A DNA stretch of 52,522 nt, from the NCBI GenBank assembly GCA_013204345.1, contig JABMOB010000005.1, positions 1 to 52,522 of the forward strand, in the 5' to 3' direction. The translations under genes and the position numbers were made by a program. The notes under the pieces were generated by a model. It ran no database searches. It saw nothing but the letters and a program-made list of their open reading frames with translations, and had not been told where the DNA came from. The DNA is from Parcubacteria group bacterium (GTDB lineage Bacteria; Patescibacteriota; Minisyncoccia; Phycocordibacterales; JABMOB01). Shown here piece by piece: positions 1 through 52,522 of the stretch; the first letter of the stretch is position 1; each line of letters opens with the position of its first letter.

Positions 1-1160
1 CCTTTGAGGACCAGGGTGTCGCTATCGACTTCGGTCTTTCGTAATTCATGGAGATGCTTGATTGCCCATTCTTTGAATCTTTCTGAAATAGTGATCTCGC
101 TCAGCTTGCCTTTGATATCGAGTTCCAAGTTCTTAAGCTCGATGCATTGCTCGGGACACTTCACATCAACCTTTTTCTTGGTGCAGTTGTAGTAGACGTA
201 GTGATGGACATTGCCGTTCTTGCATCGCTTCACTTTCGCTTGAGCGGTAATACTGCAACCACAGTGTCCGCACTTCATAAGTGAGGTGAAGGCAAAGCTT
301 TTCTCCGGTCTTGGCCGAGGTTGCATGGTCCGACCCATGATAGCTTGGACCTTATTGAATTCTTCTTCGGTAATCATGGCCTCATGTGCGCCCTTATGCC
401 ATTCTCCGCTCTTATAGGGATACTCGAACCAACCGTAGTAAAAAGGATTGCTCAAGAGTGCGTAGATGCCGCTTTTTGAAAGATGTTTGCCACCCATGTG
501 TCTGCGTTGATATGTTTTCAGATTCAACTCCTTACGAGCCACGTCCCACATTTGGCAGGTGCTGTAATTGCCACTGAGCATCAAATCAAACAATCTTTTT
601 ACTACGGGAAATCTGTCTGGGTCCTTCATGATTGTTTTGAATCCTTTTTCTCTGTCTGGCGTACTCATGTAGCCGACGGGACACATGCTTGGTAGCCAAC
701 CTTCTCGGACCTTCTTAGCGAGTCCTCTTTTTACATTCACTGATAGGTCTCTAATGTATTGATTGGCCATTCCTAGTTCTACCTGCATCATAAGAACATT
801 GTCGGTAGGAAAATATGTTCTTCCGTACGTTACGATCTGTGCGATTGCACTCTGCTGCAACATCCAACTTATCTGCCCACCGTCTACTGGGTTACGTGCA
901 AGGCGGTCCAACTTCCAGCAGATGATTCCATTGGCTTCGCCTTTATAGATTCGCTCAAGCATTTTGTTGAATATCGGTCGTCCCGGTTTCTTGGCTGACT
1001 GCGATTCCACGAGGATCTCGACGATTGCCAAGCCCTGCTCTTGGGCAATCTTGAGAAGTTCATCCTTCTGGGAATCGATTGAGGCCGCTTGTCGGTCTTC
1101 TGCTTCGCTCGACTTGCGGGCGTAGAGGAAGTATTTGATTGTGGGTGTTTTAGTGTTCAT
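1..1160 (-). CDS. Large serine recombinase (resolvase/invertase N-terminal domain + recombinase domain + zinc ribbon), 3' end beyond window
   Basis: Reverse-strand translation from ATG at 1160: MNTKTPTIKYFLYARKSSEAEDRQAASIDSQKDELLKIAQEQGLAIVEILVESQSAKKPGRPIFNKMLERI..GIICWKLDRLARNPVDGG..; later a CGHCG...C zinc-ribbon. Absent from the ORF track because no stop occurs before the window edge. Confidence 0.92.
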   Translation of the reverse strand, partial: MNTKTPTIKYFLYARKSSEAEDRQAASIDSQKDELLKIAQEQGLAIVEILVESQSAKKPGRPIFNKMLERIYKGEANGIICWKLDRLARNPVDGGQISWMLQQSAIAQIVTYGRTYFPTDNVLMMQVELGMANQYIRDLSVNVKRGLAKKVREGWLPSMCPVGYMSTPDREKGFKTIMKDPDRFPVVKRLFDLMLSGNYSTCQMWDVARKELNLKTYQRRHMGGKHLSKSGIYALLSNPFYYGWFEYPYKSGEWHKGAHEAMITEEEFNKVQAIMGRTMQPRPRPEKSFAFTSLMKCGHCGCSITAQAKVKRCKNGNVHHYVYYNCTKKKVDVKCPEQCIELKNLELDIKGKLSEITISERFKEWAIKHLHELRKTEVDSDTLVLK

Positions 1161-2061
1161 AAGCGCTTTTAATGTCTGGGTCATTTGGGTCATGCCCCAT
1201 GTTATTGATTCTTTCGTCTGCCCATTTTTCTCCATTTATAAATGGTGGACCTTCGACTGTGTCCGCCGTTATTTCCCGTTTATTAACGGTGGGATTCTGG
1301 TCTATCGTAGTAACACTGGTGTCACTACGGGGTTCCCGTAAATTTCCCGCTATTACGGGTAAAGGTTCATGTTTAGCTCTACCGTCCACACTATGCAAAG
1401 AAGGCTCTTGAATAGCAACTGAATCGGGTCCCTGTAGCCTCTGCATTTTTCTTATGACATCTCCGATGCTAGTTATATTATTAGAAGAGTTATCAATTAG
1501 GTTAGTTAGAGTATCATCGCTGTTACTGCGATATTCTTCTCTTTTGTTACTACGGTGTGGGGTGAATTGATACTGCGATTTGTTTCTGTATTTCTCCATC
1601 CTTTCCTTCCATCCAGGAATTGGTTTCCAGTATTGAGTGGCTTGAAAGGCGTATACATTCACCATGTTGAATCCTTTTGTCTTGAGTATTCCGATGATGC
1701 CATAGGATTCAAGTATTGAGAGAGCCTTCATGGTGCTATTGCGATTGGTGCAACCTGACATTATTTGAATAGTTGTGATGCTTGGAAATGCCACCTGCGT
1801 TTCGTTATTACAATGGACCGATAGAACGAGATAAATTCTCGCACATGAATTACCCAGGGCTGCGTTATAACCACCGTGCACATATTCGTTTTCCATGAAA
1901 AACCTGCTTGGTTTACGCTTGGTCCTTATCTTCGACCGATCCATTTCTTTAATCTGTTTTTGTAGGTTTGCGTTTTTCTGATTTTGGTTGAGAGCCATTC
2001 TGACTGGCGACTTTGGTCTTTCGTTTCGCCATGTTGGAGTTATCTCTTGTTCGTTGTCCAT
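1150..2061 (-). CDS. Helix-turn-helix/replication-initiator-like protein, overlaps the recombinase start
   Basis: ORF with probable start MDNEQEITPTW at 2061 (ORF extends to 2133); 'FPSITTIQIMSGCTNRNSTMKALSILESYGIIGILKTKG' resembles a winged-helix domain; 11-nt overlap with the recombinase start. Confidence 0.6.
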   Translation of the reverse strand: MDNEQEITPTWRNERPKSPVRMALNQNQKNANLQKQIKEMDRSKIRTKRKPSRFFMENEYVHGGYNAALGNSCARIYLVLSVHCNNETQVAFPSITTIQIMSGCTNRNSTMKALSILESYGIIGILKTKGFNMVNVYAFQATQYWKPIPGWKERMEKYRNKSQYQFTPHRSNKREEYRSNSDDTLTNLIDNSSNNITSIGDVIRKMQRLQGPDSVAIQEPSLHSVDGRAKHEPLPVIAGNLREPRSDTSVTTIDQNPTVNKREITADTVEGPPFINGEKWADERINNMGHDPNDPDIKSAYEH

Positions 2062-2218
2062 ATTCTTGTAGCCACGCTTTCTTGATCGGTCGATAGACGA
2101 AGCTAAAAAGCGTGAGGAGATTAATTGCCTCATCGGCTAACACGTCATCAGGAAGAACCTTGCCGGTTTCCTGGCGGTGAATTTCTTTATATTCTTCGAA
2201 TGCGTGTTTGGTAAGCAT
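1949..2218 (-). CDS. Small hypothetical protein of the recombinase module
   Basis: 89-aa ORF upstream of and overlapping the HTH ORF on the same strand. Confidence 0.5.
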   Translation of the reverse strand: MLTKHAFEEYKEIHRQETGKVLPDDVLADEAINLLTLFSFVYRPIKKAWLQEYGQRTRDNSNMAKRKTKVASQNGSQPKSEKRKPTKTD

Positions 2219-2263
2219 AATGAGGGTTTCGACCTTTGTGTAATTAGTTCTTCTGAAAAACAG

Positions 2264-2547
2264 AAAAAGCTAGACCCCCGTTGCAAGTGGTCCAGCTTTT
2301 TCCGTGCAACGGGAATGTTTATAATCCTAAGGCCGTAAAGTTTCCTAACTGTAGGAATTACTTTCTTAGGACTGTACTTATCGTAACGGTGAAAAAATGC
2401 AAAACATGGTGCATTACTTTTTACCGCTTAAAATAAGGATTCTTTAATCCTAATGGCTAAAAGTGTGCAAATTGGTGTGCATTACTTTTGCCTTTAGGAC
2501 CAGATAAGTATGAGGCCCGAATTAGTGCAAATTAGTGGGTGTTGGCC
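2264..2547. repeat. Non-coding tract with tandem imperfect hairpins sharing ATTACTTT and TGCA motifs
   Basis: Hairpins read directly: 2264-2300 (AAAAAGCT/AGCTTTTT), 2325-2371 (TCCTAAG..CTTAGGA), 2387-2426 (CGGT-AAAAA-TGCA/TGCA-TTTTT-ACCG), 2448-2499 (TCCTAA-GGC-AAAAGT/ACTTTT-GCC-TTAGGA), 2514-2547 (GGCC..GGCC). Confidence 0.75.
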
Positions 2548-2628
2548 AAGATAACGTAAAAAAGCCCTGAATAGGCTTGGAAAAGCGTACACAGGGCTGT
2601 TTAGGGCGTAATAGGCCTCTAATCAAAG

Positions 2629-4998
2629 CTAGTTTGTGCTTTGAACTTGAACGGTATTCTCTACCAACTCAAAGAATTGATTTGAATTAATAATCTCAGA
2701 ATGAAGTGTTCCGCTGGCGCTTATATCTTTAATAGTCAGAACTAAAGCATAATTTTGCGTAATATCTTCTTCATTTCCTGCATTGTCTTGTAAAAGTTGA
2801 TCAGCGATCATCATTTGAACTAATACTTGAAAATCGAGCTGTGTAAGTCTAGGTCTTATTTTTGTAAAATGAATAGTATTGAAAGTACTATTTCTATACG
2901 CCTCCCAAGAGTGCGGAGGGTTTATAGCTTGAGATTTAGTTTTTCCAGTTGATCCAGTAGGGGTTAATTCAGGTTTGATAAAACTCAAAGAAGGATCGAG
3001 TTCTATCATTTTATATTCTTTAAAGTTTCTATTTACTGGTGGGTTATAAACTAAAGTAAAAGTAAATTCAACCTTCTTACCTAAAAGAGATTTGGGTAAG
3101 TTAATAAGTATTTTTTGCTTCTTTTCAGAAAAGCTAATTTTATCTGCATATACCACCGTAATCTGATTTGGGTTATCAATCAGTACAGTTGAGTAATCAG
3201 CCTGGCCAAAACCATAAGCTCTTTTAAGTCCGTCGTCTGTTATTTGGCTTTGGGAAACACGACTTGTTGAATGAATCATCAGAGCCTTAATCAGATTTGC
3301 CTTGTTTTCATTAAAACCAGTAAGCTGAGTAGGTAGACTCGATTTCTTTAAATAATCTAGTAATTGGAGGCACTGGCGAGTAACTAGTGGAGCACTAAAG
3401 CTACTACCCACCTCTCGATTAAATCCATTCGAGTCAACCAATTCTACTCCGTAAGTATTTTTTGATGCCTCAAGATGAGCTGGACCATATTGATGAGTCG
3501 AGTCAATTTTTATATTACCCCCAACAGCTACAATCTCTGGTTTTTTCATGTCATTTCTCAACCCTCCCTTTCTGGTAAAAGGAGACGGGTGCTTACTTTG
3601 ATCACAAATGGATGAGGTATCTGCAGTATCCGTAATAGACCCGACCGTTAATGCATTTATTGCATCGGCAGGGGCTGCAATATGACAGTCTACTCCAGGG
3701 GTGTTAAATATTTTATTGTAGCCAAGTGGAAAATTCCCATTTTGATTTCCTGATGCACAAACAAACAAAACATCCTCTTCATTCGCAAGCGTATCAATCA
3801 TCTCTGATGTCTCACTAATATCTAATTCTTCGATTTGTTTATGATCTGCAAGTGATAGATTGAATAAAGTAGCTTGACTAGAATACTTTCTAACACTTTT
3901 CTGAATAGCATCCATTATTGTTTGATCGTCAGCAATAATTTCATCGTTACCATTCTTATGAAGCGCTTGTACGTCAATTATTTTTCCAACAGAGTCAACA
4001 CTTTGATTGTTCTGGACCTTCTTAAAAAGATTATCACCAAACAAGATACGACTCGCAACTGAGGTGCCATGATTTTTATTGGACATTTGTCCCGTCTTTA
4101 GAAAATTCTCACGTTGCACTACAAAACCATTCATAATTTGATGATCAACGCCACTATCAATAATTACAACCTTTTCGTCTGTTAATGAAGACCCTAGAGT
4201 GATGGATCTAGCATCAGTGTTTGGGGTTGTTCTTTGAGAACCAAAAATGGGCGCTAGTTTAATAAAATTAATGAAGTTACAATCTTCATCTTCGAGAATA
4301 ATCTTTATTTCGGACTTATCCAATGATGCCCTAAAAGACATGTTACTTATGAAAAATCTTTCATCGATTTTTGTAATGCTTGAAGAATTTACTTTTGAAA
4401 TTAATATCTTATATAGGTCATCGTATTCGCTCTTTGATCTATCAAAATAAACGGTTAAGATGCAGTCAACGCGACTGTTACTTTGGGATGCAAGTAATAG
4501 TTTGATATCACCAGAGCTTCTCCTATCGATAGAGGTATTTTTATCTGTTAAAGCGGTAACGGAAAAGATTTCTCTTGAAAGATTATTGGCTTTTTTTGCT
4601 TTTTCTACTGCAGCACTTTCAAATGTAGCCTCATTTAATAACTTGGTTAACTTATCAAAATCCGCCTTGAGTCCACTCAAAGTCAGGGTGCCGTCTTCTC
4701 TGGACTCTACTATTTGAACTCCAGCTTCCTTCCAGAGCATCGACGGCTCACTACTCTTACTGGTAGCCAGCTCATCAAGTTTTGCTTCTACGTAGTATTT
4801 CTTGTCCTGCTTTAATGAAGATGTGTTAAATGATTTAACAGCTGTATTTAATTTCTTTAACCTGCTCTCATATTGGCTTTTGTAGTAATCAGGATTTTCC
4901 TTTACTTTTTTACTCCAAAAAGTTTCCCAGAAAGGTCCACCCCTTCCAGTTTTCTTTTCTCGCAGACTAGATTTTCTTGGTATTAGTAAGGTATACAT
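2629..4998 (-). CDS. ietS: Subtilisin-like serine protease, IetS-like component of an IetAS (Gao_Iet) type system
   Basis: S8 peptidase motifs: VVIIDSGVDH (Asp), KNHGTSVASRI (His), GSSFSAPLVTRQ (Ser); directly downstream of an AAA+ ATPase, 1-nt spacing. Confidence 0.85.
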   Translation of the reverse strand: MYTLLIPRKSSLREKKTGRGGPFWETFWSKKVKENPDYYKSQYESRLKKLNTAVKSFNTSSLKQDKKYYVEAKLDELATSKSSEPSMLWKEAGVQIVESREDGTLTLSGLKADFDKLTKLLNEATFESAAVEKAKKANNLSREIFSVTALTDKNTSIDRRSSGDIKLLLASQSNSRVDCILTVYFDRSKSEYDDLYKILISKVNSSSITKIDERFFISNMSFRASLDKSEIKIILEDEDCNFINFIKLAPIFGSQRTTPNTDARSITLGSSLTDEKVVIIDSGVDHQIMNGFVVQRENFLKTGQMSNKNHGTSVASRILFGDNLFKKVQNNQSVDSVGKIIDVQALHKNGNDEIIADDQTIMDAIQKSVRKYSSQATLFNLSLADHKQIEELDISETSEMIDTLANEEDVLFVCASGNQNGNFPLGYNKIFNTPGVDCHIAAPADAINALTVGSITDTADTSSICDQSKHPSPFTRKGGLRNDMKKPEIVAVGGNIKIDSTHQYGPAHLEASKNTYGVELVDSNGFNREVGSSFSAPLVTRQCLQLLDYLKKSSLPTQLTGFNENKANLIKALMIHSTSRVSQSQITDDGLKRAYGFGQADYSTVLIDNPNQITVVYADKISFSEKKQKILINLPKSLLGKKVEFTFTLVYNPPVNRNFKEYKMIELDPSLSFIKPELTPTGSTGKTKSQAINPPHSWEAYRNSTFNTIHFTKIRPRLTQLDFQVLVQMMIADQLLQDNAGNEEDITQNYALVLTIKDISASGTLHSEIINSNQFFELVENTVQVQSTN

Positions 4999-4999
4999 C

Positions 5000-6118
5000 T
5001 CATTTTAAATTATCCCTAAGTGTTGTATAAGGAATCTTCGTCATTTCCTCAATATCCTTGAGCTTAAAGCCATGATCTTTAAGTTTTTGACACATTGCAT
5101 ATAAATCCTGCTTTGAGATCTTTTTATACAACCGATTGCCGAGCATTAAGTGGAAATAGGCAATCATCATATCCGTAGTTGATAAATACGATCTACCGGA
5201 TATAACGTAGTTTTTTGTTGCCTGTTGGGTAAGATCAAATATCTCTGAGCCACTAAGTCCATCAGTAATTTTAACCAAAAAACCAAAATCTACCTGTTTT
5301 TCAATCTTTTCCAGGAATAAGTTAAACAACAATTCTCGACTTTCTGGTGATGGCACCTCCAGTCTAATCTTTAAGGGGAATCGTCGCCAAATGGCCTTAT
5401 CTAAGATTTCATCATGATTTGTTGCACCAATGATTAGTGAATTGTTTGGAAAAAGATCAATATTCTGGAGAAGAACCGTAACTATTCTTTTTAATTCTCC
5501 GAGTTCTTTTTCATCAGCACGATGTTTTGCAACAGTATCAATTTCATCGAGAAATAACACCACGTTCTTTTGTCTAGCTATATCAAATATTTCTCGAATG
5601 TTTTGACCTGTTTTACCAAGATACGAGGAAACCAACTCATCTAACCTAACCAGAATTAAAGGAAAGTTTAGTTTGTTCGCAATTGCGTATGCAAGTTTTG
5701 TTTTTCCAGTTCCAGGAGGACCATATAACAAAATTTTATTTGCTGGTTGTAAGCCAAAATCAGATAATCGATCTCGATCTTCCCATTCTCTAAACAGGGT
5801 TGCCACGATATTTTTTGCATCAATGTCTAAAACAACTTCTTCTGGTAAGACTTGAGAATGAAATTCAGAAACCAGACCTGGATTATTAAGTGAAATAGTT
5901 TTTTTGTAATCAGATTCTTCTGGCCGAGCAAGATTGGCTGCAGAAAAACTATTAGCACTAGGTATTTTCTTAATTAGATTCTCTAATCGTTTGCTCACAA
6001 CCACCTTTCGGTTTTGTTTCGATTTTATTGATTCTTTTCTTAAAATAGAAGCGACACTATGGATGTCACCTGATATGAAAGCATTAGTAATATCTTCAAT
6101 TAATTTTATACTGGGCAT
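5000..6118 (-). CDS. ietA: AAA+ ATPase, IetA-like partner of the subtilase
   Basis: Walker A GPPGTGKTKLAYA, Walker B NVVLFLDEID, sensor GATNHDEILDKAIWRRF; adjacent to the S8 protease. Confidence 0.85.
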   Translation of the reverse strand: MPSIKLIEDITNAFISGDIHSVASILRKESIKSKQNRKVVVSKRLENLIKKIPSANSFSAANLARPEESDYKKTISLNNPGLVSEFHSQVLPEEVVLDIDAKNIVATLFREWEDRDRLSDFGLQPANKILLYGPPGTGKTKLAYAIANKLNFPLILVRLDELVSSYLGKTGQNIREIFDIARQKNVVLFLDEIDTVAKHRADEKELGELKRIVTVLLQNIDLFPNNSLIIGATNHDEILDKAIWRRFPLKIRLEVPSPESRELLFNLFLEKIEKQVDFGFLVKITDGLSGSEIFDLTQQATKNYVISGRSYLSTTDMMIAYFHLMLGNRLYKKISKQDLYAMCQKLKDHGFKLKDIEEMTKIPYTTLRDNLK

Positions 6119-6227
6119 ATTTTCGTAATGCTGAAACAGCTTATCTACAGCAGTATTATTATATATTATTACGGAAATATTTAATAGCTATATTTTCGTA
6201 CTTTTTTGTGGACAACTCACGACTTTG

Positions 6228-7061
6228 CTATTTCCTCAAATTCTCATCAAGGGTATTACCTTTTTCGTCTTCCCAGGAAATCCAACCATTAATCGGACTA
6301 CCTGACAATGTAGCAGCAGCTGCACTTGGGCTTTTGAAAATTATATCTTCAGTAGTCACGTATGAGTCGTCACCTTTTAGGACCATCTTTCCTTCTTTCA
6401 AAAATCTCTCTCGTGCAGTTTTACTCCATCCAGTAAAACTACCGACCTCTTTTCGGCGAGCGATTGAGCCGGCAAACACTGTCATTGAACCATCCTCAAG
6501 AATTTTTGCGCTAGCCTTAACACCATTTGCCTTCAAATGATAAAGAGTGTTGTCAGCATATGAATCTTCTACAGCTTCAAATACTTGGAACTTGAATACA
6601 TTTAAAACAAATCTAATGTTCTCAAAATACTGCTCGACGGTAACCTTCTCAAACTCCAAAAGAGTATTTTCCTGCGGTTGTACTTTATTCTGGACCTTCA
6701 TACGCTTTGCTTCATAAGCAAGTGTCGTTGCCCGATATTCGAGATATTTTACAAAAGCTCTATTAAGCCCGCCAGTAAATACGACAGCTGTATTCCAAAA
6801 ATCCTTATTTGCATCGTGGTTTGAAATTCTAGAGTAGAAACTTTCTGATTCTCCAATGTAGACTAGGTTTTCACTAGTTTCTTCATCCACACCAAACAGC
6901 AAATAGAGCCCAGGTTGATTAATTTCTGGTCGATTTTTTAGATCCTTAAGGTTTTGACGAGGAACGACAAAACACTTACCAATCCAACCAGGAATATCGA
7001 CTATTTTTAGTCCAGTAGGATTTCCATGAGGAACGAGAATTTGTAGAGCTTTGGCATTCAT
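6228..7061 (-). CDS. GIY-YIG nuclease family protein with DUF4357-like C-terminus
   Basis: GLYLLFGVDEETSENLVYIGESESFYSRISNH = GIY-YIG-type motif; C-terminal 'FKSPSAAAATLSGSPINGWISW' resembles DUF4357. Confidence 0.75.
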   Translation of the reverse strand: MNAKALQILVPHGNPTGLKIVDIPGWIGKCFVVPRQNLKDLKNRPEINQPGLYLLFGVDEETSENLVYIGESESFYSRISNHDANKDFWNTAVVFTGGLNRAFVKYLEYRATTLAYEAKRMKVQNKVQPQENTLLEFEKVTVEQYFENIRFVLNVFKFQVFEAVEDSYADNTLYHLKANGVKASAKILEDGSMTVFAGSIARRKEVGSFTGWSKTARERFLKEGKMVLKGDDSYVTTEDIIFKSPSAAAATLSGSPINGWISWEDEKGNTLDENLRK

Positions 7062-7264
7062 AGTGGTATATTTTATTTTGAGAACTTACCACCAGAGATA
7101 TCAAAGAATCTTTCGAAAAAGCTGGTCAATTTTGTTAGGACGCTCTCACGTTTCTTTGTACGCTCTCCAGTCGCAGAAAAACGAGACACGGGAGGCAATA
7201 CTTTAGTAATAGCCGTACCTGTTGTTGCTACATTGCCATCACGAAAGGCGTTGCGTACAAAAGT

Positions 7265-10132
7265 TTACGTTGCATCAGGATCAAGACCTTCGCTTGTGAT
7301 AATCTGCTCGAGTTCTTCAACTTTTTTCTTATCTACGAATTTCTGCCAATCTTCATCAACTACTGAATGAACATCAAGGGTGGTAATGAATTGATTGATG
7401 AGTTCCTTCTTATTTCGCAATTCAACGCTCGAATCTATTGCTTTGTTTATATCAAGCAAGAGCTCACGATCGCTCGTGTGGCCTTCGTGGTATTTTTTAA
7501 TGAGATCCAGCACATAGTCGATGTTTATCTCAACTTGCTTGATCAACTCCATCTCGAAGACCACGTCATCATTAACATTTTCCTTAGCATCTTCTACACC
7601 CTTACGAAATTCGTTATAGAGATCAATGTATGCACTATGATAGTCCTGGATATCACGTTCGGATAGTATTTCATTACCAGCAAACTCATCGAATGTTGTT
7701 AGAATGTTCCGCACTCGCAAAATTGCACTGTATAGCTTGATGAAGTCTTTCTGATTTTGTTCGCCTATAATGCGTTCACCAACTGGAAACTTTTCCAATA
7801 GCTCTGAAACTAAACTTGCATATCCGCGCACTTCTTTATCGCCATCTTTGTAACCGTTGTAGTAGTCGGCGTATGCTTTCAAGAGCACCACACCGCTAGC
7901 TTCCTTATCACCAAAAAGAGCAATGGATTCATTGGTTGCTTTTTCAAGGTTTCGGAAACATACAATATTTCCAAAAGTTTTTACGCTGTTGAGGATTCGA
8001 TTGGTACGTGAGTAAGCTTGCAATAGTCCATGTAAGCGTAGATTCTTATCCACCCATAATGTATTGAGTGTTGTAGCATCAAAACCAGTCAAAAACATAT
8101 TAACCACGATAAGCACATCGATTTCTCGGTCCTTCACTCTCTGACTTACATCCTTGTAATAGTTTTGGAATTTATCGGAAGAAGTATCATATGACGTTCC
8201 AAACATCGTATTGTAGTCAGCAATAGCGCTCTCTAGGAAGTCTCTTGAGCTTACATCCAATCCAGCCGTATCCTCTGAGTTTTCATCAACCATTCCATCC
8301 GCATCTTCGTCGTTTACACCAAAACTATAAATTGTCGCTACTTTGAGTTTTTTATCACTCGGCACCTCAGCTAATTGTTTTTTAAACTCAGCATAGTATT
8401 TCTTTGCTACGTCAATTGACGAGACAGCAAAAATTGAATTGAATCCAGCCAATCTTCGATCCTTTAATTTATAGAAACTATTACGTTTAGTTTTCTGATC
8501 GAAATGTTCACGTATGTAGCTAACAATATTCGTTAAGCGTTCCGGTGCAGCAAGTACCGCCTCACGATCAATATCGCTCACTTTTTTATCTTCAATATTT
8601 TCTGCTTCGCGGACCGTCGATACATAATCAACCTTAAACGGCAGAACATTCTTATCGGCGATTGCATCTACGATAGTGTAGGTGTGCAATTTTTCACCAA
8701 AGGCTTGCTCGGTGGTTTTCAGATCTGGTCGGCCACCTGAAGATGAATTTATTGCAAAAATTGGTGTACCAGTAAAACCGAATAGATGATAATTCTTGAA
8801 GGTCTTGGTAATTGCCGCATGCATGTCACCAAACTGAGAACGATGGCATTCGTCGAATATAAGGACCACATGATCATCAAAGATAGTATGCCCAGTATTA
8901 CGTCCAATAAATCTATCCAACTTCTGAATAGTGGTGATAATAATTCGTGAATTTGGATTCTCTAGTTGCTTCGCTAGGATGGCTGTACTGGTATTACTAT
9001 TTGCCGCACCCTTTTCAAACTTGTCGTATTCACGCATTGTTTGATAATCCAAATCCTTTCGATCCACGACGAATACGACCTTATCAACATAAGCCAATTT
9101 ACTTACCATTTGTGCTGTCTTAAAGCTGGTGAGTGTTTTCCCTGATCCTGTCGTATGCCAAATGTATCCACCAGCCTCTACAGTGCCGAGCTTCTTGTAG
9201 TTTGTACTGACTTCGATACGGTTAAGTATTCTTTCTGTTGCAACTATCTGGTATGGTCGCATTACCAAAAGCTGACGGTCTGTGGTGAACACGCAGTATT
9301 TGGTCAAAATATTCAAAAGCGCGTGCTTTGCAAAAAATGTCTTAGCAAAATCCATCACGTCTGTAATCGGGCGGTTAGTGGCATCTGCCCACCAACTTGT
9401 GAACTCAAAACTATTGCTTGAGCGTTTACCTTTTTTCGCAGCACCTTCACTTGATTCTTTAACATGCTGAGAACGAGTGGTGTTGCTGTAGTATTTCGTA
9501 TGTGTGCCGTTTGAAATGATGAATAGCTGAACATACTCAAAAAGTCCTGATGCTGCCCAGAAACTCTCACGCTGATAACGATTGATCTGATTAAATGCTT
9601 CCTGGATAGCCACACCACGACGCTTGAGCTCGATATGCACGAGAGGTAGTCCATTTACGAGGACCGTCACGTCGTAACGATTAGCACGCTGACCATCTTC
9701 TGTGGCGTATTGATTTATAACCTGCAGACTGTTGTCATGAATATTATCCTTTTTGATAAGATAGATATTCTTTACGGATCCATCATCACGATTTAGATTC
9801 TTGATATGGTCTTCCTGGATAGTCGCTGTTTTATCTTCAATACTTTGATTTGGATTCGCAATCTCACTTTCAAAGAAATGGGTCCATTCGGTATCAGTAA
9901 ATTCAAAATCATTAAGCTTTTCTAGTTGCTTGCGTAAGTTGACCGCGAGATCCTCTTCGGATGTGATAGTCACATACTCATATGCCTGAGTTTCTAGTTG
10001 CTTGATAAAAGCACGCTCGAGATCTGCTTCGCTTTGATAATGCGCAACTCGAACGCCGTCCGGTGTATATTCCGAGACAACGGTACTTTGAGTATTTTCC
10101 GCAACTAGATTGTATTTATTATTAATTGACAT
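7265..10132 (-). CDS. hsdR: Type I restriction endonuclease subunit R; homology continues in frame to 7073 past a TAA
   Basis: HTTGSGKTLTSFKTA, LIFDECHRSQFGD, FGFTGTPIF motifs; operon with hsdS and hsdM. Confidence 0.93.
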   Translation of the reverse strand: MSINNKYNLVAENTQSTVVSEYTPDGVRVAHYQSEADLERAFIKQLETQAYEYVTITSEEDLAVNLRKQLEKLNDFEFTDTEWTHFFESEIANPNQSIEDKTATIQEDHIKNLNRDDGSVKNIYLIKKDNIHDNSLQVINQYATEDGQRANRYDVTVLVNGLPLVHIELKRRGVAIQEAFNQINRYQRESFWAASGLFEYVQLFIISNGTHTKYYSNTTRSQHVKESSEGAAKKGKRSSNSFEFTSWWADATNRPITDVMDFAKTFFAKHALLNILTKYCVFTTDRQLLVMRPYQIVATERILNRIEVSTNYKKLGTVEAGGYIWHTTGSGKTLTSFKTAQMVSKLAYVDKVVFVVDRKDLDYQTMREYDKFEKGAANSNTSTAILAKQLENPNSRIIITTIQKLDRFIGRNTGHTIFDDHVVLIFDECHRSQFGDMHAAITKTFKNYHLFGFTGTPIFAINSSSGGRPDLKTTEQAFGEKLHTYTIVDAIADKNVLPFKVDYVSTVREAENIEDKKVSDIDREAVLAAPERLTNIVSYIREHFDQKTKRNSFYKLKDRRLAGFNSIFAVSSIDVAKKYYAEFKKQLAEVPSDKKLKVATIYSFGVNDEDADGMVDENSEDTAGLDVSSRDFLESAIADYNTMFGTSYDTSSDKFQNYYKDVSQRVKDREIDVLIVVNMFLTGFDATTLNTLWVDKNLRLHGLLQAYSRTNRILNSVKTFGNIVCFRNLEKATNESIALFGDKEASGVVLLKAYADYYNGYKDGDKEVRGYASLVSELLEKFPVGERIIGEQNQKDFIKLYSAILRVRNILTTFDEFAGNEILSERDIQDYHSAYIDLYNEFRKGVEDAKENVNDDVVFEMELIKQVEINIDYVLDLIKKYHEGHTSDRELLLDINKAIDSSVELRNKKELINQFITTLDVHSVVDEDWQKFVDKKKVEELEQIITSEGLDPDAT

Positions 10133-11360
10133 ATTCGTTGAATGTTAGAAGTTTACTTCGATAGTATTCGTATTGGGACCGGCGAGCCTGAAGTTCGGCT
10201 GGCAAACCTATTGAAATGTTGTTTGTAAGAACATCAAAATTATCTAGAATTGATACGATTCTTTCTTGCTCTTTTAATGATGGAATGGGAATTTTGAAAT
10301 TTAATATCTTATCAGCCTTAACGCGAGTAACCTTGGCACCTTGAGCATATTTCTCCTTAAATTTATGAAAATTTGTGGTCTGTAAAAGATACGTAATGAA
10401 TTTTGTATTTTGGTTATGACGAAATGCAAACATATCACCACTGATACAAATTTCGCCACCTAACCATCCTAGTGGTTTACACACGTCTTCAATATTTTCG
10501 CTAACTCCAGCAATCAAAACGTCTCCTTTCTGGGCCTTCTTTAATTTCTTTGCTAATTCCGGAGACACAAACGACTTTGTTTTGTCTGCAAAAGTTCCAT
10601 AATATGTATATATTTGACCGTAGTGAATACAACCAATACCACTCTCAGCAAAATCTTTCTTTTGTAATCCGTTACCTCTAATTAATGTCCCAATTTCTCC
10701 TAGAGTTTTATACTCAACTTCTTTAATATTTAGCAACTCATCCCTATAATATGAATACTGTTTCTTTCTAGCTTCTAGCTCAGCTTCTAGCTCAGCTTCT
10801 AGCTCAGCTTCTAGCTCAGTAAAACTATTAAGAATTTTGACAATTTCTTCCTGGACCGCAAGAGGTGGTAAGGGTATTTTAAATTTCTTAACATCACTAT
10901 CTGAAATAGCTGGATAACTTGCACCTTTCTGCGTTGCTTCAACATAGTCATAAAAAGTAGATGTTCCGATCAAATGAAAAATGAAACTGGTGATCACCTT
11001 ATCTTTTTTTGGTCTCAACACACAGAATCCTGTGCTACAAATCTGTCCATCATATTCTTCATTGATAACACAAAAACGTTTTAATGTTGGACGTGTTGTA
11101 CCGAAAATAACATCGCCTTTATTAACTATCTTTTGTGCTCGACTAGGCGCTATCTTTCTATCTATAGTTTGAACCTCTGAAACAACATGAGTGACTCTAT
11201 CTACAGATGACAAATCAATGTATTTAAATGATTGCTCAATATTACTCGACCAATTGATATTTGCGGTTGGTTTACAAACCTTACCAAGCTCAACAAACTC
11301 AACCCCTTTAGGGCAGATCTCGGAAATTAGCTTTTCAATTTTGTTTAGATGTTTAGTCAT
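10122..11360 (-). CDS. hsdS: Type I restriction-modification specificity subunit S
   Basis: Two TRD halves with 'IPLPPLAVQEEIVKILNSF' and 'IPIPSLKEQERIVSILDNF'; central AELEAELEAELEAELEA linker; 4-nt overlap with hsdM. Confidence 0.93.
   Translation of the reverse strand: MTKHLNKIEKLISEICPKGVEFVELGKVCKPTANINWSSNIEQSFKYIDLSSVDRVTHVVSEVQTIDRKIAPSRAQKIVNKGDVIFGTTRPTLKRFCVINEEYDGQICSTGFCVLRPKKDKVITSFIFHLIGTSTFYDYVEATQKGASYPAISDSDVKKFKIPLPPLAVQEEIVKILNSFTELEAELEAELEAELEARKKQYSYYRDELLNIKEVEYKTLGEIGTLIRGNGLQKKDFAESGIGCIHYGQIYTYYGTFADKTKSFVSPELAKKLKKAQKGDVLIAGVSENIEDVCKPLGWLGGEICISGDMFAFRHNQNTKFITYLLQTTNFHKFKEKYAQGAKVTRVKADKILNFKIPIPSLKEQERIVSILDNFDVLTNNISIGLPAELQARRSQYEYYRSKLLTFNEYVN
10770..10817. 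repeat. Tandem repeat, 4 x 12 bp (AGCTTCTAGCTC) within hsdS
   Basis: Four exact units at 10770, 10782, 10794 and 10806; in frame, encoding repeated AELE. Confidence 0.95.
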
Positions 11361-12943
11361 TTGATTTCTTCAATGTCACTGACAATTTCATCAATGGCTG
11401 TACGCAACTTGTTCTGTCGTGCAACAATTTCGGCAATGTTCAGATTAAGTGCTTTAATATCAATCGCCTCACGAGTATCTTTTGCGGTAACATAATTTGA
11501 TACAGTGAGATTGTAATCACTTTCAGCAATGGTTTTGTTATCGACAAGTTTGGCATAATATTCATTATCTTTTCGGACAGTAAATGCTTCTAAAATCTTT
11601 TTACGATTTTCATCGGTCAATTTATTTTTATTTCCACCACGAACAAATTCAGCAGAGGCATCAATGAACAGAGTTTTATTATCTTTCTTACTCTTTTTAA
11701 GGACGATGATACAAGTTGCAATACCTGTACCAAAGAAGAGATCTGGAGGAAGCTGAATAACAGCATCAATGTAATTATTATCTACGAGATATTTACGAAT
11801 CTTACCCTCTGCACCGCCTCGATATAGAACTCCGGGGAAATTAACGATTGCTGCAGTACCACTTGTAGAGAGCCATGTGAGCATATGCATGGTAAAAGCC
11901 AGGTCGGCTTTACTCTTTGGTGCTAGGACTCCAGCCGGTGAAAAACGTGGATCATTAATGAGTAGTGGATTAGCATCACCATCCCACTTAATTGAGTAGG
12001 GTGGATTGGAAACAATGGCATCAAAAGGCTCGTCATCCCAATGCTTTGGATCTGTGAGCGTATCTCCATGAGCAATATCAAAATGATTGTAGTTGATATC
12101 GTGCAAGAACATATTTATGCGACACAAGTTATAAGTGGTGAGATTGATTTCCTGTCCGTAAAAACCTAAACGCACATTGTCCTTACCGAGGACCTTAGCA
12201 AATTTAAGAAGGAGTGAACCTGAACCACAGGCTGGGTCATAAACTTTGTTTACTTCTTTTTTACCGACAGTTGTAATCTCTGCCAACAATTCGCTCACTT
12301 CTTGAGGGGTGTAAAATTCACCACCAGATTTACCAGCGTTCGAAGCATACATGGTCATGAGAAACTCATACGCATCACCGAAGGCGTCGATAGTGTTATC
12401 TGAGTACTTTCCAAGTCGGAGATCACCAATAGCTTCCAAGAGCTTGGTAAGTTTTTGATTTCGTCTTTCTACAGTGCCACCAAGCTTGTTGGAGTTTACA
12501 TCAATATCATCAAACAAACCCTTAAGATCATCTTCGCTATTGGCACCCTTTGCTGAGTTTTCAATATTTCTAAATACTGATTTTATTGTCTCATTAAGAT
12601 TTGCATCATTTCGAGCATTTTTACAAACGTTTACAAAAAGCTCACTTGGTAAAACATAGAATCCTTTTTCTTTTACCGTATCAGAGCGGCCAAACTCAGC
12701 TTGTTTATCGGAGAGTGATGCATAGTCAAAATCTTTCTTACCCGCACGACGTTCATCTGCATTTATGTAGTTAGTTAAATTCTCACTAATGAAGCGATAA
12801 AAAAGCATGCCGAGAACATATGACTTGAAATCCCAACCATCGACGCTACCACGAAGATCATTGGCAATCTGCCAAATAGCACGATGTAATTCTGTGCGTT
12901 CCTGCTCTTTGGTCATATTTAGATTTAGGTCTTTGTTGCTCAT
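11357..12943 (-). CDS. hsdM: Type I DNA methyltransferase subunit M
   Basis: GGEFYTPQEVSELLAE, VYDPACGSGSLLLKF, DAIVSNPPYSIKW motifs; start MSNKDLN at 12943. Confidence 0.95.
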   Translation of the reverse strand: MSNKDLNLNMTKEQERTELHRAIWQIANDLRGSVDGWDFKSYVLGMLFYRFISENLTNYINADERRAGKKDFDYASLSDKQAEFGRSDTVKEKGFYVLPSELFVNVCKNARNDANLNETIKSVFRNIENSAKGANSEDDLKGLFDDIDVNSNKLGGTVERRNQKLTKLLEAIGDLRLGKYSDNTIDAFGDAYEFLMTMYASNAGKSGGEFYTPQEVSELLAEITTVGKKEVNKVYDPACGSGSLLLKFAKVLGKDNVRLGFYGQEINLTTYNLCRINMFLHDINYNHFDIAHGDTLTDPKHWDDEPFDAIVSNPPYSIKWDGDANPLLINDPRFSPAGVLAPKSKADLAFTMHMLTWLSTSGTAAIVNFPGVLYRGGAEGKIRKYLVDNNYIDAVIQLPPDLFFGTGIATCIIVLKKSKKDNKTLFIDASAEFVRGGNKNKLTDENRKKILEAFTVRKDNEYYAKLVDNKTIAESDYNLTVSNYVTAKDTREAIDIKALNLNIAEIVARQNKLRTAIDEIVSDIEEIK

Positions 12944-12947
12944 ATAA

Positions 12948-13136
12948 TTATTTTTGTATTTCCTCGTAGTCCTCTGGATTACCAAGAACCCTTACAAGGT
13001 CCTTAGACCCATCGACAGAAATAGCCCCACATTTACATGGAGTTAAACCGCCTCGAGTTTCAAAGTGAATCTCAGTGCCACACTTCTTGCACTTGATGTA
13101 GGTTTCTATTTTGTTTTGGTTTGCAACGGGATTCAT
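12948..13136 (-). CDS. Small zinc-ribbon protein
   Basis: 62 aa: IKCKKCGTEIHFETRGGLTPCKCGAISVDG; between abiEii-like gene and hsdM on the same strand. Confidence 0.65.
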   Translation of the reverse strand: MNPVANQNKIETYIKCKKCGTEIHFETRGGLTPCKCGAISVDGSKDLVRVLGNPEDYEEIQK

Positions 13137-13140
13137 ATAA

Positions 13141-13836
13141 TTATTTTTCGTTACTGTGCATTAATTTCAATTGAAAGATGGTATCTGCTTTTAACTTTGC
13201 GCGCGCAGAGTCTTTCTGTGAATCAGTGAGTAATTCTCCAAGACCATCCAAAATATGCTTGTTATCCATTTTTTCAAGCATATCAATACACTTTTCCAAT
13301 GCCTCTTTATAAGAAACTCCTGATCGTTCCTCTACGATCTTTCGGTTGATTGGCCAGTTATTCTTTGCAAAGTACTGCACATCAAAAATATCTCGACTTG
13401 TTTTACCAATTCTCTCAAGCATCGCCATCAACTTGTGAGCAAACATATCTTCTTTGATCATAACAAGCATTGAGATACCAAGGTAAGTCTTCATTTCATA
13501 CTTTGATCCGAACTTACGAAGATTGACCTCAACCTTAATCTGTTGAGCATTTGCCTCGTAAGAAACTACATTTTTTAAATTACTTTTTTGTATATAAGAT
13601 TCTGTAATTTTCCCATACGTACCAATGATTTGGTTTATCTTTTCAAATACTTCGTTTTCCGCTGTTTCATCCAATAAGTCAAAATCCAAGTCCACAGAAT
13701 GTCTTGGTAAGTCATAAAACATCATAGCAGCAGTACCACCCTTGAATCCTAAGTGTGGCGCGATAGAAGTATCAGAATAAATATCCTTCAAAATCTGCAA
13801 TAAAATATTTTTATGTTTTGAGTAGTCTAATGTCAT
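13141..13836 (-). CDS. AbiEii-family nucleotidyltransferase toxin
   Basis: HLGFKGGTAAMMFYDLPRHSVDLDFDLLDE (nucleotidyltransferase motif); overlaps upstream AbiEi-like ORF by 4 nt. Confidence 0.85.
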   Translation of the reverse strand: MTLDYSKHKNILLQILKDIYSDTSIAPHLGFKGGTAAMMFYDLPRHSVDLDFDLLDETAENEVFEKINQIIGTYGKITESYIQKSNLKNVVSYEANAQQIKVEVNLRKFGSKYEMKTYLGISMLVMIKEDMFAHKLMAMLERIGKTSRDIFDVQYFAKNNWPINRKIVEERSGVSYKEALEKCIDMLEKMDNKHILDGLGELLTDSQKDSARAKLKADTIFQLKLMHSNEK

Positions 13837-14417
13837 ATGGTTTTTTGATATTCTTTTACCTTCTTTTCCAAGCGCTTGTTATTATAAATCGGTAATATCT
13901 CCATCACTTTATTCCAATCCAATGAACGCAAATTATCAAAGTGATAATCCTTTGATACGTATACTCGGTCCAAAAAAGCACGCTCACGTGATGCTGTTGC
14001 AATACCGTTTGTATGTTCTATTCCTGCAGAGTTACTTAAAACATAATCCTTCATACGAACGAAGGTTATTTTTTGATCGCCAACAGTAATCTCTCGATTC
14101 ATATATGATGCGACAAAAATATTTCCGTAGTATTGAAAATTTACACCCTCTCTGGTTAAGATAGTTTCGAAGCTGATGTATGAGGGAGTGTATATACGTG
14201 TCGCTAATTCAAATCGATTGTAGTTTTTATCTTTAGCATAAAACCCTCTATGAACCCTGATCAATTTGCCAGTCTTAGCGTAATAGTTCAAACGGACCCT
14301 GACAGCCGATTCATTTTGTTCACCCCACAACAAAACCACATCTTTTGTAGAGAAGATGGTCTGGGTTGATCTTAATAAGATCTCTATAAATTCGCCTTTT
14401 GTGGGTTTATTATCCAT
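13833..14417 (-). CDS. AbiEi-like antitoxin (type IV TA / COG5340-type)
   Basis: N-terminal wHTH-like 'STKDVVLLWGEQNESAVRVRLNYYAKTGKLIRVHRGFYAKD', coupled to the nucleotidyltransferase gene; inverted repeat GTTAGttttaacCTAAC just upstream. Confidence 0.75.
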   Translation of the reverse strand: MDNKPTKGEFIEILLRSTQTIFSTKDVVLLWGEQNESAVRVRLNYYAKTGKLIRVHRGFYAKDKNYNRFELATRIYTPSYISFETILTREGVNFQYYGNIFVASYMNREITVGDQKITFVRMKDYVLSNSAGIEHTNGIATASRERAFLDRVYVSKDYHFDNLRSLDWNKVMEILPIYNNKRLEKKVKEYQKTI

Positions 14418-14571
14418 ATTGTTGCTGGAAGTTAGTTTTAACCTAACATCCAGTCACAATACTAGCACATTTCACCAAAATCAACAATAGTGTCAAATTC
14501 ACTACATTTAGGCAAAAAGTAGTGAATGGACCCCTGTTTTAGCCTTCTATTCACTAGTTTTTGATCTATAA

Positions 14572-15579
14572 TTAAAATAGTTTCGCCGAGTTAAATAGGA
14601 CACCGAAGGCTTCGCACCACGTAAGCACGTATGGATAGTCATTCACACTCACTCCCGCTGGAATCTCATAATTGATATTTCCTTCTGTAGCACGAACACG
14701 TCCAAGACTTACGAATTCTTTTGCATCAAGATCCTTTGCCAAATACACATAGATATCAGGACCATTGATGGTCTTGAAATTCTCATAGCGGATATACTTT
14801 TTACCATCCGCTTCAACTATACGAACTGTGCCAGAAGCAGGGTGGCCTGCCGTACCGATAACATTCATGGGTGCAGTTGGTTGAACTGAGGTTGTGCTTG
14901 AGGTGCTGTTGACCGCAGGGTTTAGATCGTCCACCTTGATATTTATAAAGAGTGGAGAGATTGTATAGTAAGCAAAAGAGAGGATTGCAATGCTAATGGG
15001 GATGCCTATTATATAAAAGAGTTTCTTTTTCATAGACATAAAGAAATTATTAACACTATTTTGATAACTATCAAAATATATTGCATGGCATGTATAACCG
15101 CCTACATTCTTTTGAAGATAGTCCTGGTGATAGCTTTCAGCTTTGTAAAAAATGCTGAGCGGTTCCAAAGTCGTTACTACTGGATCCTTCCAGCGTTTTG
15201 ATTTGTTCACGATGTCGATGAAGTCTTCTCCTTCCTTTTTCTCTTCTTCATTTCCATAGAAAATAGCAGAGCGGTAGGACGTGCCTCGATCGCCACCTTG
15301 CTGATTAAGCGTTGTGGGATTATGAATCTGAAAGAAGAAGTCGAGAAGATTTTTATACGATGTCTTTGTTGAGTCATATTCAATCTCTACAGCTTCGGCG
15401 TGGCCTGGGTGATTATCATAGGTTGGGTTCTCATTCTTTCCACCGGTATATCCAACCTCGGTAGCAATAACGCCAGGCTGGGTTCTGATCAGATCTTCAA
15501 GTCCCCAGAAACATCCACCTGCGAGTACGATTTTTTTGTTTATTTTTTCAGTCATATTATTTTGCATCAAAATTTTCAA
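14572..15579 (-). CDS. msrA: MsrA peptide-methionine sulfoxide reductase fused to a membrane-anchored DM13-like domain
   Basis: MsrA: VLAGGCFWGLEDLIRTQPGV..GYTGGKNENPTY..GHAEAVEIEYD..SYHQDYLQKN; then TM KKKLFYIIGIPISIAILSFAYYTI and DM13-like GTAGHPASGTVRIVEADGKKYIRYENFKTINGPDIYVYLAKD..YPYVLTWCEAFGVLF. Confidence 0.85.
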   Translation of the reverse strand: MKILMQNNMTEKINKKIVLAGGCFWGLEDLIRTQPGVIATEVGYTGGKNENPTYDNHPGHAEAVEIEYDSTKTSYKNLLDFFFQIHNPTTLNQQGGDRGTSYRSAIFYGNEEEKKEGEDFIDIVNKSKRWKDPVVTTLEPLSIFYKAESYHQDYLQKNVGGYTCHAIYFDSYQNSVNNFFMSMKKKLFYIIGIPISIAILSFAYYTISPLFINIKVDDLNPAVNSTSSTTSVQPTAPMNVIGTAGHPASGTVRIVEADGKKYIRYENFKTINGPDIYVYLAKDLDAKEFVSLGRVRATEGNINYEIPAGVSVNDYPYVLTWCEAFGVLFNSAKLF

Positions 15580-15973
15580 AGCATACAGAATTCATGCAGT
15601 ATCTTTTACCAGTCTGCGTTGGACCGTCATTAAATACATGCCCGAGGTGAGAGTTGCACACAGCACATACTGTCTCGGTCCGCGTCATACCATAAGAGGT
15701 ATCATCAATGTTCTTTACCGCACCAGGAAGCGCTTCATCAAAGCTTGGCCAGCCAGTACCAGAATCAAACTTTGCCTCTGCCTTAAAGAGCGGGTTGCCA
15801 CACGCAGCACACTTATAGAAACCATCTTTGTCAGGATGAATTAATTTTCCTGAAAAAGGTGCCTCTGTGCCTTTCTGCCGCAAAACATCATATTGCTCAG
15901 GTGTTAGTTTCTTCTTGAATTCTTCTTCATTTTTAGGCATGTTGTCATTCGTATAATTTATATTATTATTCAT
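15557..15973 (-). CDS. msrB: Peptide-methionine (R)-S-oxide reductase MsrB
   Basis: YKCAACGNPLFKAEAKFDSGTGWPSF..GHVFNDGPTQTGKRYCMNSVCFEN. Confidence 0.95.
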   Translation of the reverse strand: MNNNINYTNDNMPKNEEEFKKKLTPEQYDVLRQKGTEAPFSGKLIHPDKDGFYKCAACGNPLFKAEAKFDSGTGWPSFDEALPGAVKNIDDTSYGMTRTETVCAVCNSHLGHVFNDGPTQTGKRYCMNSVCFENFDAK

Positions 15974-15998
15974 ACTTATTTTTGTAATTTTTAAATAA

Positions 15999-16235
15999 TT
16001 AAGCAATACCAAGCATTTGTTTCAATCTCGACTCGTCAAAGCCAGTTATCATTTCATTGTCGACAAAAATAACCGGCACGCCCATCTGTCCACTTTTCTC
16101 TAACATCTCTGTGCGTTTGGCTTTATCCGTTGAAACGTCATAGTCAGTAAACGCTACACTATTCTTTTTGAAGAATTCTTTAGCTGCGTGACAAAAGTGA
16201 CATGTTGGTGTTGAGTATATGGTTACGTTTTTCAT
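15999..16235 (-). CDS. Glutaredoxin-like protein
   Basis: MKNVTIYSTPTCHFCHAAKEFFKKN..GQMGVPVIFVDNEMITGFDESRL. Confidence 0.9.
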   Translation of the reverse strand: MKNVTIYSTPTCHFCHAAKEFFKKNSVAFTDYDVSTDKAKRTEMLEKSGQMGVPVIFVDNEMITGFDESRLKQMLGIA

Positions 16236-16248
16236 AGTATTTTAAGGA

Positions 16249-18054
16249 TTAATTAAATAAGTATAAATATTTTTCATACCCCTGGCTTTTCATCTCTTCT
16301 TTCGACACAAACAAGAGAGAAGCTGAGTTAGTGCAGAATCTTCGGCCACCTTCCTCAACCGGACCGTCATTAAATACATGTCCCACATGCCCAGCATCAC
16401 TTCGCACTTCGGTTCGAGTTGTAGACAATGAATTATCTGCATGAAGTGTTACAGAATCATCATCAATTGTTCTCCAGAAACTCGGCCAGCCTGTACCTGA
16501 GTCATACTTATGAGTACTCGAAAAGAGAGGCTTCTTGGTTACAATATCGACGTAGATTCCTTCTGCCTTATTGTCCCAGTATTTGTTTTTGAATGGAGAT
16601 TCGGTGCCATTCTCAGCCACGACATGATATGCGAGAGGATCAAGATTCTTGAGCATCTCAGCTATCTCTTCGTCAGTATAGTTATAATCTGTTTTAGTAC
16701 TTTTCTTCATAGAAGTTGTTTGTTCAGTTTCCAGAAATTTGATGGCCGCATCTTTTGCCCATGTCTCCTCGACAAAACCGGCTCTACCTGATCCTTTTTT
16801 ATAGCGCTCATAGTGATCAGATGCTTTCTTGTAATAATCTTGGTGATATTCTTCAGCCTTAAAGAAATTTGCAAATGATAATACTTCGGTTGCTATTGGC
16901 TTAGTAAAAAGCTTACTTTGCTCTAGACGCTTTTTAGAATCAAAGGCAGCTTCTTTTTGTGCGTCATCATGATAAAAGATAGCTGTAGTGTATTGGAAGC
17001 CTTTGTCCGCAAATTGACCCTCAGTACTTGTAGGATCAATATGTGACCAATAGATGTCTAGTATTTCCTCAGTAGAGATTAGTTTAGGATCGTATGTTAT
17101 CTGCACAGCTTCACGATGCTTAGTTGTACCCTTTGAAACTTTGAGATACGAAGCATCTTGTTCACTTCCACCTGCATAGCCAGAGACCGCATCTATGACT
17201 CCAGGGTTTTCTTGGAAGTATGCTTCGGTGCACCAGAAGCATCCTCCTGCTAAAGTAATTGTTTCGTAGCCCTCGACACTCGTACTAGTTTCTTTCATCG
17301 AAGATTCTTTTTTCATATCCTTTGGTGCAAACCTTTCTATCAAACTATCTTCAAGCTGTATGGTCGCACCATATCCTGAATCGAGAATCAGCGTCTCTAA
17401 TTTTTTATCGTAGCCGGTAAGAATGAGAATTCCGACAATTACAATCAGGACCCCGAATACTTGTTTTATTCTTCCTGTAGCTTGCATATGATCACTCACT
17501 TTGTTAATGATCCTTTGTCCAAAGTAAGCAATGAGGAGTAAAGCTAGGGCCAAACCGAATGTAAATCCGAGCAGATACACGAATCCGACAAAGAAGCTGG
17601 CGGGTAGAGTGGTGGCGATAATGAACAGATACGTCGGAGAGCATGTTGTAAATACAGGACCGAGAGCAAGACCGATTAGCATGTCTCCCTTGTAACTTTT
17701 CTTTTGATATCCAGCACCTACTGCTTTATTGCTCAATATGCTTAGCTTGGCAACAAACGGGACCTTGGTCCAAAGTGATGGAAATGCGATTGCAAAACCA
17801 ACCAAGATAATAACTACTCCCGAAAAGCTACTCCAAAATATCTGAGGAATAGATATAAATAAGGTTGTAGCTTTTAAAAGAAGAGTGAAGATGATTACGG
17901 AGACTGAGAGTGATCCGATCACCGTAATTGCTCGTCTTGATATTCTCTTTTCACCTGCTTCGGATGCCCCAATAACAATCGGCAGCAAGGGCAATATGCA
18001 AGGCGCTACGACCGTAAATACTCCTGCTAAGATTGCTATGAGGAAGAAAATCAT
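16249..18054 (-). CDS. CcdA/DsbD-like membrane domain fused to MsrA and MsrB
   Basis: N-terminal multi-TM with VVAPCILPLLPIVIGAS and GPVFTTCSPTYLFI; MsrA GGCFWCTEAYFQENPGV; MsrB YDSGTGWPSFWRTI..GHVFNDGPVEEGGRRFCTNSASLLF. Confidence 0.93.
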   Translation of the reverse strand: MIFFLIAILAGVFTVVAPCILPLLPIVIGASEAGEKRISRRAITVIGSLSVSVIIFTLLLKATTLFISIPQIFWSSFSGVVIILVGFAIAFPSLWTKVPFVAKLSILSNKAVGAGYQKKSYKGDMLIGLALGPVFTTCSPTYLFIIATTLPASFFVGFVYLLGFTFGLALALLLIAYFGQRIINKVSDHMQATGRIKQVFGVLIVIVGILILTGYDKKLETLILDSGYGATIQLEDSLIERFAPKDMKKESSMKETSTSVEGYETITLAGGCFWCTEAYFQENPGVIDAVSGYAGGSEQDASYLKVSKGTTKHREAVQITYDPKLISTEEILDIYWSHIDPTSTEGQFADKGFQYTTAIFYHDDAQKEAAFDSKKRLEQSKLFTKPIATEVLSFANFFKAEEYHQDYYKKASDHYERYKKGSGRAGFVEETWAKDAAIKFLETEQTTSMKKSTKTDYNYTDEEIAEMLKNLDPLAYHVVAENGTESPFKNKYWDNKAEGIYVDIVTKKPLFSSTHKYDSGTGWPSFWRTIDDDSVTLHADNSLSTTRTEVRSDAGHVGHVFNDGPVEEGGRRFCTNSASLLFVSKEEMKSQGYEKYLYLFN

Positions 18055-18055
18055 A

Positions 18056-18628
18056 TTACTGTATTTGAGAGAGGAGATTATCTAGACTTCCGCCTCCGCT
18101 CCACTTCTTGATCATGTTTCCATCTTTATCAACTTGCACAAGTGTGTGCTGGTAGGTTACTCCATATTTTTTCTTGAGCTCAGTCTCCTTATCGTAGTCA
18201 GTCTTTAGGATAGTCACGTCCCCAGGAATCGATTTGAGATTACTTTCAATACTTGAGTTAAGTCCACGACATGACGGACACCATGAAGCATGGAAAAATA
18301 ACACAACATCGCCAGTTTCGGCTCGTGCAATCTTGTCGGCACCATACGCCTCGTACGATCCAACTTTCATCATAGTTTCACCTTTGTCCATCATACTTGT
18401 CTCATCCTTTTTCATCATTGTCTCAGTGTTTGTGGTGTCAGTTTTCATCATGGCCTCTTTTTCTTCCATAGCCTTTTTCTCCATCATTGCTTTGTCTTCC
18501 ATGGCTTGCTGTTCCATTTTCTCTTTTACCATCATCGCATCATCTTTATTGTTCATCGATGCGTACACTCCACCAACAATAACCACCAATGCTATAACTC
18601 CAATAATAATCCCTGTGTTTTTATTCAT
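18056..18628 (-). CDS. Membrane-anchored thioredoxin-like protein with Met-rich linker
   Basis: N-terminal TM IIIGVIALVVIVGGVYA, Met-rich segment, Trx fold VVLFFHASWCPSCRGLN; 1-nt gap to the CcdA-MsrAB gene. Confidence 0.9.
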   Translation of the reverse strand: MNKNTGIIIGVIALVVIVGGVYASMNNKDDAMMVKEKMEQQAMEDKAMMEKKAMEEKEAMMKTDTTNTETMMKKDETSMMDKGETMMKVGSYEAYGADKIARAETGDVVLFFHASWCPSCRGLNSSIESNLKSIPGDVTILKTDYDKETELKKKYGVTYQHTLVQVDKDGNMIKKWSGGGSLDNLLSQIQ

Positions 18629-18752
18629 ATGATTTGTAAAATTATGTTACCTGTTAATTACTAATATGATGTAAGTATATATAATACAAAACAGTATGTA
18701 AAGTCTACTTTACATACTGTTGGTGGACAACTTGTCGGTATTCCGCCTGATC

Positions 18753-19127
18753 CTACAGATTCCTATCGCTCCAGATACGGGTACCAATCTTGGTCACCAC
18801 CATCACAATGAGCGCTACCACGAGCCATTCATCAACTGCGTGAGAGTATCCTTGAACAATAATTCCAAGAATGAGGGTTGCTGATCCTGCGAGGAAAGCA
18901 TTTCGTCCGGCGAGCGCCTTGTGTTGATCATCTCGTTCATCTACAGCTTTTTCCCTGAGTATGAAGCTTGCAAAGATAGCAAAAAGTACCAAAATAACCG
19001 CAAGCATACTCATCACCATCATATCTGGCATCCAGAAGTGAAAGGGGTTCAAAAGCAATATCGCTGTAACAATAAGGCCGATGGTAACAATGGATTCACC
19101 GATTATATTTCTTGGGTTATTTTTCAT
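18753..19127 (-). CDS. Small integral membrane protein
   Basis: Four predicted hydrophobic segments; overlaps the XRE regulator gene. Confidence 0.6.
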
Positions 19128-19329
19128 ATGCGATTTTGAATATTTTCTCGACAGGTATCTCAAAGAAACCAGCGATTTTAAGGGCTAGTAAAATTGACGG
19201 TGTGTAATTACCCTTTTCCAAGGCAATGATGGTCTGGCGGCTGACATTCACTTTTGTCGCCAAATCTTCCTGGGTCACACCAGTTTCTGTGCGAAGTTTG
19301 CTCACCTCATTTTTGATGTGTTCTGTCAT
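19117..19329 (-). CDS. XRE/Cro-like HTH transcriptional regulator
   Basis: [56 protein letters not shown]. Confidence 0.92.
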
Positions 19330-19510
19330 ACGTTTAGATGTTAGTGATTATATATTCCAAAGTTTGAAATGTAAAGTTGTCTTTACTTGTACATCGCCAT
19401 CTCCGCTTCAGTCGGCTGCGTAATTCCAAAGAAACCCTGCTTGATATTCGGTAGCCAAATATGCTCTTTGTTTGTCTTCCAAAAGGTTCCGATATCCCGT
19501 ACTATGTCGA

Positions 19511-19682
19511 GCAAATTTTAACGCCGAAAGGCGTTTTAAATTTGTGACGCAGAGGAAGCCAACAATTTGGCTTCTGTGTAGGGTTCGAAGCCTGTTTGAG
19601 CATTTTTTATGAATGAAATGAAATAAAAAATCCAAACAGGATACTGGTCATGTAATGACCGAAATTCTCTACCTGCGGAGCA
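19511..19682 (+). repeat. Structured dispersed repeat, copy 1
   Basis: Shares AATTTTAACGCCGAAAGGCGTTTTAAATTTG..GACGCAGAGGAAGCCAACAATTTGGCTT..GTAGG.TTCGAA and 3' CTACCTG.GGAGC with copy 2; contains several perfect hairpins. Confidence 0.85.
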
Positions 19683-19687
19683 ATCTA

Positions 19688-19715
19688 TTGACATATATTT
19701 TATCTTTGATATAGT
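19688..19715 (+). promoter_or_regulatory. Sigma70-type promoter for the small ORF at 19737
   Basis: TTGACA, 16-nt spacer, TATAGT, followed by AAAGGAG RBS and ATG. Confidence 0.65.
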
Positions 19716-19736
19716 ATAAACAGAAAGGAGATCATC

Positions 19737-19910
19737 ATGAAATACCTGAATACTGGTTTGATTACCTTCGGCATCCTTTGTGTCTTGGCTGTTTCTTTTA
19801 ATACGCCAAACCGAGAAGATGCTGAGCGAATCATGCTCAAGTATGGTCGTCAAATTCCAACGGCACCAATCAGTGGTACTATCATGTGGCATCTACAACA
19901 CGGTGACTAA
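19737..19910 (+). CDS. Small secreted/membrane-anchored orphan protein (57 aa)
   Basis: MKYLNTGLITFGILCVLAVSFNTPNREDAERIMLKYGRQIPTAPISGTIMWHLQHGD*; RBS AGAAAGGAGATC; promoter upstream and terminator downstream. Missed by the track because of its length. Confidence 0.7.
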   Translation: MKYLNTGLITFGILCVLAVSFNTPNREDAERIMLKYGRQIPTAPISGTIMWHLQHGD

Positions 19911-19923
19911 GCCGTCCCAGAGG

Positions 19924-19954
19924 AAACCAAATCCTTCGGAGGCGGTTTTCTTTT
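19924..19954 (+). terminator. Rho-independent terminator
   Basis: AAACC..tccttcgga..GGTTTtctttt after the small ORF. Confidence 0.6.
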
Positions 19955-19969
19955 GATATACTTTGTCTC

Positions 19970-20482
19970 ATGAAAGACTATAAAATCATAGCCCTAGGCT
20001 CTCAGTGTTCAGGAAAATCTGCAATTATTAAATATCTACAAGACAATACTGATTTTGTTTGTATTGACCACGATGAAGAAATAAAGAGCAGACATGATGG
20101 TAAATATCCTAAAGATCACGTTTATGTAAGTAACGAGGTTTTACCTTCAATTGAAGATTATGTTTTAGATTTACCAACCGTAATTTACAGTGCTAGTTTT
20201 TGGGGGTTAGACAAAGACGGAGTAATAAGTAATGAAAAGATTAACTTAGCAAAAGAGAAGGGTTTTAAACTTGTAAATTTAGTTACAGATAGAGATGTTT
20301 TAATTGATAGAAATAAAAAGAGAATGAGTGAAGGAAAAGCCGATGCTTCAGCAAGTTTTGATTGGTATCAACGTGTATATAAAAATATGGATGATTTAAG
20401 TCAATTTGATTTTAAAATTAATACTAACGGATCAATTGAAAATTCAGCTAAAAGCTTGCTTGCTTTTATAGAAAATATTTAA
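19970..20482 (+). CDS. P-loop kinase-like protein (shikimate/nucleotide kinase-like)
   Basis: Walker A IIALGSQCSGKSAIIKYL, then CIDHDEEI. Confidence 0.65.
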   Translation: MKDYKIIALGSQCSGKSAIIKYLQDNTDFVCIDHDEEIKSRHDGKYPKDHVYVSNEVLPSIEDYVLDLPTVIYSASFWGLDKDGVISNEKINLAKEKGFKLVNLVTDRDVLIDRNKKRMSEGKADASASFDWYQRVYKNMDDLSQFDFKINTNGSIENSAKSLLAFIENI

Positions 20483-20669
20483 TTTCTCTACTTCCGTTTC
20501 AATTTTCTACCAATTCAAAATCCTAAACTTGTCTAGAGGAAAGGATTGCAAAACAAATAAACCCAGCTCTATTCATCCCCCTAGCTCTGCTGCGGGGAAT
20601 TCTGCGAGTTGATTAAAAATCAATAATTCCATCAAACCCTAGCTAAATTTCGAAGAGTCTAGGTAAAAA

Positions 20670-22067
20670 TTAGAAAAAAGACAGGATGGTGACAACCACA
20701 AAAACCAAGAAGAGTAGCGACATTGAGACCAACATCAGGTTAGTCCACCAACCCGGCCTTAACTCTTTAGGAAGAAAACTATTATTTATCCAAAGAAGAA
20801 GTGGTGTATACAAAGCCATAGTAAAACCTCCAAGAACTCCAGAAATTGTCAGCAGAACCAAAGGCTCCCTTAAAGGAACCAGAACCATTCCAATCAAAAC
20901 TACTATGACAAATATGGAATAGTACAAAGTGCTAGCAGAATAATTTTTTAGTAAACCAAAAACTTTCTGCCACTTTCCATGTTTTGAATGTATCGCCAAA
21001 GTGTCAGTTAGAATACGAGACAAAGCATCTAAAACAGTCCAGGTCACAGAAAACAACATTAAGAAGGTCATTAGTAGAAATATCTTTTCTCCGATAATTC
21101 CCCAAGCTCCACCAAATATTTCAGCCTGAACACTAGCTACCTGAATTCCCTCCGGAATAACTCCAAGGGGTCCTAGAACAACAAAGGCGTTGATACCGAG
21201 CATTAACAACGTCAAAATTCCCAAAATCAAAAAGGCAATTTGCTGATCTATCTGCACATACCTCATCCAACCTCTCCAACGAGAAAGATTTTCTTCTGTT
21301 GGTTCAAAAGTTTCTCCTAATTCATAGTCAGCCACCTGCTTTCCGGTAATCGGATTAACAATCTTGGGAGAATACAAAGCCATACCTAAACCCTTATCCT
21401 TGTACCAAAGAGAAACACATAGGTTTAAGAGACCACCAGCTCCAGCAAAAACAACAGCTGTAAATAAAACTCTGTAATCAATAGTCTGGGTAAAATCTGG
21501 AAATTTAAATAACTCTGTTATTAAAGTCTTATCAGCAAAAAGATATAAATTAAAAATTGTAACAATCACCAATAGTGTAAAAAAGAGAGGAACTATTATA
21601 AAAAGAGTTCTTTCCAAAAGTGTATAAGCTCTTTTACCTAAAAAGGTAATGACTAACAATAATCCCAGTACCACCCAAGCCCAAACTATATGTGTACCAA
21701 AACCAAAAAGAGAAACTAAGATAGTTCCAATAGAGCTTGCCCAACCAGGCCAGATATATAAAAGAACAGCTGCTGGAATCCAGAAGAATGGAATCCAGGT
21801 TAAATACCGAGCAGAAGTTGTAAAGAAGCTCTCACCAGTAGCCAGAGCCAGCCTGGCGACCTCCCTATTCAAAATATATTGAAAATAGAAACCTAAAACC
21901 CCTAGAAAAATAAAAGAGAGACCATATTTCAAGATAACATGTGGCCACAAAATCAATTCCCCGGTTCCAATAGCAAGCCCAGTGACCACAATACCAACAC
22001 CGATGGCCTTCTTCCAATGAACCGGTTCTGGTAACTCTTTTATTGGTAGATCAGGAAATTGACTCAT
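20670..22067 (-). CDS. Nramp-related divalent metal transporter
   Basis: About 11 hydrophobic segments; N-terminal 'GVGIVVTGLAIGTGELILWPHVILKYGLSFIFLGVLG' like Nramp TM1. Confidence 0.75.
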   Translation of the reverse strand: MSQFPDLPIKELPEPVHWKKAIGVGIVVTGLAIGTGELILWPHVILKYGLSFIFLGVLGFYFQYILNREVARLALATGESFFTTSARYLTWIPFFWIPAAVLLYIWPGWASSIGTILVSLFGFGTHIVWAWVVLGLLLVITFLGKRAYTLLERTLFIIVPLFFTLLVIVTIFNLYLFADKTLITELFKFPDFTQTIDYRVLFTAVVFAGAGGLLNLCVSLWYKDKGLGMALYSPKIVNPITGKQVADYELGETFEPTEENLSRWRGWMRYVQIDQQIAFLILGILTLLMLGINAFVVLGPLGVIPEGIQVASVQAEIFGGAWGIIGEKIFLLMTFLMLFSVTWTVLDALSRILTDTLAIHSKHGKWQKVFGLLKNYSASTLYYSIFVIVVLIGMVLVPLREPLVLLTISGVLGGFTMALYTPLLLWINNSFLPKELRPGWWTNLMLVSMSLLFLVFVVVTILSFF

Positions 22068-22070
22068 TTA

Positions 22071-22268
22071 TCATTTACTTTCTTTAATAATACCATCACG
22101 AACAACACTGTCTAGAAAAAACGCAATCGAGAAAGCTATTACCCATAGGAATCCAAAAACAACAAAACCTGGAACAAGCCAACTAGTTAATATAATTAAC
22201 AAAACACTTATCACTAGAATAAATAAATCTGATGTAAAAAAAGTAATTGGTAACATTAGAATAATCAA
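22071..22268 (-). CDS. Small membrane protein upstream of the Nramp-like gene
   Basis: 65 aa, hydrophobic, 3-nt gap to next gene. Confidence 0.5.
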   Translation of the reverse strand: MIILMLPITFFTSDLFILVISVLLIILTSWLVPGFVVFGFLWVIAFSIAFFLDSVVRDGIIKESK

Positions 22269-22405
22269 AGCATTATCAGTCTCTCAACTATTATTTGATT
22301 GCATAAAATATTTAATTAATCGTTAACTGCGACCTTACTGTATCACAACATGGCCATTTTTAATATTCACTCACACCAAAGTTTTAGACTTGTCCACGAG
22401 TGGAA

Positions 22406-22575
22406 GCGAATTTTAACGCCGAAAGGCGTTTTAAATTTGCGACGCAGAGGAAGCCAACAATTTGGCTTACGTGTAGGATTCGAAAGATTTTCTATGTTTA
22501 CGATCCTGAGCTTATCGAAGGAGAGTAAACCTAAAACCCTCGTGCCGCGGGCAAGAAACTCCTACCTGTGGAGCC
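22406..22575 (+). repeat. Structured dispersed repeat, copy 2
   Basis: Same conserved 5' block and 3' block as 19511-19682, different centre. Confidence 0.85.
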
Positions 22576-22612
22576 CTAAATGGAAGTTCAAACTTTTGCT
22601 ATACTCATAATA

Positions 22613-23188
22613 ATGAAAACGAACCTGATCAAAAAACGATGTGCCTGGGCATCAGAGGGCGATGACCTTATGGTCAAATATCACGACGAAGAATGGGGTT
22701 ATCCTCTTCATAATGACAATAAAATATTTGAATTTCTATGCCTTGAGAGCTTTCAAGCTGGCTTGAGTTGGAGAACTATATTAAACAAGAGGAAAAATTT
22801 TGAGAAAGCTTTTGCTCGTTTTGACCCAGTAAAAGTTTCTAAATTCAAAAAAACTGATTTCAACCGTTTAATGCGAGACGAAGGAATAGTTAGAAACAGA
22901 ATGAAAATAGAAGCAGCGATAAATAATGCCTCCAGATTTCTTGAGGTTAAAAAGGAATTTGGTACATTTTCAAAATACATGTGGAGTTTTGTAAAAAATC
23001 GATCTATTTCAAATAACATCCGTACCGTTAAGGATTATAAACCTATCAGCGACGAAGCGATCGTTTGGTCAAAGGACCTCAAAAAACGTGGATTTAAATT
23101 CTTGGGCCCAACAACACTCTATGCCCATATGCAGGCAGTTGGTATGGTAGATGATCACATGGTTGGGTGTTTTAGGAAAAACAAATAA
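22613..23188 (+). CDS. tag: DNA-3-methyladenine glycosylase I
   Basis: KKRCAWASEGDDLMVKYHDEEWGYPLHNDNKIFEFLCLESFQAGLSWRTILNKR..FLGPTTLYAHMQAVGMVDDHMVGCF. Confidence 0.95.
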   Translation: MKTNLIKKRCAWASEGDDLMVKYHDEEWGYPLHNDNKIFEFLCLESFQAGLSWRTILNKRKNFEKAFARFDPVKVSKFKKTDFNRLMRDEGIVRNRMKIEAAINNASRFLEVKKEFGTFSKYMWSFVKNRSISNNIRTVKDYKPISDEAIVWSKDLKKRGFKFLGPTTLYAHMQAVGMVDDHMVGCFRKNK

Positions 23189-23283
23189 TCATCGCCCCCA
23201 CAATCTAGATTCTGACATTATCCAATAATAATGGAGGTGGCCACCATTCTTTCACAATCCAGCAGGTTGAAATTGTTCATGAG

Positions 23284-23330
23284 TGAAAAAAAGTTTGACA
23301 TAAATATTATTTTGTGATATACAAGGATAC
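23284..23330 (+). promoter_or_regulatory. Sigma70-type promoter for the ClpP-like gene
   Basis: TTGACA - 17 nt - TATACA. Confidence 0.6.
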
Positions 23331-23395
23331 AGAATGTATGTTACATAAACTCACTCTCACCAAATCAACTTTGATAAATCACAGGAGACCAAAAA

Positions 23396-23941
23396 GTGAA
23401 AAACGAGAAATGGGACGAGATCGTTGAAATACTCCTGAGTAAGAAGGTGCTAATACTCCGAGGAGATGTCAACAAAGACATGGTTTTGCATGTATATAAA
23501 TGTCTACTGGTGTTAGAAGCGCAAAATTCTCCGGATATTGAAATCCGATTTTTTACTGAAGGAGGCGAAGTTAAATCCGGTTTGGATATTTACGATGCTC
23601 TTCGGAAATACAAAGGCAGGAAAACTGGCATCGTATATAGCCGAGCACGCTCAATGGGAGCTGTTATTTTGCAAGCATGCGAAGAGCGGGTCTGTTTGAA
23701 ACACGCTGTCGTACTCATCCACAATGTTAGAGCCTCATCAATTTCACTCGACGAAATCGATGACCCTAACCGCCTGACAAAGTTGCGTCAAATTATGTGA
23801 GCTGATCAAAAACTCACAGACGAAATCTTAGTCAAACGGACAGGCAAAGAAGAGAGCGAGATTCGCGAGACATGCAAGAAAGATCAGGATATGAGTGCTA
23901 AAGAAGCAAAAGCATTCGGACTCATTGACCGTATTGAATAA
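23396..23941 (+). pseudogene. ClpP-like serine peptidase interrupted by an in-frame TGA (23798-23800)
   Basis: GTG start with AGGAG RBS. Upstream part has ARSMGAVILQAC (Ser) and VVLIHN (His); after TGA the same frame continues ADQKLTDEILVKRTGKEESEIRETCKKDQDMSAKEAKAFGLIDRIE*, the expected ClpP C-terminus. Confidence 0.8.
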
Positions 23942-23943
23942 TA

Positions 23944-23992
23944 GACACCATCGCCCACCCAACAAAAACCGTTGAGGGGGCGGTTTTTTATA
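23944..23992 (+). terminator. Rho-independent terminator after the clpP-like gene
   Basis: CGCCCacccaacaaaaaccgttgaggGGGCGgtttttt. Confidence 0.75.
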
Positions 23993-24066
23993 CAAAACAA
24001 CCAAAGCTAATCTTCTGTGGTGCATTGATACCAAGAAATTGTTTTTTATGCTTTAATTACAGAATT

Positions 24067-24787
24067 ATGCCTTTTGAATCACCTACTTTCGAACAACCAC
24101 CTCAACCAACCCCTGAAAAAAGAGAGAGCAAACACTCTCTAAAAAGAAAACTTCAGAAGTTGGCGCAAATGCTAGCTATCGGCACAACCCTTACGATGTC
24201 ATCTGGAACAGGAAACGATAAAAAAGAAGGTCCCATTAAAACACCCAATCCGGTAACATATTTTCATGAACATGAAGTAGAATTACTAGAGATCAGTCCT
24301 TTAGATATATTGAGAGAAGAAAAGCAAATACGTATAGATTATGCACCAGAAATTCATTTTGAAAAAAAAACTAAAAAATCAGGAAACTGGATCAGATGCA
24401 CGCAAGGCACTTGAAGAGTTGCGATTAGAGAAAAAACAAAGTCATATCGAGCCCATTCCACTTGTCCCTAATACAAGAAACGTTGGTGATCTGAAGTCTT
24501 TGTACGACACAACAATACAAACGCACCGTATTCACGCACTTATAGAAGCTGGGCGTTTAAAAGCTCCTGAAAATAAAATTTTTATTGATAGAATATTTAG
24601 GTCCGAAGATGAAATCATCGGCGCATTACTAAACTCTATTTCATATCTACAAGAAAATTTACCAGAAGGTCATCACTCGAAAGAAGACATCGAGCGTGGG
24701 GACATGCCTGACAAAGAGTTTATAGAACATCTTACTCACGTAGAAAAAGAACTTATCGGGACTTTCGAAACAATGGAGGGAAAATAA
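24067..24787 (+). CDS. Hypothetical protein split by a frameshift at an A9 tract (24362-24370)
   Basis: Frame 0 encodes MPFESPTFEQPPQ..APEIHFEKK; the +1 frame continues KLKNQETGSDARKALEELRLEKKQ..ETMEGK*. The charged composition is continuous across the junction. Confidence 0.6.
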
Positions 24788-24905
24788 TACAACTATCACA
24801 ACCCACACACCACCACCCAACAAAAACCATGTCGATAGAGTGGTTCTTTGTCTGATTTTTCGATATGTGTGCTACAATAGAAACTTAACAAATTAAATTT
24901 AAAAT

Positions 24906-25028
24906 ATGGCAAAAAGAGACACAGGACTAACTCATGTCAGGACATCACGTTCTCACAAAAGTAAGAAGCGACTAGCAGTCAAAAAACTGATGCTGGAAAA
25001 GAAGAGGGCGAGCAAAAAGAATCACTAG
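24906..25028 (+). CDS. Very basic 40-aa protein
   Basis: MAKRDTGLTHVRTSRSHKSKKRLAVKKLMLEKKRASKKNH*; -10-like TACAAT upstream; stop codon lies inside the terminator stem. Confidence 0.6.
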   Translation: MAKRDTGLTHVRTSRSHKSKKRLAVKKLMLEKKRASKKNH

Positions 25029-25047
25029 AAAGCGCTAGTGGTTTTTA
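25023..25047 (+). terminator. Terminator overlapping the stop codon of the basic small ORF
   Basis: CACTAG aaagcg CTAGTG followed by gttttt. Confidence 0.7.
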
Positions 25048-25118
25048 TTATAATAACAAATCTATGAAGTGACTGGTCTTTCAACTCAAAAAATACCTTT
25101 AACTACACAAACGCGACA

Positions 25119-25628
25119 ATGGGAAACAAACGAAACAATAATATTATACTTTTTAGCGGTATCCCCGCCTCTGGTAAATCTACTTATGGTAAATGGCTCG
25201 AAGAAGAGAAAGGGATGATATATTGGGATTTAGAGCACGAAACACTTGAAGAAGTCGAGAAAAGATCTGGTCTATATATTGGCAGAGGTCATGACTTGGG
25301 TAGTTTCCTTGAAGCCGTAAAAGAAACGGATCGAATTATCGTGATTGACTGGGGATTTCCGCCGGACACCATGCTTGGTGAGATAAAAAATTTATTCGAC
25401 AATAAAGTCAAACTTTGGTGGTTTGACGGCGACCGCAAATCTGCAAGAACGTCTTTTCTAAAGAGAGGTACTGTCTCAGAGGAAGCTTTGGATATTCAGA
25501 TGAAGAAGATTGAAGATCATTGGCCCCAAATCAAAAATTTGTTTGGTGAAAATATTATTCAGTCCATAAATAGCAATGGGGAATATCTACCGAAAGAAGA
25601 AATCTACAAAATAATATTTGAAAATTGA
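25119..25628 (+). CDS. P-loop kinase-like ATPase
   Basis: IILFSGIPASGKSTYGKWL (Walker A); ESDRIIVIDWGFPPD-like Walker B region. Confidence 0.7.
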   Translation: MGNKRNNNIILFSGIPASGKSTYGKWLEEEKGMIYWDLEHETLEEVEKRSGLYIGRGHDLGSFLEAVKETDRIIVIDWGFPPDTMLGEIKNLFDNKVKLWWFDGDRKSARTSFLKRGTVSEEALDIQMKKIEDHWPQIKNLFGENIIQSINSNGEYLPKEEIYKIIFEN

Positions 25629-25699
25629 TGAAATTTAGAGATCTCAATTTGAGATAATTTAGCCTATTTGCGCAAAAGCCGACACTTAGTGTTATTCTT

Positions 25700-26680
25700 T
25701 TATTTATCCCAAGAAAAACCATTGCCAAAGTGTCCGTATTTAGCCGTTTCTCTAAATTGAGGATTTTTTAGCTTTAAGTATTTTATTATTGCACTCGGCC
25801 TAAGATCATATCCTTTGATCTCTTCTTGCTTACCATCTATTGTTACGACAGCCATAAGTGGTTTTGCGACACCGATAGCATAAGCTATATGTGAATATAC
25901 TTCTTTTGCTTTTCTTTTTTTCAAATAATCAGCCGCGATTTTTCTGGCAATATAAGCACCACTTCTATCTACTTTTGTTGCGTCTTTACCAGAAAAACAA
26001 CCTCCTCCGAGTGGAATATTTGGACCATAATTATCAACAGCCAGTTTTCTGCCGGTAAGTCCTGTGTCAGCATTGAACCCTCCAATTGACCATTCTCCGT
26101 TAGGATTTTTTAACCACACATCTTTAATTTTTAAACCACAAACTAAAAGTGGCTCTATTTCTTTTTTAACAACTTTTACTAAAGCAGATTTCTTACTATA
26201 ATCAGCGTCGCATACAGACGTAAGTATAGAAATTACCTTTCCATTCTCTGTAGTCACCTGTGCCTTGCCATCCTTTTTCCCCATAGCTTTTGTTAGTTTT
26301 CTTGCCAATACAACTTCCAAGGGGAGAAGCTCTGGAGTCTCGCTAGTCGCATACCCGACCATTATTCCCTGATCCCCAGCACCATCATTATCTACACCAT
26401 GTTCAATTTCCAGACTTTGTTCAACTACGTTTACAGTAACACCGATATTTTCTTCATATCCACAATCTTTATAGATCTCTTGGGCAATCTTCCTTATATT
26501 GATATGAGCTTTTGTTGTTAACTCACCTGTCACAGTAATAATGCCGTGACCACCCAATACTTCAATCGCCGACCTTGTATTTGGGTCTTGTTTCAGACAC
26601 GCGTCCAAGACGGCGTCTGATATTTGATCACACACCTTGTCTGGGTGTGCGATAGAAACAGATTCAGCTGTTTTTATCAT
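25700..26680 (-). CDS. metK: S-adenosylmethionine synthetase (compact, 326 aa)
   Basis: ESVSIAHPDKVCDQISDAVLDACL, GAGDQGIMVGYAT, GGGCFSGKDATKVDRSGAYIARKIA, YGHFG. Confidence 0.96.
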   Translation of the reverse strand: MIKTAESVSIAHPDKVCDQISDAVLDACLKQDPNTRSAIEVLGGHGIITVTGELTTKAHINIRKIAQEIYKDCGYEENIGVTVNVVEQSLEIEHGVDNDGAGDQGIMVGYATSETPELLPLEVVLARKLTKAMGKKDGKAQVTTENGKVISILTSVCDADYSKKSALVKVVKKEIEPLLVCGLKIKDVWLKNPNGEWSIGGFNADTGLTGRKLAVDNYGPNIPLGGGCFSGKDATKVDRSGAYIARKIAADYLKKRKAKEVYSHIAYAIGVAKPLMAVVTIDGKQEEIKGYDLRPSAIIKYLKLKNPQFRETAKYGHFGNGFSWDK

Positions 26681-26700
26681 AATTTATATTATTAACTAAT

Positions 26701-26730
26701 AAAAACTCCTTCCGTTTAGGAAAGAGTCTT
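26701..26730 (-). terminator. Intrinsic terminator (expression platform) of the SAM riboswitch
   Basis: Minus strand ACTCTTTCC taaac GGAAGGAGT TTTTATT: 9-bp stem plus U-run. Confidence 0.85.
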
Positions 26731-26737
26731 TAATGAG

Positions 26738-26847
26738 ATTTTATCTTTCCCTTTCGGGTTTGGATTTAGCACCTTTCTTAATCACTTAAGGGGTTGCTGG
26801 GAGGTTATCGAGCCAAAACTCTACCTACCACTCTTGATAAACGTATG
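26738..26847 (-). promoter_or_regulatory. SAM-I (S-box) riboswitch upstream of metK
   Basis: Minus strand: GTTTATCAAGAGTGGTAGGTAGAGTTTTGGCTCGATAACCTCCCAGCAACCCC...AAGGTGCTAAATCCAAACCCGAAAGGGAAAGATAAAAT; matches S-box hallmarks (TTATCAAGAG, GCAACC, AAGGTGCTAAATCC, GAAAGATAA). Confidence 0.95.
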
Positions 26848-26997
26848 GAGTTGTAAATATATAATAGCATAAGATTATTCAAATAAAAACAACTATTTTA
26901 AAAATAAAAGTCGCTACTTGACTTTAATAATGAACTATGCTATCATTATAAACGAACCTGTTCTAAATAACACAAAAAAACAAAGAAAGGATCTCAA

Positions 26998-27285
26998 ATG
27001 AAAGCTATAGAATACGCAGAGGAATGGAGGGCGAGTGGTAAGTCCCAAGCAAAACTGGGCCACATCATCATTCGACTCATCCTTGAAACAAAAGCCTTAG
27101 TGGAAAGTCGCAGTGCACGATCAAATACTGCTCTGGTCGCCGTCATCAAAGAAGTAGACCAGAAGTGGCGAAGTTTAGTTTCGATGTTCCCCGGCGAACT
27201 TAATCCGGACGGATTCAAAATCATCCTCTTGATCAAGATCGAAGCAGCAAAAGAAATCGCTCATCTGATCTGGCCAACCAAATGA
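26998..27285 (+). CDS. Small orphan protein (95 aa)
   Basis: ATG with GAAAGGATCTCAA RBS; promoter-like TTGACT...TATCAT upstream. Confidence 0.65.
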   Translation: MKAIEYAEEWRASGKSQAKLGHIIIRLILETKALVESRSARSNTALVAVIKEVDQKWRSLVSMFPGELNPDGFKIILLIKIEAAKEIAHLIWPTK

Positions 27286-27329
27286 CCAAAGAGGTAAACC
27301 CCCAACCGCACAAACAGGAGGATTGATTT

Positions 27330-27587
27330 ATGGAACAGCGTACTGCCAACGGAGATCCTTTGGCGATACTCTTCGCCATCGTGATCATGATCGGAGGAAT
27401 ATCCCTCATTCTCGGTGGTCCGGATCTTGCCGGAAGAGTCTATCGATGGCTCTGGAATCAACTGATGGTGAGACCTCTTCGCGCAATTGTCCGTCTCCTC
27501 GGGAGAGTGTTGCAACACGGGACCAGACAGTTGGCACGGGCAACGAGACGTGGTATTCACAGAGTATGGGTCAGGCTTACAACCTGA
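27330..27587 (+). CDS. Small membrane protein (85 aa)
   Basis: ATG with CAGGAGG RBS; TM LAILFAIVIMIGGISLILGG; Arg-rich C-terminal region; stop inside a terminator hairpin. Confidence 0.7.
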   Translation: MEQRTANGDPLAILFAIVIMIGGISLILGGPDLAGRVYRWLWNQLMVRPLRAIVRLLGRVLQHGTRQLARATRRGIHRVWVRLTT

Positions 27588-27597
27588 CCCTTTTTTA
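27571..27597 (+). terminator. Terminator overlapping stop codon
   Basis: GGTCAGG cttacaa CCTGACC ctttttta. Confidence 0.8.
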
Positions 27598-27649
27598 TTG
27601 ATTAAAATATGAGTTATAATTAAATATTATTAGTTTTAATTAAAAAACT

Positions 27650-27847
27650 ATGAAAATATTTAGAGCACGAACCTTTCAATGGTGGCAAGTTAGTTTAATA
27701 AAAATTTGCCTTCTTTCATTGGGTATTTTATTTGGATTGTATTTTTACGACTATCTTATAGGTCTATTGTGGCTTTGGTGGATACTTTTTGTCGCAACAG
27801 TAATATATTTCATTTTTTACTTAATACAAGAAAAAGACACTTTGTAG
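27650..27847 (+). CDS. Small two-TM protein
   Basis: 65 aa, hydrophobic. Confidence 0.5.
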   Translation: MKIFRARTFQWWQVSLIKICLLSLGILFGLYFYDYLIGLLWLWWILFVATVIYFIFYLIQEKDTL

Positions 27848-27862
27848 AGTATACTCTAAAGT

Positions 27863-28342
27863 ATGGAAAGTGTTTTTAAATTACTTGATAGTTTAGAAAT
27901 AGAATACACGGTGTATGAACATCCCGCGGTTTTTACTGTAAACGAAGCCCGCCAATGTGAGATAGAGCTAGATTTTGGCGAAACTAAAAATCTTTTCTTA
28001 AGAAACAAAAAAGGTGACAAACATTTCCTTGTGGTGATTGAAGCACTGAAACAATTGGACTTAAAAAAGCTTGGAAATAAAATTGGTGAAAAAAACATAA
28101 GTTTCGCTAGTCCCGAGAGACTGCTGAAACATCTGGGACTAACCCCTGGGTCAGTATCCCCTTTTGGCCTTATAAACAACATTGATAAAAATGTAGTTCT
28201 GATTATTGACCAAGATTTATTAAAAAATGAGATGTTGGGATTTCATCCAAACATCAACACTAGAACAATCGTCCTCAAAACCGAAGTTTTTTTAGAAATA
28301 ATGAATTCGCTTGGCTACAAAATTCTAGTTGAAAATTTGTAA
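27863..28342 (+). CDS. YbaK/ProX-type aminoacyl-tRNA deacylase
   Basis: IEYTVYEHPAVFTVNEARQ..ETKNLFLRNKKGDKHFLVVIEA..LGLTPGSVSPFGLINN. Confidence 0.92.
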   Translation: MESVFKLLDSLEIEYTVYEHPAVFTVNEARQCEIELDFGETKNLFLRNKKGDKHFLVVIEALKQLDLKKLGNKIGEKNISFASPERLLKHLGLTPGSVSPFGLINNIDKNVVLIIDQDLLKNEMLGFHPNINTRTIVLKTEVFLEIMNSLGYKILVENL

Positions 28343-28414
28343 GAACTGCATTCTTGGTAATATGCATAACTTCTATTTTTTGTTATGCTAAACAATATCA
28401 GTTAACCAAATTTT

Positions 28415-28816
28415 ATGTTAAAAGAATTCAAACAATTTTTACTTAGAGGAAATGCTATGGACTTAGCTGTCGGTGTCGTAGTCGGCGCCGCCTTTGGAGC
28501 GGTAGTTACTGCACTTGTATCAGACCTTATCACACCCCTCATTTCAGCTATCGCGAAAATACCAGATTTTTCTGGTCTATCATTTATCATAAACGGCAGT
28601 AAGTTTATGTACGGCCATTTTATTAATGCACTCATATCCTTCGTATTAATTTCTGCAACAATTTTCTTTTTCATAATTAAACCGATGAATATACTCGTAA
28701 GCCGTTCTAGAAAGGGGCCTCCCGCCGATCCAACTACCAAAAAATGCAGTGAGTGCTTGAGCGAAATACCAATTCAAGCTAAACGCTGTTCGCACTGCAC
28801 ACAAATCACAATTTAA
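28415..28816 (+). CDS. mscL: Large-conductance mechanosensitive channel with C-terminal zinc ribbon
   Basis: MLKEFKQFLLRGNAMDLAVGVVVGAAFGAVVTALVSDLITPLI; C-term KKCSECLSEIPIQAKRCSHC. Confidence 0.93.
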   Translation: MLKEFKQFLLRGNAMDLAVGVVVGAAFGAVVTALVSDLITPLISAIAKIPDFSGLSFIINGSKFMYGHFINALISFVLISATIFFFIIKPMNILVSRSRKGPPADPTTKKCSECLSEIPIQAKRCSHCTQITI

Positions 28817-28897
28817 AGTCTGAATCTTAAAAACAAAGCGAAATACGGCCAAACAAGGCCTTTTTATGCTATAAAAAGAGACTTTTAATAAAACCCC

Positions 28898-28925
28898 TTG
28901 ACAAATAATTTAGTGGGTATATAAT
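28898..28925 (+). promoter_or_regulatory. Strong sigma70-type promoter
   Basis: TTGACA (28898-28903), 16-nt spacer, TATAAT (28920-28925). Confidence 0.75.
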
Positions 28926-28931
28926 GTATAT

Positions 28932-29127
28932 TACAAATCCAGTAGCTGCACGCTAAACGGCAAAAGGTCTGGGAGAACAAGTTTTGATTCGTTACTCTAT
29001 AGTCTAACAAGACTGAGAAACGGACAATCCCTCCTCGCCTGCCAGATATCGCCTTCGGGCAACACAGCAGCCCCACTGGTAAACCGTTTGTCTCATCGCC
29101 TTGGCGACGAGGCGAACGGTTTTTTTA
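28932..29127 (+). ncRNA. Candidate stand-alone structured small RNA (~195 nt)
   Basis: Perfect promoter, no sustained ORF, internal hairpins (AGTCT/AGACT; GCC-TTCG-GGC), strong terminator 29084-29127. Confidence 0.6.
29084..29127 (+). terminator. Strong intrinsic terminator
   Basis: CCGTTTGTCTCATCGCCTTGGCGACGAGGCGAACGG followed by TTTTTTT. Confidence 0.9.
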
Positions 29128-30240
29128 TCTCACAGATTTATATCCACCAACAACTCCTTTTTTAGATAAAACAATCTGCCAAAGTTGTATGTCTCTTGCT
29201 CGAAAAGATCCGGCGCAAATCAAAAGATAATATTTCCACATTCTGTAAAACCTTTTTCCATATTTATCTTTCAGAGACGGCCAAGCGGTATCAAAATTTT
29301 TAAACCAAGTCATAAGGGTCTTATCGTAGTCGGGACCAAAATTGTGCCAGTCTTCCATTATAAACAAACCCTCAACAGATTTTGCTATCCATTCAACAGT
29401 TGGAAGCATACCGCCGGGGAAAATATACTTCCCCATCCATCTGTCTCCCGATAAAGTAGAAGTATTTTTACCAATAGTATGTAGAAGGAAAAGACCCTCG
29501 TCTTTTAGACACTTGTTAGCCACTTCCATATATGTGCGATAATTTTTTATTCCAACATGCTCAAACATTCCCAAAGAAACAATATGGTCAAATTGCTCAT
29601 TTACATCACGATAATCCTGTAAACGTATTTCAATAGGTAATCCTTCACAAAGTTTTTTTGCCAACTCAACCTGCTCTTTTGATACGGTAACTCCGACAAC
29701 CTTGACACCGTAAGTTTCGGCGGCATATTTTGCAAAACTACCCCAACCACAACCAATATCAAGAACTTTTTGACCTTTTTTCAGATTTAGTTTTCTACAA
29801 ACAAGGTCCAGTTTATCTTTTTGCGCTCCATCTAAGGTTTTTGCTTTTGCCCAATACCCACAAGTATAAACTAGACGTTTATCTAACATTTTCTCAAAGA
29901 GATCATTGCCAGTATCATAATGCTTTTCACCGATTTCAAATGACCTTCTTATGGAACCCCTATTAGAAGATACTGCTGTAATATAACTCCATAAAGAATC
30001 CAGACTAAAAGAAAGCTCTTGTGAAAGTTTTGCTTTTAAAGCCCGAGAGATAAATTGATCTATTGCGGGACAGTCCCACCAGCCATCCATATAGGATTCA
30101 CCCAAGGCTAGATTTCCGCCAGATATTATCCTCGCATAAAGTTCGTCATCGTGAACAGTAATATCCCACGGCCTACTACCATTTATTTGGACGTCAGCTT
30201 TAGCCAATAATTTTTGGATAATCTCTTTCTGTTTAGACAT
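29125..30240 (-). CDS. cfa: Cyclopropane-fatty-acyl-phospholipid synthase family methyltransferase
   Basis: HYDTGNDLFEKMLDKRLVYTCGYW..VLDIGCGWGSFAKYAAETYGVKVVGVTVSKEQ. Confidence 0.95.
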   Translation of the reverse strand: MSKQKEIIQKLLAKADVQINGSRPWDITVHDDELYARIISGGNLALGESYMDGWWDCPAIDQFISRALKAKLSQELSFSLDSLWSYITAVSSNRGSIRRSFEIGEKHYDTGNDLFEKMLDKRLVYTCGYWAKAKTLDGAQKDKLDLVCRKLNLKKGQKVLDIGCGWGSFAKYAAETYGVKVVGVTVSKEQVELAKKLCEGLPIEIRLQDYRDVNEQFDHIVSLGMFEHVGIKNYRTYMEVANKCLKDEGLFLLHTIGKNTSTLSGDRWMGKYIFPGGMLPTVEWIAKSVEGLFIMEDWHNFGPDYDKTLMTWFKNFDTAWPSLKDKYGKRFYRMWKYYLLICAGSFRARDIQLWQIVLSKKGVVGGYKSVR

Positions 30241-30256
30241 AAAAATACAAATTTAA

Positions 30257-31144
30257 TTATGATTTAATTTTTAATTGAATAAAGAAATTTGACCCCTTCC
30301 CTTTGCCTTCAGACTCTACCCAGATCTTTCCACTGTGTTTTTCAATAATTTTTTTCACAGTATAAAGACCCAACCCCATACCTTCATTGTCCACAGCCCG
30401 AGCCTCAGTTGTTCTGAAAAAACGCTTAAAAATACGCCTAATATCTACAGTGCTTATACCTATACCACTATCATGCACACCGAGGATAATGTGATCGTCC
30501 TTCTGCTTGAGCGAAACCGTAATCGTACCATGAGAAGGTGTGTACTTTATAGCATTATCAATGAGCATGTCCACTGCAAACTGGATCTTTCGTTTGTCTA
30601 TAATAATAAGTGGGAGTGACTGCCCAGAGTCAATTTTGAAAATAATATCTTTTCGTCTGATATGCTCGGAATATTTCTGAAGAGAAACGTCTATCATTTC
30701 GCGAAGTGATGCAGCTTCATAAGTATATTCCAGTTTTTTATCAAATTTTACAGAACCAACAAGAAGGTCAACGATCTCCATCAAACGTTCATTCGTCCCC
30801 TCCATTTTGCGAAGTAAATCTTCTTTTTCTTGTAATGTAATATCTTTACGGAGCGCAGCTATGGCCCACTTAATACCCGTAATCGGTGTTCTAAACTTAT
30901 GAGTGACTACTGTGATAAATTCATACTTCAAACGATCATTTTCTGTTGCCCAAGAAGAAAAAATACTTGTAATGACCAGAACGATCAAAATCGACAAAAT
31001 AGGAATAGAAAACACTGAAAAACCTACAAGAAAATTGTTATATATGTATAGGTGAAAATAGTTTATTAAAATAAGAAAAACGAGAACTGCAGCAACGAGA
31101 AGAAAAACTAAAATGGGTTTGAAACGCTTCATAGATAGTCTCAT
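30257..31144 (-). CDS. Membrane sensor histidine kinase
   Basis: Two TM, H-box FITVVTHKFRTPITGIKWAI, N-box FAVDMLIDNAIKYTP, GMGLGLYTVKKIIEKHSG. Confidence 0.93.
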   Translation of the reverse strand: MRLSMKRFKPILVFLLVAAVLVFLILINYFHLYIYNNFLVGFSVFSIPILSILIVLVITSIFSSWATENDRLKYEFITVVTHKFRTPITGIKWAIAALRKDITLQEKEDLLRKMEGTNERLMEIVDLLVGSVKFDKKLEYTYEAASLREMIDVSLQKYSEHIRRKDIIFKIDSGQSLPLIIIDKRKIQFAVDMLIDNAIKYTPSHGTITVSLKQKDDHIILGVHDSGIGISTVDIRRIFKRFFRTTEARAVDNEGMGLGLYTVKKIIEKHSGKIWVESEGKGKGSNFFIQLKIKS

Positions 31145-31251
31145 TATATACTATTTTGTTTTCTTCTGGTATTGGTATAGTATTGTGGACAAACGGGGTT
31201 GTTCTTTCAAAACTCAAACAAAACCAAAAGTAAAAATAGGGAGAAACGGCT

Positions 31252-32127
31252 ATGCCTACGCTAATCAGTGAAGAAAATGTGGAAAACGACTTGCTTAGAT
31301 ATCTTCGAAAAAGAGCAAAATGCGGTGAATTAATCTGTAATGTTTGGGACGGTTGGTATTTCAAGATTTGGCCACATCTTTTGGGTGTAATGGTTCATCA
31401 GCAACATAACACTGTGGACGAAGAAACTGGAGCATTTGAAAGATATATGATAAATGCCCAAACCATTCTTACTGGACATTACATACAATGCTTTCCTTTT
31501 TTCAAAAGTATTTTGGCTATGCAAAACAACGGGGTTTTCGTGTTGAATGGGAAAGTTTATTACACTCACCCAACAATTTTCCACAAGTGTGAAATTTCAC
31601 CAGATGGTAATTTGGCTATTTTTGACAAAGAAAGTTCACTTGTGACATGCCTAGCAAGTGGATGGAAAAAAACCAGAATCATAAACAAAGCTAACAGACC
31701 ATACGACGATGCCAAACTAACAGTTGGCGGGATAATCACACGAATCGGTAATTTATTTTTCTTCAACGGAAAGAAAATATGCCAATACCCCGATTCGATA
31801 GAAACAGACAAGCAGGGAAAAGCTATTTGGAAATGGAATTGGTGGGCTGTGGGTAAAGAAGTGTTTATCGAGGTTCAAATGAGCAGCGGCCTCAATGACA
31901 AAGTGATTGTCAAAAACGGAGACATCAATGAGAACCTCGTCCATCATGGCCCTCATGACGACTGCATTCCGACAAGGTGTGGCAAAATAGTGACGAGAGT
32001 TGGTTTTGTTTTTTATGTGAATGGTGTTGCACTTTTGCGAGAAATTCCATGTGATGAATGCTGGCCTCACCCATACGGCGTGCTTATCCGTCGAGGTGAT
32101 GCCTTCCATATCCTCGTTATCAAATGA
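31252..32127 (+). CDS. Orphan protein, Trp/Gly-rich repeat-like (possible beta-rich fold)
   Basis: 291-aa ORF with terminator downstream; recurring segments such as 'GVFVLNGKVYYTHP', 'NLFFFNGKKICQYP', 'FVFYVNGVALLREIP'. Confidence 0.7.
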   Translation: MPTLISEENVENDLLRYLRKRAKCGELICNVWDGWYFKIWPHLLGVMVHQQHNTVDEETGAFERYMINAQTILTGHYIQCFPFFKSILAMQNNGVFVLNGKVYYTHPTIFHKCEISPDGNLAIFDKESSLVTCLASGWKKTRIINKANRPYDDAKLTVGGIITRIGNLFFFNGKKICQYPDSIETDKQGKAIWKWNWWAVGKEVFIEVQMSSGLNDKVIVKNGDINENLVHHGPHDDCIPTRCGKIVTRVGFVFYVNGVALLREIPCDECWPHPYGVLIRRGDAFHILVIK

Positions 32128-32155
32128 GGAAAAAGATAGATACACCAACACTAAC

Positions 32156-32190
32156 CGCGCCCAGAGTATTCGGGAGCGGTTTTTCTTTTT
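32156..32190 (+). terminator. Terminator after 31252-32127
   Basis: AACCGCgcccagagtattcgggaGCGGTTTTTC. Confidence 0.7.
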
Positions 32191-32199
32191 AAAATAAAG

Positions 32200-33543
<1,344 letters not shown>

Positions 33544-33552
33544 TTAAGTAGT

Positions 33553-34101
33553 CTAAATTTTTGTATCATCAAGCTTATCCCATACAATATTATGCTGTGC
33601 AAAAATCACTCTTTTTATACGTTCTGGATTGGACACGTTTCGTATAGAAAAATCAACAGTACCTTCACCTGCGGTTTCAACATTTAGATCCCCGAAGTTT
33701 AAAAATGTCGCGATAAAACCCCTTACCTCTATTGAGATATCTTGAATTCTGTCAAAACGTAGGTTTGAAATCTCACGGTAAAAAAGATTTTTCTGTTCAA
33801 CGTCAATAATACGCTTTTGGGTCACATACCAGACGTCCAGATAGTAATCTGTCCAACGTATAAAAAATCCGATCGTAAGCGCAAGAAGCCAGATAGGATA
33901 AAAGAAAAAAGTTAATACAAAAAAATTATCATCTATAAAAGAAACATCTATTTGTGAAGCATTTCCATGAAAAAATGTGTAAAGGAAAAAAGGAATAAGC
34001 GCACATAAAATAAAGAAAATTATAGGACCAAGAAAAACAAACCAGTGCTTTCTGACCTCTAAAATAATATTTTCGTCTGGTTCTAATTCTATGTGAAGCA
34101 T
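33553..34101 (-). CDS. Bacterial PH-domain (YdbS/bPH2-like) membrane protein
   Basis: Two TM, then WYVTQKRIIDVEQKNLFYREISNLRFDRIQDISIEVRGF..FGDLNVETAGEG. Confidence 0.8.
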   Translation of the reverse strand: MLHIELEPDENIILEVRKHWFVFLGPIIFFILCALIPFFLYTFFHGNASQIDVSFIDDNFFVLTFFFYPIWLLALTIGFFIRWTDYYLDVWYVTQKRIIDVEQKNLFYREISNLRFDRIQDISIEVRGFIATFLNFGDLNVETAGEGTVDFSIRNVSNPERIKRVIFAQHNIVWDKLDDTKI

Positions 34102-34128
34102 AAATTTTTAATTTAATATACTAATATA

Positions 34129-34371
34129 TCAATAAAGCATAATCGTAATAATCATTGACATAAGGAGGAAGAGCGAAATAGCCCAATAAATAACCTCCGC
34201 CATAAAGATATACTTATTACCCCCACCATAAGTTCGCCAATGAAACAAAAACACCGCTGTGAAAAAAATAAAAACGACCAAAACAACACCAAAAATAACC
34301 AACAGGTTTGATCGTGTTATTGTCGCTATGGCAGAAAATGATATTTGAGGAAATAATTCTTGACTAGGCAT
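34129..34371 (-). CDS. Small membrane protein
   Basis: Two hydrophobic segments; start MPSQELF at 34371. Confidence 0.5.
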   Translation of the reverse strand: MPSQELFPQISFSAIATITRSNLLVIFGVVLVVFIFFTAVFLFHWRTYGGGNKYIFMAEVIYWAISLFLLMSMIITIMLY

Positions 34372-34522
34372 AAAAATTTTTGATATTTGTCTGTATATTA
34401 TAGCAACTGCGTAAAAGCTATACAATAGAGCCCTTAAAAACCTTTGACATTAGACCATTTTTAATGCTATACTTAATATCCAATCGAGCTTCGGCTCTTT
34501 TTGTTTTAATCAAAAAAATTTC

Positions 34523-36301
34523 ATGGAAATACGTAACATAGCGATTATAGCCCATGTGGACCACGGCAAAACCACCCTTACCGATGCTCTAATGAAGCAG
34601 ACTGGAATGCTAAAAGAAGAAGGCGTCAGCATGGATTCAAACGCGCTTGAATTAGAGCGTGGTATTACCATATATGCCAAAAATACATCTGTTTTTTACC
34701 CTTCTGCAGACTCAGGACGTCCTGTGACAAAAATAAACATTGTTGACACTCCCTGTCACGCCGATTTTGGTTCAGAGGTAGAACGTGTACTTCGTTCTAT
34801 AGATACAGTGCTTTTAGTGGTTGACGCACAAGAAGGTCCTATGCCCCAAACTCGTTTTGTGCTCAAAAAATCTCTGGAACTTGGTCTGAAGCCAATTGTG
34901 GTTATAAACAAAATAGACAAACCTGCGGCGCGACCCAAAGAAGTTTTAGATTTGATTTTGGAACTTTTTATGGATCTTGGCGCAAATGACGAACAAATGA
35001 ATTTTAAAACTGTTTACGCTATTGGACGTCAAGGTATTGCCAAAATGCACCTAGAAGACAAGTCGAGTGACTTGACACCACTACTTGACACCATATTGAC
35101 AGAGGTACCACCAGCTCTTGCAGACGTAGATCTTCCTGCAATGATGCAGACTTTCAACCTTGGCTATGACAATTTTCTCGGTCGTCTTGCTGTATGTAGA
35201 ATTTATCACGGAAAAATAAAAGCGAATGACACAGTTTTTGTAAAAAAAGCAAACGGTGAAAGTTATAACGGTAAACTTATCAAACTTTTTACTTTTGAAG
35301 GAATAGAAAGAAAAGAAGTAGGAGAAGCGGTCGCCGGAGATATTGTAATGGTCGCAGGTCTTCCCGATATATATATCGGCGAAACAATCACCACTTCGGA
35401 AAGTGTAAAAGCTCTGCCTGCGATATCCATAGACGAACCAACAATTTCGCTAAATTTTTTAGTAAATAGTTCCCCATTTGCTGGACGTGAAGGTAAATTC
35501 GTGACTGGGCGACAAATACGTGAGCGACTTGAAAAAGAGTTGGAAATAAACGTTGGACTAAAAGTAGACTTTGGTGCAAACGATTTGTACACAGTATACG
35601 GACGAGGTGAACTCCATATCGCAATCCTTTTGGAAAATATGCGCCGAGAAGGATACGAGCTTCAGGTTTCCCAACCACAAGTTATCATCAAAGAAGTTGC
35701 CGGCAATAAAACTGAACCTTTTGAAGAAGTGACGATTGACACAGAAGAATCCGTGACAAGCGCAGTGATAAAAAAACTTACAGAGCGAAAAGGCCTACTC
35801 ATGGAAATGCGTCCAGAACACGGACATATGCGACTTATCTTTGAAATACCAACACGCGGACTTTTGGGTTATCGCGGACAATTTGTTATTGACACAAAAG
35901 GTCAAGGGATTTTGGCAAGCAGGTTTATAGAATTTAGACCTTATGTCGGAGAAATCAGAAAACAATCTTACGGCTCGATGGTTTCTATGGCGGCCGGCAA
36001 AGCGCTCGCATTTTCATTATGGAATCTTCAAGAACGTGGCATTCTATACATAGGACCAACTACCGAGGTTTATGAGGGAATGGTTATCGGCAATGTCACC
36101 AAGGGCGACACTTTGTACGTAAACCCAACCAAAGGAAAACAACTCACAAACATGCGTGCCTCTGGTTCAGACGAGGGTGTTTTTTTGGTACCGCCTTTTA
36201 CCCTTTCTATCGAACGAGCCATGGAAATTATGGCTGAAGATGACTATCTTGAAATCACCCCCAAAAGTGTACGCCTAAGAAAGATTGAGTTGAAAAAGTA
36301 A
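34523..36301 (+). CDS. typA: Translational GTPase TypA/BipA
   Basis: IRNIAIIAHVDHGKTTLTDALMKQTG, DTPCHADFGSEVERVL, NKIDKPAARP, RGLLGYRGQF. Confidence 0.98.
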   Translation: MEIRNIAIIAHVDHGKTTLTDALMKQTGMLKEEGVSMDSNALELERGITIYAKNTSVFYPSADSGRPVTKINIVDTPCHADFGSEVERVLRSIDTVLLVVDAQEGPMPQTRFVLKKSLELGLKPIVVINKIDKPAARPKEVLDLILELFMDLGANDEQMNFKTVYAIGRQGIAKMHLEDKSSDLTPLLDTILTEVPPALADVDLPAMMQTFNLGYDNFLGRLAVCRIYHGKIKANDTVFVKKANGESYNGKLIKLFTFEGIERKEVGEAVAGDIVMVAGLPDIYIGETITTSESVKALPAISIDEPTISLNFLVNSSPFAGREGKFVTGRQIRERLEKELEINVGLKVDFGANDLYTVYGRGELHIAILLENMRREGYELQVSQPQVIIKEVAGNKTEPFEEVTIDTEESVTSAVIKKLTERKGLLMEMRPEHGHMRLIFEIPTRGLLGYRGQFVIDTKGQGILASRFIEFRPYVGEIRKQSYGSMVSMAAGKALAFSLWNLQERGILYIGPTTEVYEGMVIGNVTKGDTLYVNPTKGKQLTNMRASGSDEGVFLVPPFTLSIERAMEIMAEDDYLEITPKSVRLRKIELKK

Positions 36302-36313
36302 TTCCACTAAAGT

Positions 36314-37102
36314 CTACCTTTGATACTCTGACAAAATATTAGCTTTTTTCTTTATCAAGTTAATTTTTTCATCAATCACACTAACTGTGGAAGTAAGGAT
36401 ATTTCTGATACTAGGATATTTCTCATTATCAACATTAGGTACAACATAAGAAAAATCTTCAATCAAAGACTCCATCACCCTTCTTAATCTATACAAACTA
36501 TCACTATTATCATTTACGCCGTGGTTTCTCAAAGTAAACATTGAATCAATTGCATTTCTTATTGTTTTTAAACTGGATTCTAAGGTCTCGAAATTTATTT
36601 CCGCTTTATCAAAAGAAATATTAAATTCTTCTATAGCTCTGGTAATAGACCCTATCATGTTCGACGGAATTAAATCATCAAAACCTTCGTTCTCCCTAAG
36701 TCTAAACTCTCGTATAAGCTTAGAGCCATCTTCCATAACACGACCTCTGACTTTGTTCAAAACATCTAGAACTTCCAATTTCTTTATGTGATCTATGTTA
36801 TCTAAAACAGAAGGACTTGTATCTGGTCTTAATTCTGTAGACATATGATCCAGCTGATCAGAAACTCTAGATCTTGCAACATCTATTTTATCTTTAGCAC
36901 TATCTATACGTGCAAGTAGACTTTTTAACGCAACAGCCGCTTCAGAAAAATTAACTTGACGAGATTCAATTTGATTTTCCAACATACCAAATTCATCCAA
37001 AAAAACATCAGCAACATCGCGAGTAACAAGCGCATCTTTTTCTTTCGATATTTCCGATTCTTCAACACCTTCATTAGGATCTGGAAATTTTTCTATACCC
37101 AT
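36314..37102 (-). CDS. Hypothetical coiled-coil protein
   Basis: 262-aa ORF, helix-rich, no recognisable motif. Confidence 0.55.
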   Translation of the reverse strand: MGIEKFPDPNEGVEESEISKEKDALVTRDVADVFLDEFGMLENQIESRQVNFSEAAVALKSLLARIDSAKDKIDVARSRVSDQLDHMSTELRPDTSPSVLDNIDHIKKLEVLDVLNKVRGRVMEDGSKLIREFRLRENEGFDDLIPSNMIGSITRAIEEFNISFDKAEINFETLESSLKTIRNAIDSMFTLRNHGVNDNSDSLYRLRRVMESLIEDFSYVVPNVDNEKYPSIRNILTSTVSVIDEKINLIKKKANILSEYQR

Positions 37103-37207
37103 ATTTTTATTAAAAATTTATTAACCATCTAATTATACTATGGATAATAAAATCAAACTAATGAATATACTCTTTTATTTTATAGTCTCATCAATCCCAA
37201 AACTCTC

Positions 37208-38287
37208 CTACTTTTCCATAAATGATGGTGGGGGTGGGGGTTCCGCAACTGCATATTTTGAAAGTTTAATTGCTTGTGCATAATCAGTAAGACCACAAAT
37301 CTCTAGGTCATAGCGAAGCATAATAGCGACTAAGTCTGTGAAAGTTACCTTCGGTGTCCAACCGAGTTTCTTTTTTGCCTTACTAGAATCGGCAATAAGG
37401 CTCTCAACCTCTGTTGGACGATAATATTTTGGATCAATACCAACATATTTTTTCCAATCTGAAATACCAACAAGAGAAAAAGATGTCTTCACAAAATCCT
37501 CTACGGAATGACTCTCGCCTGTACCGATCACATAATCATCAGGAGTTTTTTGCTGAAGCATCTTCCACATTACTTCCACATATTCGGGAGCATAACCCCA
37601 GTCTCTACGTGATTTGAGATTTCCAAGATAAATCTTTTTATCAAGACCTGCGAGGATACGAGCTATACCACGGGTAATTTTTCGAGTAACAAATGTTTCG
37701 CCCCTACGAGGACTTTCGTGATTGAACAAAATACCATTTGAAGCAAAAATTCCATATGCTTCACGATAATTGCGAAGAATGTCAAAACCAAACACTTTTG
37801 CCACCCCATAAGGACTACGAGGATAAAATTTTGTCTCTTCGTTTTGAGGCGGAGATGTGGCACCAAACATTTCCGAGCTTGAAGCTTGGTAGAACTTTAT
37901 TTTTTTACCCGTGTGCTCTTCATAATCTTTTATTGCTTCCAAAAGTCTAAGTACACCAAGAGCGACAATGTTGGCTGTGTATTCTGGTATTTCAAAAGAA
38001 ACTTTTACATGGCTCTGGGCACCAAGATTATAAATCTCGTCTGGTTCGATTTTATATATAAGTTTCCGAATCGTATTTGCATCAGCAAGGTCACCATAAT
38101 GACTAATAAATGTCCTGTTTTTTTCATGCGGATCCTGATATATATGCTCTATGCGACCAGTGTTGAAAGTTGATGCACGACGGACAATACCATGGACAAG
38201 ATATCCTTTTTTGAGCAAAAAATCTGCCAGATACGAACCATCTTGCCCAGTCACACCAGTAATAAGTGCTTTTTTAATTTTTGTCAT
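37208..38287 (-). CDS. gmd: GDP-mannose 4,6-dehydratase
   Basis: [55 protein letters not shown] motif. Confidence 0.96.
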
Positions 38288-38351
38288 ACTGTTATTTTAT
38301 ACTGAAAAAAATTAAGTGACTAGTTTTAAAATACCTCGTGTTTGAAATCTT

Positions 38352-39125
38352 TTATTTACCAACTGAATTTTCAATACCAAACTCCCCTACTTTTTCGCGA
38401 ACTATCGTGAGAGCTATTGCACCACAGCCCAAATCTTGCCCAAGTGCATGAGCGATACCTCTGACATATGTCCCGCTAGAAGATTGAAGGCTCATACTCG
38501 TAACCAAAAAATTATCTAAGGGATATTTTATCATTTCCTCTTGCCATTTTTCTGTGATCTGCTTTTGTCTAAAATCTCCGTGAGTTAGAGCAATCCTACC
38601 GGTAATAAAATTCTCCAAATCTATAGAAGAAATTTTTCTATGACCAAGAACTTTCAAACTAGAAACTTCCACATCGGCGACAGGTATTGTGATCTGATTC
38701 AACTTCCCTTCCCGCGCCCACATTAAAAGAGGTTTACCTTGCACTGGTTTGGAAGAATACGGAGGGTATGGTTGTTTTATTTTGCCTACATATTTTGGAA
38801 TAAAATTTTCAATGTTTTGGGCAATATCCATAGTTGACCTACGTGAATCAACAACTTTACCCAAAATATCATAGGTATCTGTCTCAAAACCCCATAAAAT
38901 TTCAAAAGAATACTCTTTGTCCATAGCGATATATTTTTCTTTATTTTTTATCTCATCACCTACAACCACCAAAAGCACCCCCTCTGCCATAGGATCGAGC
39001 CTACCAGCATATGTGAGAGAGAGATCTTTATATACAGGGTTTTCTGCACGAAAACGAGCGACACGTTCGTACGGTGTCTCTCCAAGCTTTTTGTATAGAT
39101 TCAATAGTGGTAATTGAGAATTCAT
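38352..39125 (-). CDS. truB: tRNA pseudouridine(55) synthase
   Basis: LSLTYAGRLDPMAEGVLLVVVGDE; SSGTYVRGIAHALGQDLGCGA; start MNSQLPL at 39125. Confidence 0.94.
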   Translation of the reverse strand: MNSQLPLLNLYKKLGETPYERVARFRAENPVYKDLSLTYAGRLDPMAEGVLLVVVGDEIKNKEKYIAMDKEYSFEILWGFETDTYDILGKVVDSRRSTMDIAQNIENFIPKYVGKIKQPYPPYSSKPVQGKPLLMWAREGKLNQITIPVADVEVSSLKVLGHRKISSIDLENFITGRIALTHGDFRQKQITEKWQEEMIKYPLDNFLVTSMSLQSSSGTYVRGIAHALGQDLGCGAIALTIVREKVGEFGIENSVGK

Positions 39126-39243
39126 AAGTTTGTTTTTAATATAGCATATTGCACCCTCCCAGACCCCTCCAACCCACATTAAACAATAAAAGTGAGCTTT
39201 GTTCAAAAAAGAGGTTGATTCTGTTGAATTTCCCCTTTAGGAT

Positions 39244-39340
39244 CTCAATATCACTCTTAGGAAACTTGCGAGGCTCGACGGAGCGAGCACGAGGAATTTT
39301 TCAGCAGAAAAATATCCGTGTTCCTAAGTGCGATATTGAG
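39244..39340. repeat. Large imperfect palindrome (possible structured intergenic element)
   Basis: Outer arms CTCAATATCaCtCTTAGGAA / TTCCTAAGtGcGATATTGAG; inner hairpins GCTCG/CGAGC and TTTTT/AAAAA. Confidence 0.75.
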
Positions 39341-39420
39341 CAATTCTTACGTGTATTTTTTTGGAATAAGGTAAATATGAGTTGTTTATTCTCCATATTT
39401 TATATACAATATGAGACATT

Positions 39421-40716
39421 ATGAAGAAAACTGCAAAAGCAATCTCTACTGAGCCATATAAAGGAGTCCGCGATTTTTATCCAGAGGATATGTATATACA
39501 AAAATACATGTTTCAAAAAATGCGCGAGGTTGTGGAAAGTTTTGGTTATATTGAGTATGGCGCATCTATTTTAGAGCCTAGTGAACTATATCAGGCAAAA
39601 AGTGGCGAAGAAATTGTGAACGACCAAACTTATTCTTTTAAAGATCGTGGTGATCGCGACGTTACACTACGTCCTGAAATGACCCCAACAGTAGCTCGAA
39701 TGGTCGCAAGAAAGAAAAGAGATCTCTCCTTTCCTATCCGTTGGTATTCAATACCCAATCTCTTTAGATATGAGCAACCACAACGTGGACGTGTTCGAGA
39801 ACACTTTCAACTAAACGTAGACTTGTTTGGTTCTGAAAGTATAAACGCAGATTTGGAAGTGATCAAAATCGCTTATCAAATAATGAAAAATTTTGGAGCA
39901 AAAGACAGCGATTTTCAGATTAGAATAAACGATAGAAAAATCGCTAGTGAATTATACAAACTTTACAACCTAAATGAGACAGATTCATACAAACTTTCCA
40001 AAGTTATTGATAAAAAAAATAAAATAAGTAAGGAAAGTTTTGAAGAAGCTGTGGAAATAATTCTAAAAGACAAAGCTTCAGAGTTTATGGTGCTTCTCAC
40101 TTCAAACGAAAAACTACTTACAAAAATCGGTGAAAATAATCCAAATGTAAAAAATCTTATCTCTATTATTGAAAATCTGACTTCATCTGGTATTACAAAT
40201 GTCGTGTTTGATCAAACCTTGATGAGAGGATTTGACTACTATACCGGAACTGTTTTTGAGATTTTTGATACTAATCCAGAAAATAAAAGATCCATTTTTG
40301 GAGGAGGTAGATATGACGAACTTTTGGATATTTTTGACGCACCCAAAATGCCAGCTGTGGGTTTTGGTATGGGGGATGTCACGACAGAAGATTTTTTGGA
40401 AACACACAATTTACTTCCTGAATATAAATCAAATGTAAAATTGTATATTTGCAAACTGGATGAAAAATATTCATCTGAAGTAGAAGCGCTGGCGGACAAA
40501 CTTCGTAAAAAAGGCCTGTGTGTAGCAATAGATTTGAGTGATAAAAAAGTTGGTGATCAAATAAAAACCGCTGATAAACAAAAGATACCTTTTGTAATAT
40601 GTATTGGCGAAGATGAAGTAAAGAAAAAGGAATTCAAAATAAAAAATCTAGCAACCGGTGAAGAAAAAACCGTAACAGAAGATGAAATAGCTTCTGTGAT
40701 TCACCCTATTAAATAA
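39421..40716 (+). CDS. hisS: Histidyl-tRNA synthetase
   Basis: GVRDFYPEDM..LRPEMTPTVARM..YSIPNLFRYEQPQRGRVREHFQLNVDLFG..GRYDELL. Confidence 0.97.
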   Translation: MKKTAKAISTEPYKGVRDFYPEDMYIQKYMFQKMREVVESFGYIEYGASILEPSELYQAKSGEEIVNDQTYSFKDRGDRDVTLRPEMTPTVARMVARKKRDLSFPIRWYSIPNLFRYEQPQRGRVREHFQLNVDLFGSESINADLEVIKIAYQIMKNFGAKDSDFQIRINDRKIASELYKLYNLNETDSYKLSKVIDKKNKISKESFEEAVEIILKDKASEFMVLLTSNEKLLTKIGENNPNVKNLISIIENLTSSGITNVVFDQTLMRGFDYYTGTVFEIFDTNPENKRSIFGGGRYDELLDIFDAPKMPAVGFGMGDVTTEDFLETHNLLPEYKSNVKLYICKLDEKYSSEVEALADKLRKKGLCVAIDLSDKKVGDQIKTADKQKIPFVICIGEDEVKKKEFKIKNLATGEEKTVTEDEIASVIHPIK

Positions 40717-40720
40717 AAGT

Positions 40721-41296
40721 ATGAGAAAAGTTGTTTTTGACATTGAAACAAGAAATCTTTTTAGTGATGTTGGAAAAAATGATCCAGCACTTCTTGATAT
40801 ATCTGTTGTATGTATTTATGACTATGAGACAGATAAATATCAAAGTTTTTTAGAAGAAGAGCTTAGTCAGCTCTGGCCAATAATAGAGAAGGCTGACCTA
40901 CTAATTGGATACAATTCAGATCATTTTGACATTCCACTTCTAAACAAATACTACCCAGGAGATCTTACTAAAATAAAAAGTTTAGATATATTGAAAGAGC
41001 TAAGGAATTCTTTCGGGCGAAGAATGAAACTTGACCAAATCGCAGAGGGTACACTAAATGTCAAAAAGTCTGGACATGGTCTAGAAGCGATTACATGGTG
41101 GAAAAACGGTGAAATAGATAAGATAAAGAAATATTGCCTAGATGATGTAAAAATCACTAAAGAAGTATACGAGTATGCCAGAAAATACAATAAATTACAT
41201 TTCAAGGAGGGAGGGCAAATTATTGATGTCAAACTTGACACAAGCAACTGGGAACCAATTGAAAGTAACGGGATGACCCATACTTTGCCGTTTTAA
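40721..41296 (+). CDS. RNase H-like 3'-5' exonuclease domain protein (YprB-like)
   Basis: VVFDIETRN, LIGYNSDHFDIPLL, YCLDDVKITKEVYEYA (DEDD-type motifs). Confidence 0.8.
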   Translation: MRKVVFDIETRNLFSDVGKNDPALLDISVVCIYDYETDKYQSFLEEELSQLWPIIEKADLLIGYNSDHFDIPLLNKYYPGDLTKIKSLDILKELRNSFGRRMKLDQIAEGTLNVKKSGHGLEAITWWKNGEIDKIKKYCLDDVKITKEVYEYARKYNKLHFKEGGQIIDVKLDTSNWEPIESNGMTHTLPF

Positions 41297-41390
41297 GGAA
41301 TAATTAGGAATTAAAAATTACGAATTATGAATAGTGTATGAATGACACAAATGGGGTATACTTTAAGAACTATAATTAAAAAATAAAAGA

Positions 41391-42173
41391 ATGGAACAAA
41401 ATAAATTAATAATCCCGTTATCTATAATAATCGCAGGGGTATTAGTGGCTGGAGCAATCTATTATTCTGGAAACAAAGATTCTTATATAAAAACAGCGTC
41501 TACAGCAACATCAGAGATAAAAATCCCATTGGATAAAATCGACTCATCTGACCATATACTAGGCGACCCAAACGCAAATGTTATTTTGGTTGAATACTCA
41601 GACACTGAATGTCCATATTGTAAGCAATTTCACGGAACTATGAATAAACTTATGGATGATTTTGGTAAAGATAGCAAATTAGCTTGGGTTTATAGACATT
41701 TTCCAATACCTCAACTTCACCCCAAAGCACAAAAGGAAGCAGAAGCAACAGAATGTGCAAATGAATTGGGTGGTGCGGATAAGTTTTGGCAGTACATCAA
41801 TAAAATATATGAGATAACTCCGTCAAACAACAACCTTGATCCAAAAGAACTCACAAATACAGCTGTCGCATTGGGGTTAGACAAAACAGCCTTCAATTCA
41901 TGTCTAGATAGTGGGAAGTACGCATCCAGAATAGATAGAGACTACAAAAACGCAATACTAATCGGCGCACGGGGAACACCAGCAAGTGTACTTATTTCAA
42001 AAAAGAAAATAGGTAAAAATGTGGAAGCGTTAATTGCTGATATAAAATTAAAATTAAATATCACTGATCCAGATACGTTCAAGATTTCTAGCGACAAAAC
42101 AAAAATCTTTATGAGTGGCGCAATGCCATACGAAGTAGTAAAACCTATTATTGAAGCACTGAATGTAAACTAA
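41391..42173 (+). CDS. DsbA-family thioredoxin-fold protein
   Basis: N-terminal TM, VILVEYSDTECPYCKQFHGTMNKL, RGTPASVLI. Confidence 0.93.
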   Translation: MEQNKLIIPLSIIIAGVLVAGAIYYSGNKDSYIKTASTATSEIKIPLDKIDSSDHILGDPNANVILVEYSDTECPYCKQFHGTMNKLMDDFGKDSKLAWVYRHFPIPQLHPKAQKEAEATECANELGGADKFWQYINKIYEITPSNNNLDPKELTNTAVALGLDKTAFNSCLDSGKYASRIDRDYKNAILIGARGTPASVLISKKKIGKNVEALIADIKLKLNITDPDTFKISSDKTKIFMSGAMPYEVVKPIIEALNVN

Positions 42174-42182
42174 ACTGACAGT

Positions 42183-45100
42183 TTAAGGTGTATTAGTCAG
42201 GCTCCGCAAAGCACAATAATCACATTCTTTATCATCACAAGTTTTATCCCAGAAAGACAGTTCTAGTATTTCCTTGGCTGTCTTTTTGATTATATCTTTT
42301 AGGGTTACAACCTCCTTATTATCTATATCAAATTTTTCTCTTTTATATTTACCTTTTTCATCTGGCTCAATAAAATCTATTTCACCAGAAACCATTTCAT
42401 ACTTCCCTTCTTCATATAAACTTAAAAGTAATTTGTAAAAGATCAATTGTCGAAAATAATTGCCCTCCGAATCTTTCGTCTCGCCCATTATGTTATTCCT
42501 ACTCAACGGTTGTCTGGTTTTGTAATCAACAACATTTACTTTATTTGAATTGCCAGTAAATTCTATTTTATCTAAAATACCAGTAAGACGAATATCCGCG
42601 TCCAAAAGAACTCCTTTTATTTTAAACTCAGTCAAGACATTTCTCTCAACTGTGGAATAATGAGCTTTATAATATCCAGATAAAGCTTTCTTACCTTTTT
42701 CTAGAACCTCTTCTAAATCTATACTTGTAAAAGGCTCTTTTCGCGCATAAAACTCAAAGGATTTCAAAAGAAAGTCTTCTGACAAATCTCGCCCTTTGAG
42801 TTTAGAGTAAAAATCCTTTAGAGCACCGTGAACAGCGGTACCATACAATGCATGCTTATCTTTTGCCTCAGGTAAACGTACCAAGTTTCTGTAGAAATAT
42901 TTCCAAGGACAAGAAAGATAATTGTTCAAAGCAGACACAGATAAACCCTGATCCAAAAAAATCTCTCTCACAAACTGACGATCTTTATCCTGGTTTTTTA
43001 TCTGTTTTTTCTCAGCAAACATTATGGCTTTATTTTCTCGATATTCTTTTTCATACATTCCAGTATCGATTTTTTCAACCAAACCTTCTTTGATTTCAGA
43101 TAAAAACATGGTCGGTAACTGTTCCCTGCCTTCACTATTTATTTCCGAATAGGAGATATAAACTCCTTTTTTAGCCCTAGTCAGAGCGACGTAAAACAAC
43201 CTTCTTTCATCATCATCTTTACTCTTTTCAATAACCTCTTGTTTGTCAGAAAAAACCTGCACAATGAGCTTTAACCTATCGCGGCTAATTCGACTCCCAA
43301 AATGGCCAGCGTAAGCATTTGTAACATAAACGTATTCAAATTCTAAACCTTTAGATCGATGGATGGTCATCAATTTGACCTTATCTTCCTTACCACCAGC
43401 CTTTTTTCTTTTAACAAAAATACTATGTTTTTTAACAGTATCAATAAAAGAGAAAAAATCATCAATAGTTGCTTCCGGACGGGATTCAATGATTTGATTA
43501 ATTTCGTCTGATAAACTCTGAACAGCTTCATATCGGGCAAAAACTTCTGGGGAGTTGATAAGTGAGGCTAAAAGACCGGAACCTCTAACTACAGAGTTAA
43601 AGAGATTGAATAAATTTTCATTCTTACTTATTGTGCGCCAACGATCTAGTGATTTTCTAAAAGAAATAATGTTGGGCAAAGAAGTCAGACCGAGAGTCTC
43701 CAACCCCTTATCATTAGAAATAAAATCTATCAGATCAATTTTTTCTTTATTAGATTGACGAATTATCTTGTAAGCATCGAGCGGATCTATCCCCAAAAAA
43801 TCAACATGCAAAGCCTCAGCCAAAGCCCCTGAGTCACCGTATTTATGTACAGCTTCTAAAATCACCAAAAGTTTTTTAACATCAGGGTCAGAAAAAATAT
43901 CCTGATCTGACTCTATGGAAAATGGTATGGAGAATTTTTCCAACATTCTAGCTATAGGAAAAGCATCTTTGTTATCTCTGTAAAGAATAGCTATCTCCGC
44001 CGGTGGTATTTTTAATTTTATTTTTTCCTTTACAGATGCGGCAACAAAATACAACTCAGCTTCTGCACTCTTGAAAGCGAGTGTCTGAATTTTCGCTTCC
44101 ACCAACCCCTTTTTTGATGACGAGCCGTTGTGATTGATGTTTGATTTTAGTTCTATATGTTTTACAGAAGAACCAGAAGATATCAGGCTATGCGCCGAAT
44201 CCAAAATAGACTGCGTCGAGCGATAATTTTCTTCCAAAGTTATGAGAAGAGCTTTTGGGTATAGTTTCCGGAAAAAATAAAAGTTTTCCAAAGACGCCCC
44301 TTGAAATCTAAAAATCGCCTGTTTTTCATCTCCCACAATAAAAACATTTGGGTTGGAATGAAAATTAAGTAACATTTCTAAAATCTTATTTTGAGCATTA
44401 TTTGTATCCTGATGTTCGTCCACAAGCACATACTGACTTTCTTCTTGCAAAATCTGAAGTAGGTTTTTGTTTTTTTCCAGAGTCTCCAAAACTTCCATAA
44501 TCATGTCGTTGTAGTCATAAAGCTTATTTTTTGTAAGCTCTTTTTGATATTCCTCGTAAACCAGAGCCAACTCTTTGTTTTTCAATATTTGCTTTTCCAA
44601 TTTCTGATACTCCCCTTTCATCTTACCTTTATGAGCACCTTTCTCATGAATCAAATCCGGAATATTTTTGAAATTTTCATGTTCGCGCAAAACAATTTTA
44701 TTAAATTGAAGAGAGGAAACACCTTCTCTTTTTAGTTCGCTAATATTTGACAAAATAGATCTCACGTAAAGAAATCTATCTCCAAAAGGTCGGAGTAAAT
44801 CCAAATCCAAAGAATCAATAATCCTTTCAATAATTTCAACCTGATCAACTTCAATTATGTTTTTTGAACCAACAATCCTTGGAAAATCTTCTGGATAATT
44901 TTTGATTGTCTCATTACAAAAGCCATGAAAAGTATTTATAACCACGCCGTAAGCCCGACTACCGACAATTTGTGCCAAGCGTTTTCGCATACTAGCCACC
45001 CCAGATTCGGTAAAAGTTAATGCCAGAATGTTCTCCGGTGCGGTATCTGTTTTACGTAAGATATTAGCTATACGTAAGGTCAAAATTTGCGTTTTACCAG

Positions 45101-45206
45101 TCCCAGGACCAGCAATAACCATAACAGGCCCTTCTATAGCGTCTACGGCCTGTTTTTGCCCCTTATTGAGCTTTTTATAGTAAGTATTAAAGACTTCTTC
45201 GGTCAT
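42183..45206 (-). CDS. UvrD/PcrA-superfamily helicase with C-terminal PD-(D/E)XK nuclease (AddAB-like)
   Basis: VIAGPGTGKTQILTLRIANIL, VDEHQDTN, GDEKQAIFRFQGA, MTIHRSKGLEFEYVYV, VNVVDYKTRQ; Cys cluster YLSCPWK and CDDKECDYC. Confidence 0.92.
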   Translation of the reverse strand: MTEEVFNTYYKKLNKGQKQAVDAIEGPVMVIAGPGTGKTQILTLRIANILRKTDTAPENILALTFTESGVASMRKRLAQIVGSRAYGVVINTFHGFCNETIKNYPEDFPRIVGSKNIIEVDQVEIIERIIDSLDLDLLRPFGDRFLYVRSILSNISELKREGVSSLQFNKIVLREHENFKNIPDLIHEKGAHKGKMKGEYQKLEKQILKNKELALVYEEYQKELTKNKLYDYNDMIMEVLETLEKNKNLLQILQEESQYVLVDEHQDTNNAQNKILEMLLNFHSNPNVFIVGDEKQAIFRFQGASLENFYFFRKLYPKALLITLEENYRSTQSILDSAHSLISSGSSVKHIELKSNINHNGSSSKKGLVEAKIQTLAFKSAEAELYFVAASVKEKIKLKIPPAEIAILYRDNKDAFPIARMLEKFSIPFSIESDQDIFSDPDVKKLLVILEAVHKYGDSGALAEALHVDFLGIDPLDAYKIIRQSNKEKIDLIDFISNDKGLETLGLTSLPNIISFRKSLDRWRTISKNENLFNLFNSVVRGSGLLASLINSPEVFARYEAVQSLSDEINQIIESRPEATIDDFFSFIDTVKKHSIFVKRKKAGGKEDKVKLMTIHRSKGLEFEYVYVTNAYAGHFGSRISRDRLKLIVQVFSDKQEVIEKSKDDDERRLFYVALTRAKKGVYISYSEINSEGREQLPTMFLSEIKEGLVEKIDTGMYEKEYRENKAIMFAEKKQIKNQDKDRQFVREIFLDQGLSVSALNNYLSCPWKYFYRNLVRLPEAKDKHALYGTAVHGALKDFYSKLKGRDLSEDFLLKSFEFYARKEPFTSIDLEEVLEKGKKALSGYYKAHYSTVERNVLTEFKIKGVLLDADIRLTGILDKIEFTGNSNKVNVVDYKTRQPLSRNNIMGETKDSEGNYFRQLIFYKLLLSLYEEGKYEMVSGEIDFIEPDEKGKYKREKFDIDNKEVVTLKDIIKKTAKEILELSFWDKTCDDKECDYCALRSLTNTP

Positions 45207-45282
45207 AAGATAAGTATATCATTTCTAACCTCTTAATCAGAACCAGATTTTGCTTTGTCCGTATAATTTTATCTTGGTTTAA

Positions 45283-45306
45283 CTAGGGGCGGTATATCGC
45301 CCCTAG
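45283..45306. terminator. Palindromic hairpin CTAGGGGCG-gtatat-CGCCCCTAG
   Basis: Perfect 9-bp stem in the intergenic space. Confidence 0.6.
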
Positions 45307-45361
45307 TAGTATATTATACTTAACAAATAAATAATAAACATAATCTAAATAGCCTAAATCC

Positions 45362-45390
45362 AAAAATCCACCTATTGATAGGTGGATTTT
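45362..45390. terminator. Terminator of rpoD gene
   Basis: AAAATCCACCTAT tg ATAGGTGGATTTT, near-perfect palindrome. Confidence 0.8.
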
Positions 45391-45397
45391 AAAGTTT

Positions 45398-46648
45398 TTA
45401 GTAATTTCTTAGCCTATTTATCTTATCGTGTTGGCGGATTTTTTCGTGCGCTTTTGCTTCAATCTGACGAATACGCTCACGAGTAACTCCGAATTCTTTA
45501 CCGACCTCTTCAAGAGTGTGTGTGATACCGTCTACGAGCCCATGTCTCATTTCAAGAATTTTTCGTTCCTTTGGAGGAAGATCGCCCAAAATCTCTTTGA
45601 CTTGATCGGAAATAATTCTTCGAGAAGAATCTTGATCTGGAGAAAGAATCTTATCGTCAGCAATAAAATCACCGAGAGTTGATTTTCCGTCATCGCCATC
45701 GTCGCCAACTGGGCTTTCCAGAGAAACTGTATTTTGATCTATTTTTTCAATATTATAAACTTTGTCTATATCCAAATTCATTTCCAAAGCAACTTCTTCT
45801 GGTAATGGATCTCTGCCCAAATCTTGAGAGAGTTTTCGTACAACTTGTTTGTATTTAGCAATAGTCTCCACCATATGTACTGGCACGCGGATGGTTCTAG
45901 ATTGGTCAGCGAGAGCACGGGTAATGGCCTGACGAATCCACCAAGTGGCATAAGTAGAAAACTTATATCCTTTAGTCCAGTCAAATTTGTCTACAGCCTT
46001 GAAAAGACCGAGGTTGCCTTCTTGGATAAGATCCAACAGTGTAAGATCCGGACTTCGTCCAACATATTTCTTAGCGATAGAAACCACAAGGCGAAGGTTC
46101 GAACGAGCCAAAAGATTTTTTGCTTCCTCATCTCCTGCTTGAATTCTTTTTGCCAAATCCTTTTCTTGACTACCAGAAATAAGAGGATACTGACCGATTT
46201 CCTTTAGATACATCTGAATAGAATCGTATGAAGAACCTTCTCGTGAATATGTGTATTTTTTACCAGTAACTTCCTCCACAGGAGCCTCCAAAAGACCACC
46301 TCCCTCGAGAAGATCGATTCCTGCTACATTTAGCTTTTCATATAGATTATCAAGAAATTCAATGTCCTGCTCCACAGTAGGAAACTCTTTCAAAATCTCG
46401 TCATAAGTAACAAAACCACGTTCACGCCCTTTAGCTAAAATCCTCAAAACTGCATGTTCTGTTTTTTCTGATTTTTTAGTAGGCTTACGAGATCTTTCTG
46501 AATGAAAAGCTGTTACTTTTTTGTTTTTCTTGGCTTTTTTGACCTTTTTTACTTTTTGCTTAAGTTTTTTGCGTGTCTTTACTTTGGTTTTTTTCACTAC
46601 TTTTTTCACTTTTTTAGCCTTTTTTATATTTTTTTTGGTTTTTTTCAT
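45398..46648 (-). CDS. rpoD: RNA polymerase primary sigma factor (with Lys-rich N-terminal extension)
   Basis: [77 protein letters not shown]. Confidence 0.97.
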
Positions 46649-46657
46649 ATTATTTTT

Positions 46658-48409
46658 TTATTTTAAATCACTAATTTTAGGATTTTTCAAATAGCTTATT
46701 CTCTTTGATATTTTGTCACATTCTTCCAAAATCTCTACTGCTCGATTTTTATCTTTTGTTTTTTCAGCTTTATTCAACTCTACCATAAATTCCGCCAACT
46801 TTTCTTTTAGATAATCTTCCTCAAAATTTGAAAATAATTCTTTTATATCGCTTTGCAATCTGTCACTTTTGTCATAATATGTTTCGGCTTCGAAAATAAG
46901 AGTGCTTTTGTCGGATGATAACTGTTCGTATATTTTATTAAATCTTTCTTCTCCGACAATATCTGATAACTTTTTCTTTAATTCCTCCACACTAACCAAA
47001 GGTTTTTCTAAATTTTCTTGCCAATAAATAAGACTTATAATTTTCCTCCCCACAAAATCTTTTCTAGAAATATAAGTGCTATCAGATTTTTTATCTTCTT
47101 TTTCTTTACTAGAACCATCACCCGAAGCGACAGAAGGCATTGGTGTTTTTTTAAGATCTTCCCAGATAACATTTTCTTTAATACCTGTTTTTTCTGAAAT
47201 CGTAGTTACAAAATGACCTTTCTCAATATTACTCTGGAGCATCGCGACGTAAGGAAGCACTTTCTGACCAATTTCTTTCCCCAACTTTCTCTGATCCAAT
47301 TTTTGTGCAAGAAGTGAATTATGGTAAAAATCAATAATATGTGAGGAGTTTTTGAGCGCATGTTTCCAAAGAGTTATGTCTTTCAAAATAAGCTCTGCCG
47401 GGTCGCTTCCTTTTGGCAACTCTGCCACTTTTACTTCCATACCAAGAGAAAGAGCAAGTTGTGCACTTTTATTTGAAGCATTAAAACCGGCGCTATCAGA
47501 ATCGAAAGCAATTACAACCCTGTTGGATAAACGTTTTATTTTCTCTAAATGTTTAGCCGTAAGCGCGGTACCAGAAGAAGCTACGGCATTAGTAAACCCA
47601 GCTTGGTGACACATAATTAGATCCATCTGACCCTCAACTAAGATGGCATAATCTTTTTTTCTAATCTCCATTTTAGCTTTATCCAATCCGTACAATATTT
47701 CTGATTTATTAAAAAGAACAGTTTCAGGACTATTGAGATATTTTGCTGATTTACCATCATCTACCAAAATTCTTCCAGAAAAGGCTATTACCCTTCCAGA
47801 GGTGTCAGAAATTGGAAAGACAAACCTACCTCTAAAAGTATCATAAGGTTCTCTCCCAGAAACATCACTGTCACCTTTTTTCACTAAACCCGCCTTCTCC
47901 ATTTCTGACGCACTAAATCCTTTAGACAAAAGAAAACTATAAAGAGCTCGCCACTCCAAAGGAGCATATCCAAGTGACCAATTTTTTACTGTTTCTGCGG
48001 TTACTCCACGTTTACTTATATATTCCTGAGCAGGTAAAAAATCCCCTAAATTCTTCTTAAAAAAGAAGGTTGCATTTTCTATCACAGCAAAAAGCCGGTC
48101 TTTTTCATTTCTCTCTTCTCTGTCTTCATAGACAAGCGGGACACCTGCACGAAACGCAAGTGTTTTAAGAGCTCCTTTAAAATCAGCCCCCTCAAACTCT
48201 TGCACAAAGGTAAAAATATCCCCCTTCGCCTGACAACCAAAACAATAATAAGACCCTCTGTCTGGAGACACGAAGAAAGACGGTGTCTTTTCATTATGAA
48301 AAGGACATTTTGCCTTGAAATTAAGTCCCGCAGGCTCAAGTTTTATATAAGAGCCAACAACTTCGGCTATACCCAACTTGTTTTTTATTTTATCTACAGG
48401 AGATGACAT
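46658..48409 (-). CDS. dnaG: DNA primase
   Basis: CPFHNEKTPSFFVSPDRGSYYCFGCQAKGDIFTF; ILVEGQMDLIMCHQAG; VIAFDSDSAG. Confidence 0.97.
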   Translation of the reverse strand: MSSPVDKIKNKLGIAEVVGSYIKLEPAGLNFKAKCPFHNEKTPSFFVSPDRGSYYCFGCQAKGDIFTFVQEFEGADFKGALKTLAFRAGVPLVYEDREERNEKDRLFAVIENATFFFKKNLGDFLPAQEYISKRGVTAETVKNWSLGYAPLEWRALYSFLLSKGFSASEMEKAGLVKKGDSDVSGREPYDTFRGRFVFPISDTSGRVIAFSGRILVDDGKSAKYLNSPETVLFNKSEILYGLDKAKMEIRKKDYAILVEGQMDLIMCHQAGFTNAVASSGTALTAKHLEKIKRLSNRVVIAFDSDSAGFNASNKSAQLALSLGMEVKVAELPKGSDPAELILKDITLWKHALKNSSHIIDFYHNSLLAQKLDQRKLGKEIGQKVLPYVAMLQSNIEKGHFVTTISEKTGIKENVIWEDLKKTPMPSVASGDGSSKEKEDKKSDSTYISRKDFVGRKIISLIYWQENLEKPLVSVEELKKKLSDIVGEERFNKIYEQLSSDKSTLIFEAETYYDKSDRLQSDIKELFSNFEEDYLKEKLAEFMVELNKAEKTKDKNRAVEILEECDKISKRISYLKNPKISDLK

Positions 48410-48466
48410 AAAGAAAAGTTAATTTTCACAAAAACATGAATCCCCACAAAAAAGAACTGAGGTGGT

Positions 48467-51400
48467 TTAGACTGACTGGTCTGACTGATTTCGGATATTT
48501 TCAATCATTTTTGCTTTGGAACTACCTGGGAATCCTGTTCCAGCTGGAATAAGTCTACCCACAATAACATTTTCCTTGAGACCGATAAGTTGATCTTGTG
48601 TTCCTCGAACTGCGGCGTTTATAAGAACACGTGTAGTGTGTTGGAATGAAGCTGCTGACAAGAAACTTTTTCGAGATAAAGATACTTCTGTAATCCCCAT
48701 AGCCACAGAGTCTGTCTTTGCTTCCTCTAAATTTTCATCTTTTGCTATTTTATTTTCAGTTGCAAGAGTTGAAGTTTCTACAACTTCACCAACTGAAAAT
48801 GATGTACCTCCCTCACTTTTTATTATACGTCGAGCAAACATTTGTTTAACAATTATTTCTATATGCTTACGAGAAACAGTCTCTCCTTGAAGTTCATAGA
48901 GTTTGCTGATTTCACGAATAATATAATCTTCAGTTTTTTCTTTCCCTGCATACTCAAATAATTCGTCAATATCAGCTGACCCATCGGTAATAATATCGCC
49001 TTTTTTAACTTTATCACCAACCTTAACAAGAAGCATTCTGTTTGGATTTATCTCGTAGTCTGCTTCGCTTTTTGTCTTAGATTTTGGTTTGTGAGAAATG
49101 TCAGGCAGAACAACTAGAATTTTTTGCCCATCAACAACTTTGATTTCTGAAACCATTCCATCTACACGACTTACAATTGCAGGATTTTTAGGTTTTCTTT
49201 TCTCAAAAACTTCTTCAACACGTGGCAAACCTTGCGTGATGTCCCCACCCACCGATGCAGTACCTCCAGCATGGAAAGTTCTCATAGTTAGCTGTGTACC
49301 AGGTTCTCCGATAGCTTGGGCGGCGACAGTTCCTACAGCTTCACCGAGTTCAATAATTTTATTTTTACCCAAATCATTTCCGTAACATTTTACACAAATA
49401 CCATAAATAGCTTTACATACCAATGGAGATCGTACAGCAACCTCAGTAATACCCTCTTCATCTATAACAAGAGAATTCTCTTTGGAAAGAAATTCACCTT
49501 TCTCAAATAAAACCTTACCTTTTGCATTTACAACATCTTCTGCTAAAAAGCGTCCTTTAATATTTTTTGAGATTGGCATTTCAATACCGGAAGCATTTTC
49601 TTTGGTAAGACGAATACCTTCTTTTGTTCCACAATCTTCTTCAGTAATAATCGCATCTTGAGCAACATCAAAAAGACGTCTGGTTAGATAACCTGCTTTA
49701 GCTGTGTTCAAAGCTGTGTCGGTCAGACCTTTTCTTGAACCGTGAGTGGTAATGAAATATTCAAGCGGAGTAAGACCTTCTTTGCTACAAGAAAGAATCG
49801 GAAACTCAATTGTCTCACCAGCGGTGTTTGTAATAAGACCTTTCATTCCAGCCATCTGAGTTATCTGGCTAAAAGAACCTCTGGCTCCAGAGTAAACCAA
49901 ATCGTGAACAGAACCGTTTTTATCTAGGGTGTCGGGAATAAGTTTTTCTACCTCACTTTTAGCACCGTGCCATAATTCAACATTTTTTCGTAATTTTTCT
50001 TCCTGAGAAATAAGACCATCATTATACTGAGTCAGCATTTCTTCTGATTTTGCCTTTGCTTTATTGATAACAAGGTATTTATCTTTAGGAATCTGAATAT
50101 CATCGATACCCCAAGTAGTTCCGGAATATGTTGCATATTTGAATCCGAAAGCTTTTATCTTATCCATAATCTGTGGGACATTCTCAATTCCATATTTTTC
50201 GATAAGATCATCAATGAGAGCACCCATTTTCTTCCTACCTATTTCATGATTTATGAAAGGATAGTCTGAAGGCAAAACACTGTTAAACAAAAGTTTACCA
50301 ACAGTTGTTTCAAAAATTTTTCCCTCAAATTGATTGTATTTATTAGTCTCTGTAGGAAGTACATTTATCTTGGCTCTAAAACTCACCTCGTCAAAATTGT
50401 GCGCAGTGATAGCCGCGTTCGGACTAGAAAAATACTTACCTTCCCCCTTTTCTCCAGAAACAGATTTTGTCATCCAATAACAACCCAGAACAATGTCCAG
50501 AAGTTTACCCAAGAAACTTGGGTCTCCGTTACCTGGTTTTAGAAGGTTTTTGTCCGATGCCATAATTTCTTTGGCCTCAAGTTGTGCTTCATCTGACAAT
50601 GGAACGTGAACTGCCATTTGATCTCCGTCAAAGTCTGCGTTGAAAGCAACACAAACAAGAGGATGCACCTGAACAGCATTACCCTCGATTAGAACTGGCT
50701 TGAAAGCCTGAATACCAAGTCTATGAAGAGTCGGCGCTCGGTTCAAAAGTACGTATTTATCAGCAATCACTTCTTCAAGTATTGCCCACGCTTCCGGAAT
50801 ACCATCATCAATCAATCTGCTTGCTCCTCTGATATTATATGCAAGTTCTTTCTTTAGAAGACCTGAAATCACAAAAGGTTTAAACAACTCAAGTGCCATA
50901 TGTTTTGGAAGTCCGCATTGATTTAGGTGAAGTTCTGGACCAACGACAATAACCGAACGTCCAGAATAGTCCACACGCTTTCCAAGAAGGTTCTGCCTAA
51001 AAAGACCTCTTTTACCTTTGAGGTTATCGGAAAGAGATTTGAGAGGTCTTCGTTGTGACTGATTTACAGCCGAAGAAGGAGTGTTTCCATGTCGAATTGT
51101 GTTATCAATAAGAGAGTCAACCGCTTCCTGAAGAATTCTTTTTTCGTTTCGTAAAATAACATCGGGCGCATTAATTTCCTTGAGTTTTTTCAATCGATTG
51201 TTTCGGTTGATAACTCGTCTATATAGATCGTTAACATCAGAAGTGGCATAACGTCCACCATCAAGAGGAACCATCGGTCTAATAGCTGGTGGAATAATTG
51301 GAATACGTGTCAAAAACATCCACTCCGGACGAATTTCTGCTTTTATCATTGAACGGACGAGAGAAAGTCGTTTGTTTATTTTGTCAGAATCAAGAGAACT

Positions 51401-52135
51401 TGCTTTCTCCAAATCTTTTACGAGACCGTCTTCAAGTTTCTTTAGATCAATATTTTTGAAAATTTTATATATTGCTTCAGCACCAATACCAGCCTCAAAA
51501 AGAGTACCGTATTTTACCGAGAAATTGTGATAGGAAATCTCATCTAAAACCTTTCCTTCCTGAATACTTTCAATATCTTTTTTAGCATTAACCAAAAGCT
51601 CTTTAATGGCTTCTTTGGTTTTATCATCAGAAACAGATTTTATTTTCGTCTTGAATTCAGAGTCAAGATCTTTCAATACACGAGTTCTTTCCTCTTCTGA
51701 AACAGAAGTGATAATATAACCAGCGAAATAAATAACTTTTTCAATCTCTCCAGTAGGAATACCTATAATGAGACTAATACGAGAGGGCATACTTCTAAGA
51801 AACCAGATATGAGAAACGGGGGTGGCAAGTTCAATGTGACCCATTCTTTCTCGTCTAACGATTGATCTTGTTATTTCAACTCCACATTTTTCACAAACAA
51901 TACCTTTATAACGAATGCCTCGGTATTTTGTACAATAACACTCATAATCTTTATCGGGACCAAAAATCTTTTCGTCAAAAAGACCGCTTCGCTCACTTCT
52001 CTGTGTTCGATAGTTTATCGTTTCAGGTTTAGTAACTTCTCCAAAAGACCACTCCTTGATTCTGTCTGGAGATGCAATTTTTATCTCTATACTATCGAAG
52101 TCCTGTGTGTCTATTTGTTTTCTATTTGTGTTCAT
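48467..52135 (-). CDS. rpoC: RNA polymerase subunit beta'
   Basis: [53 protein letters not shown]. Confidence 0.98.
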
Positions 52136-52156
52136 AGGATTTGATTGATTGAGCGA

Positions 52157-52522
<366 letters not shown>

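What the first reader, a model, noticed from the sequence alone, without database searches (positions are those of the whole stretch)
19511..22575. Two ~170-nt structured repeats with conserved ends and a swapped hairpin core
19511-19682 (172 nt) and 22406-22575 (170 nt) share a ~75-nt 5' block and a short 3' block (CTACCTG[C/T]GGAGC). The 5' block contains AACGCC-GAAA-GGCGTT (a perfect stem closed by a GNRA-type GAAA loop), AAGCCAA-CAAT-TTGGCTT (perfect 7-bp stem) and a tRNA T-loop-like GTAGG(G/A)TTCGAA. The cores differ in sequence but each contains new hairpins: copy 1 has CTGTTTG..CAAACAG enclosing ATTTTTTAT/ATAAAAAAT, then GGTCAT-gta-ATGACC; copy 2 has GTTTAC..GTAAAC and TGCC/GGCA. Near-equal length with conserved ends and a replaceable folded centre suggests a mobile or functional RNA/DNA element, not chance similarity. 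ORFs called over it (e.g. 19408-19635, 19536-19892) look spurious.
Basis: partly seen in the sequence, partly recalled or inferred. Interest (0 to 1): 0.72.

Follow-up and report, generated by a model that had tools for sequence, protein, structure and literature searches.

The report
tRNA-tail mobile hairpins with matched arms
The two repeats belong to a previously undescribed family of small hairpin-forming mobile DNA elements that settle behind tRNA genes in one order of ultra-small bacteria, and whose end arms are near-perfect copies of the particular tRNA gene each one sits next to.

Summary
The repeats are real: an 80-nt left block (94% identical) plus related right ends. In the same genome many tRNA genes carry such an element 30-80 nt downstream. 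A covariance model finds it in 78 of 197 genomes of the order, up to 15 copies each, and in none of the genomes sampled from other orders of the phylum; Rfam has no match. Anatomy: tRNA | terminator hairpin | complement of tRNA nt 72-66 | hairpin P0 | complement of nt 65-54 | three-way-junction core P2/P3 | second copy of tRNA nt 57-73. The 12-nt arm is an exact complement of its own neighbour tRNA in 67 of 98 cases and 11/12 in 24 more, over 30 anticodons. Cores cluster by genome, not by tRNA; near-identical cores carry different, correctly matched arms. P0 and P3 almost lack G-U pairs, unlike tRNAs of the same genomes. Best reading: a mobile DNA hairpin element whose arms are re-copied from each target. 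The mobilising enzyme is unknown; neither RAYT transposase nor reverse transcriptase is required.

The parts
19512..19544 (+). copy 1: terminator-like hairpin (X) that in tRNA-linked copies follows the tRNA
   Evidence: folds; same position as tRNA terminators
19546..19552 (+). copy 1: acceptor-complement arm A1; CGCAG pairs with CTGCG 19673-19677
   Evidence: A1 tracks the neighbour tRNA in relatives
19555..19574 (+). copy 1: hairpin P0 (GAAGCC..GGCTTC) at the tRNA 65/66 boundary
   Evidence: found in 109 of 118 relatives
19578..19589 (+). copy 1: 12-nt arm A2 GTAGGGTTCGAA, complement of a tRNA T-loop and T-stem (nt 65-54)
19591..19640 (+). copy 1: core hairpin P2 (class A)
19641..19662 (+). 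copy 1: ATACTG joint, hairpin P3 with GTA loop, CGA joint
19665..19681 (+). copy 1: tRNA 3' end copy TTCTCTACCTGCGGAGC (fits tRNA-Asn, 5' acceptor TCCGCAG)
   Evidence: one search hit 19578-19681; own tRNA-Asn
22407..22439 (+). copy 2: terminator-like hairpin
22441..22447 (+). copy 2: acceptor-complement arm A1
22451..22468 (+). copy 2: hairpin P0 (AAGCC..GGCTT)
22473..22484 (+). copy 2: 12-nt arm A2 GTAGGATTCGAA
22485..22553 (+). copy 2: class B core (GTTTAC/GTAAAC and TGCC/GGCA hairpins)
   Evidence: related cores behind tRNA-Val(tac) and as second unit behind tRNA-Gln
22558..22574 (+). copy 2: tRNA 3' end copy ACTCCTACCTGTGGAGC
   Evidence: sequence

Best explanation
The repeats are two orphan copies of a family of ~110-170 nt mobile DNA elements that insert next to tRNA genes in one order of Patescibacteria. 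Shown: the element has a conserved hairpin P0 and a conserved three-way-junction core (P2, P3), set between arms that are the reverse complement (nt 72-54) and a sense copy (nt 57-73) of the neighbouring tRNA gene; copies turn over between relatives; cores spread between tRNA types inside a genome while arms match the new neighbour. Inferred: the moving form is a folded single strand of DNA. Its arms are written from the target when it inserts, by copying back from the tRNA terminator hairpin through the tRNA 3' end and then forward again, so that S (tRNA), A (inverted copy) and S' (direct copy) form an inverted triplication around the core. Strict Watson-Crick pairing and the DNA-templated palindrome beyond the mature tRNA end favour a DNA over an RNA step. 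The enzyme is unknown. The element is probably selfish; the insertion leaves the tRNA intact.
For: tRNA linkage: 99 of 128 elements have a same-strand tRNA within 420 nt, 30 anticodons. Arm match, which the model never saw: 67/98 exact and 24/98 with one mismatch to own tRNA; first nine nt 8.5/9 versus 5.9/9 for other tRNAs; tail copy 14.9/17 versus 9.3/17. The arm equals the complement of nt 61-65, not nt 49-53, where they differ, and still matches the tRNA at nt 57-60 in copies whose own tail differs there. Complementarity runs on past nt 72 into flanking DNA, up to 26 nt perfect. Mobility: same-genome cores more alike across anticodons (permutation p 0.0005) while the same anticodon in other genomes adds nothing (p 0.15); G038 Asn/Lys/Trp elements have 91-93% identical cores with different arms; in one genus 14 of 32 versus 5 of 32 tRNAs occupied, no shared type; tandem units. 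DNA rather than RNA: G-U pairs 7/590 in P3 and 3/747 in P0 versus 23/440 in T-stems of the adjacent tRNAs (p 2e-4, 6e-8), with A-C about as common as G-U. Covariation: 12 of 18 pairs with double changes, slid controls 2-5.
Against: No enzyme and no circular or single-stranded form was seen. How P0 comes to lie between two target-copied arms is not explained by a simple fold-back copy. The conserved joints and GTA loop could be an RNA signature. P1 does not differ significantly from T-stems in G-U content. Gene conversion confined to cores could mimic part of the core-by-genome signal, although the disjoint occupancy speaks against an old vertical linkage. No strain-level empty site was obtained. 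The window copies have no detectable tRNA next to them.
Confidence: 0.55

Rival explanations
1. A structured RNA: a pseudo-tRNA or tRNA antisense RNA. The acceptor and T-stem of the neighbour tRNA are mimicked, P0 replaces the D and anticodon arms, the core replaces the T-loop; the RNA acts on processing, charging or decay of that tRNA, and arms are kept matched by selection.
For: P0 sits exactly where the D and anticodon arms leave a tRNA (65/66 boundary); same strand as the tRNA; strong covariation; arm matched to the tRNA even where the element's own tail differs.
Against: Near absence of G-U pairs in P0 and P3 and no clear G-U over A-C preference; a terminator hairpin usually separates tRNA and element; turnover and disjoint occupancy in one genus, and 18 of 32 tRNAs of G101 lack an arm; tail copy decayed in a fair share of copies.
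Confidence: 0.2
2. A folded single-strand recombination site, as in integron attC or CTX phage attP: a ~150-nt single-stranded circle folds so that arm and tail form a double-stranded mimic of the tRNA gene end, and a tyrosine recombinase (host Xer) inserts it there; P0 blocks exchange on the second strand.
For: Insert structure is compatible with a circle opened in nt 57-73; perfect Watson-Crick arms; one Xer-like recombinase in nearly every genome; tandem arrays.
Against: Does not explain how arms are rewritten when the core moves to another tRNA type; the recombinase is near universal so there is no specific link; G064 and G184 have elements but no recombinase match.
Confidence: 0.18
3. REP-type palindromes moved by a RAYT/Y1 transposase.
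For: Y1_Tnp is somewhat commoner in genomes with elements (55/78 versus 60/119, p 0.008); hairpin DNA is what such enzymes use.
Against: 23 genomes with elements have no Y1_Tnp match, among them the complete G010 with 13 copies and no candidate at all; known guides are about 4 nt (from memory), not 12 plus 7.
Confidence: 0.07
4. No element: replication slips at tRNA terminator palindromes make inverted triplications, and quasi-palindrome correction keeps stems perfect.
For: Palindromes of tRNA end and flank up to 33 bp perfect; strand-symmetric mismatches.
Against: A core of common ancestry with fixed joints (RYACYG, GTA loop, GA) and a conserved P0 in 78 genomes cannot arise by slippage alone; none of the sampled genomes of other orders has it.
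Confidence: 0.06

Closest known systems
E. coli tyrT 178-bp repeats / rtT RNA (Rfam RF00391)
   Same: Tandem repeats of similar length behind a tRNA gene, each with a copy of the tRNA 3' end (recalled from knowledge).
   Different: One locus in enterobacteria; no inverted tRNA arm recalled; no RtT match here even at E 10. Here 30 anticodons, many genomes, arms re-matched.
REP/BIME palindromes with RAYT (Y1) transposases
   Same: Short intergenic hairpin DNA, many copies, guide-like bases next to a hairpin.
   Different: Ends are fixed; no tRNA targeting with 12+7 nt arms; RAYT absent in G010 with 13 copies.
Integron attC sites / CTX-type attP
   Same: Single strand folds into a recombination site; strict Watson-Crick stems; arrays.
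   Different: Target is tRNA tails; arms follow the target; no integron integrase shown; core unlike attC.
IS110 bridge RNA
   Same: ~170-nt folded element with programmable guides for both strands of a target.
   Different: Arms overlap the same target stretch instead of left and right halves; pairing statistics look like DNA; no IS110 enzyme was searched for.
tRNA-targeting integrative elements
   Same: Insertion at the tRNA 3' end with a direct repeat of nt 57-73 and sometimes beyond.
   Different: No integrase or cargo seen; ~110-170 nt; carries an inverted copy of the target too.

Membership tests
tRNA / tmRNA gene | Recognised by ARAGORN or the Rfam tRNA model | tested here: not met
   none in window
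Any Rfam 15 family, including RtT | Score above gathering threshold, or weak match to E 10 | tested here: not met
   no credible match on the elements
E. coli rtT/tyrT repeat | Direct copy of the adjacent tRNA 3' end in each repeat | tested here: met
   resemblance only, not homology
REP/RAYT | Y1 transposase present in genomes with copies | tested here: not met
   23 of 78 lack it, including G010
Retroelement (retron, group II, tRNA-primed) | Reverse transcriptase in genomes with copies | tested here: not met
   none in G010 (13 copies) and G014 (15 copies)
Integron attC / Xer-using element | Tyrosine recombinase present | tested here: inconclusive
   near-universal single Xer-like gene
Integron attC / Xer-using element | Recombination of the folded single strand | not testable with these tools
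   needs circles or assays
Functional structured RNA | Compensatory changes in helices | tested here: met
Functional structured RNA | G-U pairs tolerated as in RNA helices | tested here: not met
   for P0 and P3; P1 not significant
IS110 bridge RNA | Adjacent IS110 recombinase, left and right guide halves | not tested
   enzyme not searched; arm layout differs

The most novel reading that the evidence does not exclude
A mobile element without fixed ends: each time it moves it builds its terminal arms by copying the target tRNA gene in both orientations, so one core can occupy any tRNA gene and always ends up matched to it. This would be a target-templated form of DNA transposition.
Probability: 0.4. 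Interest if true: 0.92.

Novelty: categorically new. Interest (0 to 1): 0.8.

Why it matters
Transposons normally have fixed ends and take only short duplications from the target. Here the ends follow the target for about 20 nt in both orientations, over 30 tRNA anticodon types. If arms are rewritten at insertion, this is an unknown way of moving DNA, in bacteria whose small genomes hold few known mobile elements. If it is instead an RNA, it would be a tRNA-specific RNA partner for many tRNAs of one genome. Either outcome is testable. Annotators of tRNA genes in these genomes should also expect inserted tail copies.

Tried and rejected
Known RNA families: no match. RNA gene from covariation alone: put second because P0 and P3 lack G-U pairs. 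Idea that the downstream tail is the displaced original 3' end because it more often carries CCA: 14/81 versus 7/81, too weak, dropped. RAYT and reverse transcriptase as required movers: dropped. A decayed tRNA-Asn left of copy 1: best alignment lies in the right register but 117 of 300 shuffles score as well, and copy 2 shows nothing. Autonomous version with a gene inside: none among 29 P3 motifs in the stretches scanned, a limited sample. Viral contigs: no exact core. Literature searches: no description found (open-access library only). Arg(tcg)/Gly(gcc) as a strict empty site in G023: not syntenic enough, used only as presence/absence.

Full report
OBSERVATION. The window holds an 80-nt direct repeat at 19510-19589 and 22405-22484, 94% identical, followed by different folded cores and by related 3' blocks. 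Both stretches fold much better than shuffles, as RNA (z -6.3, -3.8) and as DNA (z -8.3, -3.3). The DNA folds show the same order of parts in both: terminator-like hairpin; a short outer stem (CGCAG with CTGCG in copy 1); hairpin P0; stem P1; core hairpins.

MORE COPIES. The genome has a further place at contig C23 that shares the core of copy 1 but not its ends. It starts right behind a tRNA-Gln gene; its ends are the complement of that tRNA's T-arm and a copy of that tRNA's 3' end, and a second unit with a core like that of copy 2 follows. A survey of tRNA genes showed the same arrangement behind tRNA-Lys, Leu, Met, Trp, Arg, Val, Ile and others, each with its own ends. The window copies are orphans: ARAGORN finds no tRNA in the window. 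Their ends fit a tRNA-Asn with 5' acceptor TCCGCAG, as in the tRNA-Asn of this genome. A decayed tRNA next to copy 1 could not be shown.

MODEL AND SPREAD. Seven class-A units of the own genome were aligned without gaps. P1, P2 and P3 form 93.7% standard pairs, 12 of 18 pairs have changes on both sides, and slid controls pair at 41-53%. Some loop and joint bases were trimmed to make that alignment, so it is a model, not a full alignment. The covariance model finds 13 places in the own genome at E up to 1 and matches in 78 of 197 genomes of the order at E 0.001, up to 15 per genome. Of 287 genomes drawn from the phylum, 5 match, all from the same order, which also shows that the model rarely matches by chance. 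An exact 22-nt core pattern hits 35 stretches in the GTDB collection, nearly all of them in records named as Patescibacteria such as Nomurabacteria, Zambryskibacteria and Vogelbacteria, a few titled only as uncultured bacterium (the one in Richelia is unexplained), and none in viral contigs.

ARMS MATCH THE NEIGHBOUR. I took 128 elements (118 from relatives, 10 own). 99 have a same-strand tRNA within 420 nt upstream, mostly 16-81 nt away, with 30 anticodons. The 12 nt before the core are the exact complement of nt 54-65 of that tRNA in 67 of 98 and differ once in 24. Over the first nine nt the match is 8.5 with the own tRNA and 5.9 with others; the tail copy matches 14.9 of 17 against 9.3. This relation to the tRNA was not part of the search model. 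The arm follows T-loop variants (TTCAACT gives AGTTGAA), and equals the complement of nt 61-65 where that differs from the 5' T-stem strand. In many elements the tail copy differs at nt 57-60 while the arm still fits the tRNA. A further arm upstream of P0 complements nt 66-72 (5.5 of 7 against 4.1). In 47 elements where that arm is clear, pairing runs on beyond nt 72, on average 4.4 nt and up to 26 nt without a mismatch; P0 with its linkers fills 20-26 nt (one case 31), mostly 22 or 25. So this arm was copied from the gene and its flank, not from a mature tRNA.

DNA OR RNA. In the T-stems of the neighbouring tRNAs 23 of 440 pairs are G-U and 2 are A-C, as expected for RNA. In P3 it is 7 and 4 of 590, in P0 3 and 2 of 747, although these stems change sequence freely. 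The P0 count rests on stems chosen for at least L-1 Watson-Crick pairs, so it is biased towards perfect pairing; the P3 count is less affected. The difference in G-U is significant for P3 (p 2e-4) and P0 (p 6e-8), not for P1. Arm against tRNA gives 11 G-U and 9 A-C in 1152 positions. Symmetric mismatches point to DNA or to templated copying.

MOBILITY. Cores are more alike within a genome than between genomes for different anticodons (0.693 against 0.623; permutation p 0.0005), while the same anticodon in different genomes adds nothing (p 0.15). In G038 the elements behind tRNA-Asn, Lys and Trp have 91-93% identical cores, while their arms differ at 2-4 of 12 positions and each fits its own tRNA with at most one mismatch; G041 shows the same for Arg and Met. 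Two genomes of one genus have arms behind 14 of 32 and 5 of 32 tRNAs, with no shared type; tRNA-Ile(gat), nearly identical in both, has two units in one and none in the other. Units occur in tandem, and arm-less modules are nested inside another element class (L211). Old vertical linkage with gene conversion of cores fits this less well than movement.

MECHANISM. Shown: inverted and direct copies of the tRNA end around a conserved core; matched arms after spread; DNA-like pairing. Inferred: arms are written from the target at insertion. A copying strand that folds back at the tRNA terminator, runs back through the tRNA end, takes up the core and then resumes forward would give tRNA end, inverted copy, core, direct copy. 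This does not explain why P0 sits between the two inverted arms. A folded single-strand recombination site explains P0 (it would block one strand) but not the rewriting of arms. Candidate movers: Y1/RAYT is absent in 23 of 78 element genomes, including G010 with 13 copies; reverse transcriptase is absent in G010 and in G014 with 15 copies; one Xer-like recombinase is nearly universal, so not informative.

LIMITS. P1 was part of the search model, so elements without a tail copy are under-counted. Classes B, C and D were seen but not modelled. IS110 enzymes were not searched. The literature library holds open-access papers only.

Noticed in passing
L049, L059, L080 (own genome); L211, L222 (G101): A second core class (GGGGTCGGG..CCCGTGGAGG) without P0 has the same layout: complement of about tRNA nt 53-67, core, tRNA tail copy. 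tRNA-Tyr (L033) has yet another core.
   Followed up: partly
L003 1096-1341, L075 after tRNA-Glu(ttc), L036 after tRNA-Gln(ttg): Small GIY-YIG-like ORFs (by eye) lie directly beside tRNA genes; in L003 one sits between a partial 5' copy and the full tRNA-Gln.
   Followed up: no
L003 about 1034-1110: The partial tRNA-Gln copy is interrupted by the palindrome CCTGGCCGGCCAAAGCCCGTCCGCGGGCAGG.
   Followed up: no
L211: Arm-less class-A modules (P0 followed directly by P2/P3) nested inside a class-C element.
   Followed up: partly
L049 18653-19395 (-): RNase P class A scores only 37 bits, spread over 743 nt; possibly a large insertion or a divergent RNA.
   Followed up: no
window 26738-26843 (-): SAM riboswitch above threshold, upstream of a metK-like ORF at 25700-26680 (-).
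   Followed up: no
window 22504-22522: TCCTGAGCTTATCGAAGGA, a palindrome type common in bacterial intergenic DNA (from memory), at the tip of P2 in copy 2.
   Followed up: no
window 16249-18054 (-): One ORF that looks like a membrane thiol-disulfide protein fused to MsrA and MsrB domains (by eye).
   Followed up: no
L297: Exact 22-nt core pattern in a Richelia intracellularis record, the only hit in a record named as another phylum; chance or contamination not checked.
   Followed up: no
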